NCBI GenBank assembly: GCA_011048835.1
Contig: DSDF01000034.1
Location: 1 to 48,386, forward strand
Reading direction: 5' to 3'
DNA: 48,386 nt
DNA from: Methanoculleus sp.
GTDB taxonomy: Archaea; Halobacteriota; Methanomicrobia; Methanomicrobiales; Methanomicrobiaceae
Of this stretch, positions 1-48,386 are shown in pieces. The first letter of the stretch is position 1; the number at the start of each line of letters is the position of its first letter. The notes beneath the pieces were generated by a model. It saw only the letters and a program-made list of their open reading frames with translations, was not told the DNA's origin and made no database searches. Both the position numbers and the translations under genes were made by a program.

Positions 1-831
1 CCTGCGCTGCGGAAATCCGATATCGGGATATCGATGGGGATCAAGGGGACGGAGGTGGCGAAGGAGGCGGCGGACATGATCCTGCTCGACGACAACTTCG
101 CCTCCATCGTCGCGGCAATCGAGGAGGGACGGACGGTCTACTTCAACATCAAGAAATTCGTCACCTACATCCTCTCGTCCAACGTCCCGGAAATCGTTCC
201 CTACATCCTGTTTTTCTTCCTCCGCATCCCGCTCCCCCTCTCGGTTATCCAGATCCTGACTATCGATCTCGGGTCCGACCTCGTGCCCGGCCTCGCCCTC
301 GGCACCGAAGCGCCCGAGGCGGATATCATGCGGCGGCCCCCGGTCGGAAGAGAGGAGCGGATACTGGACCGGGAGGTGTTCAAGCGGGGGTACGCGTTTC
401 TCGGCGCAATCGAGGCTGCCGCAGCGATGTGTGCCTTCCTCGGGTTTCTCTTCCTCAACGGGTGGGTATACGGCGATCTCTCCATCACCGGCACCGCGCT
501 GCACCGGCAGGCGATGACCATGACGCTGCTGGGGGCGATCACCTGCCAGCTCTTCAATGCGTGGACGCTGCGGTCGTGGGAGTTCCCCGCGTTCAGCAGA
601 GGCCTGCTGAAAAACAGGTTGCTGATCCTTGCGATCGCGCTCGAGCTCGTCTGGATCTACACCCTCCTCAACGTCGGATTCGTGCAGTTCATCTTCAATA
701 CGGCGCACGTTCCGGCACCATACCTGCTGCTGCTGGTCCCGTTCCCCCTGCTGCTGTTTGCAAGCCACGAACTCTACAAGCACCGGATCCGGCGGCGGAG
801 GGCATCGGCAGAGGCGCAGGGTGCGGCGTGA
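1..831 (+). CDS. P-type cation-transporting ATPase, C-terminal part (5' end outside window)
   Basis: The reading frame is open from base 1, so the gene begins upstream. The first visible residues, PALRKSDIGISMG, are the end of the P-domain hinge normally written GDGVNDAPAL, followed by KEAADMILLDDNF, a signature of P-type ATPases just before transmembrane helix 5. The remaining ~240 residues hold about six hydrophobic helices and a short basic cytosolic tail, as in the C-terminal cation transporter domain. The segment DLGSDLVPGLALGTE is the helix-6 region that carries ion ligands in Na,K/Ca/H-type pumps. The phosphorylated Asp and the nucleotide-binding domain lie outside the window, so the ion cannot be called; the type II (Ca2+/H+/Na+) subgroup is my inference from the C-terminal architecture. 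Confidence 0.93.
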   Translation, partial: PALRKSDIGISMGIKGTEVAKEAADMILLDDNFASIVAAIEEGRTVYFNIKKFVTYILSSNVPEIVPYILFFFLRIPLPLSVIQILTIDLGSDLVPGLALGTEAPEADIMRRPPVGREERILDREVFKRGYAFLGAIEAAAAMCAFLGFLFLNGWVYGDLSITGTALHRQAMTMTLLGAITCQLFNAWTLRSWEFPAFSRGLLKNRLLILAIALELVWIYTLLNVGFVQFIFNTAHVPAPYLLLLVPFPLLLFASHELYKHRIRRRRASAEAQGAA

Positions 832-856
832 GCACGCACCGCACCGGGTTCGATCT

Positions 857-898
857 CCGGGGGGGTGGTCGCGGTCACCCTTCAGGGTCGCCCCCCGG
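857..898. terminator. GC-rich inverted repeat after the ATPase gene
   Basis: CCGGGGGG at 857-864 is exactly complementary to CCCCCCGG at 891-898, with a 26-base loop. It lies between the ATPase stop codon and the next gene. No T-run follows, so it is a hairpin candidate rather than a proven terminator. Confidence 0.3.
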
Positions 899-948
899 GC
901 GTCACCGTTATTATGTCCGGCACGGTTTGATCCTTTGAGGACGAAGCT

Positions 949-1419
949 ATGGAAGACGTTGAAGTCGTCGAGGTGGCGCGGCAGGTCGTGCTCGGGCTGC
1001 GCCGCAGGGGTTCGTATCCGCAGATCGCCACGATGATCGGGGAGCTGGTGGAATTCGCAATGGCGCACGGGGTACAGATCGCAGGGCCCCCGGTCTTTGT
1101 CTGCCATGAAATGTCCCCCGAGGAGGCGTTTGCGGCCGATGCAGCGGGAAACGCGGACATCGAGGTTGCCTTCCCCATCTTGGGCACTACGGAGGGGAGT
1201 GGCGAGATGCGTGTCTACGAGCTTCCCGGCGGGACCATGGCAACGATCGTGCACAGGGGCGCATACGAGAACGCTACACCCACCTACGAAAAACTCTACG
1301 CGTGGCTGGAGAGGAGCCAGAAAAGCATTGCCGGGCCCCTGCGCGAGGTGTACCTCAACGACCCGAGAGAGGTTCCGGAAGAGGAGATCCTCACCGAGAT
1401 CTACGCTCCGATAGAGTAA
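949..1419 (+). CDS. GyrI-like/effector-binding domain protein
   Basis: This 156-residue protein matches the stand-alone GyrI-like (AraC/BmrR effector-binding) domain: two copies of a beta-alpha-beta-beta unit forming a ligand cleft. Recognisable pieces are the N-terminal VEVVEVARQVVLGLRRRGSY, the central IEVAFPILG strand, and the second-half MRVYELPGGTMATIVHRGAY followed by TYEKLYAWLE. The end EEILTEIYAPIE is a typical family C-terminus. There is no DNA-binding domain, so it is probably a small-molecule-binding or hydrolase-like version rather than a complete regulator. The start is the ATG at 949, with a GAGGA ribosome-binding sequence about 8 bases upstream. The ligand is unknown. Confidence 0.85.
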   Translation: MEDVEVVEVARQVVLGLRRRGSYPQIATMIGELVEFAMAHGVQIAGPPVFVCHEMSPEEAFAADAAGNADIEVAFPILGTTEGSGEMRVYELPGGTMATIVHRGAYENATPTYEKLYAWLERSQKSIAGPLREVYLNDPREVPEEEILTEIYAPIE

Positions 1420-1428
1420 GGGGCAGGG

Positions 1429-2112
1429 TCACGGGATGCGGTGGGCGGGACAGGCGAGTTCGCAGACCCGGCAATGGTCAATTGGGCCTTTTGTTCCGGA
1501 CTTCTCCACGGGGGCGGCTTTGTCCGCCTCCATACGGGCCATGCAGCGGGCGCGGGAGTACCTCCCTTCGTGCAACGCATGCATGGGACATTGCGTCTCG
1601 CAGGGGTGATTGCAGGCCTCGCAGGGGGGTGCCATGGGGCAGGGTGCCGGCGGTTCTGGTTCCATGTCGATCCACAGCGCCCGGAACCGCACCCGCGGGC
1701 CGAATCCGGGCGTGATCACCAGGTTGTTTCTCCCGATGCAGCCGAGACCGGCAAGCACTGCGGCGTCCTTGAGGTAGATCCCGCCGTCGTAGACCTGATA
1801 GGGGATGTCTTTTGCTTCGATGCCGTGGGTTTCCCGCAGCCATGCGGCAAGTTCCCGGGAGATCCCGCGGAGCATGCGGTCGCCCGGGGTGCTCCCCCCC
1901 GGCTCCCACCAGTCCATCTCCGGCTTCGCCGGGTCATGGTAGAGCCCGAGGACGACGATGGTGCCGGAGAAAGTCGAAAACCCCTGCGGCCCCGCCGCCC
2001 GCGCTGACGGGCAGTCCCTGAGGGCTGCCGCGGGGAGGTACCCCGCCACGCTCGCCCCCCGATCATGCGCTTTGTTCAGGAGGTCGTCGAGGATCTGCGC
2101 GTTGCGAATCAT
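1429..2112 (-). CDS. 4Fe-4S protein of the epoxyqueuosine reductase (QueG)-like type
   Basis: This 227-residue protein has an alpha/beta N-terminal region and a C-terminal cysteine-rich ferredoxin-like part. LAGLGCIGRNNLVITPGFGP resembles the QueG cobalamin/iron-sulfur reductase signature (GLGWIGKNTLLI), and the following VRFRALWID strand fits. The cysteines in PCEACNHPCETQCPMHAL and CRVCELACPAHRIP can ligate one or two clusters. It is shorter than QueG (~350 residues) and lacks the HEAT-like end, so it is a related oxidoreductase rather than certain QueG. The reading frame stays open far upstream, but that stretch is antisense to the transporter gene. I chose the ATG at 2112 because AGAGGG sits just before it and the homology begins there. 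It converges with the GyrI-like gene and diverges from the MFS gene. Confidence 0.8.
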   Translation of the reverse strand: MIRNAQILDDLLNKAHDRGASVAGYLPAAALRDCPSARAAGPQGFSTFSGTIVVLGLYHDPAKPEMDWWEPGGSTPGDRMLRGISRELAAWLRETHGIEAKDIPYQVYDGGIYLKDAAVLAGLGCIGRNNLVITPGFGPRVRFRALWIDMEPEPPAPCPMAPPCEACNHPCETQCPMHALHEGRYSRARCMARMEADKAAPVEKSGTKGPIDHCRVCELACPAHRIP

Positions 2113-2193
2113 GCATGTACCCTCTGGTATCCCCACCCGAAAAGGGGATTGCCCGGTGCTCCCGGATGACGGAGGGGGCACCCGGAAACACAA

Positions 2194-3420
2194 ATGGTTC
2201 AATTCCTCCGCCACCCATTCCATGGTACAGTGCCCGACGCCGCGCCGCAGTTCGACCGGAGAGCAGCCTACGCCGCCATCGTCCTTTTCGGCATCGTCAG
2301 CCTCTTCGGGGATGTCATCTACGAGGGGGCCCGGAGCGTCACCGGGCCCTACCTCTCCCTGCTCGGGGGAACGGCGCTGGTGGTGGGGGTCGTGGCGGGG
2401 ATGGGGGAGTTCCTCGGCTATGCCCTCAGGCTTGTGTCCGGGTTCGTTGCCGACACCACCCGCCGCTACTGGGCGCTCACCTTTCTCGGCTACGGGATGC
2501 TTGCCGCCGTCCCCCTGCTCGCCATCGCCGGTTCGTGGGAGATCGCCGCTCTTCTCTTCGTCGCCGAGCGGATGGGTAAGGGCATCCGGGCGCCGGCAAA
2601 AGACGCCATCCTCTCGAACGTAACCGCACGCGTGGGGAGGGGCTGGGGATTCGGCATCCACGAATGCCTCGACCAGATCGGGGCCATCATCGGCCCGCTC
2701 ATCATCTCCGCCGCCTTCTTTTTCCGGGGCGACTTCCGGGTGGGGTTCGCCCTGCTCCTCATCCCCTTTGCGCTGATGATGGCGGCCCTCGCCGTCACCC
2801 GCCGCAGAGTCCCCGCGCCCCCCGATCTCGAGGCGGCGGTGGCGGCCCCGCGGCAGGCACCGCCCATGGAAGCCCTCGTCCCCTACGGGGTGTTCACCGC
2901 CCTCACCATGGCCGGCTTCGTGGCATTCCCTCTCATCGCCTACCACTGGGCCGCCGCCGGCGTGGTGCATGAGGCCCGGATCCCGCTCCTCTACGCCGTG
3001 GCGATGGGCGTGGATGCGGTGGCGGCGCTCGCTGCCGGGCGGGCCTACGACCGCATCGGCCTGTCCGTCCTCGCCGCCGCACCGGTGCTCGGCATGGCCA
3101 TACCCTTCTTCGCCTTCGGCTCCTCCTTCGGGCCCGCCCTTGCCGGGGCCGTGCTCTGGGGCGCGGTGATGGGGATCCAGGAGACCATCCTCCGCGCCGC
3201 GGTGGCCGACTACACCCACCTCTCCACGCGGGGGCGGGCCTACGGGATCTTCAATACGGTATACGGGGCGGCGTGGTTTGCGGGAAGCGCCGTCCTTGGC
3301 TGGGCGTACGGCGTCTCGCTATCGTTCATTCTCGTCTTCGTGGTGGCGATGCAGGGGCTTGCGCTGCTGGCGTTCCTGTATGCGAAGCGGAGGATGGAGG
3401 GGGCGGCCATGGCAGGATAA
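2194..3420 (+). CDS. Major facilitator superfamily (MFS) transporter
   Basis: This 408-residue membrane protein has about 12 hydrophobic segments and a polar central linker around residues 215-230 (proline/alanine rich), the usual division into two six-helix halves. Between helices 2 and 3 is a charged loop (GFVADTTRRYW) in the position of the MFS A-motif, and AERMGKGIRAPAKDAILS is the helix 4-5 region of the YfcJ/arabinose-exporter-like branch. The substrate cannot be read from sequence. The ATG at 2194 is the only reasonable start; a G-rich Shine-Dalgarno-like stretch (2171-2178) is rather distant. It is transcribed away from the 4Fe-4S gene, sharing an ~80-base divergent intergenic region. 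Confidence 0.9.
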   Translation: MVQFLRHPFHGTVPDAAPQFDRRAAYAAIVLFGIVSLFGDVIYEGARSVTGPYLSLLGGTALVVGVVAGMGEFLGYALRLVSGFVADTTRRYWALTFLGYGMLAAVPLLAIAGSWEIAALLFVAERMGKGIRAPAKDAILSNVTARVGRGWGFGIHECLDQIGAIIGPLIISAAFFFRGDFRVGFALLLIPFALMMAALAVTRRRVPAPPDLEAAVAAPRQAPPMEALVPYGVFTALTMAGFVAFPLIAYHWAAAGVVHEARIPLLYAVAMGVDAVAALAAGRAYDRIGLSVLAAAPVLGMAIPFFAFGSSFGPALAGAVLWGAVMGIQETILRAAVADYTHLSTRGRAYGIFNTVYGAAWFAGSAVLGWAYGVSLSFILVFVVAMQGLALLAFLYAKRRMEGAAMAG

Positions 3421-3507
3421 GGCACGGGCATTCCGCGCACTGGGGGAGAGCCGCGTCACAACGCCCATATTCATCGTCTCTCAGACCGATCCCCTGTACG
3501 AACGCGC

Positions 3508-4347
3508 ATGGAGATCTTGGTTCTGGTGGACAACACCACCCTCATCGACCGCTATTTCCGGGCGGAGCCCGGCCTTTCCCTCTTCGTGAGGGACGGGGAT
3601 ACGCATATTCTCTTCGATACCGGGTATTCCGACCTCTTCCTCGACAACGCCCACAAAATGGGCGTCGATCCCCTCGATGCGGACCTGGTCGTGCTCTCCC
3701 ACGGCCATCTCGACCATACCGGCGGGCTCGAGCCGCTGGTCAAGCGCATCATCGAGGCCTCCATCGAGGGAAGGGAGATGGCATCGCCGGCGTTCATTGC
3801 CCATCCCGGCATCTTTGCCCCGAAACGGGACGAGGAGGGGAGGAACATCGGGTGCTTCATCGCTCAAGACACCCTCGCCTCCCTCGGCGAGGTCCGGCTG
3901 AGTGCGGATCCGGTCTGGATCACCGAACGCATCGTGTTCCTCGGGGAGATCGAGCGACGATTCGAGTTCGAGGGAACGCAGGCGGTGGGAGAGGTGCTCC
4001 AGGACGGGCACTGGGTGCCCGATATGCTTGCCGACGATTCGGGGATCGCGTGCCTGACCGAGCAGGGGCTCGTGGTCATCGCCGGGTGCGCCCACGCGGG
4101 GATCTGCACCATCATCGAGCAGGCGCGGGAGGTGACCGGGGAGCGGCGGGTGGCGGACGTCATCGGCGGCTTCCACCTCCTCGCCGCACCGGAACAGCAG
4201 ATCCGGGCAACCTGCCGCTACTTCGAGGACCTGCAGCCTGCAGCGGTCCATGCCTGCCACTGCACCGGATTCCGGGCGACGATCGCGCTGGCGCACGCCG
4301 CACCCCTGCACGAGGTCGGCGTCGGCCTGCGGCTCCGGTACGACTGA
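3508..4347 (+). CDS. Metallo-beta-lactamase-fold hydrolase, dihydropterin phosphate synthase-like subgroup
   Basis: This 279-residue protein has the MBL metal motif LSHGHLDHTGG (HxHxDH) near residues 69-77. Later ligands are also visible: the His in IAGCAHAGICTIIEQA and the C-terminal GGFHLL and HACHCTGF elements. This arrangement, with the CAHAG and CHCTG motifs, is that of the subgroup annotated as 7,8-dihydropterin-6-yl-methyl-beta-RFA-P synthase, an enzyme name linked to methanopterin synthesis in methanogens. That substrate is a family association, not shown by this sequence. A two-metal cytosolic hydrolase is well supported. It converges with the methyltransferase gene 31 bases downstream. 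Confidence 0.87.
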   Translation: MEILVLVDNTTLIDRYFRAEPGLSLFVRDGDTHILFDTGYSDLFLDNAHKMGVDPLDADLVVLSHGHLDHTGGLEPLVKRIIEASIEGREMASPAFIAHPGIFAPKRDEEGRNIGCFIAQDTLASLGEVRLSADPVWITERIVFLGEIERRFEFEGTQAVGEVLQDGHWVPDMLADDSGIACLTEQGLVVIAGCAHAGICTIIEQAREVTGERRVADVIGGFHLLAAPEQQIRATCRYFEDLQPAAVHACHCTGFRATIALAHAAPLHEVGVGLRLRYD

Positions 4348-4378
4348 CGCGCCCGGGATCGCTCTCCGGCGGTGCACC

Positions 4379-5038
4379 TCAGGGGAGGGGCCCGCTTGCC
4401 GTCTTGGCGATCACGATCCAGAGCCCCTCGTCGCCGTAGATGATTGCGAATGAGGGGACGCCGATCTCCTCCAGCATTGTGCGGAAGCGCGCGACGTTCT
4501 CCGGCGAGATGTTTTTCTCGTTGAATTCCTTCCAGTCGGGATTTCTGCGGATCATATCGGCCGCTATCGCATCCCGGAGTTCCCGGTTGCCGAACCCCCC
4601 GCCGATATAGGTTGTGCCGCCCGGTTTGAGGACACGGTAGATCTCCCGGAAGGCGCAATGGATGTCGTCCCAGAAAAACATCGATCCCCTGCTGATGATC
4701 AGGTCTGCAGTATCGTCGGCGAGGGGAATGTCGTGCACATCGCCGCACAGGAGGCGTATGCGATCGGACATCCCTGCATTTGCGATATTCCGTGATGCGG
4801 CTTCGTGCATGTCGCCCGAAAAATCCAGGGCAATGACCTCGAGGTCGGATCGAGCCGCCACGGCGATCGCCAGCGATGCAGGCCCGCTGCCGATATCGAT
4901 GCAGGTGCCTCGGGTGATGCCGAACCGATCGATGATGTTCTGCGCGATCACCGGGTAGATGGGGGCAAAGAGGGTCTTTGCGATCTCGTCCATACCACCG
5001 GCGCCTTTTTTGTCGAATCGTTTCGTATTGTCTGCCAT
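4379..5038 (-). CDS. Class I SAM-dependent methyltransferase
   Basis: This 219-residue protein has the Rossmann methyltransferase motifs in order: motif I CIDIGSGPASLAIAVA, the acidic end of beta 2 (VIALDFSGDM), motif II GDVHDIPLADDTADLIISR, and the post-motif REIYRVLKPGGTTYIGGG. The DIGSGPA/LAIA glycine loop binds SAM. Substrate residues are not recognisable; small-molecule methylation (UbiE-like branch) is the likeliest role. The start ATG at 5038 follows a weak ribosome site. It is monocistronic: convergent with the MBL gene and separated from the next upstream material by a decayed region. Confidence 0.88.
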   Translation of the reverse strand: MADNTKRFDKKGAGGMDEIAKTLFAPIYPVIAQNIIDRFGITRGTCIDIGSGPASLAIAVAARSDLEVIALDFSGDMHEAASRNIANAGMSDRIRLLCGDVHDIPLADDTADLIISRGSMFFWDDIHCAFREIYRVLKPGGTTYIGGGFGNRELRDAIAADMIRRNPDWKEFNEKNISPENVARFRTMLEEIGVPSFAIIYGDEGLWIVIAKTASGPLP

Positions 5039-5464
5039 TGGTGTGACCTTCGCTTTGTTCGATGACGATGGGATTGTGTCCGCAACGGATAGTATGGAGT
5101 TAACATTGTTTTAGAAGGAAAAAGGATTGCATTGACAACCTGCAGGGTGCAATGGCCGGATGATGACGACATCAGTGCATGGCGTCCACGCACAGACAGC
5201 GGAAAAATGAGGATTCGAGAATGTTTTAGAGGATTATGGCAGTGATCCCCTCATAGGAGTGCGGTATCGTTGGGGCCCACACGTATCAAGGAGTCGAAAA
5301 AACTCCGAGGATACATACGCCTGATTATATATAAATGATATGCATTCTTTGAGTAAAATTCCTTATCCGGGGGCTGGAGACGAAATACGGGTGATACCCC
5401 GGAGGTTTTCCTGATTCGAATGAGCGTGACGGGAGGGATAACTCTCCCCGGAACGAGGATAATT
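5039..5464. other. Non-coding region with dyads and an AT-rich promoter-like patch
   Basis: No convincing gene was found. It holds an inverted repeat, ATTGCA at 5126-5131 with TGCAAT at 5148-5153, enclosing the palindrome CCTGCAGG (5139-5146); this lies about 90 bases upstream of the methyltransferase start and could be an operator. A small hairpin, GGAGT/ACTCC, spans 5291-5307. A strong TATA-like stretch, GATTATATATAAATG, lies near 5323-5337 but has no obvious gene to drive, so it may be the surviving promoter of something now lost. Confidence 0.4.
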
Positions 5465-5905
5465 CCCCGCGGGATGCGACGGGAGGGTACCGCACGCCCC
5501 CAGGGGGCCACGCGGTCGCCGGCGACATCCCCCCGACGTTCCGCTCTCGACGATGCCTGCCACGCAACAAACGCATCCCTGCCGGGCCGTGCCTGCCAGT
5601 ACAGGCCGGGGCAGCAGTGGGCCGATCCGGTGACCGGGTCTTCGGGCACCCCCGCCGCACGGGAACGCGGGAGAGCAGGGGAATATCCGGCGAGAGGCAG
5701 CAGTCCTCATCGGCCGATGCAACCTCGATGAGAGAGTCGCACCGGTCCTTCCCGTCCATACGGGTTCGCGGCCGAGCGCCTCGAGGGGGAAGGGCGGGGG
5801 CCGCGGCGAGGGGTGCGTGCCCGCCGCGATCGACCTCGCAGGACGGGGTGAACCGCCGGGTGGAACCCCCGTCGCCCTCACGGCAGAGGAACGTGTCCCG
5901 GAGAG
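5465..5905 (-). pseudogene. phzF-family relic (isomerase/epimerase-like), frameshifted
   Basis: Three minus-strand frames together spell a PhzF C-terminal half. In N-to-C order they give LCREGDGG (near 5880), then PPFPLEALGREPV (near 5771-5806, another frame), then DSLIEVASADE with LSPDIPLLSRV (5706-5738 and below), then the hallmark PEDPVTGSAHCC at 5611-5646 with GRDAFVAWQASSR after it, and RGEL near the end. DPVTGSAHC is the classic PhzF signature. At least two frameshifts separate the pieces, the N-terminal half with the catalytic Glu region is absent, and no start is present. The relic abuts the livF fragment, which suggests a deletion or insertion joined them. The frames and motifs are seen directly; the decay history is inference. 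Confidence 0.72.
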
Positions 5906-5959
5906 GTTGCGTTCCGCAACAACAGCCTGCATCCACGCTTCCCCCGCAGGCGAAGAAAA

Positions 5960-6259
5960 GTGGCAGACCACGGCAGGATTGATCCGGAACAGGCGCTCAT
6001 GCAGGCGCCCTCGCTCCTGCTGCTCGACGAACCCTCCCTCGGGCTCAGTCCCATCCTCCAGAAGGACATCTTCGACATGATACGGAAGCTGAAGGCAGAC
6101 GGAATATCCATGCTCATCGTCGAGCAGAACGCCAAAAAAGCAATCGAGATTGCCGATCGCACCTACCTGCTCGAGGACGGCAGGATCGCGCTCGAAGGGG
6201 GCCCGGAGATCCTCGAACACGAGGCCATCAGGAACGTCTACCTCGGGGGTCGCTACTGA
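5960..6259 (+). pseudogene. livF-type ABC transporter ATPase, 3' fragment
   Basis: The 99-residue open frame matches the last ~90 residues of branched-chain amino acid ABC ATPases (LivF). It has the Walker B and D-loop LLLLDEPSLGLSP, then the switch region MLIVEQNAKKAIEIADR and the terminal TYLLEDGRIALEG. Walker A, the Q-loop and the LSGGQ signature are all missing because homology only begins around 5994 (ALMQAPS). The ATG at 5960 is therefore fortuitous. With no ATP-binding loop it cannot work as an ATPase, and no Liv permease or binding-protein genes are nearby. Confidence 0.82.
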
Positions 6260-6440
6260 ACCACCCGCCCCCCGTTCGCCGGAGATGCTGTTGCGGAGTT
6301 CCGCACGCAGGTCCCCGTCCGCCCCCCCTGTGCATGTGCCCGGAACATGCGCTCTCCTCCCTGCATGCCCGGTGCTCATAATCAGGTATTGTCATGAATT
6401 AATGCCCAAATTGGCACGATAATCCCGGAAAATCAAATCA

Positions 6441-6453
6441 TAGTACTTTTATG
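6441..6453 (+). promoter_or_regulatory. TATA-like promoter for the receiver/sensor kinase gene
   Basis: TAGTACTTTTATG at 6441-6453 sits in an AT-rich island in otherwise GC-rich DNA. A start site about 25 bases downstream would fall near 6475, only a few bases before the ATG at 6481. No Shine-Dalgarno is visible, so the message may be nearly leaderless. Confidence 0.45.
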
Positions 6454-6480
6454 CGCCCGCAATAATTATTCCACTGATTG

Positions 6481-8790
6481 ATGGATCCCGTACGCGTACT
6501 GGTCGTCGATGACGAGCCGATCATGGCCACGGTCACCACCCTCTACCTCGAGGAACGCGGTGGCTGCGTATGCGAGGTATGCACGTCTGCACGGGACGCG
6601 CTGGATGCACTCGAATCCACCACCTTCGACATCATCGTCTCCGACTACCAGATGCCCGGCATGGACGGAATCGCATTCTTACAGGCGGTGCGGGCGCGGC
6701 CCGAATACATTCCATTCATTCTCTTCACCGGCCGCGGCAGGGAGGAAGTGGTCATCGAAGCGTTCAACAGCGGCGCGGATTTTTATGTGCAGAAAGGGGT
6801 CGATCCCGAATCCCAGTTTGCCGAGCTCTCCCATAAAATCCGGCACGCCGTCGAGCGGCGCCGATCGGAGGATGCGCTGGTCGCGTCGGAATCCTTAAAG
6901 AGGATCATCCTCGACAACGTGACGGAAAACGTGGTCTTCCAGGACGCCGCATGCAGGATCATCTGGGCAAACAAGGCCGCTCACTATTCCGCAGAGGGAC
7001 TGGACGAGGATCTCAGCGGCCGGTATTGCTACGAGGTCTGGCGGCAACGCACAACACCGTGCGAAGGCTGCCCGGTGCTGAAAGCGATCGAAACCGGCGA
7101 GCCCCGTGCCGCGCTCATCAGTGCGCCCACCGGCGGAGACTGGATCATTCAGGCCACCCCGGTGCGGGATGCGCAGGGAGCCATCATCGGCGCGGTGAAA
7201 ACCGGCATGGAATTCACCGCCTGGAAAGCAATCGATTCCGAACGCATACAGAACAGAGAACTGCTCACCCTTGCGATCGAGGCGGCGAACCTTGCCGTCT
7301 GGGACTGGAACATCCCCATGCAAAAGATGCTCTACAATGACACGCATGCGGCGATGCTCGGCCATGCGCCCACAGAACTCGAGCTGCACGAGGGGACGTT
7401 CGACCACCTGATCCACCCCGACGATCTCCCGTCGATACACCACACCATCAAGGAGCATTTCGAGGGAAAAATCCCGTTCACGAAGGCCGAATTCCGCGTG
7501 CGCCGCCAGGACGGGAGATGGAAATGGCTGTACGCCTGCGGCAGGGTGATCGAGCGCGATGAGGACGGTGTGCCGGTGCGCATGGTGGGGGCTCACCAGG
7601 ATATCACCGGGCGCAAACGGCCGCAGGAGGAGATTCTCGCAGCGAGGGATCTCGCCTTCGGCCTTGCCGGCGCTTCGTCGCCCGGGGAAGCATTTTCCCT
7701 CTGCGTCTCCTTTGCGATGGAGGTCTCGGGCATGGACTGCGGGGGCCTGTATCTCTACGACGAGGAATCCGGCGAGCTGACGCTCGCCCATGTGGTCGGG
7801 TTATCGGATGCGTTCGTTGAAAAGGAACGCCGCACAATACGGGTATCCCGGGCGACCAGGCAGGTCCTGTACGGGGGGCCCCTGTATCCGGTACCGGCGG
7901 ACCTCGACGACTACCACCGGCAGCTGCTCGAGGAGGAGGGGGTCCGGGCCGCGGCGATTCTCCCCATCCTCTTCGAGGGAAAGCCCATCGGATGCATCAA
8001 CATCGCCTCCCACACACAGGACGCTATCCCGGACGAGTGCCGCAAAACGCTGGAGGCCATGGCCGTGGAGATCGGAAGCGCAATCGCCCGCATCCGGGCG
8101 CGGGAGGCGTTGAAGAAGAGCAACGAAGCCAGGAAATCAGCAAACCATGTCCTCAATCTCCTCTCCAGCGTCACGCGACATGATATCCTCAACCAGGTGG
8201 GTGCCCTGCAGGCATATCTCATTCTTCTCGAGGAGGAGGGGCTCGAAAGCTCCAGCGCACGGGAGATATACGGACGGATGAAGGGAATTACCGACACCAT
8301 CCGCCGCCACATCACCTTCACCGGCGATTACCAGCATATGGGAGAGAGAGATCCGGAATGGCAACATGTGGAATGGGTGATGAAACGTGCGGCGGACAGC
8401 ATCACGTTGAACGGCATCCATCTGGATATCACCACGGGCCCGCTGGAAATCTTCGCGGACCCCATGCTGGAGAAGGCGTTTTTCAATCTCCTCGAGAATG
8501 CGGTCAGCCACGGGCAGCGTACATCGAGAATCGAGGTTTCGTTCCGTGAAGATGACGGGTGCAGGCTCCTGATCGTCGAGGACGACGGGGTGGGCATCCC
8601 CGGGGGTATGAAGCAGCATATCTTCGAAAAGGGCGTGGGGGCAAACACCGGGTACGGGCTGTTTCTGGTCCGGGAGATCCTCGAGATCACCGGGATGGGG
8701 ATCCGTGAAGCAGGCGGGGAGGGTGCGGGTGCGCGTTTTGAAATCAGCATCCCCGCGGGAAGATGGCGCACGAGAGCCGCACCCCGGTAG
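6481..8790 (+). CDS. Receiver-PAS-PAS-GAF histidine kinase
   Basis: This is a soluble sensor kinase of 769 residues. Domains in order: a receiver (about 1-125) with acidic VVDDEP, phospho-acceptor Asp in IVSDYQMPGMDG, Thr in LFTGRG and Lys in YVQKGVD; a PAS domain (130-245) with a CEGCP cysteine pair; a second PAS/PAC (255-375) with FRVRRQDGRWKWLYA; a GAF domain (385-535); and a dimerisation helix with LLSSVTRHDILNQ, whose His is the phosphorylation site. The ATPase domain has an intact N-box (FFNLLENAVSHG), G1 (VEDDGVGIP) and G2 (GYGLFLVREIL). I chose the ATG at 6481 over the TTG at 6478. An N-terminal receiver ahead of the sensors is common in Methanomicrobiales and suggests input from another kinase. 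The lone receiver encoded next is a plausible partner. Confidence 0.93.
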   Translation: MDPVRVLVVDDEPIMATVTTLYLEERGGCVCEVCTSARDALDALESTTFDIIVSDYQMPGMDGIAFLQAVRARPEYIPFILFTGRGREEVVIEAFNSGADFYVQKGVDPESQFAELSHKIRHAVERRRSEDALVASESLKRIILDNVTENVVFQDAACRIIWANKAAHYSAEGLDEDLSGRYCYEVWRQRTTPCEGCPVLKAIETGEPRAALISAPTGGDWIIQATPVRDAQGAIIGAVKTGMEFTAWKAIDSERIQNRELLTLAIEAANLAVWDWNIPMQKMLYNDTHAAMLGHAPTELELHEGTFDHLIHPDDLPSIHHTIKEHFEGKIPFTKAEFRVRRQDGRWKWLYACGRVIERDEDGVPVRMVGAHQDITGRKRPQEEILAARDLAFGLAGASSPGEAFSLCVSFAMEVSGMDCGGLYLYDEESGELTLAHVVGLSDAFVEKERRTIRVSRATRQVLYGGPLYPVPADLDDYHRQLLEEEGVRAAAILPILFEGKPIGCINIASHTQDAIPDECRKTLEAMAVEIGSAIARIRAREALKKSNEARKSANHVLNLLSSVTRHDILNQVGALQAYLILLEEEGLESSSAREIYGRMKGITDTIRRHITFTGDYQHMGERDPEWQHVEWVMKRAADSITLNGIHLDITTGPLEIFADPMLEKAFFNLLENAVSHGQRTSRIEVSFREDDGCRLLIVEDDGVGIPGGMKQHIFEKGVGANTGYGLFLVREILEITGMGIREAGGEGAGARFEISIPAGRWRTRAAPR

Positions 8791-8801
8791 GAAGGACACC
8801 A

Positions 8802-8819
8802 CCCGCGGCGGTCCGCGGG
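8802..8819 (+). terminator. Perfect GC hairpin after the kinase gene
   Basis: CCCGCGG (8802-8808), loop CGGT, CCGCGGG (8813-8819) forms a perfect 7-base-pair stem 11 bases after the stop codon. No T-tract follows. Its place between a stop codon and a fresh promoter suggests a transcript-end structure. Confidence 0.45.
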
Positions 8820-8897
8820 CACGGCAGTGCAAAAGGCAATCTACATCCTCGTATTTGAGCGAATACGACAAAATCCTGAGAGATATATAGGAAAGCA

Positions 8898-8907
8898 TTT
8901 ATATAGG
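8898..8907 (+). promoter_or_regulatory. TATA box for the lone receiver gene
   Basis: TTTATATAGG, preceded by GAAAGCA, is a textbook archaeal BRE/TATA arrangement. A second AT-rich run (AGATATATAG) lies just upstream at 8881-8890. The start site would be near 8930, giving a leader of roughly 35 bases before the ATG at 8967. Confidence 0.6.
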
Positions 8908-8966
8908 CTTAGATAATCCTTTTCCAGCATATTGCTGCCTCTTTCGGGGATTTGGGGGTGCAGGTA

Positions 8967-9410
8967 ATGACGCACGTGCTTATGGTTGGTGAAGATGCCT
9001 TTCTGCTTGCGTACGCGAAAGCCCGTCTCGAACAGGACTGCGGGATCCATGTCACCACCGCCCTGTCGGCGGCCGCCGCACAGTCAGAACTGAAATCCCG
9101 TCCATTCGATGTCATCGTGGTCGACCATGCAAGCCCTTCCATGGAGCGGCTGCAGTTTCCCGACATCATGAAGGAGGCGCACCGCGACGTTCCAGTGATA
9201 TTCTGCAGCAGGCAGAACCGCAGGGATAGCCCGGACGGGTTCTCCTTCAACGGAACACGGATCCTGCTCCACAAATCCGATGACATGGATCTGTTCTGCG
9301 ACGACCTTGCCGAGATCCTCCACTGCATCAGGGGCGAGTACGGGGTGGACGAGCGGCACTATCCCCCGGTATCGGCGTCCAGCTGGATCGAGAGGATTTT
9401 TCTGGTGTAA
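8967..9410 (+). CDS. Single-domain response-regulator receiver
   Basis: This 147-residue protein consists of a receiver-like fold only. It keeps an acidic pocket residue (VGEDAF), a phospho-acceptor Asp at the end of beta 3 (VIVVDHASPSM), Ser in beta 4 (VIFCSRQ) and Lys in beta 5 (ILLHKSDD). The loop after the Asp lacks the usual MPGMDG sequence and the second acid of the pocket is shifted, so it is a divergent receiver. There is no DNA-binding output domain; it may act as a phosphate shuttle or bind a partner. The start is the ATG at 8967 (GGGGGTG and CAGG upstream) rather than the TTG at 8952. It has its own TATA promoter but follows a kinase gene. Confidence 0.8.
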   Translation: MTHVLMVGEDAFLLAYAKARLEQDCGIHVTTALSAAAAQSELKSRPFDVIVVDHASPSMERLQFPDIMKEAHRDVPVIFCSRQNRRDSPDGFSFNGTRILLHKSDDMDLFCDDLAEILHCIRGEYGVDERHYPPVSASSWIERIFLV

Positions 9411-9538
9411 AGCTCAAGGGGGCTCTCCGCCCTCATTATTTCACGCCGCACACGACGCCGTCTGCCCGTTCCCATCCCGGGCGCAACGCATGGAAAGGGA
9501 TCGTGCAAGAGCGGTCCTGCACAAAATGTCGTTTTGGT

Positions 9539-9868
9539 TCAATGTGTCCATTCGATGATGCGGATATCCGGGCCGACAGCCTTTATCACGCAATCCCGCA
9601 TGTCGGCGTAATGCGGGCACGGATACCCGATGGGATTTCCTTTGCTGATGCATGATGCAAAGACAATTGCTTCCGCACCCCGGTTTACAAGCATTTTCGC
9701 CCTCGGGATGGCCCTCTTTCCCGGACAGCCGCCACAGGTCACGAATCCCACGATATCGACCGGACCCGTTTCCTGAAACGCACCTTTCCCCTCTCTTGTG
9801 ACAACGAAATCCGTCGTTGCGGGACAGATATCTTCGGTCATGAGACAGCGAATAATGCCGACTTTCAT
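9539..9868 (-). CDS. CGGC-domain protein (predicted metal binding)
   Basis: This 109-residue cysteine-rich protein has the family-defining VTCGGCPGKRA motif near residue 45 and further cysteines in IVFASCISKGN and GYPCPHYADM. The N-terminal strand MKVGIIRCLMTEDICP also carries two cysteines. The CGGC family is found in methanogens and anaerobes; the cysteines are thought to bind a metal, but no reaction is established. The gene stands alone, with kinase-type genes to one side and the DUF3160 gene behind it. Confidence 0.85.
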   Translation of the reverse strand: MKVGIIRCLMTEDICPATTDFVVTREGKGAFQETGPVDIVGFVTCGGCPGKRAIPRAKMLVNRGAEAIVFASCISKGNPIGYPCPHYADMRDCVIKAVGPDIRIIEWTH

Positions 9869-9985
9869 ACGATGATATCCAATTTTTGCACAATTAAACG
9901 TATGTAATCATGCAAAAAAGAGCGCTGAGGGATTTCTGGAACTGCCGGCGAGGAGGGGAGGGGAGCCACCCCGCCGTGGTTCCGC

Positions 9986-12271
9986 CTACACCGCAAACGA
10001 TGCCGTCCACCCGGGCCGCGCCGGGGGATCGGTTGCGAGCATCGTACGCCACTGCTCGTCGTTCAGGCGTTCGGCCATCGGGTGCGTGAATTCGTGGTAG
10101 GTCATCACCGGCCCGGCGCCGCAGAGGATCCGCCCGTCGGGCAGTTTGTAGGCAACGACGATCAGGTCCACGTAGCCCACGCCCTCCTCGAGCACCATCC
10201 TGCTGTTGGCGTCGGTGTGGACGTCGGCGACGATGGTGGTCTTTTTCGCCCGGTCATCCACGTCCCCGATGACTCCCTCGAGCTCGTCGCCGAAATTCCG
10301 GATGAATGCGTAATCGTCGTCGGAGAGTTCCTCGTTCTCCAGTTCGCGTACCGAGATCTTCTCAAGGCGCTCGAGGATTGCCGCGAGCCGGTCGAGCCGC
10401 GCCGTCGACGCATCGTCCAGCACCTCCATCTCCGCGAGCCCGGCGCCCGTCATCCGGGTGAGGGCGAGCAGGCGGTGATAGAACTCGGGGACGGGCTCGA
10501 CGTAGCCGACGACGGGTTGCTCTTCGGGCGGCATGGCGGTGGCCTCCATGGTGTAGCTCTGCTTGGCGTAGAGGATGGTGTCGTGGCGCAGCTCCGTCCA
10601 CGAGGAAAGAGCGCAGTTCAGCTGCTTGTCCTGCCACGCCTCTCCCTGCATGAACGCGGGGTACCCGGGCCCGCAATCGGCGAGGAGCGGCTGTAAGGAG
10701 TAAAGCCAGCTCCAGTAGAGGTTCCGGTTCCAGTCAGCGACCGTGAAGTTCGCACACTCCGCCTCCAGCTCCGCGTACCGGGCGCCGTAAAGGGCGTAGT
10801 CGTCGTTGCCCGTCTCGGTGAGGATGGCCTGCGCGCGCTCCGATCCGAGCAGCGCCATCACGTCGAGGCCCATGGGGAACCCACGGATACCGCCCACCAG
10901 CGTGAAGGGCTGCCCGGCGCCCGAATACGCCCCCGTGTACGGCCCCACGAGGCGGGAGAACATGTAGGAGTCGGGGATGAACCGCTGGCCCATCAGCCGG
11001 AATCCCTGTGTGCTCTCGAGGCACCGGTCGGCCTGTTCGGGCGAGTACGGGGGCGGTATCTGGCAGTTGCCCGTGCCCCCGTAGATCTGCGGCGCGCGGT
11101 AGGCGGCGAGCTCCGCCTTGAGCGCCGCCACCTCATCCCCGCTCACCGCTGCCGGATCGAAGGTCCCGCCGAACACCGTATTCATGGCCTCGAGATACTC
11201 GTAAACGCCGAGATCGTCGGAATAGCCAACATAGAAGGCCGTCACCGTATACATCCGGTCCCAGAGCGCCTGCGTTGCCGGATCCGCCGCCATCGCTGCG
11301 GTGATCTGCGCCGCCCCGGCGGTCTGGATCCTCGCGTCCTCGGCGGAGACGAGGGCGTCGGGAGTGCCTCCTTTGAGGAGGAAACTCATCCTGCCGTACC
11401 ACATCATCGCCGCAAAGTAGTTCTTGAGCTTCTCGGAGCGGGTATAGTGGCCGCGGGGAATGTACTGGGAGTAGTCTTCATCATAGCAGAAGAGGGGGGA
11501 GGGCGCAAATCCCCCGTGCGCCTCGATCAGGGCGAGTTCCGCCTCCACCTCATCGCGCACCGCCGCAGGGACGTTCACCCGGTAGCGCTCCGCCTCCTCG
11601 CGGGAAAAATGCGTCGCCTCGTATTCCCACGCGTGCTCTTCGGGGACGATCTGGTCCGCTTCCGGTGCGAGCAGGCTCAATCCCACGGCGAAGAATGCGG
11701 CGTTTCTCCGGGCCGCTTCCTTCGCGTCTCCCCCGGCAGCAGCGTGCACGGCGAGCGACTCCCGGAGGAGGCGGTCGCTCACCTGCCAGATGGCATCATA
11801 GAACTCCCGCTCTTCGACCTGCCGGAGCGTCTCGTCGAACTGGATGTGGTAGAGGTGGAGGAGGGAGTCGCTCGTGATGAAGATGGGCACCTCGCGCTCT
11901 TGTAAGGTCTCGTAAGGCCGGATGATGTCCTCTTCCTGCGGGTCGAAGGGGTTGGCGATCACCACGAAGCCCTGCCGGGCAAGCAGCGATTCGGCGCGGG
12001 GATCGAGGGGGATTGTCGAGGCCAGGTCGTCGTAGTTCTCGATATCTCGCATTGCCAGCGGGAGATCGTATGCAGGAACCCGGGCGTCGACTGCGAGCGC
12101 CGGGCTCGCGTAGTACTGCGCAAAGCCCGGCGCCGTGGCGTTCGCCCCGGAGAGATTCACCGCGCCTGCGACAAGGGGCGTGAGAATCGCCGGTTGTTCC
12201 GTCTGCACACAGCCCGCAGCAACGGCCGCGGTGCAGATGACAGCCAGGATGAGTATGGTCCGCATGGTCAT
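9986..12271 (-). CDS. DUF3160 lipoprotein, large surface protein
   Basis: This 761-residue protein begins with a lipoprotein signal: a short basic N-terminus, hydrophobic ILILAVICTAAVAA, then the lipobox cysteine in AAGC. The mature part matches the DUF3160 family. Recognisable stretches are PIFITSDSLLHLYHIQFDE, MMWYGRMSFLL, DSYMFSRLVGPY, and the C-terminal VADVHTDANSRMVLEEGVG followed by GPVMTYHEF. It is rich in acidic and aromatic residues and has no other membrane segment, so it should be displayed outside the cell. The family function is unknown to me; the conserved His and Asp residues could suit a hydrolase, but I will not assign one. The start could be the ATG at 12271 or 12265; a TTG lies at 12289. 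Confidence 0.88.
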   Translation of the reverse strand: MTMRTILILAVICTAAVAAGCVQTEQPAILTPLVAGAVNLSGANATAPGFAQYYASPALAVDARVPAYDLPLAMRDIENYDDLASTIPLDPRAESLLARQGFVVIANPFDPQEEDIIRPYETLQEREVPIFITSDSLLHLYHIQFDETLRQVEEREFYDAIWQVSDRLLRESLAVHAAAGGDAKEAARRNAAFFAVGLSLLAPEADQIVPEEHAWEYEATHFSREEAERYRVNVPAAVRDEVEAELALIEAHGGFAPSPLFCYDEDYSQYIPRGHYTRSEKLKNYFAAMMWYGRMSFLLKGGTPDALVSAEDARIQTAGAAQITAAMAADPATQALWDRMYTVTAFYVGYSDDLGVYEYLEAMNTVFGGTFDPAAVSGDEVAALKAELAAYRAPQIYGGTGNCQIPPPYSPEQADRCLESTQGFRLMGQRFIPDSYMFSRLVGPYTGAYSGAGQPFTLVGGIRGFPMGLDVMALLGSERAQAILTETGNDDYALYGARYAELEAECANFTVADWNRNLYWSWLYSLQPLLADCGPGYPAFMQGEAWQDKQLNCALSSWTELRHDTILYAKQSYTMEATAMPPEEQPVVGYVEPVPEFYHRLLALTRMTGAGLAEMEVLDDASTARLDRLAAILERLEKISVRELENEELSDDDYAFIRNFGDELEGVIGDVDDRAKKTTIVADVHTDANSRMVLEEGVGYVDLIVVAYKLPDGRILCGAGPVMTYHEFTHPMAERLNDEQWRTMLATDPPARPGWTASFAV

Positions 12272-12790
12272 TGCATCACCAGTGGACAATCGGAACCGGT
12301 GAAGAAATACCTATGGTAAACTTCCAGATTCTTCGAAGTCTCCCGAGCGGGTGCTACATGGGGGCGGCTCGAAGGGGGACGCTGGTACGGGAACAGATGC
12401 GTATTCTTCCCGCCGGGTCGGACGTGCGTGCTTCCTCCCTTCAGGAGGAATCACCCCCGGGGTGTCGCCGCCATCGAAACGGCCCACTCAATTCTGCGTG
12501 CACAGGACGCATCCGATTCTGTTCTCGACAGTATATCAGTGCGTTACGGTGTCCCGGGCCCCTGTGTTCCTGTGGATACGGGCACCGCTCCCCGGTGGGG
12601 ACCCGCGGGGACATCACCCGGGCATCCGGCGCACACCATGCAGGGGGAATGGCAGTGCAGGATGCCCGGAGAGAAAGGAACGATCCTCCAAAAACCCATT
12701 CCCATCCAGATAATCCCATACCCTCGCTGAAATGACGCAACAATCGAATCACAAGATAATTATCCTGCTCCAGCGCAGGAAATAGTACGA
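12272..12790. other. Long divergent intergenic region
   Basis: About 520 bases separate the divergent DUF3160 and kinase genes. I see no gene with sensible composition on either strand and no RNA gene. The last ~60 bases are AT-richer, with GATAATTATC near 12750 as a TATA candidate. A small hairpin, CCTGC/GCAGG, with AGGAAAT just ahead of the kinase ATG could act as the ribosome site. Confidence 0.5.
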
Positions 12791-15517
12791 ATGAGTGTTG
12801 CATCAGGGTTCGGGTCGCTCGATCGGCACACAATCATCGATCATCTCATCCTCGTACTCATCTTCTTCACGATCCTGTTCGCCGAAGCCACGATCTATAT
12901 CCTCTCCGGGGGCGCCAGCTTCGTCTTCGCCCATCTGCTCTACTTCCCGGTGCTCTTCGTCGCGTACATGTACCCCCGGCGGGGCATCCTGCTCGCCACC
13001 CTCATCGGATTTTGCTATATCATCGTCAGCTACGCGTTGTTTTACCCGGCAATGGTGGAGATCATCCCTGCCACCATGCAATTCTACGCCTACGTGAGCA
13101 TCGGCGTGGCGGCATCGTACATCTCGGGCGAGCTGAAGATGAACGAGTTAAAATACCGCAACATCTTTGCCAACAGCGGCATCGGCATCTGCCTCGTGAA
13201 CCTGAAAACCCGTGAAATCGTCGAGGCGAACGCCGAGTTCCCCCTCTTCCCGAACCAGAACGCGTCCGGCAGCCGCATCAATGCAATGTGGCAGGATCCC
13301 GCAGCCTGCGAGAAGTTTTTTGCGCTGTTCGAGGAACGGGGAACCATCCGGGACTACGAGTTGCGCACCCTGCAGGCCGACGGCACCCACCTGGATCTCC
13401 TCGTCTCCGCCGGCGTGCTCCCGAACAATCTGGCCGTCTTCGCCCTTACCGATATCACGGGCCGGCAGGAAATACTTGATGCGTTGCGCTGGAGCGAGCA
13501 GCGGTTCCGTGAATTAACCGATTCCCTGCCCCACCCGGTCTTCGAGATCGACAGCGCAGGGCAGGTGACCTATGCAAACCGGTCCGCCTGCGAGATGTTT
13601 CTGTATACCCGGGAGGATGTCGAGCGCGGCATTGACATGGAGGAGACGATTGCCCCGGCATGGCGGGAACAGGCCCGGATCTACCTCGAGAATGCCCTGA
13701 AAGGGTGCGGCATCGAACCCGTCGAGTACGTGGCCTGCCGCAAAGACCGCACGGCTTTTCCCGCCCTCATTTTCACCTGGCCCATCATCCGCGACCACCA
13801 TATTGTCGGCATCCGGGGAAGCATCATCGACCTTACCGACCGCAAGCGGGCCGAGGAACGGCAGGAGGAGAACATCCGCAACCTCGAGTTCCTCTCCGGG
13901 TCGGCCACGGACTTCATGGATTTTCCTGCCGACCTGAACCTCTACCAGTACATTTGTGACCGGCTCGCCGAGATCGTGCCCGGCGCCATGACCTTCATCT
14001 CGGAGATTGATGCATCGCACGAGCGAGTGACGATCCGTGCACACGGCCTCTCCGGTACACAGTATGAAATCATGACGAGAGACCTGAAGGGCAGCCTGGT
14101 GGGACTCTCCCTGCCCGTCACCCCCGAAGCAGCCGAGCAGATGAAGACCGGCGTGCTGACAGAGATCGCCGGGGGGCTGCGAGGTGCCACCTTCGACCTG
14201 TTTCCATCGGAACTCTGCACGAGTGTCGCAAAAGAATGCTCGATCGGCAGGGTGTACGGCATAGGCTTTTCCTGGCAGGGCCACCTGTTCGGCAATGCCA
14301 TCATCATGCTCCCCGAGGGCCGCGAACTGGAGCACCGGGATCTCGTCGAAGCGTTTCTCCACCAGGCAACCGTTGCGCTCCGGCGGAAGCACACGGAAAA
14401 CGACCTGCACGAGAGCGAGGCAAAGTACCGCACGCTCTTCGAGAGCTCGAATGACGCCCTCTTCCTCCTGTCCGATTCCATCATCGACTGCAACGAGCAG
14501 GTCAGCCGTCTGCTGGGCTGCCCGAAGGAGGAGATCGTCGGGCGGACACTTGCAGAATTCTCACCCGCAAAGCAGCCCGACGGGAGGAACTCCGCCGATG
14601 CAATGCATGAGGTGATCCGGGCCGCGCTGGCAGGAGAACCACAGTTCTTTTCGTGGCAGCACCAGCACCACGACAGAGGCCGCATCTACACCGAGGTCCG
14701 GCTCAAGCGGATCATGCTCCACGGGCAGGCGGTACTGCTCGCCACCGTCCACGACGTGACCGAGAGGGTGCGGTCGGAGGAGGCGCTCCGCGATGCGAAC
14801 AGGAAACTCGGCCTGCTCTCCAGCATCACCCGCCACGACATCCTCAACCAGGTGACTGCGGCCCGCATGTACTACGAAATGCTCGCCGATCCCTCCTTCG
14901 GGCCCGGGGATCGCGACCACGCCCTAGCAAGAATCAGGGCCGCGATTTACAATATCCAGGATATCGTCGAGTTTGCACGCATCTATGAAAAAATCGGCGT
15001 GAAGGAGCCCCGGTGGCAGGGGGTGGGACAGACCGCCCTGCAGGCGGCAGCAGCGTTCAACGCGGGCCGGGTGGCCATCCGCGTGGATACCGGCAGTCTC
15101 GAAATATACGCCGATCCACTGCTGGAGAAGGTCTTTTTCAATCTCTTCGACAATGCCGTGCGCCACGGGGAGGCAGTATCCAAAATAACCGTCACCTTCC
15201 GCACACACGACAGCGATGCCATCATGTATGTGGAGGATGACGGGCCGGGCGTTCCTGACGGCCAGAAAGAGGATATTTTCAGGAAAGGCGTGGGGAAAAA
15301 CACCGGCAAAGGCCTGTTTTTGTCGAGAGAGATCCTCGCCATCACCGGCATTGCCATCTATGAGACCGGCGTGGAAGGTGAGGGTGCACGGTTCGAACTG
15401 CACATTCCCGAGAGGAAATGGCGGACTGGCGACTCACGGGGCCCGGATGCGGGCGCATGCACGGTCGCCAATCCCCGAGAACCGGGCCGGGGCGGGCGTC
15501 CGCTGACCGATGAGTAA
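12791..15517 (+). CDS. Membrane-anchored multi-PAS/GAF histidine kinase
   Basis: This is a 908-residue sensor kinase. Residues ~15-110 form four to five transmembrane helices (for example HLILVLIFFTILFAEATIYI and GILLATLIGFCYIIVSYALF) with almost no extracellular loop, so the sensor may be membrane-embedded. PAS-like domains follow at about 115-230 and 235-350, a GAF-like segment at 355-530 and a further PAS at 535-660. The dimerisation helix has LLSSITRHDILNQ with the phospho-His. The ATPase domain has N-box FFNLFDNAVRHG, G1 VEDDGPGVP and G2 GKGLFLSREIL, all intact. The last ~35 residues are basic and disordered. No receiver domain or regulator gene is adjacent, so its partner is elsewhere. 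The kinase core closely resembles that of the gene at 6481. Confidence 0.92.
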   Translation: MSVASGFGSLDRHTIIDHLILVLIFFTILFAEATIYILSGGASFVFAHLLYFPVLFVAYMYPRRGILLATLIGFCYIIVSYALFYPAMVEIIPATMQFYAYVSIGVAASYISGELKMNELKYRNIFANSGIGICLVNLKTREIVEANAEFPLFPNQNASGSRINAMWQDPAACEKFFALFEERGTIRDYELRTLQADGTHLDLLVSAGVLPNNLAVFALTDITGRQEILDALRWSEQRFRELTDSLPHPVFEIDSAGQVTYANRSACEMFLYTREDVERGIDMEETIAPAWREQARIYLENALKGCGIEPVEYVACRKDRTAFPALIFTWPIIRDHHIVGIRGSIIDLTDRKRAEERQEENIRNLEFLSGSATDFMDFPADLNLYQYICDRLAEIVPGAMTFISEIDASHERVTIRAHGLSGTQYEIMTRDLKGSLVGLSLPVTPEAAEQMKTGVLTEIAGGLRGATFDLFPSELCTSVAKECSIGRVYGIGFSWQGHLFGNAIIMLPEGRELEHRDLVEAFLHQATVALRRKHTENDLHESEAKYRTLFESSNDALFLLSDSIIDCNEQVSRLLGCPKEEIVGRTLAEFSPAKQPDGRNSADAMHEVIRAALAGEPQFFSWQHQHHDRGRIYTEVRLKRIMLHGQAVLLATVHDVTERVRSEEALRDANRKLGLLSSITRHDILNQVTAARMYYEMLADPSFGPGDRDHALARIRAAIYNIQDIVEFARIYEKIGVKEPRWQGVGQTALQAAAAFNAGRVAIRVDTGSLEIYADPLLEKVFFNLFDNAVRHGEAVSKITVTFRTHDSDAIMYVEDDGPGVPDGQKEDIFRKGVGKNTGKGLFLSREILAITGIAIYETGVEGEGARFELHIPERKWRTGDSRGPDAGACTVANPREPGRGGRPLTDE

Positions 15518-15545
15518 TACAATCATTGATTTTGGTATGAATCAC

Positions 15546-15579
15546 ATACTCCTGCATTTGCATTCACCATATGGAGTAT
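15546..15579 (+). promoter_or_regulatory. Inverted repeat that could hide the ribosome-binding site of the TrmO-like gene
   Basis: ATACTCC at 15546-15552 is the exact complement of GGAGTAT at 15573-15579. GGAG (15573-15576) is also the Shine-Dalgarno for the ATG at 15584, seven bases away. If both arms are transcribed, the hairpin would pair the ribosome site with an upstream CTCC. It may equally be a protein operator. Confidence 0.4.
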
Positions 15580-15583
15580 AGCC

Positions 15584-16147
15584 ATGCATACACGAAAGAG
15601 TCAGCCATATCCCCACGAGATTGTCCTGCGTCCCGTGGGCGTGATCCGCAACGCGATTGCAGAACCCTTTCTGGTTGCAGGCGAGGAGGGCCTTGCCATG
15701 CGGGGAGAACTCGCCACCACAATGACACAGGTCCGCACCTCGCGCGAGGAGCTGTCCAGGATCATCATCGATGAGGAGTGGGGCGATGTTCTCGACGGCA
15801 TCGAGGAGTATTCCCACATCACTGTGCTCTACTGGGCTCACCGGGTGCCCGACCAGGGACGCCGGCTCAGCAGGGTCCATCCCATGGGCAGGAAAGACTA
15901 TCCGCTGGTGGGGATTTACTCCACCTGCAGCCCCGCAAGGCCGAACCCGGTGCTCATGACCGTCGTTTCTCTCCGCAGGCGGTGCGGGAACGTGGTGGAG
16001 GTCGCCGGCATTGATGCCGTCGACGGGAGCCCGGTCATCGACATCAAACCCTATGTTGCCGACTTTTATCCCCGGGAGGAGGTGCGGATCCCTGCGTGGA
16101 TGCAACGGATCCAGCAGGAGACGAGGGAAGGCGCGGGGAAGGCCTGA
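15584..16147 (+). CDS. trmO: TrmO/TsaA-like tRNA (t6A37) N6-methyltransferase
   Basis: This 187-residue protein matches the TrmO/VirR (formerly UPF0066) family, small beta-barrel SAM-dependent enzymes that methylate threonylcarbamoyl-adenosine 37 of tRNA in bacteria. Visible hallmarks are LRPVGVIRN at the N-terminus, GIEEYSHITVLYWAHR, the strongly conserved GIYSTCSPARPNPV (family: GVFATRSPFRPNPI), and IDAVDGSPVIDIKPYV. In archaea some members are thought to have other roles, so the exact substrate is inference. The ATG at 15584 has GGAG seven bases upstream. It lies downstream of the membrane kinase with ~65 bases between them. Confidence 0.88.
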   Translation: MHTRKSQPYPHEIVLRPVGVIRNAIAEPFLVAGEEGLAMRGELATTMTQVRTSREELSRIIIDEEWGDVLDGIEEYSHITVLYWAHRVPDQGRRLSRVHPMGRKDYPLVGIYSTCSPARPNPVLMTVVSLRRRCGNVVEVAGIDAVDGSPVIDIKPYVADFYPREEVRIPAWMQRIQQETREGAGKA

Positions 16148-16313
16148 CCGGTGGCACTCCCGGCACCACTGCACCGGTCGTTCGCGACGGGGACGCACCG
16201 GGGGACCCGGGCCATCGGGGATCCCCTCGCTGGTTCCCAGGCACATTACCATCGGAGGCGGATGGCGCGGCGGGGGGTCACCTCCACCCGAGCCCCCACG
16301 AGCTGGGGTTCGC

Positions 16314-17000
16314 TCAGGGATTACCGCTGGTGTCACCGGATGCCGATCGATCCCGGCCCGGGTGGTGGGGGCTGGTCCTGCGCCGGTCCGGCTTCGCTTC
16401 AATCGCTGCAAGACGTCGTTTCAATTTGTTCAGGTTTTCCTCCTTGTTATAGAACCGCTCGATTATTTCCAGACATTCGATATTCATCCGGGTCTGGATA
16501 ATGAGTTCCTGTCTGCTCACATCGATGCCGAAAAAATCCACCATTCTATCCCATTCCTCAGTCCCGAAGGGAATTACCCGGTCGAGCACCGCAATGACGT
16601 GCCGCGGGGAGATATTCAGCTCCCAGTTCTTTTCGTAGAGATCGACGACGCTGACAACACCGTTCCTGAAATCGAGAGCGGTGACCTGGCCGAAGAGTGT
16701 CTCGTATTCATCCTGTTCGATCCGGAGCCCGTACTCGATGACATCGCCGATCGACGGGGCACGGGTGGAAAAAATCAGGATATCCCCCGGAAGGTAGATA
16801 TCAGCCCAGAGTGTGTCGGCGATGGAAACGCCGGTAAAATGCCGGCCTGAGATGTCAGCATATGCTGATTTAACAAACCAACGTCGCATTCCCGGCTGCA
16901 GCTCCTTCAGTACGAGGAAAAGGGTCTCCATGGGATGCGGCTGCCTGAGGATGTGTTCTGCCAGTGTCCGGGCATCCGGATCCCGGGAGAAGAGATGCAT
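16314..17000 (-). CDS. Uncharacterised 228-residue protein
   Basis: I do not recognise this family. The first ~160 residues look like a folded beta-rich domain, with IYLPGDILIFSTRAPSIGDV and VVSVVDLYEKNWELNIS; the PGDIL...GDVIEYG pattern faintly recalls the S24/S26 peptidase beta-fold but no Ser-Lys dyad is evident. A charged helical segment follows (EIIERFYNKEENLNKLKRRL) and the final ~25 residues are basic and disordered (RRRTSPHHPG). There is no signal peptide or membrane helix, so it is cytosolic. The helix could be a short coiled coil for dimerisation. It diverges from the kinase pseudogene across an AT-rich promoter region. Coding quality is good, and the ATG at 17000 is well placed behind a TATA sequence. 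Confidence 0.7.
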   Translation of the reverse strand: MHLFSRDPDARTLAEHILRQPHPMETLFLVLKELQPGMRRWFVKSAYADISGRHFTGVSIADTLWADIYLPGDILIFSTRAPSIGDVIEYGLRIEQDEYETLFGQVTALDFRNGVVSVVDLYEKNWELNISPRHVIAVLDRVIPFGTEEWDRMVDFFGIDVSRQELIIQTRMNIECLEIIERFYNKEENLNKLKRRLAAIEAKPDRRRTSPHHPGRDRSASGDTSGNP

Positions 17001-17056
17001 ACCAGATCAGTAGTGGATATACAATAAGTTATATATTATGCTCTCTATGCCCCGGG
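17001..17056. promoter_or_regulatory. AT-rich divergent promoter
   Basis: This 56-base interval contains GGATATACAATAAG followed by TTATATATTATG (17015-17040), TATA-like on both strands. It separates the minus-strand unknown gene from the plus-strand kinase relic and can supply promoters for both. A nearly identical 17-19 base core occurs at 30854-30876. Confidence 0.5.
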
Positions 17057-18776
17057 ATGACCGCCGGGAGCGAAACGGCACATCGCTCACTCCAAACGTG
17101 GCAACCACCCGCATTGTGCAGCAGGCGCGACGGCACACGACGCGCGATCGCCGACAGCGCCGCTCCTGTTCTCGACGATGAGGGGGCGATCCCGGGAGTG
17201 GTGCTTGTCTTCCGCGACGTGAGCCGTGAAAAAGAGGCGGAACGAGGGCACCTGCGGTTGGCGGCCATCGCCGAATCGACCAGCGATGCGATCTATTCCA
17301 GCACGCCAGAGGGCATCATTGCCACCTGGAATCGGGGGGCGGAGCGGATCTACGGGTATGCCGTCGAAGAGGTCGTGGGCAGGCATGTCTCGGCGGTGGC
17401 ACCTCCCGAACTGGAGAATGAGGCCATCACAGTGATGGCGAAGGCCAACCATGGCGCTATCGTCGAGCAATACGAAACATATCGCTACCGAAAGGGCGGG
17501 TAGAAAATCCATATCGCCCTGACGCTGTCCACGCTCGTCGATGCCGAGGGGTATTTTCTCGGATTTTCCGGCATTTCACGTGATATCACGGAGAAAAAAC
17601 AGTACGAGCGGGGGATCGAGCATCTCAACCGCGTGCTCCTCGCCATCCGCACCGTGAACCGGATTCTTGTGGACGAGCGCGATCCGGCACGGTTGCTGCC
17701 GAGGATCTGCACCACGCTCACCGAAACCGGAGGCTATCACCACGCGTGGATTGCCCTCTGTGATGATAACGGGCGCCCTGTCGTACTGGCTGCGGCGGGG
17801 CCCGGCGATCCGGGGCTCCTTCTCAACGAGCGTTTCAGCCGCGATTCACTCCCCACATGCGCCCGCAGATCACTTGAATCGCCCTCGTGTCGCAGTACAC
17901 AGGAACCCGCATCCGCCTGCGGCGACTGCCCCCTTGCCTCCCGTGCTGCGGCCTGGCAGCGATGACGCGACGGCTCGAATGGGAGGACAGGGTCTATGGT
18001 CTTATGGTCTGCTCTCCATCTCAATTCCCCCCCGCAAGGGCGGCCGACGAAGAGGAACAGGCCTCTTCGAGGAGGCAGTCTCGGACATCGGATTCGCCCT
18101 GCGCTCCCACGAGATGGAGCGGGGCGTACACGGGCGGAAGCGGCACTGTTCGAGGCCAACACCAGATTAAACCTGCTCTCCAGCAGTATCCACCACGACA
18201 TCAATACCCAACCGATGCGGATCGCGGCGATGATACACCTGCTCGGGGACGGACTCGAGGGTAACCAGAACGGACAGAAGTACCTCGCCTGCCGCGGGAG
18301 GTGCTCGATACCATCAACCGCCAGCTATCCTTCACCCGCGACGACCAGCGCATTGGAGGTGGACGGCCCGCGTGGCAGCCGGTTGCAGCGGTGATCGAGC
18401 GAGCGACCGCAACCACGTTTCCCGTCGATATATCACTCGACAACCGGACCGCATCACTGGAAATGGTCGCCGATCCCATGGTGAAACGGGTTTTTTTCAA
18501 TCTGCTGGACAACGCCGTCCGGTACGGCGGGCAGGTCAGCGCCATACAGGTCTCGTCTGCCCGGGAAAACGGCAGTGCAGGATCATCGTGGCGGACGACG
18601 GCGACGGCATCCCCCCGACCGGAACGAGGCGATCTTCGAGAGGGGGTATGGGAAAAACGGGATATGGCCAGTTTCTGGCACCCACCCTGCTCGATATCAT
18701 CGGGATGGCAATCCGCGAGACAGGCCAGGAGGGAAAGGGCGCACGGTTCGAGATCGTGGTTCCGGCCGACCGGTAG
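17057..18776 (+). pseudogene. PAS-PAS-GAF histidine kinase, decayed
   Basis: Homology to a sensor kinase runs through the whole interval but in changing frames. PAS: SRRDGTRRAIADSAAPVLDD and GVVLVFRDVSREKEAE, then TSDAIYSSTPEGIIATWNRG. An in-frame TAG at 17501-17503 interrupts the PAC segment; the frame then resumes with FSGISRDITEKKQYE and a GAF domain. From about 17950 the frame changes repeatedly: MTRRLEWEDRVYGLM, then LFEEAVSDIGFALRSHEMER, then NLLSSSIHHDINTQ (H-box), then FFNLLDNAVRYGGQ (N-box), then IIVADDGDGIP (G1), NEAIFERGYGKN, and finally GKGARFEIVVPADR. At least six frame changes plus a nonsense codon make a real pseudogene more likely than sequencing error. The promoter is still present. 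Confidence 0.88.
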
Positions 18777-18821
18777 CGTACGGCCTAACCGCCTCGTTCG
18801 CCCGCCGGCTCTTCCGGCCCA

Positions 18822-18845
18822 TTTATATGATAAATTATTTATATC
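18822..18845 (+). promoter_or_regulatory. Promoter of the MscS-helix protein gene
   Basis: A tandem TATA-like stretch, TTTATATGATAAATTATTTA, is present in a short AT island 28-50 bases upstream of the ATG at 18873, after the pseudogene end. The spacing fits a very short leader. Confidence 0.6.
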
Positions 18846-18872
18846 CTCAGATGTATATTAAGCCGATGCTCT

Positions 18873-19583
18873 ATGGCAGTTGAACAATCCGTATCTACGG
18901 TTACGCAATCCGTAACCAGCATAGGCGATGCCATCATGCAGATGGCAGCGGCAGTCATTCTTTACCTCCCGAATATCATCGCCGCGATCATCATCCTGCT
19001 CATCGGCTGGATCGTCGGCCGAATCGTCGGCGGGGTCGTAGCGAAGTTCCTCGACAGGATCGGAGTGGACGATGCACTCCGCAGGACGTCAATCGGACAG
19101 GCAATCGAGCAATCGGGAACGAGCGTGGTTGCGTTCTTCGACCTGATCGTCAGGTGGTTTATTTACCTTATCGCCATTCTCGCTGCGGCAAACGTCCTGG
19201 CGCTGGAATTCCTCACCGTACTCATCGCATCGATCGTGGCATACCTGCCAAATGTCGCCGCGTTCCTGATCATCCTTATTGTGGGATTCATTCTCATCGA
19301 CTATTTCGCCGACTTCATGATGGGATGGGGTGCGTCGCAGAATATCGAGTACATCAAACCGATCACCCTGCTCCTGCGGGTATTTTTCTACTTCATCGTG
19401 GTCATGCTCGCCCTGACGCAGCTGCTCCTCGATCTGTCCATCATCTATATCTTCATCACCCCCATCGCGTGGGGTATCGGTATCGGTATCGGCGCTGCCA
19501 TTGCCATCATCGTGGGGCTCGGCCTCAAGGACCGGGCGCCCGAAATCATGGATTCCCTGATGAGCGAAGTCAAAAAAGAATAA
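18873..19583 (+). CDS. Small membrane protein with mechanosensitive-channel (MscS) type helices
   Basis: This 236-residue protein is mostly hydrophobic, with four to five transmembrane helices. IIILLIGWIVGRIVGGVVAKFLDRIGVDD is the conserved TM-helix repeat seen at the N-terminus of some MscS-related proteins, with a glycine-spaced face; a second similar unit follows (LIILIVGFILIDYFADFM). The beta-domain and pore helix of true MscS are absent, so gating of a channel is uncertain. A late glycine-rich helix, IAWGIGIGIGAAIAIIVGLG, precedes the charged end SLMSEVKKE. It has its own TATA promoter and a T-rich end, so it is likely monocistronic. Confidence 0.85.
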   Translation: MAVEQSVSTVTQSVTSIGDAIMQMAAAVILYLPNIIAAIIILLIGWIVGRIVGGVVAKFLDRIGVDDALRRTSIGQAIEQSGTSVVAFFDLIVRWFIYLIAILAAANVLALEFLTVLIASIVAYLPNVAAFLIILIVGFILIDYFADFMMGWGASQNIEYIKPITLLLRVFFYFIVVMLALTQLLLDLSIIYIFITPIAWGIGIGIGAAIAIIVGLGLKDRAPEIMDSLMSEVKKE

Positions 19584-19597
19584 TCTTCTTTTTTCTG
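19584..19597 (+). terminator. T-rich transcription end
   Basis: Directly after the TAA stop the plus strand reads TCTTCTTTTTTCTG, a typical archaeal oligo-T terminator. The gene on the other strand ends about 100 bases further on. Confidence 0.6.
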
Positions 19598-19692
19598 CTG
19601 CGGCGGTTCGGGCAGGACCGCCCCCTGACGGCAGAGGGCGGGGATCAGAGGGAGGAGGCCCCCCGCATGCCGGGGACAATGCAGGGAGGCAG

Positions 19693-21258
19693 TTATTCCT
19701 CAAGCGCCGGAACAAGAGTAAACCGGATGGCGAGGCCTTCGTCGGGCCGGCCAGCGACGCGATCCTCGGCCCAGATTCTGCCGCAGTAGCGTTCGACAAG
19801 CATGCGGGCGACAATCAGGCCAAGATTGCTTTTTCCACCGTTCTGCGAGACGGAACGGGGACAGACAAACATCTCGGGTTTTTCCTCATCGGGAATGCCC
19901 GGGCCTGAATCCTCCACGGAAACCCGGAGCATCCCGTTCTCGTCTTCTTCCACAGCGATGCTGATCTGCACATCCTTCGTTCGGGACAGTGTTCTGCTCC
20001 GGATAAGATTGGCAAACAGTTCCGCGAGCAGATCGTCGGCAAGCACGGTCATGCCCGTCTCGTGCACCGATATGGCGGTATGGGGAAACCGCTCCCGCAT
20101 TGATGCGAGTATACTGTCGAGTTCGACCTCGTCAAATTCATCCGGTGAATCGGCCAGCCTGCGGATGGTGGAGATATCCTTCGTGATCCCGATCACTTCA
20201 CGGATATCCTCATTCAGTTTTTCCGCGTAGTGCCGCCCGGTGCCATCTATCAGTTCGGTGACGATTCCGGTGTGCTCCATCATGGAGCGCTCGAGGGATA
20301 TCAGGTGCTGCTCGAGAAGGTCGAAATAACACTGCTCCTCAAGATAGGCCTCCTCGAGCTGTTCCTGCAGCATTCCCCTGAGGATAGTGCCGCCGATCTC
20401 CCTGCCGATCGATTCCAGGACAGTTTTTTCCCTCTCCGAGAACTCATGCCCCGTTTGCTGCCCGATATAGAGTGCTCCCACCACGACCGAATCCGAAATG
20501 AGGGGGATCCCGGCGAAAGACGACGCGCTGACCTCTTCCATAATGCGGGTATCGAGTGCTCCCGGCGAGCCCTCCGGCATGGTTTCCACATACCGGGGCT
20601 GGCATGCGCAGAACACGAGGTTGTACGGCCAGTCACGAATGAAAACGGTGGATTTTTCTTCGATAAATGACTGCGGGACGCCATGATGGGCCTTCATCGC
20701 TGCCGTTCGCCCGTCAGTGCATTTCAGGTAGATCCATCCCATATCGCACTCGAGCAGATTGAGAGTGATCTTCAGGATCATCTCCAGCATTTCATCGAGA
20801 ATGAGGGATGAATTCGCCACCCGAATGATCTCGTTGATGATTGCCAGCTGTTTGTGCTGTTCGAGGATCTCCTTCTGCGCCCTCCGCTGCTCCACGGCAA
20901 GCCTGATCTTATACGAGAGTTCGGCAAACTGCGATTCGGTGTCGGTGCCCTTTCGGATATAGAAGTCGATGCCGTTGTCCAGCGCCTCGATCACCACCTC
21001 TTCCCGCCCTTTGCCCGTGAAGAGGAGGAAAGGGAAGGCGGGATCGAGGGCGCGCACCTCTTTGAGGAACTCGATCCCGTCCATCCCGGGGATCCGGTAG
21101 TCGGAAACGACCGCTTCATAGTGCGCCGAAGCGAGTTTCGCCAGCGCTTCTTCGGCAGATTCGACCGTATCGACCTCGAACTCACCGGTCTTTTCGAGAA
21201 AAATTTTTGATACATCCAGGATCGAGGGTTCGTCATCGACCATCAGAACACGAATCAT
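19693..21258 (-). CDS. Receiver-GAF-ATPase protein, probable kinase-dead histidine kinase
   Basis: This 521-residue protein begins with a complete receiver (1-120): MVDDEPS, phospho-acceptor Asp in VVSDYRIPGMDG, Thr in LLFTGKG and Lys in YIRKGTD. A GAF domain follows (about 145-305), then a helical segment and a GHKL ATPase fold (385-521) with G1 VEDSGPGIPDEE. Two kinase elements are altered. The H-box region reads YFDLLEQHLISLERS where relatives have YLDLLGHDI, so the HD pair is lost. The N-box reads LFANLIRSRTLS, where kinases have NLIxNA, so the Mg-binding Asn is Ser. The receiver is therefore the likely active part, with the ATPase fold as sensor or scaffold. The ATG at 21258 is well supported and the gene stands alone. 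Confidence 0.9.
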   Translation of the reverse strand: MIRVLMVDDEPSILDVSKIFLEKTGEFEVDTVESAEEALAKLASAHYEAVVSDYRIPGMDGIEFLKEVRALDPAFPFLLFTGKGREEVVIEALDNGIDFYIRKGTDTESQFAELSYKIRLAVEQRRAQKEILEQHKQLAIINEIIRVANSSLILDEMLEMILKITLNLLECDMGWIYLKCTDGRTAAMKAHHGVPQSFIEEKSTVFIRDWPYNLVFCACQPRYVETMPEGSPGALDTRIMEEVSASSFAGIPLISDSVVVGALYIGQQTGHEFSEREKTVLESIGREIGGTILRGMLQEQLEEAYLEEQCYFDLLEQHLISLERSMMEHTGIVTELIDGTGRHYAEKLNEDIREVIGITKDISTIRRLADSPDEFDEVELDSILASMRERFPHTAISVHETGMTVLADDLLAELFANLIRSRTLSRTKDVQISIAVEEDENGMLRVSVEDSGPGIPDEEKPEMFVCPRSVSQNGGKSNLGLIVARMLVERYCGRIWAEDRVAGRPDEGLAIRFTLVPALEE

Positions 21259-21575
21259 TGTATCCTCCGCAGAGGGATTTCACCCCGTAGAGTTTAGATA
21301 GAACCTGCATTATAATTGTTGGATCATGCATACCTGCTCCACCATACCATTCGCTGAAATGAACAGATTCCCACACCACATCCTCGATATGGCGCTGCAG
21401 GCACCTGCTTTTGCGCCTGAATTATCACACATCGTTATGGCACTGCGTCCTGCACGCGCTGCGACCCGGGGGGCCGCGCGCCCGATATCCCCGCACCACC
21501 CCCGATCAATCTTCGTACATAGTGCACCGTCGGGACATTCATGACCACAATTGCAATAATGCACCGTATACGGCG
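21259..21575. other. Intergenic region without a supported gene
   Basis: An 84-codon cysteine-rich minus-strand frame (21310-21564) exists, but it lacks a ribosome site and has no recognisable domain, so I do not call it. The segment near 21280-21310 (AGTTTAGATAGAACC and TATAATTG) is AT-rich and probably holds the promoter of the receiver-GAF gene. Confidence 0.4.
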
Positions 21576-21707
21576 TTACAGCAGGAGCAGCAGTTCGTGA
21601 ACCGGTGCTTCAACGGGCAGGAACTCAAGTCCCATCATCACGATTCCACACGCGAGGAGCACTCCATGCAGGACAATTGCGATTTTTTCGTACTGCTGCG
21701 GTTGCAT
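21576..21707 (-). CDS. 43-residue membrane microprotein
   Basis: An ATG at 21707 opens a 43-residue frame ending with TAA at 21576. The sequence begins MQPQQYEKIAIVLHGVLLA, runs through CGIVMMGLEF and ends EAPVHELLLLL. A polar N-terminus, one hydrophobic helix of ~20 residues and a second short Leu-rich end suit a small membrane protein. A strong minus-strand TATA box lies at 21749-21761, which would start transcription about 20 bases before the ATG. There is no clear Shine-Dalgarno. I recognise no family. Promoter position, composition and the helix argue for a real gene; its short length keeps confidence moderate. Confidence 0.5.
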   Translation of the reverse strand: MQPQQYEKIAIVLHGVLLACGIVMMGLEFLPVEAPVHELLLLL

Positions 21708-21748
21708 GTATACGGGTGGGATACAGGTGCATTAAAAATTATTCCTTC

Positions 21749-21761
21749 GTTTATATATTAA
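21749..21761 (-). promoter_or_regulatory. TATA box upstream of the microprotein
   Basis: On the minus strand the bases read TAATATATAAACG, a near-consensus archaeal TATA box in a local AT island. About 42 bases separate it from the ATG at 21707. Read on the plus strand it could alternatively have served the decayed DUF421 gene beyond it. Confidence 0.5.
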
Positions 21762-21887
21762 TCCTGAACGCATCGAGCCCTGACTGGACGCAGGCGGCCC
21801 GGCGCGCAGACAGCGCCGATCCTTTCCCTGAAAGAGGGCACACCATCCTCGAGGCCGTTCGCGTGGTCACCGGCCCGCACGCCAGCG

Positions 21888-22061
21888 CGGCAGGAGCACA
21901 TCCCTGCGGGCGAGATCAGGCAGGCGGAGCGATCCGGGTGGGCCGGCTCCTCGAGGATGGCGGCAATCGTCCTCGAGACGAACGGCACCATCTCGGTCAT
22001 TCCAAAGAGCGGAGCCGACGCGATGGAAGCGCTTCTCGATGTGGCGATGCTGCACCGGTGA
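21888..22061 (+). pseudogene. DUF421/YetF-type membrane protein, 3' relic
   Basis: The frame ending with TGA at 22059-22061 encodes AAIVLETNGTISVIPKSG, the hallmark C-terminal strand of the DUF421 (YetF) domain (family: AVLETNGTISVI), followed by a terminal helix, DAMEALLDVAMLHR. Upstream, EHIPAGEIRQAERSGWAG matches the helix where relatives have LLEALRxxGI, with a likely frameshift just after it. The transmembrane half of the protein is missing and there is no proper start. This is a fragment, not a functional gene. Confidence 0.65.
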
Positions 22062-22070
22062 GGGCGGCGA

Positions 22071-22679
22071 TCAGGACCGGTCGTGCACCTCGCCGTCCAG
22101 CACCTCCAGAAACGTGGTGAGGAATGCATGCCTGCGTTCGGCAATACGCCGTGCGCTCTCCGTGTACATGCGGGCCTTCAGGTGCAGCAGTTTGCCCCGG
22201 ATGTGGCCGGTTGCGTCGGGGATGCCGCCTCGAAGCCCTTCGGCCGGGAGCGCACCCCGTTCCCCCGCCTGCAGGAACGTGCGGGCGATCCCGATCGCGC
22301 CCATCGCATCCAGGTTGTCCGCGTCAGAGAGTATCCGGGCCTCCTGTGTTTCAGGGGCGATGCTGCCGCTGTACCGGTGCGCCCGGATAGCGTGGACAAT
22401 GCCGGGAATGCAGTCTGCGGGGTAGCGGATCGACCGGAGGAACGATTCGGCCATCCTCGCCCCTTCCTCTTCGTGGGGCACGCCCGTCGCTTCCTCGAGG
22501 GGCCGCGCGATGTCGTGGAAGAGCGCCGCCGGGATGAGCACCCGCATGTCCGCACCTTCCCGGGCGCCGAGCAGTTCGCAGAGGTGCACGACCCTGCAGG
22601 TATGGTCGAACCCGTGGGCCCCTGCTCCGGGGAGCGCCGACCGGACATGCTCCCGCATGGCGTCCGTCTGTTCATCCAT
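22071..22679 (-). CDS. HD-domain phosphohydrolase
   Basis: This 202-residue protein has all HD-superfamily metal ligands: His in GFDHTCRVVHLCELL, the HD pair in ALFHDIARPLEEATGVPHEEEGA, His in IVHAIRAHRYSG, and Asp in ILSDADNLDAMGAIGIARTF. It matches the uncharacterised YedJ/YpgQ-like group of HD hydrolases, which act on nucleotides or other phosphate esters. It is cytosolic with no other domain. The start is the ATG at 22679. It overlaps nothing and ends nine bases from the DUF421 relic, which runs toward it. Confidence 0.9.
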   Translation of the reverse strand: MDEQTDAMREHVRSALPGAGAHGFDHTCRVVHLCELLGAREGADMRVLIPAALFHDIARPLEEATGVPHEEEGARMAESFLRSIRYPADCIPGIVHAIRAHRYSGSIAPETQEARILSDADNLDAMGAIGIARTFLQAGERGALPAEGLRGGIPDATGHIRGKLLHLKARMYTESARRIAERRHAFLTTFLEVLDGEVHDRS

Positions 22680-22790
22680 GCACTCTATTTGTCGTGCACA
22701 AGCAGAAACCTATTCTTCCGCACGCATACACGGCAGATGCGGCAACCACTTCCGGGACATCGCAACACATTTCATGCCTTTGCATGATTG

Positions 22791-23066
22791 ATGCACATGG
22801 CACCGGTTTCCCGCGTAGTCATGCAGAAGTACCTCGTCGACGTGGTGCGTGGCATCTCGTTTTTCCTCTGTTTTGTCACCGGGATTGCAAAGCTCCCCGG
22901 GGCGGTCATGCTCCTCGAGTGGGCGGCTATCGATCTCCCGTGGGGCCGGATCGACCGGTTCCACGACGCAATCGGCGTGGTGATGGGGCTCTCCGCACCG
23001 GTGCACCTCGCCCTGAACAGGAAATGGCCGGTCTCCGTGACCCGGATACTGCTCGGGCGAACATGA
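22791..23066 (+). CDS. Small DUF4405-like membrane protein
   Basis: This protein of about 91 residues has two to three hydrophobic helices: VVRGISFFLCFVTGIAKLPG, a central AIDLPWGRIDRFHDAIGVVM and the short MGLSAPVHLALNRKWPV. The conserved-looking His residues in RFHDAIG and PVHLALN suit the DUF4405 family, small membrane proteins that resemble cytochrome b-type haem-binding helices; haem binding is inference. The start is uncertain: TTG 22788, ATG 22791, ATG 22797 or ATG 22821 (MQKYLVDVVRG). It lies upstream of the feo genes, separated by a 149-base region with an inverted repeat, so it may not be in the same operon. Confidence 0.65.
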   Translation: MHMAPVSRVVMQKYLVDVVRGISFFLCFVTGIAKLPGAVMLLEWAAIDLPWGRIDRFHDAIGVVMGLSAPVHLALNRKWPVSVTRILLGRT

Positions 23067-23126
23067 GTGTTGCGAATCCTCCGGGCGGTAACCGCCTGCG
23101 CTCCGCAGTTCGGTTTCCATCATTTT

Positions 23127-23173
23127 TCCGAATTTTCTTGGGACTGGCCGAATGCATCCGAGAAAGATTCGGA
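23127..23173 (+). promoter_or_regulatory. Inverted repeat upstream of feoA
   Basis: TCCGAA at 23127-23132 pairs exactly with TTCGGA at 23168-23173, and the adjoining TTTTCTTGG and CCGAGAAAGA continue the complementarity with a one-base offset. The dyad lies 43 bases before the first feoA ATG. It could be the operator for the DtxR-like regulator encoded in the same locus, or an RNA hairpin in the leader. Confidence 0.45.
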
Positions 23174-23215
23174 GACGGTTCATTACCACCGAATTGCCAA
23201 TCTATTGAACAGAAC

Positions 23216-23434
23216 ATGCATCTTGCAGAGGTATCTTCGGGAGAGTCCGCCCGGATCATTGCCATCGAGGGCGGACAGGGCCTTCGCCAGCAGCTGGCGC
23301 TTCGGGGACTCGCCGAAGGACGAGTGGTCACCAGAATCTCCGGACCGTTCGGCCCGGTGGTTCTCAGGATCAACCATGACACGATCGTCATCGGCCGCGG
23401 CATGGCACAGAAAATACGCGTGGGAAGAACATAG
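23216..23434 (+). CDS. feoA: FeoA-family protein (first copy)
   Basis: This 72-residue SH3-like beta-barrel protein has family features LAEVSSGESARIIAIEGG, LRQQLALRGLAEGRVV (the usual RLxxLGLxPG turn) and the end INHDTIVIGRGMAQKIRV. FeoA binds FeoB and supports ferrous iron uptake. The ATG at 23216 is the natural start; homology begins immediately after it. It opens the feo operon, and the second feoA starts two bases after its stop, so translation is probably coupled. Confidence 0.9.
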   Translation: MHLAEVSSGESARIIAIEGGQGLRQQLALRGLAEGRVVTRISGPFGPVVLRINHDTIVIGRGMAQKIRVGRT

Positions 23435-23436
23435 CA

Positions 23437-23658
23437 ATGCACAAACGATTATCAGAACTTGCATTCGGGGAATCCGGCACTGTCCGGTACATCCTCGCCT
23501 CCCGCCACGAGCTGAACTGCCTGGGCGTCCGGGTGGGAAAGCACCTGACCATGATCACCCGCCAGCCCATCAAGGGCCCGGTGGTCGTGGCGGTGGACGG
23601 CATGGAGGTGGCGATGGGGCTGGAGACCGCCGGGTGCGTGTCTGTCGAGGTCGACTGA
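23437..23658 (+). CDS. feoA: FeoA-family protein (second copy)
   Basis: This 73-residue protein is also of the FeoA fold: LAFGESGTVRYILASRHELN, then LGVRVGKHLTMITRQPIKGP, and ending GMEVAMGLETAGCVSVEV. It differs strongly from the first copy, so the two are old paralogues rather than a recent duplication. Having two FeoA proteins ahead of FeoB is frequent in archaea and clostridia; one may regulate and the other scaffold. It starts two bases after the first copy ends and precedes feoB by 17 bases. Confidence 0.88.
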   Translation: MHKRLSELAFGESGTVRYILASRHELNCLGVRVGKHLTMITRQPIKGPVVVAVDGMEVAMGLETAGCVSVEVD

Positions 23659-23675
23659 ACCCGGAGGGAACAATC

Positions 23676-24278
23676 GTGCACGACCATCACGACCGGCTTA
23701 CCATCCTGATGATGGGCAATCCCAACGTCGGGAAGAGCGCCCTTTTCAACCGGCTCACCGGGGCAAACGCCGTGGTATCCAACTATCCCGGGACCACCGT
23801 CGACGTCACGAAGGGTTATTTGCGAAAAGACCGGCATAGTTACGAGATTATCGATGTGCCCGGGGCCTACTCGCTGGAGGCGCGGGACGCCGCCGAAGAG
23901 GTGGCGGTCCGCATCCTGGACACCCATCCCGATGCGGTGATCATGGTGGTCCTCGACGCAACACGGGTCGAGCGGGGCCTCTACCTCGCCCTGGAAGTCA
24001 TCGAGCGGGGTGCGCCGTGCATCCTCGCCCTCAACATGATGGATGTCGCCCAGGACAAACAGATCGCGGTCGATGCCGCCGAAATGCAGCGAGTGCTCGG
24101 TATCCCCGTGGTTGCCACGACCGCCATCAGCGCGGAAGGCGTCAAACACCTCGCCGACATGATCCGCAAGGCGCAGGTGGCGGATCTGAGCGCCATTCGC
24201 AGCCGCCTGAACGGCCAGGAGCCCGATCAGGGAGCTGTGGCACGGTGCGCGGGATGCGGCGGCGGGGGGTGCCGGTAG
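23676..24278 (+). CDS. feoB: FeoB GTPase part, separate 200-residue protein
   Basis: This is the G domain of the ferrous iron transporter FeoB: G1 GNPNVGKSALFNRLTG, G2 YPGTTVDVTKGY, G3 DVPGAYSLEARDAAE and G4 ALNMMDVAQ are all visible in the first ~130 residues. The start is GTG at 23676 with GGAGGG seven bases upstream. After the G domain the protein ends quickly with a cysteine-rich tail (RCAGCGGGGCR) and a TAG stop, lacking most of the helical GDI domain and all membrane helices. The permease part begins at the next codon in the same frame. So FeoB is either two subunits or one protein interrupted by an amber codon. Confidence 0.92.
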   Translation: MHDHHDRLTILMMGNPNVGKSALFNRLTGANAVVSNYPGTTVDVTKGYLRKDRHSYEIIDVPGAYSLEARDAAEEVAVRILDTHPDAVIMVVLDATRVERGLYLALEVIERGAPCILALNMMDVAQDKQIAVDAAEMQRVLGIPVVATTAISAEGVKHLADMIRKAQVADLSAIRSRLNGQEPDQGAVARCAGCGGGGCR

Positions 24279-25493
24279 ATGGGCCTGACCGCAGACGAAC
24301 GATGGGGTCTCGTCGACGCCATCGCGCAGCGCACCGTTGCCTTTGGCATCTCCCGGCAGACGACCGGCGACGTCCTCGGCGAGCTCACCGTCAAACCGCT
24401 CACCGGCATCCCCACCGCACTGGCGGTGCTCTACGCCTTCTGGAGCATCTTCGGCTCCTTCGCCGGCGTTCTCGTCACCGACGGATTTATGATCAAACTC
24501 TTTGACGGCTACTGGCTCCCCTGGATGCAGGCGGCATGGCCCGATCCGGGGAGCGTGCACTACTTCCTCTTCGTGGGCGATCCCGCGGCGGAGACCTGCT
24601 TCGAAGCGTTCGGTATGCTGACCTCCGGCCTGTTCGTCTCCTTCGGCGTGGTGCTGCCGGCGATCTTCGTCTTCTACCTCATGATGACACTGCTCGAGGA
24701 CTCCGGCTACCTCCCCCGCCTTGCGGTGCTGATGGACACCCTGCTGCACAAGATCGGGCTGCACGGCTACGCTATAGTCCCGGCGATCCTGGGGCTCGGC
24801 TGCAACGTCCCCGCGGTCACCGCAACCCGCACGCTGGAGACCAAAAAGCAGCGGTTCATCATGATGACGCTGCTCGCCCTCTTCATCCCCTGCGGTGCGC
24901 AGCTGGGCATCATGCTGCAGGTAGTCCCCGATACAGTGGGGTGGGTGCTCCTCTATCTGCTGATCGGCTTCGTGGTCTTCGGATACGTCCTGAGCAGGGT
25001 GATCCCGGGTAGCAACCCGGAGATCCTGATCGATGTCCCCCCCTACCGCTGGCCGCAGCGAGCGAACGTGGCGAAAAAACTCTGGAACAAGACGAGAGGC
25101 TTTCTGACAAATGCCGTGCCCTTCGTGATGCTGGGCATTCTCATCGTCAACATCCTCTACCTGACCGGGTTCATCGGGTGGCTCGCCGACCTTGCGGCGC
25201 CTCTCTTCGTGACCTGGTTCGGGGTGCCCAAAGAGACGGTGGGCCCGCTTCTCGCCGCATTCCTGAGAAAGGACCTCGCCGTTGCCCAGCTCTCCACCAT
25301 CCCCATGACATCCTACCAGATGATCACCGCCGTGGTGCTCATCTCCATCTACTTCCCCTGCGTGGCGACCTTCGCCATGATGGTGCGGGAGGGCCCCCGT
25401 CAGCTGCTGGCGGCGATCGGGGTGCTGGCGGCGGTGGTGCTGATCTACGGCGGTCTGATCCACGCAGTCGGCATCCTGCTGGGGGTGGCCTGA
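24279..25493 (+). CDS. feoB: FeoB membrane permease part, separate 404-residue protein
   Basis: This protein carries the FeoB transmembrane region: a cytosolic linker helix (ERWGLVDAIAQRTVAFGI), then about eight helices in two Gate domains. Conserved signatures are FYLMMTLLEDSGYLPR, ILGLGCNVPAVTATRTLE (the GCNVPA gate motif that lines the Fe2+ path) and LAAFLRKDLAVAQL. It begins with ATG directly after the TAG of the GTPase gene, and GGGGGGTG upstream of that ATG (24264-24271) can serve as its own ribosome site. The two parts are equimolar in the operon and must act together for Fe2+ import across the cytoplasmic membrane. Confidence 0.93.
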   Translation: MGLTADERWGLVDAIAQRTVAFGISRQTTGDVLGELTVKPLTGIPTALAVLYAFWSIFGSFAGVLVTDGFMIKLFDGYWLPWMQAAWPDPGSVHYFLFVGDPAAETCFEAFGMLTSGLFVSFGVVLPAIFVFYLMMTLLEDSGYLPRLAVLMDTLLHKIGLHGYAIVPAILGLGCNVPAVTATRTLETKKQRFIMMTLLALFIPCGAQLGIMLQVVPDTVGWVLLYLLIGFVVFGYVLSRVIPGSNPEILIDVPPYRWPQRANVAKKLWNKTRGFLTNAVPFVMLGILIVNILYLTGFIGWLADLAAPLFVTWFGVPKETVGPLLAAFLRKDLAVAQLSTIPMTSYQMITAVVLISIYFPCVATFAMMVREGPRQLLAAIGVLAAVVLIYGGLIHAVGILLGVA

Positions 25494-25958
25494 ATGGAGG
25501 CGCCCTGCAGGGGAGCGGAGCTCGTCACCGCGGCCGTGGGGCTGGCGGCGGTGGCATGCGGCGCGGCGAACATCCTGGTCTGGGCCGGGCTCTACGACGG
25601 TATCGAGATCGGGATCATGGCCATCGGCGGCCCGGACTTCTTCCGCTGGGTGTGGGGCAGCCTGGTCGTCGTCTTCGGCGGGGTCATGATGCTCGCCGGT
25701 GCACGGCAGATGCATGCCGTGCCGGGGTATGGAAAAGTGCTCCTCGGGGTGGCCATGATCGGGATCATCGGCGGCACCGACATCTTCGCCCTCATCTGCG
25801 AGAACATCCCCGCGGGTGAGGGGGCGCAGTTCTTCAACTCGGCCACCGGGTTCATCGGGGCATTCGCACCCCCCTATCCGCCGGCGGTCGTCCTGCTGCC
25901 ATTTGCGCTGGTGATCGGCTGCGCTCTCTACGCAGGGAGGGCGGACGACGGGTGCTGA
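25494..25958 (+). CDS. Uncharacterised four-helix membrane protein of the feo operon
   Basis: This 154-residue protein starts immediately after the FeoB permease stop, so it is translationally linked to iron uptake. Four hydrophobic helices are visible: LVTAAVGLAAVACGAANILV, WVWGSLVVVFGGVMMLAGA, VLLGVAMIGIIGGTDIFALI and AVVLLPFALVIGCALYAGR. Cysteines occur in helices 1, 3 and 4, plus one near each end (EAPCRG, DDGC). I do not recognise the family. The operon position suggests an accessory subunit of the split FeoB, taking the place of FeoC-like or partner proteins, but that is inference. Confidence 0.75.
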   Translation: MEAPCRGAELVTAAVGLAAVACGAANILVWAGLYDGIEIGIMAIGGPDFFRWVWGSLVVVFGGVMMLAGARQMHAVPGYGKVLLGVAMIGIIGGTDIFALICENIPAGEGAQFFNSATGFIGAFAPPYPPAVVLLPFALVIGCALYAGRADDGC

Positions 25959-26005
25959 GGGATGAAGCCTCCCCGGCGGGTGATACGAACCACTTTTGGG
26001 GAACC

Positions 26006-26470
26006 ATGCACAATGGATATACAGTGAAAGAACTCAGCCGAACCGCTGAAGACTACCTCGAAGCCATCCTCAACGTGACGCTGCACAAGGGGTATGCCCG
26101 CACCAAGGATGTGGCCTGCGAGCTTGACCTGTCCCCCTCGAGCGTCGTCGAGATGTTTCGCAAACTGGACGGGATGGGGCTCATCGAGTACCGGCGCTAC
26201 GAGGGCGTGGTCCTCAAACCCGCAGGCCGCGAGATTGCCGAGGCCATCAAGTTCCGCCACGATACCCTGAAGGAGTTTTTGCTCAGGATCAGGGTCCCCG
26301 AGAAGATCGCGGACAGCGATGCGTGCTTTATGGAGCACGAGCTCCACCCGGAGACGGTCCGGCAGATCAGGCTGCTGATCGAGGTGCTGCGAGCGGATCC
26401 GGACCTCTGTGACCGGATCAGGAAGTGCATGGACGCGCAGATCATAGAACAAACCAGCCCGAAAACCTGA
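26006..26470 (+). CDS. DtxR/MntR-family metal-dependent regulator
   Basis: This 154-residue protein begins SRTAEDYLEAILNVTLHKG, the invariant N-terminus of DtxR/MntR repressors. A winged helix follows, with recognition helix LDLSPSSVVEMFRKLDGMGL and wing IEYRRYEGVVL, then dimerisation helices with candidate metal ligands (Cys and His in DACFMEHELHPETV, Glu/His spaced as in MntR). There is no SH3-like domain, so it is the short MntR-like form. I chose the ATG at 26006 with GGGGA just upstream; the frame also opens at a GTG at 25952 that overlaps the preceding gene. Its location after feoB suggests it senses Fe2+ and represses the feo genes, perhaps at the dyad 23127-23173. Confidence 0.9.
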   Translation: MHNGYTVKELSRTAEDYLEAILNVTLHKGYARTKDVACELDLSPSSVVEMFRKLDGMGLIEYRRYEGVVLKPAGREIAEAIKFRHDTLKEFLLRIRVPEKIADSDACFMEHELHPETVRQIRLLIEVLRADPDLCDRIRKCMDAQIIEQTSPKT

Positions 26471-26527
26471 TGCGGGCACGACCACCACGACAGCGCCTCC
26501 GGTGCACAGCAACGACGGAGCCTGAAT

Positions 26528-26719
26528 ATGAAAAAATTCCACGCAGAACTGAACGGGTTTATTGAAGTCGATTGCGACCAGCAGTGCGACGCGGACATCC
26601 TGCTTGAACGCATTCTCGATGAAGTGAACGAGGTATTCGCACGACATGGAGGGATACAGGATTGCGCCATCGGTGTGTCCACCATGAAGGAAAAGCCGTT
26701 GAAAAAACGCTATTTTTAA
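26528..26719 (+). CDS. Small 63-residue acidic protein next to the metal regulator
   Basis: The frame encodes MKKFHAELNGFIEVDCDQQC at its N-terminus, a helix DADILLERILDEVNEVFARH, and a short strand-like end (CAIGVSTMKEK). Three cysteines and several acids could bind a metal, but no motif is recognised. An upstream GGAG fits as ribosome site. It is 57 bases after the DtxR-like gene in the same direction, so it probably belongs to the feo operon. Composition is protein-like and less GC-biased than a chance frame. Confidence 0.6.
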   Translation: MKKFHAELNGFIEVDCDQQCDADILLERILDEVNEVFARHGGIQDCAIGVSTMKEKPLKKRYF

Positions 26720-27023
26720 CCCGTCACTCCCGATCCTCAGCGTGCGACGTCCCCGCATCCACGCGAGCTCGCCTGGGATCGACACGATGACACCACCGTG
26801 ATCCCGGCGGGCACGGATCCGGTCAGGAAGGTCCTGCGCCCCCTCATGCTCTGGAGCAAGAACGCAAGGCCGGCCCGTGATAGTGCTCCAGGGTATCCGG
26901 GGTGAGGCCGACCAGCCTGTCAGCCTTGTCCACGACGGGATGAAGGCATCGTGTGCAGGATAAACCTTTTTCAGGAGGATGAGGAGAGCGGAGTCCCCCC
27001 CATAAGCAAGTGATACGGGAGGC
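26720..27023. other. Intergenic region, nothing recognised
   Basis: About 300 bases between the end of the feo locus and the convergent small gene. I found no coding frame with protein-like composition, no tRNA and no clear terminator. Confidence 0.4.
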
Positions 27024-27242
27024 TCATTTGCTCCCGAAGGCCTTCATCACATCGTCAGTGGAACGATAGCTCCGGTCAGGTATCCGGTCCAGGGCGCCGA
27101 TGACACTATCCGGGGCCCCGTTGTCTCTCGCTGTGGTGATCAGGTCCTGTTTTTCTGCGGGAAAATTCAGTCCCGAAAGGAATTTTTCCAGATCATCTTT
27201 TCCGAAACCAAGGCCGGGAATTTTCAATTCTGAAAGTTTCAT
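27024..27242 (-). CDS. Small DUF2795-like protein
   Basis: This 72-residue protein begins MKLSELKIPGLGFGKDDLEK; a compact helical fold follows, with the phrase FPAEKQDLITTARDNGAPDSV and the end RSYRSTDDVMKAFG. This matches the small DUF2795 family (helix, PA-K-E-LI-A, VL-L--LP---Y-s--DV). Its role is unknown. The start is the ATG at 27242, with GGGGTGA upstream and a TATA-like CCTATTTAGAATG near 27285-27297. The frame is open further upstream but loses the pattern. Confidence 0.8.
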   Translation of the reverse strand: MKLSELKIPGLGFGKDDLEKFLSGLNFPAEKQDLITTARDNGAPDSVIGALDRIPDRSYRSTDDVMKAFGSK

Positions 27243-27585
27243 TCGTTCATTCACCCCAAAAACGGTCTCTTCCGTGTTGCAGCATTCTAAATAGGTTTGC
27301 CCTGCACCACGGCTCACGCACCCTGCCTGCCTTCCTGGTGCCGGCGCTTCCATGCGCAACCGATCCATGCGGTTCCCCGCGGGAAGTCCGGCAGACAGAA
27401 GCTGCCGAAACAGGGAAGAGAACTGTATTGCGCACCTGCATGTACACGCACACCATCCGTTTGTTCCAAAACGACTCTGAGGCGGGGATCGCAGCAACTT
27501 CAGACCCCTGTGCCGCGGCCGATACCTTTTCATACTAAACACACAAATATGAAATGTGTGAATTAGATGAAAATGGTGATCGAGT
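27243..27585. other. Divergent intergenic region between the DUF2795 and methyltransferase genes
   Basis: A 343-base gap holding the promoter of the minus gene near 27285-27297 and that of the plus gene near 27530-27560. The ~230 bases between them have no convincing coding frame or RNA gene. Confidence 0.45.
27540..27560 (+). promoter_or_regulatory. Palindrome at the methyltransferase promoter
   Basis: CACACA (27540-27545) and TGTGTG (27555-27560) are exact complements around AATATGAAA. The dyad lies 26 bases upstream of the ATG at 27586, overlapping the expected TATA/start-site region, so a bound protein would block transcription. Confidence 0.4.
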
Positions 27586-28194
27586 ATGATCTCTGACCCG
27601 CGCTGCCGCGGCTCGCGCCTTTCCGGCACGTCAGTGGTCGGCGGATGCGTGTCCGGCATCGCTTTCCGCCTGATGGCGGCGATGTTTCGCCTCAGGGACA
27701 CCATCAGGCCCCCCGAAGCGATGCTCACGCCCATGGGGATCGAGGAGGGCATGGCCGTCGTGGACTACGGGTGCGGCCCGGGGAGCTACCTGCATGCGGC
27801 GTCGGCGCGCGCCGGGGATCACGGCAGGATCTATGCGGTGGATATCAACGAGCTCGCCATTGCCGCAGTCTCGCGGCGCATCGAAAGGGAGGGGCTCGGC
27901 AATGTCACCGCCGTGCTGGCTCACGGCTACGATTCAGGCCTTCCAGACGGGACCGCCGACCTCGTCTATGCGCTGGACATGGTGCATCAGGTCGACAATC
28001 CGCGTGCATTCCTTACGGAACTCCGGCGGATTGCCAAGCCGGACGGCACCCTGATCATCGACGACGGGCACCTGCCGCGGGAGACGACCCGCAGCCTCAT
28101 CGAGCGATCGCCGGCGTGGGTGATCGTGGAGGAGACGGCAGCGTTCCTGCGGTGCCGGCCCGTCGCGGATGACCGCACCACTTGTACGGCCTGA
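27586..28194 (+). CDS. Class I SAM-dependent methyltransferase
   Basis: This 202-residue protein has SAM-binding motif I VVDYGCGPGSYLHAAS, acidic strand 2 IYAVDINELAIAAV, motif II with DGTADLVYALDMVHQV and motif III RIAKPDGTLIIDDGHLPRE. The N-terminal 50 residues include an amphipathic helix (FRLMAAMFRLRDTIRPPEAM). It resembles the arsenite/UbiE-like small-molecule group, but the cysteines needed for arsenite methylation are not seen. A palindrome at its promoter suggests regulation. It is followed after 57 bases by an AbrB-type regulator gene. Confidence 0.87.
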   Translation: MISDPRCRGSRLSGTSVVGGCVSGIAFRLMAAMFRLRDTIRPPEAMLTPMGIEEGMAVVDYGCGPGSYLHAASARAGDHGRIYAVDINELAIAAVSRRIEREGLGNVTAVLAHGYDSGLPDGTADLVYALDMVHQVDNPRAFLTELRRIAKPDGTLIIDDGHLPRETTRSLIERSPAWVIVEETAAFLRCRPVADDRTTCTA

Positions 28195-28251
28195 GGGAAG
28201 AAATTGCGCACTGCATACAGACAGACGACTCCACCATTGAGGTAACCTGCG

Positions 28252-28503
28252 ATGTTCCACAAACACCCCCACTCCGACGGAAATGGGCATATTTTCGGCA
28301 CGGTCAAGGTCGGCGAACGCGGCCAGATCGTCATTCCCAAAGACGCCCGCGATCTCTTCGAGATCAAACCCGGCGACACCCTCATGGTCCTCGGTCGCGA
28401 AGACCACGGCATCGCCATCGTCAAGGCGGAAAAGTTCCGCCAGATAGCCCTGCAGATGCTGCAGATGTTCGACCAGACACCGGAGGAGCCACCCGAAGAG
28501 TGA
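28252..28503 (+). CDS. AbrB/MazE-family transcription regulator
   Basis: This 83-residue protein carries one swapped-hairpin AbrB domain: TVKVGERGQIVIPKDARDLF then IKPGDTLMVLGRE. Such domains dimerise and bind DNA through basic loops. An acidic tail (TPEEPPEE) and a His-rich start (FHKHPHSDGNGH) flank it. It directly precedes an ABC exporter pair, and this AbrB-ATPase-permease arrangement is familiar in methanogens, so it probably controls the exporter. It is less likely to be an antitoxin, as no toxin lies next to it. Confidence 0.9.
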   Translation: MFHKHPHSDGNGHIFGTVKVGERGQIVIPKDARDLFEIKPGDTLMVLGREDHGIAIVKAEKFRQIALQMLQMFDQTPEEPPEE

Positions 28504-28606
28504 GCGCGGAGACAGGGGCGGGGAAGCCGCAGTGCTGCATTCCATTCTGAACGAGGCACCACAGCCCTCCCGCAACCCGTACCACCAATACCGAGGAACA
28601 CCATCC

Positions 28607-29587
28607 ATGCCCGCAATAGCTGCAGAAAACCTGACCAGAACCTTCGGCGATTTGACCGCCGTGGACCGCATCTCGTTTACCATCGAGGAGGGGGAGATCT
28701 TCGGCCTGCTCGGCCCGAACGGAGCGGGCAAGACCACCACCATCTCCATGCTCTCCACCATGCTCAGGCCCACCGCCGGGAAGGCGTCGATCAACGGATA
28801 TGACATCCTCCGAGACCAGGACGGGGTGCGCACATCCATCGGCATCGTCTTCCAGGACCAGAGCCTGGACGAAGAACTAACCGCCTACGAAAACATGGAC
28901 TTCCACGGCCGCCTCTACCGCATTCCAGGCGAACGGCGGAGGGCCAAGATAGCCGGGCTGCTCGCCCTCGTGGGGCTGCAGGACCGGCAGCACGACCTGG
29001 TGAAGACCTACTCGGGGGGAATGCGGCGGCGCCTCGAGATCGCCCGGGGGCTGCTCCACGAGCCGAAGGTGCTCTTTTTAGACGAGCCCACGCTCGGCCT
29101 CGACCCCCAGACCAGAAACCACCTCTGGGAGTACATCGAGCGGCTGAACGAGGAGAAGGGGATCACCATCATCCTCACCACCCACTACATGGAGGAGGCC
29201 GACCGCCTCTGCGACCGGGTGGCGATCATCGACCACGGCGGGATTATCGCAATGGACACGCCGCAGGCGCTCAAAAACCAGATCGGCGGGGACGTGGTGA
29301 CCATCCACTCTCCCGACCCCGATGCGGTCGCAGGGAGCATGGACGCCCCGTGGATCGCGCACATCGAGCGCCGGGACGGCTCGGTCGTCCTCTCCATGCA
29401 GGACGCCGAGCAGCACATCCCGGGGATCGTGACCGGGCTTGTCAGCCGCGATATCGGCATCACCTCTCTCTCGGTCCGCAAACCGACGCTCGAAGACGTC
29501 TTCCTGCACTTCACCGGGCGGTCCATACGGGAGGAGACGGCTTCCGGCAGAGACGTCATGCGGCTGTATCACAGGATGGGGAGGTAG
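28607..29587 (+). CDS. DrrA-like ABC transporter ATP-binding protein
   Basis: This 326-residue ATPase has Walker A LLGPNGAGKTTTISML, signature YSGGMRRRLEIARGL, Walker B VLFLDEPTLGLDPQT and the H-loop TTHYMEEADRLCDR. The C-terminal ~90 residues (from LKNQIGGDVV) form the extra regulatory domain of the daunorubicin-resistance/CcmA subfamily. The start is the ATG at 28607 (MPAIAAENLTRTF); homology begins there, although the frame opens at 28532. It pairs with the ABC-2 permease two bases downstream. Exported substrate unknown; drugs, lipids or polysaccharide are typical. Confidence 0.94.
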   Translation: MPAIAAENLTRTFGDLTAVDRISFTIEEGEIFGLLGPNGAGKTTTISMLSTMLRPTAGKASINGYDILRDQDGVRTSIGIVFQDQSLDEELTAYENMDFHGRLYRIPGERRRAKIAGLLALVGLQDRQHDLVKTYSGGMRRRLEIARGLLHEPKVLFLDEPTLGLDPQTRNHLWEYIERLNEEKGITIILTTHYMEEADRLCDRVAIIDHGGIIAMDTPQALKNQIGGDVVTIHSPDPDAVAGSMDAPWIAHIERRDGSVVLSMQDAEQHIPGIVTGLVSRDIGITSLSVRKPTLEDVFLHFTGRSIREETASGRDVMRLYHRMGR

Positions 29588-29589
29588 GC

Positions 29590-30339
29590 ATGGACATCAT
29601 CTACACCATCTGGCTGCGCAACATCAAGCGCTACCTGCGGTCGAAGAGCAGGATCATCGGCAGCCTTGGCATGCCCCTCTTCATGCTGCTCGTCCTCGGG
29701 CTGGGGCTGAATTCGGTGGTGCAGATCCCCGATACCGGGCAGGGCTACTTCGAGTTCATCATCCCCGGCATCGTGGCCATGAGCGTGCTCTTCACCTCGG
29801 TGTTCGCGGGGATCCAGATCATCTGGGACCGGCAGTTCGGGTTCCTCAAGGAGACGCTGGTCGCCCCCATCTCGCGCCTGGAGATCATGCTCGGCCAGAC
29901 CTTCGGGGGAGCGAGCACGGCGTTCGTCCAGGGGCTGATCATCCTGGTGCTCTCTCTGTTCATCGGGCTCTCTTTCTCCAGCGCCGCGGGATTTGTCATC
30001 GCCTTCCTCTTCATGGTGCTGATCGGGATCGCCTTTACCGCTCTCGGCATCGCCATCGCCTCGAGGATGGAGGACATGCACGGGTTCCAGCTCATCATGA
30101 ACTTTGTCGTCTTCCCTATCTTCGGGCTCTCGGGAGCGCTCTTTCCCATCAGCAGCCTTCCTGCGTGGGTGCAGCCGCTGACCATGCTGGACCCCCTCAC
30201 CTACGGGGTGGAGGGGATACGCTACGGACTCACGGGGACGGCGCAGATCAACCCGGCGGTCTGCTTCATGGTGCTGGCGGCATTCTCCGCGTTCATGACG
30301 ATTGTGGGGGCCTGGCTCTTCCGGAAGATGAGCATCTGA
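29590..30339 (+). CDS. ABC-2 type transporter permease
   Basis: This 249-residue protein has six transmembrane helices and the ABC-2 conserved segment IIWDRQFGFLKETLVAPISR, the coupling helix region that contacts the ATPase. The later signature FGLSGALFPISSLPAWVQP followed by LDPLTYGVEGIRYGL is the family C-terminal part. It begins two bases after the ATPase gene stop, so the two are co-translated. A homodimer with two ATPase subunits is the usual architecture. Confidence 0.94.
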   Translation: MDIIYTIWLRNIKRYLRSKSRIIGSLGMPLFMLLVLGLGLNSVVQIPDTGQGYFEFIIPGIVAMSVLFTSVFAGIQIIWDRQFGFLKETLVAPISRLEIMLGQTFGGASTAFVQGLIILVLSLFIGLSFSSAAGFVIAFLFMVLIGIAFTALGIAIASRMEDMHGFQLIMNFVVFPIFGLSGALFPISSLPAWVQPLTMLDPLTYGVEGIRYGLTGTAQINPAVCFMVLAAFSAFMTIVGAWLFRKMSI

Positions 30340-30360
30340 TACCGCCGCGGCGCCCGGCAT

Positions 30361-30372
30361 TTCCCTTTTTTT
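30361..30372 (+). terminator. T-rich terminator of the ABC operon
   Basis: TTCCCTTTTTTT follows the permease stop by about 20 bases; an oligo-T run of seven is a usual archaeal termination signal. The next gene is on the other strand. Confidence 0.6.
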
Positions 30373-30478
30373 CCGGGTGCACCGCACGAAAATCAGGCAG
30401 CACCCATCATAGAGCCTGCTACGAAGAGCAACCCCCGGAGGGAACGCTGCCCGGAACCGGCTGATTCGGAGCGGTCAG

Positions 30479-30832
30479 TCAGTCCACATGGACGTGCGGG
30501 ATCCGCAGCACCGAGACGCCCCGCGGGACCGACGAGGTGTCGGTGCCGGAGGGGACGGCGAGGATGTGCTCGAGAATCGACACGTTCTGGCCGGAGAGGA
30601 TTTCCATGTAATGCCGCATCCGCTTCAGGTGGTCTTCGGTGATCAGTTTCACCACCTCGACGGCACAGAAACTGCGTTCGATTCGCTCGCCGGTCTCCTT
30701 TTCGATCAGGAAATCAGGCTGGACGCCGGGCACTTCATTGCGTGCAAGGATTTTCCAGCCCCGGTTTTCCGGGTACCACTTCTGCAGTTGTTTTCGGACA
30801 TGCGGGTACATGTCTTCTTTGCTGAGGGACAT
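30479..30832 (-). CDS. Uncharacterised 117-residue protein, weakly nuclease-like
   Basis: It begins MSLSKEDMYPHVRKQLQKWY, and the middle reads VPGVQPDFLIEKETGERIER followed by FCAVEVVKLITEDHLKRM. The order Asp in PDFLI, then a charged strand with Glu and Lys (AVEVVK), recalls PD-(D/E)XK nuclease folds, but the catalytic spacing is not exact. There is no membrane segment. The start is ATG 30832 with GAGCTCCTC upstream, which is not a standard ribosome site; transcription from the TATA at 30854-30876 would give a short leader. It is divergent from the zinc-ribbon microprotein. Confidence 0.7.
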   Translation of the reverse strand: MSLSKEDMYPHVRKQLQKWYPENRGWKILARNEVPGVQPDFLIEKETGERIERSFCAVEVVKLITEDHLKRMRHYMEILSGQNVSILEHILAVPSGTDTSSVPRGVSVLRIPHVHVD

Positions 30833-30853
30833 GAGGAGCTCAAAAAATATTTT

Positions 30854-30876
30854 ATAATATATACAACTTATTATAT
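30854..30876 (-). promoter_or_regulatory. AT-rich promoter of the 117-residue protein gene
   Basis: On the minus strand the bases include AATAAGTTGTATATATTAT, TATA-rich, ~25-45 bases upstream of the ATG at 30832. It shares an AATAAGTT(GT)ATATATTAT core with the region 17023-17039. Confidence 0.5.
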
Positions 30877-31016
30877 GCTTTTCGCAGGTCCGCGAAACTG
30901 CGTGCATCGCACTGTTTTCACCCGCATGCGGCCTCGCACACAGCACCCGCGAACGATGCCGGCGATGAGCAAAAAAACCTCAACCTATTTGCCCAGAACC
31001 ACCCAATGCAATCATC

Positions 31017-31181
31017 ATGAGTCTGTTGCGCCGCTGCCCGGAATGCGGGGCCGAGTTTTTTCTTCAATCATCGTGCTGCTGCCACGGCCCCTGCCAGGAC
31101 ACGTACCGGTGCCCCCGGTGCGGGCTTGCGCTCCGGGAACCCGTCCGTGTGGTGCTCTCCCACTCGTGGGACGATGAATAA
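31017..31181 (+). CDS. 54-residue zinc-ribbon microprotein
   Basis: The ATG at 31017 opens a 54-residue frame ending at TAA 31179-31181. It contains CPECG near residue 7 and CPRCG near residue 32, the two knuckles of a zinc ribbon, with extra cysteines between (SSCCCHGPC). The end is a beta strand, EPVRVVLSHSWDDE. Paired CPxCG motifs about 25 residues apart are very unlikely by chance in a random frame. The function is unknown; such ribbons bind nucleic acid or act as protein adaptors. Confidence 0.65.
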   Translation: MSLLRRCPECGAEFFLQSSCCCHGPCQDTYRCPRCGLALREPVRVVLSHSWDDE

Positions 31182-31223
31182 ACCCCCGACCATCCTGAGC
31201 GTGACACACCGCACGCCGGGGCC

Positions 31224-32081
31224 TCACCCGCCCGCGGGCCCTGCACCATCGCCCTCGACCATCTCGCCGAGATAGATGTCCTGCGAACCCGACCGTTCAT
31301 CATGCCAGGCGAGGGTATCATCCCGGACTGCCGGCGCATGCCGGTCGACTGGTCCGGTGAGGATCGGCACGCCGGTGCCGCCGGACAGGGTGCAGCCATA
31401 GATCCCCTTCACTTCTCCACGCGTATCGGTCCAGACCACCAGATCACCGTGCATGGCAGGCGAGCCCTGCGCACCCGGGATAATACACACCTCCCGCTCT
31501 TCGCCGGTGGAGAGATCGTACAGGAAGATGTCCCAGTCATCGTAGCGGTTGTCGGCAAAGACCACAACATCGCCCCAGAGTGCCGGCTCCCTCTGGTCGG
31601 CGGGATGGTCCGTGATCCGGGCGGTCTCTCCCGTGGCGATGTTGTGGACGAAAAGGTCAAAATTCCCGCTGCGGTTCTCCGCCCACACGATGCGGTCGCC
31701 CCAGACGGCAGGATCGAGCTCCTCGCCGGACCCGTTCGTGATCCGCACCTCGTCGCCGGTGGTCAGGTTGCAGAGGTAGATGTCAGCACTTCCGCCCCGG
31801 TAGTCCTCCCAGACCAGACGGTCCTCGTAGAGGGAGGGATACATGCTGTCGTCTGCATCGCCGGTGATCCGCCTCACCTCTCCGGTCGTCAGGTCAAGGA
31901 GCATGATGTCGAAGGTCTCGTTGTCCAGCTCCTGGTAGGCCAGCACATCCCCGTACAGCGCCGGTTCGCCCTGATCGGGCTCGCCTGTAACCGCCGCCGT
32001 TTCATTTTCGACCACAACGCCGCCTGCGATGGCAGCGAGCGCCACGCAAACAACCACCAGAATCACCACCCATCCCCGCAT
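31224..32081 (-). CDS. Secreted beta-propeller (TolB/WD40-like) protein
   Basis: This 285-residue protein has an N-terminal hydrophobic anchor (WVVILVVVCVALAAIAGG) followed by five to six repeats of about 45 residues. Each has the form GDxxVWxDxRxGxxDIYLYNLTTGExxRIT; examples are DIYLCNLTTGDEVRIT, DLFVHNIATGETARIT and DIFLYDLSTGEEREV. Such repeats form a beta propeller exposed outside the cell, used for protein or sugar binding. I chose ATG 32081 (MRGWVV) since AGAGGATC is just upstream; the frame stays open beyond it but antisense to DUF2121. Many Asp residues suggest calcium-binding loops. Confidence 0.87.
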   Translation of the reverse strand: MRGWVVILVVVCVALAAIAGGVVVENETAAVTGEPDQGEPALYGDVLAYQELDNETFDIMLLDLTTGEVRRITGDADDSMYPSLYEDRLVWEDYRGGSADIYLCNLTTGDEVRITNGSGEELDPAVWGDRIVWAENRSGNFDLFVHNIATGETARITDHPADQREPALWGDVVVFADNRYDDWDIFLYDLSTGEEREVCIIPGAQGSPAMHGDLVVWTDTRGEVKGIYGCTLSGGTGVPILTGPVDRHAPAVRDDTLAWHDERSGSQDIYLGEMVEGDGAGPAGG

Positions 32082-32158
32082 CTGATCCTCTCCGGTGAAT
32101 GGAGCGAATAGGTGTGCGGCCGGTATATATGCATTCGTATGGGGGGAGCGTCTGCCTT

Positions 32159-32734
32159 TCAGCCCAGGTCTTCGGCGAGCAGGGCGTCGATATCCGCCCG
32201 CTCGGTCGTCTGCAGCAGATCGCATTCCCTGCTCACCGATGCCGTCTCCCTGCCCGCCTTCTCCATGGCACGCCTGATGACCGCCACCGCCTGCGCAAGT
32301 CCGCCGCGCTTCCAGTGCGCCTGTATGACCGCATCGGTAATTTTTTTGGCGATCTCGCTGCCGAATACCACGAAGACGCTCCCTTCGCCCTGCTGTGTCA
32401 CGGTGCCCTCCCCGGCCTCGAACTCGGCGATGACGTACCTCCCGGCGGCGGCATAGACCCGCCGTTTGCGCACCTTTCCGCCCTCGCTCGAGGTCACTTC
32501 TCCGACCAGCACGCCATTGCGCAACGCCACCTTGCACCGGTCGTCGTAGACGAACAGCCGGATGCCGATCGCATCGCTGCGCCGGTGCAGGTCCTCGTCG
32601 GCAACGATACGGCCGGAATAGAGTTCCCGCTCGAGGCGTTCGACGCTTGCATCGTTTCCGAGAAAAAAGACCGATCTCCTGTCGCCCGCCATCACGGCGC
32701 CGTTTTCCCCAACAAATGCTATCACGAGACTCAT
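32159..32734 (-). CDS. DUF2121 protein, methanogen family
   Basis: The 191-residue protein starts MSLVIAFVGENGAVMAGDRR, matching DUF2121, a family I recall as methanogen-specific and related in fold to proteasome-type Ntn hydrolases. The middle has FVYDDRCKVALRNGVLVGEV and the later helix KKITDAVIQAHWKRGG. No catalytic N-terminal Thr or Ser is exposed after the Met, so peptidase activity is doubtful. It is cytosolic, 77 bases upstream of the beta-propeller gene on the same strand. The start ATG at 32734 is the only sensible choice. Confidence 0.87.
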   Translation of the reverse strand: MSLVIAFVGENGAVMAGDRRSVFFLGNDASVERLERELYSGRIVADEDLHRRSDAIGIRLFVYDDRCKVALRNGVLVGEVTSSEGGKVRKRRVYAAAGRYVIAEFEAGEGTVTQQGEGSVFVVFGSEIAKKITDAVIQAHWKRGGLAQAVAVIRRAMEKAGRETASVSRECDLLQTTERADIDALLAEDLG

Positions 32735-32807
32735 CGCGCGTCTACTTCTTGATCCACGTGGGCGGGATCATCGATATTCTTGCCGGATGGGGCACCGGGG
32801 CTGCAGC

Positions 32808-33890
32808 TCAACCATGCCGGTGGCGGTGGTGGGTGTCGGGGTGGTGCGGGTGCTCGTGGGCGACTGCCTCGTGGGCGTGGAGGTGGGAATGGTACCCCTG
32901 GCGGTCACGCGGCGGGTCGCCGGGAGCATGGCAATGGTCGTGGTGGCCGTCATCATGGCGGTGGCGGTGCTCGTGCGCCTCCGCGGGATGGTGGTGGATG
33001 TGGCAGTGCCGCTCGGAGAGCATCAGAAAGAGCCCTCCCGCCATCAGGGGAAGCGCGAGGAAGACCGCCGTGCCCGGGATCTCCCGGAAAATTATAAAAG
33101 AAAGAATGACACCGAAGAGTGGATTGATCCCGAATATCGCCCCGGTCCGTGCGGCACCGAGGCCGCGCAGCGCTCTGAGGTAGCAGAGGACCATCATCCC
33201 GCCGAAGGAGAGGAAGCCCACCGCCATCGCCGCCATCACCGTGTGCGGGGCGGGGAGCGTTTCGCCCAGCAGCACGGCCGCCGCCATCATGATCGCCCCT
33301 GCCGCCCAGCCCTTGATGACCACGATGCGCACGGGATCTTTGCCGGAGAGTGCACGGTTGATGTTGACCTCGATCCCCCAGAAGACGCAGGTGAGCAGCA
33401 CGCCGAAGGCCCCGAGGGAGAACCCGAGCGCGGAGCCAGGGCTGTAGGTGAGCGCCATGCAGGCGAGGGTGATGAGGGCGAGGGCGCCCCAGATGCGCGT
33501 TCCCACGGGCTCCCTGAACATGGCGGACGCAACGAACGTGGTGACCACCGCTTCAAAGCCGAGCAGCAGCGAGGCGGTGACCGCGGGGGTGCACGCAAGG
33601 CTCATCATGAGGATGACCGTGGGCAGGATCGAGCCGAGGACGAGCGAGAGCGCGAGCAGGGGGTAGTCTGTTCGCACCAGCGGTGCCTCGACGCTTCTCC
33701 GCCTGTTGCTCCGCCATGCGGTGAGCACGAAATAGGCGCTCATGCCCAGGCCTGCACCGAGATACAAAAGCCCGCTGAGTGTCAGAGGGGCGACACCCCC
33801 GACCAGCAGTTTGGAGAGCGGCGCGCCCGCTCCGAAGAGCACTGCGGCGGCAAGGGCGGACACGATGGAGACGCGGGCATCGCGGGGCAT
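32808..33890 (-). CDS. EamA/DMT-family transporter with histidine-rich C-terminal tail
   Basis: This 360-residue protein's first ~290 residues hold ten transmembrane helices in two EamA repeats (for example SIVSALAAAVLFGAGAPLSK, PEDigree-type TPAVTASLLLGFEAVVTT, and ALRGLGAARTGAIFGINPLF). The last ~70 residues are hydrophilic and contain about 25 His plus two Cys (RHCHIHHHPAEAHEHRHRH and further HH and HxH units). Such tails bind Ni, Zn, Co or Cu and occur in metal transporters and chaperones. EamA proteins usually export metabolites, but here the tail points to metal export or buffering. The ATG at 33890 is the start. It is a lone transcription unit. Confidence 0.9.
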   Translation of the reverse strand: MPRDARVSIVSALAAAVLFGAGAPLSKLLVGGVAPLTLSGLLYLGAGLGMSAYFVLTAWRSNRRRSVEAPLVRTDYPLLALSLVLGSILPTVILMMSLACTPAVTASLLLGFEAVVTTFVASAMFREPVGTRIWGALALITLACMALTYSPGSALGFSLGAFGVLLTCVFWGIEVNINRALSGKDPVRIVVIKGWAAGAIMMAAAVLLGETLPAPHTVMAAMAVGFLSFGGMMVLCYLRALRGLGAARTGAIFGINPLFGVILSFIIFREIPGTAVFLALPLMAGGLFLMLSERHCHIHHHPAEAHEHRHRHDDGHHDHCHAPGDPPRDRQGYHSHLHAHEAVAHEHPHHPDTHHRHRHG

Positions 33891-33953
33891 GGGATATGCA
33901 TAGTATATCGGGGTCCGCCGGGATGAATGGGACGGGTGTGCCGCCGCGGGTCT

Positions 33954-34481
33954 TTAGCCCGGGTTGGCGGCAAACGATGCGGCAAGCGAATGCCGGCGGG
34001 CGGCATCGAGGTCGTCGGCGAGCAGGCCGAACAGGAGGCGGTCGTGGAATCCGCCGCGTGCGTGCCAGTACTTCCGCTGGCAGCCTTCGGCAACAAAGCC
34101 GCATCTCTCCATCACCCGCCTCGAACCGGTATTGCCCGCGGCACAGTCCCCGTTCAGGCGGTACGCCCCTGCCACGAGAAACGCATAGTACACGAGAAAA
34201 CCGCAGGCTTCAGTGCCGTAGCCCCGGTTCCAGCACGAATCGTCGATCTGGTAGCCGATGAGGTAGGCGCCGGGGCTGGCATCGATGGCCAGCAGGCCGC
34301 ACTGACCGACGAACTCACCACCATCCCGGGTCCTGAGGGTGAAGATGGGGTTTGAAGGCAGGGCGCCGCAGGCGCGGGCCTCGCGGGCGGCCTCCACGAA
34401 GGGGGTGAAGTAGGTTCCGGTCGCCTCATCCGAATTCGGCCCGAAAAAGAGCCATTCGCAGACGGAATCCTTTGCGAGCAT
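33954..34481 (-). CDS. GNAT acetyltransferase, N-terminally shortened
   Basis: The visible frame has a RimJ/RimL-like GNAT fold: FGPNSDEATGTYFTPFVEAA, IFTLRTRDGGEFVGQCGLLA, LIGYQIDDSCWNRGYGTEAC (acetyl-CoA loop), then GNTGSRRVMERCGFVAEG. Relatives have about 30 more residues before the DxxVCEWLFFGP region, but here the frame runs into the aspartate racemase gene, whose C-terminus is also lost. ATG 34481 gives a 175-residue protein overlapping the racemase gene by 56 bases. I read this as a deletion fusing two neighbours; the protein may be inactive. Confidence 0.7.
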   Translation of the reverse strand: MLAKDSVCEWLFFGPNSDEATGTYFTPFVEAAREARACGALPSNPIFTLRTRDGGEFVGQCGLLAIDASPGAYLIGYQIDDSCWNRGYGTEACGFLVYYAFLVAGAYRLNGDCAAGNTGSRRVMERCGFVAEGCQRKYWHARGGFHDRLLFGLLADDLDAARRHSLAASFAANPG

Positions 34482-35100
34482 CCGGCCTGATGAGCAGGGG
34501 GATCTCGGTGCAGCCAAGCACCACCGCCTCTGCACCCTGCTGCCCGAGCCTATCGATGATCGCCGCCATGGCTGCGCGCGAAGAGACATCGAACAGCTCG
34601 CGGCAGATCTCGTCAAAGATGATCCGGTCGACGAATTCCCGGTCGCAGTCCCCGGGCACAATCACCTCAATCCCGAACTCCTCCTCCTGTCTTTGCCGGT
34701 AAAATGCACCCTCCATCGTGAGGCGTGTCCCCAGCAGGCCGACGGTTTTCCGGCCGTCTGCAACGATCTGCGCACCGGTGACATCGGCGATGTGGATGAG
34801 GTGGACGGTACATTCTGCCTGTAGCCGGTCCGCAAGGATGTGTATCGTGTTGGTGCAGATGAGCAGGCACTTCGCACCGCCTTTTTCCAGTGCACGGGCG
34901 GCATGCACAAGGAGAGCGGCGATCGCATCCCACTCCCCCTCGTGCATCAGCGTTGAGATGTGCGCGAAATCAAAGGAATAAAGCATGCATGCCGCCGAAT
35001 GGAGACCTCCAAATCTGCGGCTCACCTCCTCATTGATACTCCGGTAATAGGCAAGGGACGACTCCCAGCTCATCCCCCCGATAAGCCCGATCGTGTTCAT
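34426..35100 (-). CDS. Aspartate/glutamate racemase family protein, C-terminally altered
   Basis: This 224-residue enzyme begins MNTIGLIGGMSWESSLAYYR (family GGxSWxST). The two catalytic cysteines are in LICTNTIH and VVLGCTEIPLLI. It is a PLP-independent racemase converting L- to D-aspartate or similar amino acids. The normal end (RPxDxxxPLFDTTxIHA) is missing: after LLIRPDA the frame reads ARKGFRLRMALFRAEFG, out-of-frame acetyltransferase sequence. Both cysteines are kept, so activity is possible, but substrate residues near the C-terminus are lost. It starts at ATG 35100. Confidence 0.85.
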   Translation of the reverse strand: MNTIGLIGGMSWESSLAYYRSINEEVSRRFGGLHSAACMLYSFDFAHISTLMHEGEWDAIAALLVHAARALEKGGAKCLLICTNTIHILADRLQAECTVHLIHIADVTGAQIVADGRKTVGLLGTRLTMEGAFYRQRQEEEFGIEVIVPGDCDREFVDRIIFDEICRELFDVSSRAAMAAIIDRLGQQGAEAVVLGCTEIPLLIRPDARKGFRLRMALFRAEFG

Positions 35101-35240
35101 CGTTTCACGTCTTCCCGAGAGCGTGGGAGATACCGGGTATTAGGGATTGGGGTATCTGCGCGATGGCGTACGAAGAACATCCCGGGAGAAATCCGGCGTT
35201 TTCGGAGGGGATACCCGCCGGGTGAGAAAAGTGGTGAGTT

Positions 35241-35561
35241 TCAGGGCCGCCCTCCGACGCTCTCCACATCCAGGTCGACCTCGATGCCGCCCTGGACGGC
35301 AAACACGAGGTTGTAGACGACGGCCGCGATGGCCCCGCCGATGAACCCCCCGATCGCCCAGACGACCATGGCAATGAGGATGCCGGCGATACCCGCGCCG
35401 ATCGCACCGATAAGTCCGATATCAATCACGGGAACGGTCGCTACCACGGCGAGAATCCCTGCGACAAGCCCATACAGCGCACTCAGGACTGCAAAGAATA
35501 GTGCAACCGACCAGACCCCGAGACGCTTAACCCGCACCTTCTCTTTTGTCAAACACTTCAC
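35241..35561 (-). CDS. Small membrane protein, DUF3566-like
   Basis: This 106-residue protein has a basic start (EKVRVKRLGVWSVALFFAVL), two to three hydrophobic helices rich in Gly and Ala (IGAIGAGIAGILIAMVVWAI, then GGFIGGAIAAVVYNLV) and a short soluble tail, GGIEVDLDVESVG. The WSVAL-helix, Gly-rich helix, then YNLVxxxxGGIEVxL pattern is a known family of small archaeal/bacterial membrane proteins (DUF3566-like). The start is GTG at 35561 with GGGGG adjacent; later starts in the frame are possible. The upstream region has a TATA-like promoter with a dyad. Confidence 0.72.
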   Translation of the reverse strand: MKCLTKEKVRVKRLGVWSVALFFAVLSALYGLVAGILAVVATVPVIDIGLIGAIGAGIAGILIAMVVWAIGGFIGGAIAAVVYNLVFAVQGGIEVDLDVESVGGRP

Positions 35562-35579
35562 CCCCAGTGGGACGCTACG

Positions 35580-35618
35580 ACATAGGATAGCCAGAAAGAT
35601 ATTAAAATATTGCTATGT
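35580..35618 (-). promoter_or_regulatory. Promoter with flanking inverted repeat
   Basis: ACATAG at 35580-35585 is complementary to CTATGT at 35613-35618, and between them on the minus strand is a TATA-like AATATTTTAATATC. The dyad encloses the TATA element, so a protein binding it would control the small membrane protein gene starting at 35561. Confidence 0.4.
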
Positions 35619-35796
35619 GGATAAAAACCCTGGCCGGGTAATAGAGCTTATCAGCCCATTCCTGCAGTAGTTTGGCAGCAGGACTGCTCCGCGGAACCGC
35701 AAGGGGACACGGAGGAGACGCCAGTTGTTCCCGCAGGCGGCGGGCGGGGCACCCAACCACTTCCGGCAAATGTTGATGTAGCCCGAAAAGAAAAAT

Positions 35797-36066
35797 ATGA
35801 ATATGAAGGGGGATATCACCGCGTTCGCCTGCCATGTCGCCATGGGGGCACTCATCACCCAGGTACTTCTTCTGGCACTTTCCGTACAATGCGGTCTGCC
35901 CGGCGCCGGCGGACCACTCCAGAACCTCGGCGCCGTCTGGGAGAGTATTGCCGGCCAGCTGACCACCACCCAGCTCGTGCTGTTCGGCCTGTTCGACTGC
36001 GCGGGCGGGCTGGGGTTTAGCGCTCTTGCACACGGCAGGATGACCCGGCTGTTCGCGCATTCCTGA
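35797..36066 (+). CDS. Possible 89-residue membrane protein
   Basis: The frame encodes two hydrophobic stretches: ITAFACHVAMGALITQVLLL and TTTQLVLFGLFDCAGGLGFS, separated by a polar loop. The start ATG at 35797 follows AAAGAAAAAT, with no clear ribosome site. A T-run (36116-36122) lies downstream and could end its transcript. No family is recognised, and the antisense strand also has open frames, so this may be a chance frame. Confidence 0.35.
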   Translation: MNMKGDITAFACHVAMGALITQVLLLALSVQCGLPGAGGPLQNLGAVWESIAGQLTTTQLVLFGLFDCAGGLGFSALAHGRMTRLFAHS

Positions 36067-36115
36067 AGAGCCCCGCCGCGATTCCCGCAGGTTCCCGATC
36101 CGCCCGGCACCACCC

Positions 36116-36122
36116 TTTTTTT
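36116..36122 (+). terminator. T-run
   Basis: Seven T residues between the small membrane ORF and the MATE gene, suitable for archaeal termination of the upstream transcript. Confidence 0.35.
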
Positions 36123-36183
36123 CTGCTCGGCTGTCGAGAGATACGGGCATAGTACCGCCAGCCGAGCCGCATCCAGTACTTCC

Positions 36184-37590
36184 ATGACCGCAGAACCAGA
36201 AAAATTCCAGGAAAAGGCGACCAGAGGCGTCCATATCCTCACCGGCGACCCGAAGAAGGCCATCGTCGAACTCGCATGGCCCATGATCATCGCCATGGTG
36301 CTGCTCTCCTTCTACCAGATCGTCGATGCAGCATGGGTCGCCGGCCTTGGCCCTGACGCGCTCGCCGCCGTGGGGTTCGCCGGCCCGGTCTTCATGGTGC
36401 TCGTCGGGATGGGCATCGGGGTCGGGGCAGGCGTCACCTCGGCGGTAGCGAGGCGTATCGGGGCCGGGGACCGGGCGGGCGCCGACAACGTAGCCCTCCA
36501 CGCGGTGCTCCTCGCGGTGCTCATCTCCGCAGTGCTCACCGCCCCCCTCGTGGCCTTCGCCGAGCCGCTATTCCTGGCCCTCGGGGCGGGCGAGGTGGCG
36601 GGGCTTGCAGCGGACTACGGGAAAATTGTCTTTGGCGGCGCCGTCTTCGTCATTTTCAGCAATATCGCCTACGCCATCCTGCGGGGCGAGGGCGACACCC
36701 GGCGGACGATGTATGCAATGGCGCTCTCGTCGGTGCTCAACATGATCCTCGATCCCCTCCTGATCTATCAGGCGGGGCTCGGCGTCGCCGGGGCCGCACT
36801 GGCGACCGTCATTTCCATCGCCGCTGTCTCGGCGCTGCTGCTCTACTGGTTTTTCATCCGGCGCGATACCTATGTCACGCTCTCCCCCGCGAATTTTGCG
36901 TACGATACGGGTACCGTGGCCGATATCCTGACGGTGGGCTTCCCGGCGAGCCTGGAATTCTTCATGATGGCCTCAGTCACCATCATCCTCAACGTCATCC
37001 TGGTCGGCGTCGGCGGGACGGATGCGGTGGCGGTGTACACCACGGGGTGGCGGGTGGTGATGTTCGCCATCATCCCCATCATCGGCCTCGGCACGTCGGT
37101 GGTCTCCGTCACGGGCGCCGCGTTCGGAGCCCGCCGTTTCGAGCGCATGGAGCTGATCCACGGCTATGCAACGAAACTGGGGGTGGGGATCGGCAATACG
37201 ACGAGCGCCATCACCTGGCTGCTCGCCCCGTGCATCGCGGTGCTGTTCACCTATTCCCCCGAAAGCGCCCCCCTTGCAGTCCCGCTGGTCGCCTTCCTCA
37301 GGACCATGTGTTTCTTTTATCCGTTCGTGCCCCCCGGCGCGATCTCCAGTTCGCTCTTCCAGGGGGTAGGCAAGGGGTTCACCTCGCTGTTCCTCAACGT
37401 CCTGCGGTCGTTTATCTTCATCGCCGTCTTCGCCTACCTCCTCGCACACGTGATGGGGTTCGGCGTGGAGGGCGTCTGGTGGGGCATCGTGATCGGCGAT
37501 ATTGCCGGCGGGCTTGCGGCCTTCGGGTGGGCGAAACTCTACCTGTCCCGGCTGCTGGCGGTGCGGGGAAACGGCCCCGCTCCCGCCTGA
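36184..37590 (+). CDS. MATE-family efflux transporter
   Basis: This 468-residue protein has twelve helices in two MatE repeats. The N-terminal half shows IVELAWPMIIAMVLLSFYQI then VDAAWVAGLGPDALAAVGFA, the conserved helix 1-2 region; YAILRGEGDTRRTMYAMALS is the helix 5-6 motif. The second half repeats the pattern (GFPASLEFFMMASVTIILNV). MATE proteins export cationic drugs or metabolites with Na+ or H+. The ATG at 36184 is supported by family alignment. It appears monocistronic, with the MazF-like gene 63 bases beyond. Confidence 0.94.
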   Translation: MTAEPEKFQEKATRGVHILTGDPKKAIVELAWPMIIAMVLLSFYQIVDAAWVAGLGPDALAAVGFAGPVFMVLVGMGIGVGAGVTSAVARRIGAGDRAGADNVALHAVLLAVLISAVLTAPLVAFAEPLFLALGAGEVAGLAADYGKIVFGGAVFVIFSNIAYAILRGEGDTRRTMYAMALSSVLNMILDPLLIYQAGLGVAGAALATVISIAAVSALLLYWFFIRRDTYVTLSPANFAYDTGTVADILTVGFPASLEFFMMASVTIILNVILVGVGGTDAVAVYTTGWRVVMFAIIPIIGLGTSVVSVTGAAFGARRFERMELIHGYATKLGVGIGNTTSAITWLLAPCIAVLFTYSPESAPLAVPLVAFLRTMCFFYPFVPPGAISSSLFQGVGKGFTSLFLNVLRSFIFIAVFAYLLAHVMGFGVEGVWWGIVIGDIAGGLAAFGWAKLYLSRLLAVRGNGPAPA

Positions 37591-37653
37591 GCGCATCCCG
37601 GGCCGCACGAAACCAATCGATTTATCGGGTTCCGGGCCAGATTATACTCCGGA

Positions 37654-38004
37654 ATGGCTGCCTACCGGGAAGGCGACGTGCTGCAGGCGGAGGTTCGCGT
37701 CGATGGGAGAGGGGACGCGAAGGTACGCCCGGTGGTGGTGATCGAATGGGAGGACGCGGTGACGCTCCGCGTCCTTCCCGTCACCTCCCGCTCCCCCGTC
37801 GATGCACCCCACGTGGCCGTCGAGCTGGTGGATTTCGTCCAGGGCGGGCTCGATTTCTTCGAGGCGAGCTATGTCCTCACCACCAGCGAGTGCAGGGTGG
37901 GCGTCCGGGAGGTCAGGGGCAGGAAAGGCAGGCTTGCACGGGAACCCCTGGAGGCGATCCGGGCCGCACTGCCTTCGACACGCGGCCGGGCGGGGAAAGG
38001 GTGA
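37654..38004 (+). CDS. PemK/MazF-like protein
   Basis: The 116-residue protein has a barrel-type pattern: VRVDGRGDAKVRPVVVIEWE (family: G..KRPalVl), LRVLPVTSRSP (family vaPiTS) and VQGGLDFFEASYVLTTSECR (family: GL...S.v.ld....v). The end, RKGRLAREPLEAIRAAL, matches the final helix. MazF/PemK proteins are ribosome-independent mRNA nucleases or their harmless relatives. No antitoxin gene is adjacent (a short region upstream has no candidate), so it may be a non-toxic homologue. Its key acidic and arginine residues cannot be judged by eye. Confidence 0.65.
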   Translation: MAAYREGDVLQAEVRVDGRGDAKVRPVVVIEWEDAVTLRVLPVTSRSPVDAPHVAVELVDFVQGGLDFFEASYVLTTSECRVGVREVRGRKGRLAREPLEAIRAALPSTRGRAGKG

Positions 38005-38163
38005 GGACGGGACCGCCCGGGCCCTGCGGAAGCGGCGTGCATTGCCGAATGAGAGAACCACCTCTCCCGGAGAGGGGTTTCGAGGATACAGCAGCCGCGT
38101 TTTATGGGTATCCTTTTTATTGTAGCAGTGCATACTAAAAGAAAATCAGATATCGTTCACGGA

Positions 38164-38493
38164 GTGAGACACCTGGCCAACAATACGAGGAAACATAAAC
38201 CGGGCGGGGGGGAAGAGCCGGCGATCATTCGCGTGCGCCTCCCGAACAAACGGAACAACGAGATGTTCGGCATGGCGGACCTGATGCTGGGCGCAAACCA
38301 CATCCGGGTCAAGTGCTTCGACGGCGTCACGCGTGTCGGGCGGATCAAGGGCAAGATCAAAAAGCGCGTCTGGATCCGCGAGGGCGACGTGCTCATCGTG
38401 ATCCCCTGGAGTTTCCAGGACGAGAAGTGCGACATCGTCTACCGCTACACGGGCCCGCAGGTGGAGTGGCTCCGCAGAAACGGCTATCTCTGA
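38164..38493 (+). CDS. eif1A: Translation initiation factor aIF-1A
   Basis: This 109-residue OB-fold factor promotes scanning and initiator tRNA binding on the small ribosomal subunit. Conserved stretches: [40 protein letters not shown] and [20 protein letters not shown]; the family ends near WLRRNGYL. I placed the start at GTG 38164 ([15 protein letters not shown]), where family homology begins and after a TATA-like CTTTTTATTG (38112-38121). An in-frame ATG at 38104 would add 20 residues with no family counterpart and would overlap the promoter. Confidence 0.9.
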
Positions 38494-38567
38494 GGGGCCG
38501 AATAATTTTCCCGGCGTGTGCCGCAACGTGTTATCATTCGGGAAACTGAAAATGCTCCCCGTCTCTC

Positions 38568-38583
38568 ATTTTTCGAAAAAAAG
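38568..38583. terminator. Bidirectional terminator between aIF-1A and the pilin-like operon
   Basis: ATTTTTCGAAAAAAAG forms a short A/T hairpin about TCGA and supplies T-runs on both strands. The two genes converge here (stops at 38493 and 38585), so it likely ends both transcripts. Confidence 0.55.
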
Positions 38584-38584
38584 T

Positions 38585-39397
38585 TCAGATATTGGTGATG
38601 GTGATATCGTACTGCTTGACGAACACCCGTTTCACATTTGATATGGTATATTCTTTGCCATTATGGGGGCCCAAGCCGTTTGGAGCTATTGACGATCCAC
38701 TGAAGTAGTTCTTCCATGCCTGGGAATAGTCATTGACAGTATCTGGATCATAGGTTACGGCAACGTGTGTTGGATCTACAAATTCTATAGTCCGGGCCAG
38801 CAAGCTGTTCTCATTCCTGCTCATCTGGAGGTTGCCGATGCCGTTGAGGGAGAGAGCCCGGGAGGAATCGAGCCTCATCAGGAAGATGACGAGGGTATCC
38901 GTGTCGTCATCATAGAACCAGCGCGGTTCTGCGAGCATGACCGAACCCGATGCGTCCTGCTGCCGCTTTACCACCGCCCCGTTCTCAAAGGAGATAACCG
39001 CCGTCCCCTGGTCGGAGACGTAGCGCAATTCGCCGGGTTTGAAATTGATGAAGTCAGCGTGCAAATCTTCCCAGGTCCCGTTATCCCACCATTCAAAATT
39101 GAATTTCTGGCTTGAGTCTGCCTTCTTATGCACAGTCAGGGCCCCGCCGGAGACCCGCAGGGCCGTGTCCTTGTAGGGCACGTTGCTGTAGGTGAGCAGT
39201 TTGATGTCGTTCTGGATCGTGATCATCGTCTGCTCCATGGTGCGCTCGTCCGCCCCGATCTGGTGCTGGAGCAGCATCGGGTACCCGTAGAGGGAGACCA
39301 ATCCGATGCCGGCGACCACGATGGAGAAAATGATGATAAACCCGATCGATTCGGAAACCGCACTCTCGTCCATTTGAAATATCCTTTGTATGCTCAT
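38585..39397 (-). CDS. Pilin-like anchored surface protein, last gene of the six-gene operon
   Basis: This 270-residue protein has a short polar start (RIFQMDESAVSES) then a hydrophobic helix (IGFIIIFSIVVAGIGLVSLY), matching the archaeal pilin N-terminus of DxAVSxxIGxI type (DUF1628/DUF7289-like). The remaining ~220 residues are beta-rich and extracellular: ALRVSGGALTVHKKADSS, LRYVSDQGTAVISFENGAVV and WFYDDDTDTLVIFLMRLDSS. The family has no known enzyme activity; the fold suits a minor pilin or pseudopilin. It overlaps the previous gene by four bases (ATGA), a sign of coupled translation. Confidence 0.85.
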   Translation of the reverse strand: MSIQRIFQMDESAVSESIGFIIIFSIVVAGIGLVSLYGYPMLLQHQIGADERTMEQTMITIQNDIKLLTYSNVPYKDTALRVSGGALTVHKKADSSQKFNFEWWDNGTWEDLHADFINFKPGELRYVSDQGTAVISFENGAVVKRQQDASGSVMLAEPRWFYDDDTDTLVIFLMRLDSSRALSLNGIGNLQMSRNENSLLARTIEFVDPTHVAVTYDPDTVNDYSQAWKNYFSGSSIAPNGLGPHNGKEYTISNVKRVFVKQYDITITNI

Positions 39398-39855
39398 GTA
39401 TACCCACTCGAGTCATAGGAAATCCTGTTCAGTCCGTTGCCGGTCGTCTCTCCGGTCACCGGGCGGGTCGCCCCGATGCCTCCCAGCGCGATGCTGCTGC
39501 GGAGGTTGTAGTCGGTCACGATGATCCGCTGTGCTGCACCCTCGCCGTCGAGCTGCACCCAGTATTCCTGCTTCGCCACGTCGTCGGGGAGGTCGAACTT
39601 CGTGGTGATCGTTCCGTTGCCGGGGGCGATGACATAGAGGTCCACGATCCGGACGCTGACCCCGTTGCCGATATCGGTGAAGCTGTGGAACTTGAGGGTG
39701 TCGGAGGGGCCCGAGATGAAGGCTGCGTTGACGGCGAACATGACGATGACCAGCAGCACCACCAGTACGCCGGAGACGGTGATGTACTCGAGCAGGCTGG
39801 AAAGGCCCTCTTCATCAAGGTGTTTTCGGTCGCGATAGCAGGAACGTCTCATCAT
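39394..39855 (-). CDS. Pilin-like small membrane-anchored protein
   Basis: This 153-residue protein has a basic start (MMRRSCYRDRKHLDEEGLSS), then the hydrophobic helix LLEYITVSGVLVVLLVIVMF with Glu near its start, as in type IV pilins (Glu at +5 or +6 of the mature protein). The rest is a small beta domain: VSVRIVDLYVIAPGNGTITT and DYNLRSSIALGGIGATRP. It overlaps the preceding gene by 41 bases, an unusually large overlap. Haloarchaea have comparable short anchored proteins in pilus-related clusters (DUF7266-like, by recollection). Confidence 0.82.
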   Translation of the reverse strand: MMRRSCYRDRKHLDEEGLSSLLEYITVSGVLVVLLVIVMFAVNAAFISGPSDTLKFHSFTDIGNGVSVRIVDLYVIAPGNGTITTKFDLPDDVAKQEYWVQLDGEGAAQRIIVTDYNLRSSIALGGIGATRPVTGETTGNGLNRISYDSSGYT

Positions 39856-40246
39856 ATTCGGTCACTCCATTGTTGAAATGAATTTTAATCCGGGTATAAC
39901 TGTTATAGGAGTCGGACATCGCCCCCGTCTTGAAGGTAGGATCTGAAGAATAATCGGGAGCATACTTCACCACGGTATTTTTTCGAACCATGGAGAGGGT
40001 GACGAGATCTTTCATTATATCATCAGCTTCTCCATCACCAACATACTGTTCCCAATTCTTGGCGATCTCAATCATCTCACTGCGCAGGTCCTGGATGTCG
40101 TTTTTCGGGAATTCCAGCACGCCCTCGGAGGTCGTCTGGCCCACCACCGTCGACTGGGCGATGATGATGGCAAGGAAAAAGATCCCGACGCAGACCATGA
40201 AGCCCATCAGCACGATCCACTGGCCCTCGTCGTTCAACCTCTCCAT
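39815..40246 (-). CDS. Pilin-like anchored protein
   Basis: A 143-residue protein whose N-terminus MERLNDEGQWIVLMGFMVCV ends a short acidic leader with EGQ, like the archaeal prepilin peptidase site ([KR][GA]Q) but with Glu in place of the basic residue. The hydrophobic helix (VLMGFMVCVGIFFLAIIIAQ) follows immediately. The rest of the protein, after EMIEIAKNWEQYVGDGEADD, is soluble and ends in FNNGVTEYDETFLLSR. It overlaps the upstream gene by 13 bases. The function is unknown; operon context suggests a minor pilin. Confidence 0.82.
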   Translation of the reverse strand: MERLNDEGQWIVLMGFMVCVGIFFLAIIIAQSTVVGQTTSEGVLEFPKNDIQDLRSEMIEIAKNWEQYVGDGEADDIMKDLVTLSMVRKNTVVKYAPDYSSDPTFKTGAMSDSYNSYTRIKIHFNNGVTEYDETFLLSRPKTP

Positions 40247-40818
40247 AGCAGCACCTCCAGGAGCACCACCTGCGCACGTTCATCAACATCATGATTCAGG
40301 GTTATTTGAGGCTTGGGATTCGGAGGATAATGTTTTGCATCGATCGTGACGAACCTCGTAACCCGCACCGCAGGCTCCCTGCTCACTAAATCACTACGGG
40401 CGTCATTGCCTGAGCTGCAGAAATGATAACTCTGAATTTCGCTTTCATTTACGGGCGGAGATTCCATCCGATAATAGATCGTCGCATTGAACTGGATATC
40501 GTTGACAACCGTTTTTTTCGGGTCGGTCGTTCGTGTGATGTTATCCAAAAAATATGTCCTGAAATCGGTGCTGTTGTCCGTTACGATGAGTTTTTCAAGG
40601 ATGTTCTCGCCGCTCCCGTAGATCTCCGGCTCGGTGTCGGGCAAATCCATCATCGCCAGCGCATCGCTGCCCAGCTGCTGGAGCTGCATGTCCGTTATAT
40701 GCACGTCACCGGGCGTGTACACCGTGGTGGTGCCCAGCACAAGGTAGGCGGTCAACAGCATGAGCACGCCGGCGGCGAACCCCTCGAGGGTGTACATCTG
40801 GGCCTGGTCGTTTACCAT
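40234..40818 (-). CDS. Pilin-like anchored protein, DUF7288-like
   Basis: This 194-residue protein begins MVNDQAQMYTLEGFAAGVLM, an acidic leader (ND-Q-A-Q) followed by Glu inside the hydrophobic helix AAGVLMLLTAYLVLGTTTV, consistent with a pilin-like N-terminus. The helix TDMQLQQLGSDALAMMDLPD follows, then a beta-rich C-terminal part that ends in DERAQVVLLEVLLWRG. This matches, by recollection, the haloarchaeal DUF7288 pattern. It overlaps the upstream gene by seven bases. An alternative start at 40824 would add two residues. Confidence 0.83.
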   Translation of the reverse strand: MVNDQAQMYTLEGFAAGVLMLLTAYLVLGTTTVYTPGDVHITDMQLQQLGSDALAMMDLPDTEPEIYGSGENILEKLIVTDNSTDFRTYFLDNITRTTDPKKTVVNDIQFNATIYYRMESPPVNESEIQSYHFCSSGNDARSDLVSREPAVRVTRFVTIDAKHYPPNPKPQITLNHDVDERAQVVLLEVLLWRG

Positions 40819-41882
40819 ACACACACCTCCAGGACGCCGTCCGTAAGGGTGGGCAGGGTCATCACATTATCGGGATCCTGATAATTATATTCGAATGTGC
40901 CGTTGATGAATTGTTTTGTTTTATTCACATCAATGAAATCGTAGTCAAGGCTCATTTTGACCGTCAAAACCGTGTCGGTCTCATAGGCGAATGGAAGCGG
41001 CGGTGCGAGTATCAACCGGATTTTCGAGACGTCATTGAGCTGGCAATGATCATCAAGGGTGTGATAGGTAGTAGCACCACTGTTATCCTCCAGAATGAGC
41101 TGATAGGATTCGTCGTCCTGTATATCATACCCGAAGGGGATCTCTCCAGCAACCCCCTCTTTGTAGAACCGGGTCCCGTTGAGCCACACCTCATTGGTAT
41201 CTGTAGAGTTCAAACTCTGATCGAAGTTCTCAAATGTGATATTGACAGGCTCAAACCGGGGATCGATCCGGTACGCCTCGCTAATCGATTTATCGTAGAG
41301 TTTGGCGTAGTCGAGCTCCACAGAGAAATATGTAGTGGTCCGATTTTCCTCAGTTTCTGAACGGACTAAATTAGTACAGTCTATTGAAGCATAATGCGGC
41401 TCCTTCACCTTTACCAGGCGGCGGATGTAGCCGTAGCTTCGTTTGGGAACGTCATCGCCCCGCGGTGGTAGCAATTCATCGCCGACCTTGAGGGCAATAT
41501 TGTAGGCATAGGGAGCGTAGGGCATGTCGGCGAAGATCACCTTCTGCCCGTAGTCCTCGTCGGTAAAAAATGAATCATTGAAAAATCGGTTGATTTTCGC
41601 GCGGGAAAGCACGTTGGGGGTGTTTGCGGAGACCGCGAGGCCCAGGCGGTGGATATCGTCCTTGTGGTATTCGTCTTTCAGCTCCCAGGGGGGGTTGGCG
41701 GGCCAGCCCGGGTCCTCCACCAGGATGACCCCCGTGCGGTAGGCGACCGCATCGTAGTCGATGTTCTGGCTCTCGAGGCCGATCATGATGCCCGGGACCA
41801 TGTTGATCACCATGATGAGGGCGAGAATGAAGATGGTGAACCCGGCCAGAAAATCCACGGAAAGCATCGCGCTGTCATCCAT
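40812..41882 (-). CDS. Large pilin-like anchored protein (DUF7287-like start)
   Basis: A 356-residue protein starting MDDSAMLSVDFLAGFTIFIL; the acidic DDSAM leader and Asp in the helix resemble the other members of the cluster. The helix is followed by a conserved-looking YRTGVILVEDPGWPANPPWE, then IHRLGLAVSANTPNVLSRAK, which also occur in haloarchaeal DUF7287-type proteins as I recall. The remaining ~240 residues form a large beta-rich ectodomain, with a predicted ligand strand RTTTYFSVELDYAKLYDKS and several Asn-X-Thr/Ser sites that could be glycosylated outside the cell. The start ATG shares its A with the stop TGA of the lipoprotein gene upstream. Confidence 0.83.
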   Translation of the reverse strand: MDDSAMLSVDFLAGFTIFILALIMVINMVPGIMIGLESQNIDYDAVAYRTGVILVEDPGWPANPPWELKDEYHKDDIHRLGLAVSANTPNVLSRAKINRFFNDSFFTDEDYGQKVIFADMPYAPYAYNIALKVGDELLPPRGDDVPKRSYGYIRRLVKVKEPHYASIDCTNLVRSETEENRTTTYFSVELDYAKLYDKSISEAYRIDPRFEPVNITFENFDQSLNSTDTNEVWLNGTRFYKEGVAGEIPFGYDIQDDESYQLILEDNSGATTYHTLDDHCQLNDVSKIRLILAPPLPFAYETDTVLTVKMSLDYDFIDVNKTKQFINGTFEYNYQDPDNVMTLPTLTDGVLEVCVW

Positions 41883-42454
41883 CACTCTGATAGGATCAAC
41901 TCCCCTGATTCTGCGTCGAAAGACAGGTCGCTCATCCGGGCTCCGTTTCTGGCATAGACCCGGTATACCCCGTCGATGAGCTCGAGGCTGATCTCTGTTG
42001 CCTCCGAGATCTCCAGCAGTTCCTGCATGGTTTCGCCCTGTGCTGCGAAGAGATCCTCCGGGCTCATGATTGCGTCCATGTCGATGGCGGGCGTGCCGAA
42101 CTGCTCGGGCCACGAGTACGCCTTCCAGGCATACGCGTCATAGACGAGGAGCGCGGTGGCGTTGTCCCGCGTGGTGGCGCCCAGGATCCAGACGGTCGCG
42201 GTCCCGTCAAGCTCCACGCCGGCACCATTGATCTGGTGGATGGCCATATTCTCCGCTGGCAGGAATCCCTCGGATTGGGCAAAGGCGAGGTCGTCAAGGG
42301 CATACCCGAGGGTGACCCGGTATACTTCCGCGGGCAGGGTGATATCGGTGATGCCCTCGCCCTCCAGCGTACTCTCGGCTGCAGGTGCCGTGATGCAGCC
42401 ACACATAAAGCAGAGCGCAACGATTATAAGTACCAGGAAACTGCGATAATCCAT
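41882..42454 (-). CDS. Operon-leading secreted lipoprotein, uncharacterised
   Basis: The 190-residue protein has a signal peptide with lipobox-like end: YRSFLVLIIVALCFMCGC, with the final Cys as the likely lipidated residue. The mature part is acidic and small, with VTLGYALDDLAFAQSEGF, TATVWILGATTRDNATALLV and ELIDGVYRVYARNG, suggesting a compact alpha/beta fold without recognisable catalytic motif. It is the first gene of the six-gene minus-strand operon. Its TATA box lies at 42494-42503 and AAGGATAC precedes the ATG at 42454. It may be an assembly or anchoring factor for the pilin-like proteins, which is inference from context. Confidence 0.82.
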   Translation of the reverse strand: MDYRSFLVLIIVALCFMCGCITAPAAESTLEGEGITDITLPAEVYRVTLGYALDDLAFAQSEGFLPAENMAIHQINGAGVELDGTATVWILGATTRDNATALLVYDAYAWKAYSWPEQFGTPAIDMDAIMSPEDLFAAQGETMQELLEISEATEISLELIDGVYRVYARNGARMSDLSFDAESGELILSE

Positions 42455-42493
42455 ATTGAGTATCCTTAATCAATTCTTACTTTTAAGTGGAAC

Positions 42494-42503
42494 CATATAA
42501 ACG
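42494..42503 (-). promoter_or_regulatory. TATA promoter of the pilin-like operon
   Basis: On the minus strand CGTTTATATGG lies about 40-50 bases upstream of the ATG at 42454, placing the start site near 42475. AAGGA follows as a ribosome-binding sequence. No other promoter is seen within the six overlapping genes. Confidence 0.65.
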
Positions 42504-42660
42504 TTGGCAAATGGCGCTGTCCCGGGGTGGGCAGGGCACTATTCTCGCCCGATCAGGCAATTTTCCCGGTGACGCAAACCGGGGTGCCGGCACGGTCCGC
42601 AGTGCGAGGCCGCGCACACCGGGCCCCGCAGTTCCCCGGGACGACGGAATGCACACACCG

Positions 42661-43536
42661 CTACCGCACGATCTTGGTGATGGGGATTTCCAGGATATCC
42701 TCCGCCCCCGCCTCCTGCAGCCGCGGGATGAGGGCGTTGACCTCTCCCTTGGTGACCACCGTCTGCACGCTGAAATACTCGATCCCGTGCAGCCTGCTCA
42801 CCGTCGGCATCTTCATCGCCGGGAGGCGTTCGATCACCGCCTCAAGCTGCCCGGAGGGCACGTTGAGCGAGAGGAGCACCTGGTGGCGGGCGTCGATCAC
42901 GCCCATCAGGAGGGTGCGGATCTCCTCCATCGCCCTGCGCTTAACCGGGTCCTCCCAGCTCTCCCGGTTGGCGAGGACGGCGGTGTGCGACTCCATGATC
43001 TGGCCGATGATCTTGAGCCCGTTTTTCCGGAGCGTGCTGCCGGTCTCCGTGAGGTCGACGACCACGTCCATCAGGTCGGGCACCTTCGCCTCCGATGCCC
43101 CGTAGGAGGGAAAAAGCTGCACGTCGATCCCGAGCTCATCGAAAAAACGCTGCGTGATCCGCGGATACTCCGTGGTGACGCGGCTGCCCGGGCGGATCCG
43201 GCGCACATTATCGATGTCCTCGCTGGTGTGCACGGCAACCACGATGCGGACGTTCCCCTCGCCGGTTTTGCTGTAGGAGAGGTTCGCGACCTCCACCACA
43301 TCGGTCGCACCCGACTCCTCCACCCAGTCGATCCCGGCGACGCCCAGATCGAAGTAGCCCTTCTGGACAAACGAGGGGATTTCCTGCGGGCGGAGGATCT
43401 TCACCTTCCCGATCCGGGCATCCCTGATGACCGGGTTGTAGTCGCGATCCGTCCGCCTCACTTCGAGATCCGCTTCCTTGAAGAGCTGGAGCGTCTGTGC
43501 TTCGAGGCTTCCTTTCGGGAGAGCGATGCTGATCAT
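42661..43536 (-). CDS. hisG: ATP phosphoribosyltransferase (long form)
   Basis: This is the first enzyme of histidine biosynthesis, joining ATP and PRPP. The 291-residue length is the long HisG form with a C-terminal ACT-like regulatory domain (from about residue 215, VIDARHQVLLSLNVP), so no HisZ partner is needed and histidine feedback is expected. Motifs: MISIALPKGSLEAQTLQLF at the start, RPQEIPSFVQKGYFDLGVAG and the PRPP loop VVDLTETGSTLRKNGL. I chose ATG 43536; the frame is open 16 codons further but has no homology there. Confidence 0.95.
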   Translation of the reverse strand: MISIALPKGSLEAQTLQLFKEADLEVRRTDRDYNPVIRDARIGKVKILRPQEIPSFVQKGYFDLGVAGIDWVEESGATDVVEVANLSYSKTGEGNVRIVVAVHTSEDIDNVRRIRPGSRVTTEYPRITQRFFDELGIDVQLFPSYGASEAKVPDLMDVVVDLTETGSTLRKNGLKIIGQIMESHTAVLANRESWEDPVKRRAMEEIRTLLMGVIDARHQVLLSLNVPSGQLEAVIERLPAMKMPTVSRLHGIEYFSVQTVVTKGEVNALIPRLQEAGAEDILEIPITKIVR

Positions 43537-43610
43537 TGCTACACTAGTCTGCAAAATGAGGTTGAAAAGACTTCCTTTCCGCATCCCCGAAAGGAGATAA
43601 AGGGGGTGGT

Positions 43611-44870
43611 TCAGTCAAGGGTGTGCAGCACGAGCCCGCTCAGGAGCTTGGGCTCGAACCAGGTGGACTTCGGGGGCATCACGCCGCCCTCGTCCGCGAT
43701 TGCCAGCACCGTCTCGATATTCACCGGCTGGATGGAAAATGCGAGGATGTATTCGCCGCTGTCCACGCGCTCCTCGAGGTCGGCAAGCGGGCGGTTGCCC
43801 CCCAGGTACTGGACCCGGGGATCGGCGCGGGGGTCGGTGATGCCGAGCATCCCTTCGAGCACCTCGCGTTGCAGGATCGAGACGTCGAGGGAGCCGATGG
43901 TATCGTCGGCGTTCCGCACGGGGCAGCTGAGCTCGTACCACCGCCCCTGCAGGTACATGTGAATGACATGGGTCGGCTCGTCGAATTCACGGAGCGGCGG
44001 GACGCAGAAGACCGTATCATCGATCTCGCCGTAGGATGTGACCGTGAACGTCGAGGACAGGGCGTCGAGGAACGATGCGGGCGTATACGAACCGATGTCC
44101 CGGACAAGGCGGCTGTAGCCGTGGATCTTCACCCGGTTTTCGGCAAAGAGCACCCCGATGAACCGTGCCGCTTCGGGGGTGAGCGCGCCCGCCTGCCGGC
44201 GGCGTTCGGCCACGTTGACCGCCGACTTCGCGCGGTGGTGCCCATCGGCGATATAGAGGTTGTCCTCCGGGGAAAACAGGCCTTCGAGGATTGCGAGGTC
44301 GTCCGGGTCGTCGATCCGGAAGATCTCGTGGACTTCCCCCTTGGGGGTCTTGACGGTCGCGTCGGGCTCCCGGTGCTGGATCATGGCGGCGATGGCGGCA
44401 AAGATCGCCCCGGGGTCGCGGTAGAGCAGGACGACAAGCCCGGTATTGGCGTTGGTGGTGTCGATATGCCGGGAGCGGTCCTCCTCCTTATCGTAGCGGG
44501 TATGCTCGTGGCGCCGGATGCGGTTCTCCGCGTAGTCCTCCGTCTCCAGGCACGCCACAAGGCCGGTATAGATCGTGCCGCCCTCCTTGACCCGGTAGAT
44601 GGAGAGGGAGGGGGCATCGTCCCGCAGGAGCTGGCCGCGTTCGATCATGGCGTCGAGGTTCTCCTTCGCCCGCGCATAGACCCGATCGTCTGCCGGATCG
44701 GTCTCGGGCAGCTCGGCATCGGACCGGATCACCCGCAGGAAACTCTTTGGGTTCTGCTCGATGATCTCCCGCGCCTCCCCGGTGGTCACCACGTCGTAGG
44801 GGACCGAGGCAATTCGCGCCGCTTCGTCCCCTCGGGGCCGTAATGCTGAGAATCTATGTATGCGGACCAT
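43611..44870 (-). CDS. DUF1015-family protein
   Basis: A 419-residue protein starting MVRIHRFSALRPRGDEAARI, then ASVPYDVVTTGEAREI and LRVIRSDAELP, all DUF1015 signatures. The central RRHEHTRYDKEEDRSRHIDT has the conserved EHT motif, and LYIADGHHRAKSAVNVA resembles the GHHR motif of ParB/sulfiredoxin-like folds. The family is common in methanogens and bacteria with serine metabolism genes and is annotated in some genomes as kinase-like, but the reaction is not established to my knowledge. It follows hisG by a 74-base interval on the same strand but is upstream of it in transcription, so the two may be co-transcribed. Confidence 0.88.
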   Translation of the reverse strand: MVRIHRFSALRPRGDEAARIASVPYDVVTTGEAREIIEQNPKSFLRVIRSDAELPETDPADDRVYARAKENLDAMIERGQLLRDDAPSLSIYRVKEGGTIYTGLVACLETEDYAENRIRRHEHTRYDKEEDRSRHIDTTNANTGLVVLLYRDPGAIFAAIAAMIQHREPDATVKTPKGEVHEIFRIDDPDDLAILEGLFSPEDNLYIADGHHRAKSAVNVAERRRQAGALTPEAARFIGVLFAENRVKIHGYSRLVRDIGSYTPASFLDALSSTFTVTSYGEIDDTVFCVPPLREFDEPTHVIHMYLQGRWYELSCPVRNADDTIGSLDVSILQREVLEGMLGITDPRADPRVQYLGGNRPLADLEERVDSGEYILAFSIQPVNIETVLAIADEGGVMPPKSTWFEPKLLSGLVLHTLD

Positions 44871-44950
44871 AGGTATCCTGCCGTAACATCTTTGAAAAGG
44901 ACGTACTAATGTACGGCGAGAACCATAATAGGAGTATCCCGGACAGAGCG

Positions 44951-45415
44951 ATGACTGCCCACGACGTTCATATCAGGAGAGCCCGCCCCGACGATCTGCA
45001 AGAGATTACGTCCATTGAACGAGCCTCATTCCCCGATCCCTGGGAGGGGGACGTACTGGCCGAGAGCCTCCATTTTTACCCGAGGACGTTCTTCGTGGCG
45101 GAAAACGAGTCCCATATCGCCGGTTTCGTGGCCGCCGGGGTGGAAGACACCGGCGTGGAGGTCTACGGCCACATCCTGAACCTTGCCGTCGAGCCCTCCG
45201 TCCGGTCGCGCGGGATCGGGCGAAGGCTCGTCAACCGGGTAGAGCTGGAGTGCCTGCTGCTCGGGGCCGCGGGCATCCAGCTCGAGGTCAGGGCGTCGAA
45301 CACGCGGGCGCGCCGGTTCTATGAACACCTCGGCTACGAGCAGGTGTTCGTCCTCGCAGACTACTACTCCGACGGCGAGGACGCCATCGTGATGATGAAG
45401 TGGTTCGTCTATTAA
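44951..45415 (+). CDS. rimI: Ribosomal-protein/N-terminal acetyltransferase RimI-like
   Basis: A 154-residue GNAT protein: HIRRARPDDLQEITSIERAS at the start, then SFPDPWEGDVLAESLHF (substrate helices), the acetyl-CoA loop LNLAVEPSVRSRGIGRRLVN (R/Q-x-x-G-x-G/A), and ASNTRARRFYEHLGYEQVFV at the end. In archaea such proteins act as Ard1/Naa10-type N-terminal acetylases. I chose the ATG at 44951, as homology begins there. The gene's neighbours are core metabolism on the opposite strand, ending 11 bases away from hmgA. Confidence 0.92.
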   Translation: MTAHDVHIRRARPDDLQEITSIERASFPDPWEGDVLAESLHFYPRTFFVAENESHIAGFVAAGVEDTGVEVYGHILNLAVEPSVRSRGIGRRLVNRVELECLLLGAAGIQLEVRASNTRARRFYEHLGYEQVFVLADYYSDGEDAIVMMKWFVY

Positions 45416-45425
45416 AGAAGGGAGA

Positions 45426-46634
45426 TTACCCCCGGCCCAACGATTTGTGCGCCCGGGCGAGGTGGCCGGCGGCAAGCGCCCCCAGCAGGGAGAGTTCCCC
45501 GGCGAGGACCCCTGAAGCGACGATCTCCGCGAATGCCCGTGCATTGCTGCCCGGCGGGTCGCCGCCCCCGGCCACCCCGAGCAGGGAGAGGCATTCCCGC
45601 TGGCAATCGATCCCGGTGCCGCCGCCCACGGTGCCCACCTGCAGGGCGGGGATGGTCACCGCCACATAACATCCCCCCTCGACGGGATCCACCGTGGTCA
45701 TGGTGCTGCTCCCCTCGACCACGTGAGCGGGATCCTGCCCGCAGGCGATGAACATCGCGGCGATGACGTTGGCGGCGTGGGCGTTGAACCCGAGCGATCC
45801 GGCACGTGCGGAGCCCACCAGGTTCTTGCGGTAATTCACCTCGGCGAGCGCGGCGGCGGTGGTCTTGAGCACATCGGCGATCAGGTCGTCCCCGAGAAAC
45901 ACCCCGGCCACCATGGTCTTGCCCCGGCCCAGGATCCCGTTCACCGCCGCCGGCTTCTTGTCGGTGCAGAGGTTGCCGGAGAGCGCCACCAGGTGCGCGC
46001 CCGTCGCCGCCTCGATCACACCTGCGACCTTCTCGCTGGCAATGGTGACCATGTTCATGCCCATGGCATCCTTGGTGTCGAACTCGATGCGCACGAACAC
46101 GCTGGTGCCGGCAACGAAGGCTACGATGTCCAGCAATTTGCCGTGCGAGGTCGTCGACTCTGCCGCGTGGCGCAAACGATCGATATGCGCCTCCACCCAC
46201 CGGACCGTCTCGTGCGCGTGGGCGGCGGACCGCGTGGCGAAGACCGGCGCACGCGTCATGCCGTCGCGGAAGATGCGGACCTCGGCGCCCCCCGCCGCGG
46301 TCACCGCCCGGCAGCCACGGTTCACCGATGCGATGAGGGCGCCTTCGGTGGTGGCGAGGGGGAGCCAGTATGCGCCGTCCGCATACTCCCCGCGCACCGC
46401 GAGAGGCCCGGCGACCCCCACCGGGACCTGCACCGCCCCGATCATGTTCTCGCAGTTGCGCTTCACCACACGCTCGATGTCGATCGAGAAGGCCCCGAGG
46501 CGGGGAAGCGGCGTTCCCGTCTCCTCCTCGATAAACGCCCGTCGCACGGCAACCGCTTGTTCGGGCGGCAGGCTTGTCTCGAGGGCGTAGAGCTTGAGCG
46601 TCCCTTTTTTTAGCCTGTCGAGATAATCATCCAT
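45426..46634 (-). CDS. hmgA: 3-hydroxy-3-methylglutaryl-CoA reductase
   Basis: This 402-residue enzyme reduces HMG-CoA to mevalonate for archaeal lipid synthesis. Class I motifs: CENMIGAVQVPVGVAGPLAV (substrate), FDTKDAMGMNMVTIASEKV (NADPH/catalytic Asp), TDKKPAAVNGILGRGKTMVA (catalytic Lys), GFNAHAANVIAAMFIACGQD and GTVGGGTGIDCQRECLSLLG. No membrane domain is present, as expected in archaea. It begins with MDDYLDRLKKGTLKLY. The mevalonate link is supported by the DUF35/thiolase pair 1 kb downstream in the window, also on the minus strand but separated by trm5. Confidence 0.96.
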   Translation of the reverse strand: MDDYLDRLKKGTLKLYALETSLPPEQAVAVRRAFIEEETGTPLPRLGAFSIDIERVVKRNCENMIGAVQVPVGVAGPLAVRGEYADGAYWLPLATTEGALIASVNRGCRAVTAAGGAEVRIFRDGMTRAPVFATRSAAHAHETVRWVEAHIDRLRHAAESTTSHGKLLDIVAFVAGTSVFVRIEFDTKDAMGMNMVTIASEKVAGVIEAATGAHLVALSGNLCTDKKPAAVNGILGRGKTMVAGVFLGDDLIADVLKTTAAALAEVNYRKNLVGSARAGSLGFNAHAANVIAAMFIACGQDPAHVVEGSSTMTTVDPVEGGCYVAVTIPALQVGTVGGGTGIDCQRECLSLLGVAGGGDPPGSNARAFAEIVASGVLAGELSLLGALAAGHLARAHKSLGRG

Positions 46635-46669
46635 GCATACATTTTAGCGCCTTCCAATAAAGATGGCAG

Positions 46670-47599
46670 GTGGTCGGGATCAGACGGGAGCAATGGAGCA
46701 TCAGGGTGCATACCGCGGACGCGGAGACGGTGCGGCGGGCCCTCAAGGAGCGGGACCTCCTCGACCGCACCCTCAAACCGGAGCGTGACGGCGAATTCCT
46801 CCTCGTCCCGGTGACCGAGCGGATCGAGCATGCGGAGCGGGCGGACTTCGAGGAGCGGACGCAGCCCGCAAAGCTCCCCCGCCACGAACTCGTGGGGGGC
46901 ATTGCGCTGCTCCACGAGCGGGATGCAGAGGGCGCCCGGCGCCTTCTTGCGGCGCGGCCCTCCCTGCACACCGTGCTCTATCCCGAGAGTGCGGTGGAGG
47001 GAGCGTACCGGACGCGGGCATTTACGCTGCTGGCGGGAGAGGACACCACCCGGACGCGCTATATCGAATACGGGCTGCGCTTCGAGATCGACCTCGCCGT
47101 CGCCTACTTCTCCCCGCGCCTCGCCAACGAACGCCAGCGGGTGCTCGATCTCGTGGACGAGGGAGAGCGCGTCTTCGACCTCTTTGCCGGGGTGGGGCCG
47201 TTTGCCATCACGCTCGCACAGAAAGCCGCCGTCGTCTTCGCCTCCGACATCAACCCCGGCGCCGTGCACCTCATGATAGACAACCTGCGTGGAAACCGCG
47301 TGCGCAATGTCGTCCCCATGCTCGCCGATGCGCACCGTATCGGGCGGGTGTGCAGCCTGCAGTGGGACCGCGTGGTCATGAACCTCCCCCTCATGTCAGC
47401 ACAGTTCCTCGAGACCGCCTTCGATCTCTGCAGGGAGGGGGGCTGGATCCATTTCTATGCCCTGCAGTCGGAGATGGGCATATATCTCCCCCGGATCGAG
47501 GCGCATACCGGCGGGGCGATTCATGAGCGCGTCGTACGATCCTACTCGCCGTCGCAGCACCACGCGGTCTACGACATCGAGGTGCGACCACCGCACTAA
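46670..47599 (+). CDS. trm5: tRNA (guanine37-N1)-methyltransferase Trm5
   Basis: This 309-residue SAM enzyme makes m1G37 (and related wyosine precursors). Visible: the central domain start GEDTTRTRYIEYGLRFEIDL, PRLANERQRVLDLVDEGERV, motif I VFDLFAGVGPFAITLAQKA, DINPGAVHLMIDNLRGNRV and the motif IV-like NLPLMSAQFLETAFDL. The N-terminal ~90 residues form the small D1-like region typical of archaeal Trm5. The start is GTG at 46670, as no in-frame ATG is available before the domain. It ends 9 bases from the convergent DUF35 gene. Confidence 0.93.
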   Translation: MVGIRREQWSIRVHTADAETVRRALKERDLLDRTLKPERDGEFLLVPVTERIEHAERADFEERTQPAKLPRHELVGGIALLHERDAEGARRLLAARPSLHTVLYPESAVEGAYRTRAFTLLAGEDTTRTRYIEYGLRFEIDLAVAYFSPRLANERQRVLDLVDEGERVFDLFAGVGPFAITLAQKAAVVFASDINPGAVHLMIDNLRGNRVRNVVPMLADAHRIGRVCSLQWDRVVMNLPLMSAQFLETAFDLCREGGWIHFYALQSEMGIYLPRIEAHTGGAIHERVVRSYSPSQHHAVYDIEVRPPH

Positions 47600-47608
47600 A
47601 AAAAGAGG

Positions 47609-48001
47609 TTATTCGACGGGCACGAATTTTGTGCCGTAGTAGAGCGGGCCGCTTGCGCTTTCCGCCCCGATCCTGCGGAAGGCCTTTTTCACCAGCATCC
47701 CGATGGAGACCTCCTCCGGTGCACAGATCACCTGCGCAGTGAGACGCGGCCCCTCATCCAGCTGGACGATGGCGAGCACATACGGGGTCTGCGCATCGAA
47801 CTGCTCGCTCGCCGTCCGGATGACGGTGTGGGTGACAACTGTGCCGGTGCCGGTGAACCGGTGCTCGACGATCTTCCCGTCGCGCCGGCAGTCCGGGCAG
47901 AAGGTGCGGGGAGGGAAGAACACCCGCCCGCACGTCTCGCAGCGCGTCCCTTCGAGGTTGTAGCGCTGCGGCTGTTTTCTCCAGAATCGTGCAACTGACA
48001 T
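47609..48001 (-). CDS. DUF35 OB-fold/rubredoxin-like zinc protein, thiolase partner
   Basis: A 130-residue protein: an N-terminal zinc ribbon CETCGRVFFPPRTFCPDC and an OB-fold part (FTGTGTVVTHTVIRTASEQF, then TPYVLAIVQLDEGPRLTAQV). In archaea the DUF35 protein bridges acetoacetyl-CoA thiolase and HMG-CoA synthase so that the intermediate is channelled. Its start at 48001 is four bases from the stop codon of the thiolase gene upstream, which fits this operon. It is therefore a mevalonate-pathway scaffold. Confidence 0.92.
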   Translation of the reverse strand: MSVARFWRKQPQRYNLEGTRCETCGRVFFPPRTFCPDCRRDGKIVEHRFTGTGTVVTHTVIRTASEQFDAQTPYVLAIVQLDEGPRLTAQVICAPEEVSIGMLVKKAFRRIGAESASGPLYYGTKFVPVE

Positions 48002-48005
48002 TGTT

Positions 48006-48386
48006 TCACACCCCCAGGATATGGCAGACGACGGTGGCGCCCGTCCCGCCCACGTTATGCGTCATGCCGATCTCGCCGTCGATCTGGCGACCGGTTGCCT
48101 CCCCGCGTAGCTGGGTGACGATCTCGTAGATCTGCTTGATACCCGTGGCGCCCACGGGATGCCCGCAGGCCTTCAGACCGCCGCTCGGGTTGACCGGCAA
48201 ATCCCCGTCCAGCGCCGTGGCACCCTCTTCGGTGAGGAGGCCCGCCTGGCCCTTGGCGCAGAACCCGAGATCCTCGATGGCGCAGAGTTCGGCGATGGTG
48301 AAGCAGTCGTGGACCTCGATCATGTCGATCTGGCTTCGCTCCACCCCCGCAGCATGGAACGCCCGCTCCCCGGCCACCATGGTGGC
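48006..48386 (-). CDS. Acetoacetyl-CoA thiolase-like enzyme, C-terminal part (5' end outside window)
   Basis: The open frame continues past the window end, so only the last ~126 residues are seen. They contain [20 protein letters not shown], the [14 protein letters not shown] motif with catalytic His, and the end [19 protein letters not shown]. The archaeal acetyl-CoA C-acetyltransferase branch fits, as it is always next to a DUF35 protein. It makes acetoacetyl-CoA, the first step of the mevalonate pathway; HMG-CoA synthase is expected just beyond the window. Confidence 0.93.

Follow-up and report, generated by a model that had tools for sequence, protein, structure and literature searches.

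A conserved operon of a lipoprotein and five predicted type IV pilins, four of them with mosaic ectodomains, in Methanoculleus and other Methanomicrobiales

The stretch of DNA analysed here (the window) comprises 48,386 nucleotides from Methanoculleus sp. (contig DSDF01000034.1), and carries six open reading frames, all on the minus strand, which overlap by 1, 7, 13, 41 and 4 bases. Re-derivation of the reading frames from the sequence bore out the six-gene operon of the first-pass annotation, including its coordinates and overlaps, and the single TATA promoter proposed ahead of gene 1 is likewise present, as a TATA-box-like element, TTTATAT, at 42501–42495 (minus strand, positions 42,495–42,501), which is kept in two sister species. 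A Shine-Dalgarno-like AAGGAT lies upstream of the first ATG (42,454) and is also kept in both sister species, in which the whole promoter stretch from the TATA element to the ATG is near-identical.

Gene 1 (41,882–42,454, minus strand) is a lipoprotein gene, as had been proposed, since its product carries a lipobox (..CGC); it is not a pilin. Searches of Pfam and NCBIfam with this protein gave zero matches. Its AlphaFold model is a tandem alpha/beta fold (pLDDT 85.5), for which the best match in the PDB, and the sole significant relative there, is 4exr, the Clostridium difficile lipoprotein CD1622 (E 4.5e-5, TM 0.48–0.58). Judged by eye, the topology and the D-x-x-T/S-G-E end of the modelled protein appear PepSY-like. 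The gene is missing in some genera and, because Methanomicrobium loci (L051, L230 and L235) lack it, it is placed outside the operon core.

The five genes that follow are arranged in the order DUF7287, DUF7288, DUF7261-like, DUF7266-like and DUF7289, and three of them could be assigned to Pfam families directly. Gene 2 (40,812–41,882, minus strand) matches PF23958 (DUF7287) with E 8.5e-8 and 33.3 bits against a cut-off of 27; its leader is MDDSA/MLSVD (the slash marks the proposed site), with Asp at +5, and a C-terminal EVxxW is invariant in the alignment. Gene 3 (40,234–40,818, minus strand; leader VNDQA/QMYTLEGF) matches PF23959 (DUF7288) above the curated cut-off (E 2.7e-10, 41.4 bits; family supported by alignment), as gene 6 (38,585–39,397, minus strand; leader MDESA/VSESIGF) does PF23960 (DUF7289; E 1.2e-19, 71.3 bits). 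The DUF7287/7288/7289 group named in the first-pass annotation is thus borne out by these matches. Gene 4 (39,815–40,246, minus strand; leader LNDEG/QWIVLMGF) gave nothing significant in a Pfam search with its own sequence; its profile nevertheless matches same-slot proteins in several lineages, and proteins of this slot elsewhere match DUF7261 at E 0.0003–0.03, below the cut-off, so that gene 4 nevertheless is, as judged from these profiles, the putative occupant of the DUF7261 slot. Gene 5 (39,394–39,855, minus strand; leader DEEG/LSSLLEY) matches PF23928 (DUF7266) with E 3e-4 and 21 bits, below the cut-off of 27.6.

All five proteins have a short charged leader, a prepilin-peptidase-type site and one N-terminal hydrophobic helix. 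The proposed leaders are acidic (DEG/Q and DESA/V are examples), and in the window genome only some of them fit the strict [DERK][GA] motif. Using our own regular expressions, modelled on the published FlaFind rule, a relaxed leader motif was found in 13/17, 23/23, 24/24, 25/27 and 34/34 proteins for genes 2 to 6, respectively, and the strict motif in 7/17, 23/23, 1/24, 21/27 and 23/34, where some of the gene 3 matches may fall later, within the start of the helix. The pilin layout of genes 2–5 was judged from leader and helix sequence; an AlphaFold fold was used for gene 6 alone among the pilins. The gene 6 model, built from 34 sequences, has a helix at residues 11–70 (60 residues) followed by an all-beta ectodomain, with pLDDT 93.0 and pTM 0.83, and thus contains the pilin-like N-terminal helix for which the first-pass annotation had proposed to look by structure prediction. 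When the gene 6 profile was compared with the sequences of the PDB, the top three matches were archaeal PilA-type pilins, at E 0.01–0.04 and over the N-terminal part only, and a Foldseek search of the PDB gave no solved structure matching the whole chain at E<=0.001. The earlier description of the five proteins as pilin-like is upheld by the leaders and helices of genes 2–6 and the predicted helix of gene 6, and genes 2–6 are, on these sequence features, a predicted archaeal type IV pilin set.

The set is conserved as a unit in relatives. DUF7289 is found in 28/28 genomes of the family and in 98/119 genomes sampled phylum-wide. In the 20 family loci retrieved, as far as they were listed, the six genes keep one order between DUF1015/HisG and aIF1A, the exception being one Methanomicrobium locus from which the lipoprotein gene is missing. 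The same gene order recurs in six loci from other Methanomicrobiales families, mostly flanked by DUF1015/HisG ahead and aIF1A behind, and the hosts of gene 2 include Methanoculleus, Methanogenium, Methanoregula, Methanofollis, Methanolinea, Methanocalculus and Methanomicrobium. The gene order therefore holds across Methanomicrobiales loci, which answers the check for joint conservation suggested at the outset.

The first-pass annotation had pointed out that the window holds neither a PilB-type ATPase nor a prepilin peptidase, and our searches agree: no T2SSE ATPase and no A24 peptidase was detected within it, and in this genome both are encoded on other contigs. Of the three T2SSE proteins in the genome, one is the archaellum motor (contig C23), one a PilB-type ATPase (C12) and one a PIN-domain protein of a cytosolic kind (C21); the ATPase on C12 is the only PilB-type assembly ATPase besides the archaellum motor. 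It has a PilB3_C domain, with PilB3_N just under the cut-off, and is followed by two T2SSF (TadC) proteins; its neighbourhood showed no pilin gene. The neighbours of such ATPases in relatives include an A24 prepilin peptidase and, in others, a MinD/ParA protein. The window genome further has one A24 prepilin peptidase match (C21) and three stand-alone PilA (PF07790) pilins (C78 and C114).

Outside the Methanomicrobiales the arrangement is different. In four haloarchaeal genomes (loci L087–L090), the pilin genes come immediately after those for a T2SSE ATPase and TadC; in L090 the five slots are complete and ordered as in the window, DUF7287-7288-7261-7266-7289, and L087 and L088 keep this order but lack some slots. 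In six more lineages (L091–L096), pilins and ATPase/TadC share one locus. The adjacent PilB/PilC pair that was to be sought in other Methanomicrobiales was not found, as no ATPase/TadC lies near the operon in those checked, nor in the window genome, where the pair is on another contig. Co-occurrence was examined across 60 Methanomicrobiales genomes that are 90% complete or more. An orthologous PilB3-like ATPase (at least 61% identity) is present in 54/60 and absent from six genomes of one genus. DUF7289 was detected at E<1e-9 in 50/60, and a search with gene 2 adds two in which the operon lies at contig ends, so that the operon is present in 52/60; in 52/52 of these, the PilB3-like ATPase and two TadC proteins are encoded elsewhere. 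Both operon and ATPase are missing from 6/60 genomes, and in 2/60, both drafts, the ATPase was detected but not the operon. Because the six double-negative genomes form one clade, the co-occurrence amounts to one independent loss event. Elimination is the stronger argument for the motor: four genomes (G000, G003, G134 and G027) have only the PilB3-like ATPase plus an archaellum-type one. Orthology of the Methanomicrobiales ATPase to the motors that adjoin the set was also considered and is unsupported, as the former falls into its own clade rather than the set-adjacent subclade in an ATPase tree that is weak and has long branches; therefore, the partnership rests on elimination and co-occurrence. 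This placement fits the modular evolution described by Makarova 2016 (PMC4858521), and is not positive support.

These data bear on how the pilins are assembled. Of the two options left by the first-pass annotation, minor pilins that rely on machinery encoded elsewhere are the better supported, given the motor on C12 and the co-occurrence in 52/52 genomes, and the other, a self-contained surface structure, finds no support, as in haloarchaea and other lineages the same set stands directly behind a PilB ATPase and TadC. That the products form a pseudopilus-like or spontaneous surface complex needing no ATPase would accord with an operon that lacks an ATPase and with the conservation of this ATPase-free layout in the Methanomicrobiales loci listed; we consider it very improbable, as ATPase/TadC genes accompany homologous sets, a PilB3-like motor is encoded elsewhere in each operon-bearing genome, and PilB modules acting in trans are known experimentally (PMC6491452). 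The five proteins might instead belong to the archaellum as accessory subunits, with ArlI/ArlJ as their motor. Apart from the C12 ATPase, ArlI is the one assembly ATPase found in the window genome, archaellins are likewise class III-leader proteins, and an ArlD/E-domain protein precedes the pilins in L097 and L098. This alternative is nonetheless quite unlikely, because in haloarchaea and other lineages the set adjoins a non-archaellum ATPase with TadC, the operon locus of the window genome has no arl genes (the archaellin/ArlI/ArlJ locus being on C23), and the genus without the operon also lacks the PilB3-like ATPase. Genes 2–6 quite probably encode pilins, either structural or minor ones of the tip, for a euryarchaeal type IV pilus that is of the clade-2 type of Makarova, with the motor acting in trans. 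The families, the fixed order, the leader-plus-helix layout and the PilB/TadC linkage in other lineages are established at the level of sequence.

Comparison with known systems places the set more closely. Makarova 2016 (PMC4858521) describes euryarchaeal pili with such pilin sets, together with ATPase modules working in trans, so that the claim that the methanogen version is undescribed was too strong; the name DUF7289 occurs in none of the papers searched, and no experimental work on these genes came to light. Given the haloarchaeal order behind PilB/TadC and this description, the pilin set is neither self-contained nor of a new kind. The clade-2 pilus of the PilB4 locus (PMC4858521, Figure 4B) similarly has several distinct pilins per operon, and haloarchaea keep the families found here, in matching order, behind the ATPase and TadC; here, in contrast, the ATPase and TadC are non-adjacent, a lipoprotein gene leads the operon and the ectodomains are recombinational mosaics. 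The same paper reports one duplication-prone pilin of ~250–550 aa (arCOG02911) and two TadC genes in many euryarchaea; arCOG02911 probably corresponds to the DUF7289 protein of this operon. In the adhesion pilus of Haloferax volcanii, PilB3-C3 acts on pilins encoded elsewhere (PMC4858521, PMC6491452), and the resemblance extends to a pilin-free assembly module whose counterpart here matches PilB3_C and, marginally, PilB3_N; the H. volcanii PilA pilins are, however, stand-alone homologues of one another, whereas five different families make up the present operon. Methanococcus maripaludis Epd pili consist of the major pilin EpdE and the minor pilins EpdA-D; several minor pilins are required for piliation, and type IV pili are needed for natural transformation (PMC4371748, PMC10133366). 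As a methanogen type IV pilus with several minor pilins this system is alike by description, and it differs in being a clade-1 system with an EppA peptidase.

The new finding of this analysis, and one of more interest than the features in the first-pass annotation, is that the ectodomains of four pilins are mosaic. Islands of low DNA identity to the sister species, whose borders are approximate since they derive from 90-bp bins, lie on the minus strand at 40,830–41,424 in gene 2 (56–67% identity, with flanking genes at ~91–99%), 40,260–40,700 in gene 3 (44–68%; three Methanoculleus allele classes), 39,895–40,075 in gene 4 (48–49%) and 38,585–38,900 in the C-terminal portion of the ectodomain of gene 6 (46–77%). 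Gene 5 has no island and is 93% identical to the sister species over its length. Inside the mosaic genes, identity per bin drops from >90% to 44–68%, and it returns at the next leader. Against the sister species L037, the first 50 residues of genes 2, 3, 4 and 6 are 96–100% identical and the remainder 46–73%; synonymous divergence (dS) in the same comparison is 0.11–0.23 for flanking genes, 0.12–0.15 for genes 1 and 5, and 0.54–0.93 for genes 2, 3, 4 and 6. Over 170 close pairs, which share species and are thus not independent, the median ratio of ectodomain dS to flank dS is 2.9 for gene 3, 1.7–1.9 for genes 2, 4 and 6, and 1.1 for gene 5, and the leaders of genes 2–6 have ratios <1. Across loci, AT-richness of the islands is clear for genes 3 and 4 and not for genes 2 and 6, and so fails as a general island signature.

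The gene 3 ectodomains of Methanoculleus fall into three classes, named from their identity matrix prior to construction of the flank tree, with ~62–79% identity within and ~42–60% between classes. Mapped on the DUF1015+HisG tree, they require six changes, the minimum being two; keeping class II together on that tree was rejected (p-AU 0.0006), and the gene 3 ectodomain tree groups the classes. Ectodomain and flank distances are uncorrelated (gene 3, r 0.10; gene 4, r -0.14), and in two species, L178 and L192, gene 4 is near-identical, with an ectodomain dS of 0.02 against a flank dS of 0.33. Because the gene 3 allele classes contradict the species tree, the mosaic ectodomains of genes 2, 3, 4 and 6 are best explained by recombination between species. 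Plain fast evolution under relaxed or diversifying selection, without allele exchange, would suit surface proteins, which evolve fast, and a dN/dS of ~0.3 that exceeds that of the flanking genes; it is unlikely, since synonymous divergence is raised as well, the borders are sharp after the helix, and neither the conflict of gene 3 classes with the flanking genes nor the L178/L192 pair agrees with it. Point positive selection as the cause of the raised dS was rejected, with dN/dS at ~0.3 while dS itself is up. Of ten uncorrected tests of co-variation between ectodomains, the pairs of gene 2 with gene 4 (r 0.31, p 0.009) and of gene 5 with gene 6 (r 0.40, p 0.002) stand out; two such pairs allow no strong conclusion about a fixed complex. 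Recombinational exchange between species recalls Neisseria PilE and flagellin-type variation, in which a constant N-terminal helix likewise carries a variable exposed domain, with the difference that here it appears to occur between species and in minor-type pilins.

A working scheme can be proposed from these observations. The prepilin peptidase of the genome (C21) would cut each pilin before its helix, and the PilB3-like ATPase with its two TadC platform proteins (C12) would pull the pilins from the membrane into a filament, for which the three stand-alone PilA pilins may supply the bulk subunits. Conserved gene 5 and the pilin helices would form a fixed core, while the outward-pointing ectodomains of genes 2, 3, 4 and 6 may bind something variable, such as a surface, a partner cell, DNA or a virus, and would be replaced by sequences from related species via recombination. 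The lipoprotein of gene 1 would sit on the membrane, and probably aids pilin folding or assembly. DNA uptake and adhesion are the leading roles that we infer for the pilin set, because natural transformation in Methanoculleus thermophilus reportedly depends on a type IV-like pilus (Fonseca 2020, as cited in PMC10133366). Allelic replacement is also reported for that species (PMC10133366). The operon, found in Methanoculleus species other than M. thermophilus, is thus a testable candidate for DNA uptake in this genus. More speculatively, and with rather low probability, the operon might encode the variable recognition tip of a Methanomicrobiales adhesion/DNA-uptake pilus, with its four ectodomains exchanged independently (gene 3 in at least three classes) under pressure from viruses or from partner recognition, and the pilus may import the very DNA that diversifies its own tip.

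As a euryarchaeal type IV pilin set with its motor in trans, the set is of a known kind; what it does beyond the pilus we infer. Genes of 'unknown function' across a methanogen order are hereby assigned to a type IV pilus and the probable motor is named; therefore, a knockout test is straightforward. That the outward-facing parts are swapped between species suggests that it is these that the cell presents to its environment. Exchange of the ectodomains also points to strong pressure from outside on these proteins, and marks a place to seek virus receptors or partner-recognition factors in methanogens.

The motor of the window operon is probably the PilB3-like ATPase encoded with two TadC proteins on contig C12 of the same genome (8880-14064 of the fetched locus L005), where no pilin genes were seen nearby, and where a conserved protein of ~209 aa without a Pfam match lies upstream of the ATPase. 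At two loci of relatives, an A24-type prepilin peptidase gene stands beside the PilB3-like ATPase locus, Pfam-confirmed in one (L153:10143-10949) and recognized by sequence likeness in the other (L154:11239-12075). The sole A24 match of the window genome is on contig C21, close to the PIN-domain ATPase, a T2SSE protein of cytosolic kind. The Methanomicrobiales genus devoid of both the operon and the PilB3-like ATPase possesses a different type IV pilus ATPase, with PilA-like pilins and weak relatives of DUF7289 close by (L147-L149), in agreement with the description of Methanocorpusculum labreanum by Makarova 2016 (PMC4858521).

Between the Methanoculleus loci L192 and L178, the ectodomain of gene 4 (DUF7261-like) is near-identical (dS 0.02) and the flanking genes have a dS of 0.33; gene 4 is here a single pilin gene recently transferred. 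In Methanoculleus UBA77 (L232), the C-terminal part of gene 5 (DUF7266-like) shares ~20-33% identity with every other gene 5, and possibly reflects a frameshift or assembly error.

An aIF1A homologue adjoins gene 6, the DUF7289 pilin gene, in Methanomicrobiales, and likewise follows the DUF7289 gene at a short distance in a haloarchaeon (L090:13792-14148); from this single haloarchaeal case, the neighbourhood is perhaps an ancient synteny. Immediately ahead of the DUF7287 gene (gene 2 in the window), two further loci each encode a protein of 911-1056 aa that carries an archaellum ArlD/E domain (L097:13584-16319 and L098:12970-16140), which suggests a possible tie of archaellum-type stator proteins to the pilin set of the window.
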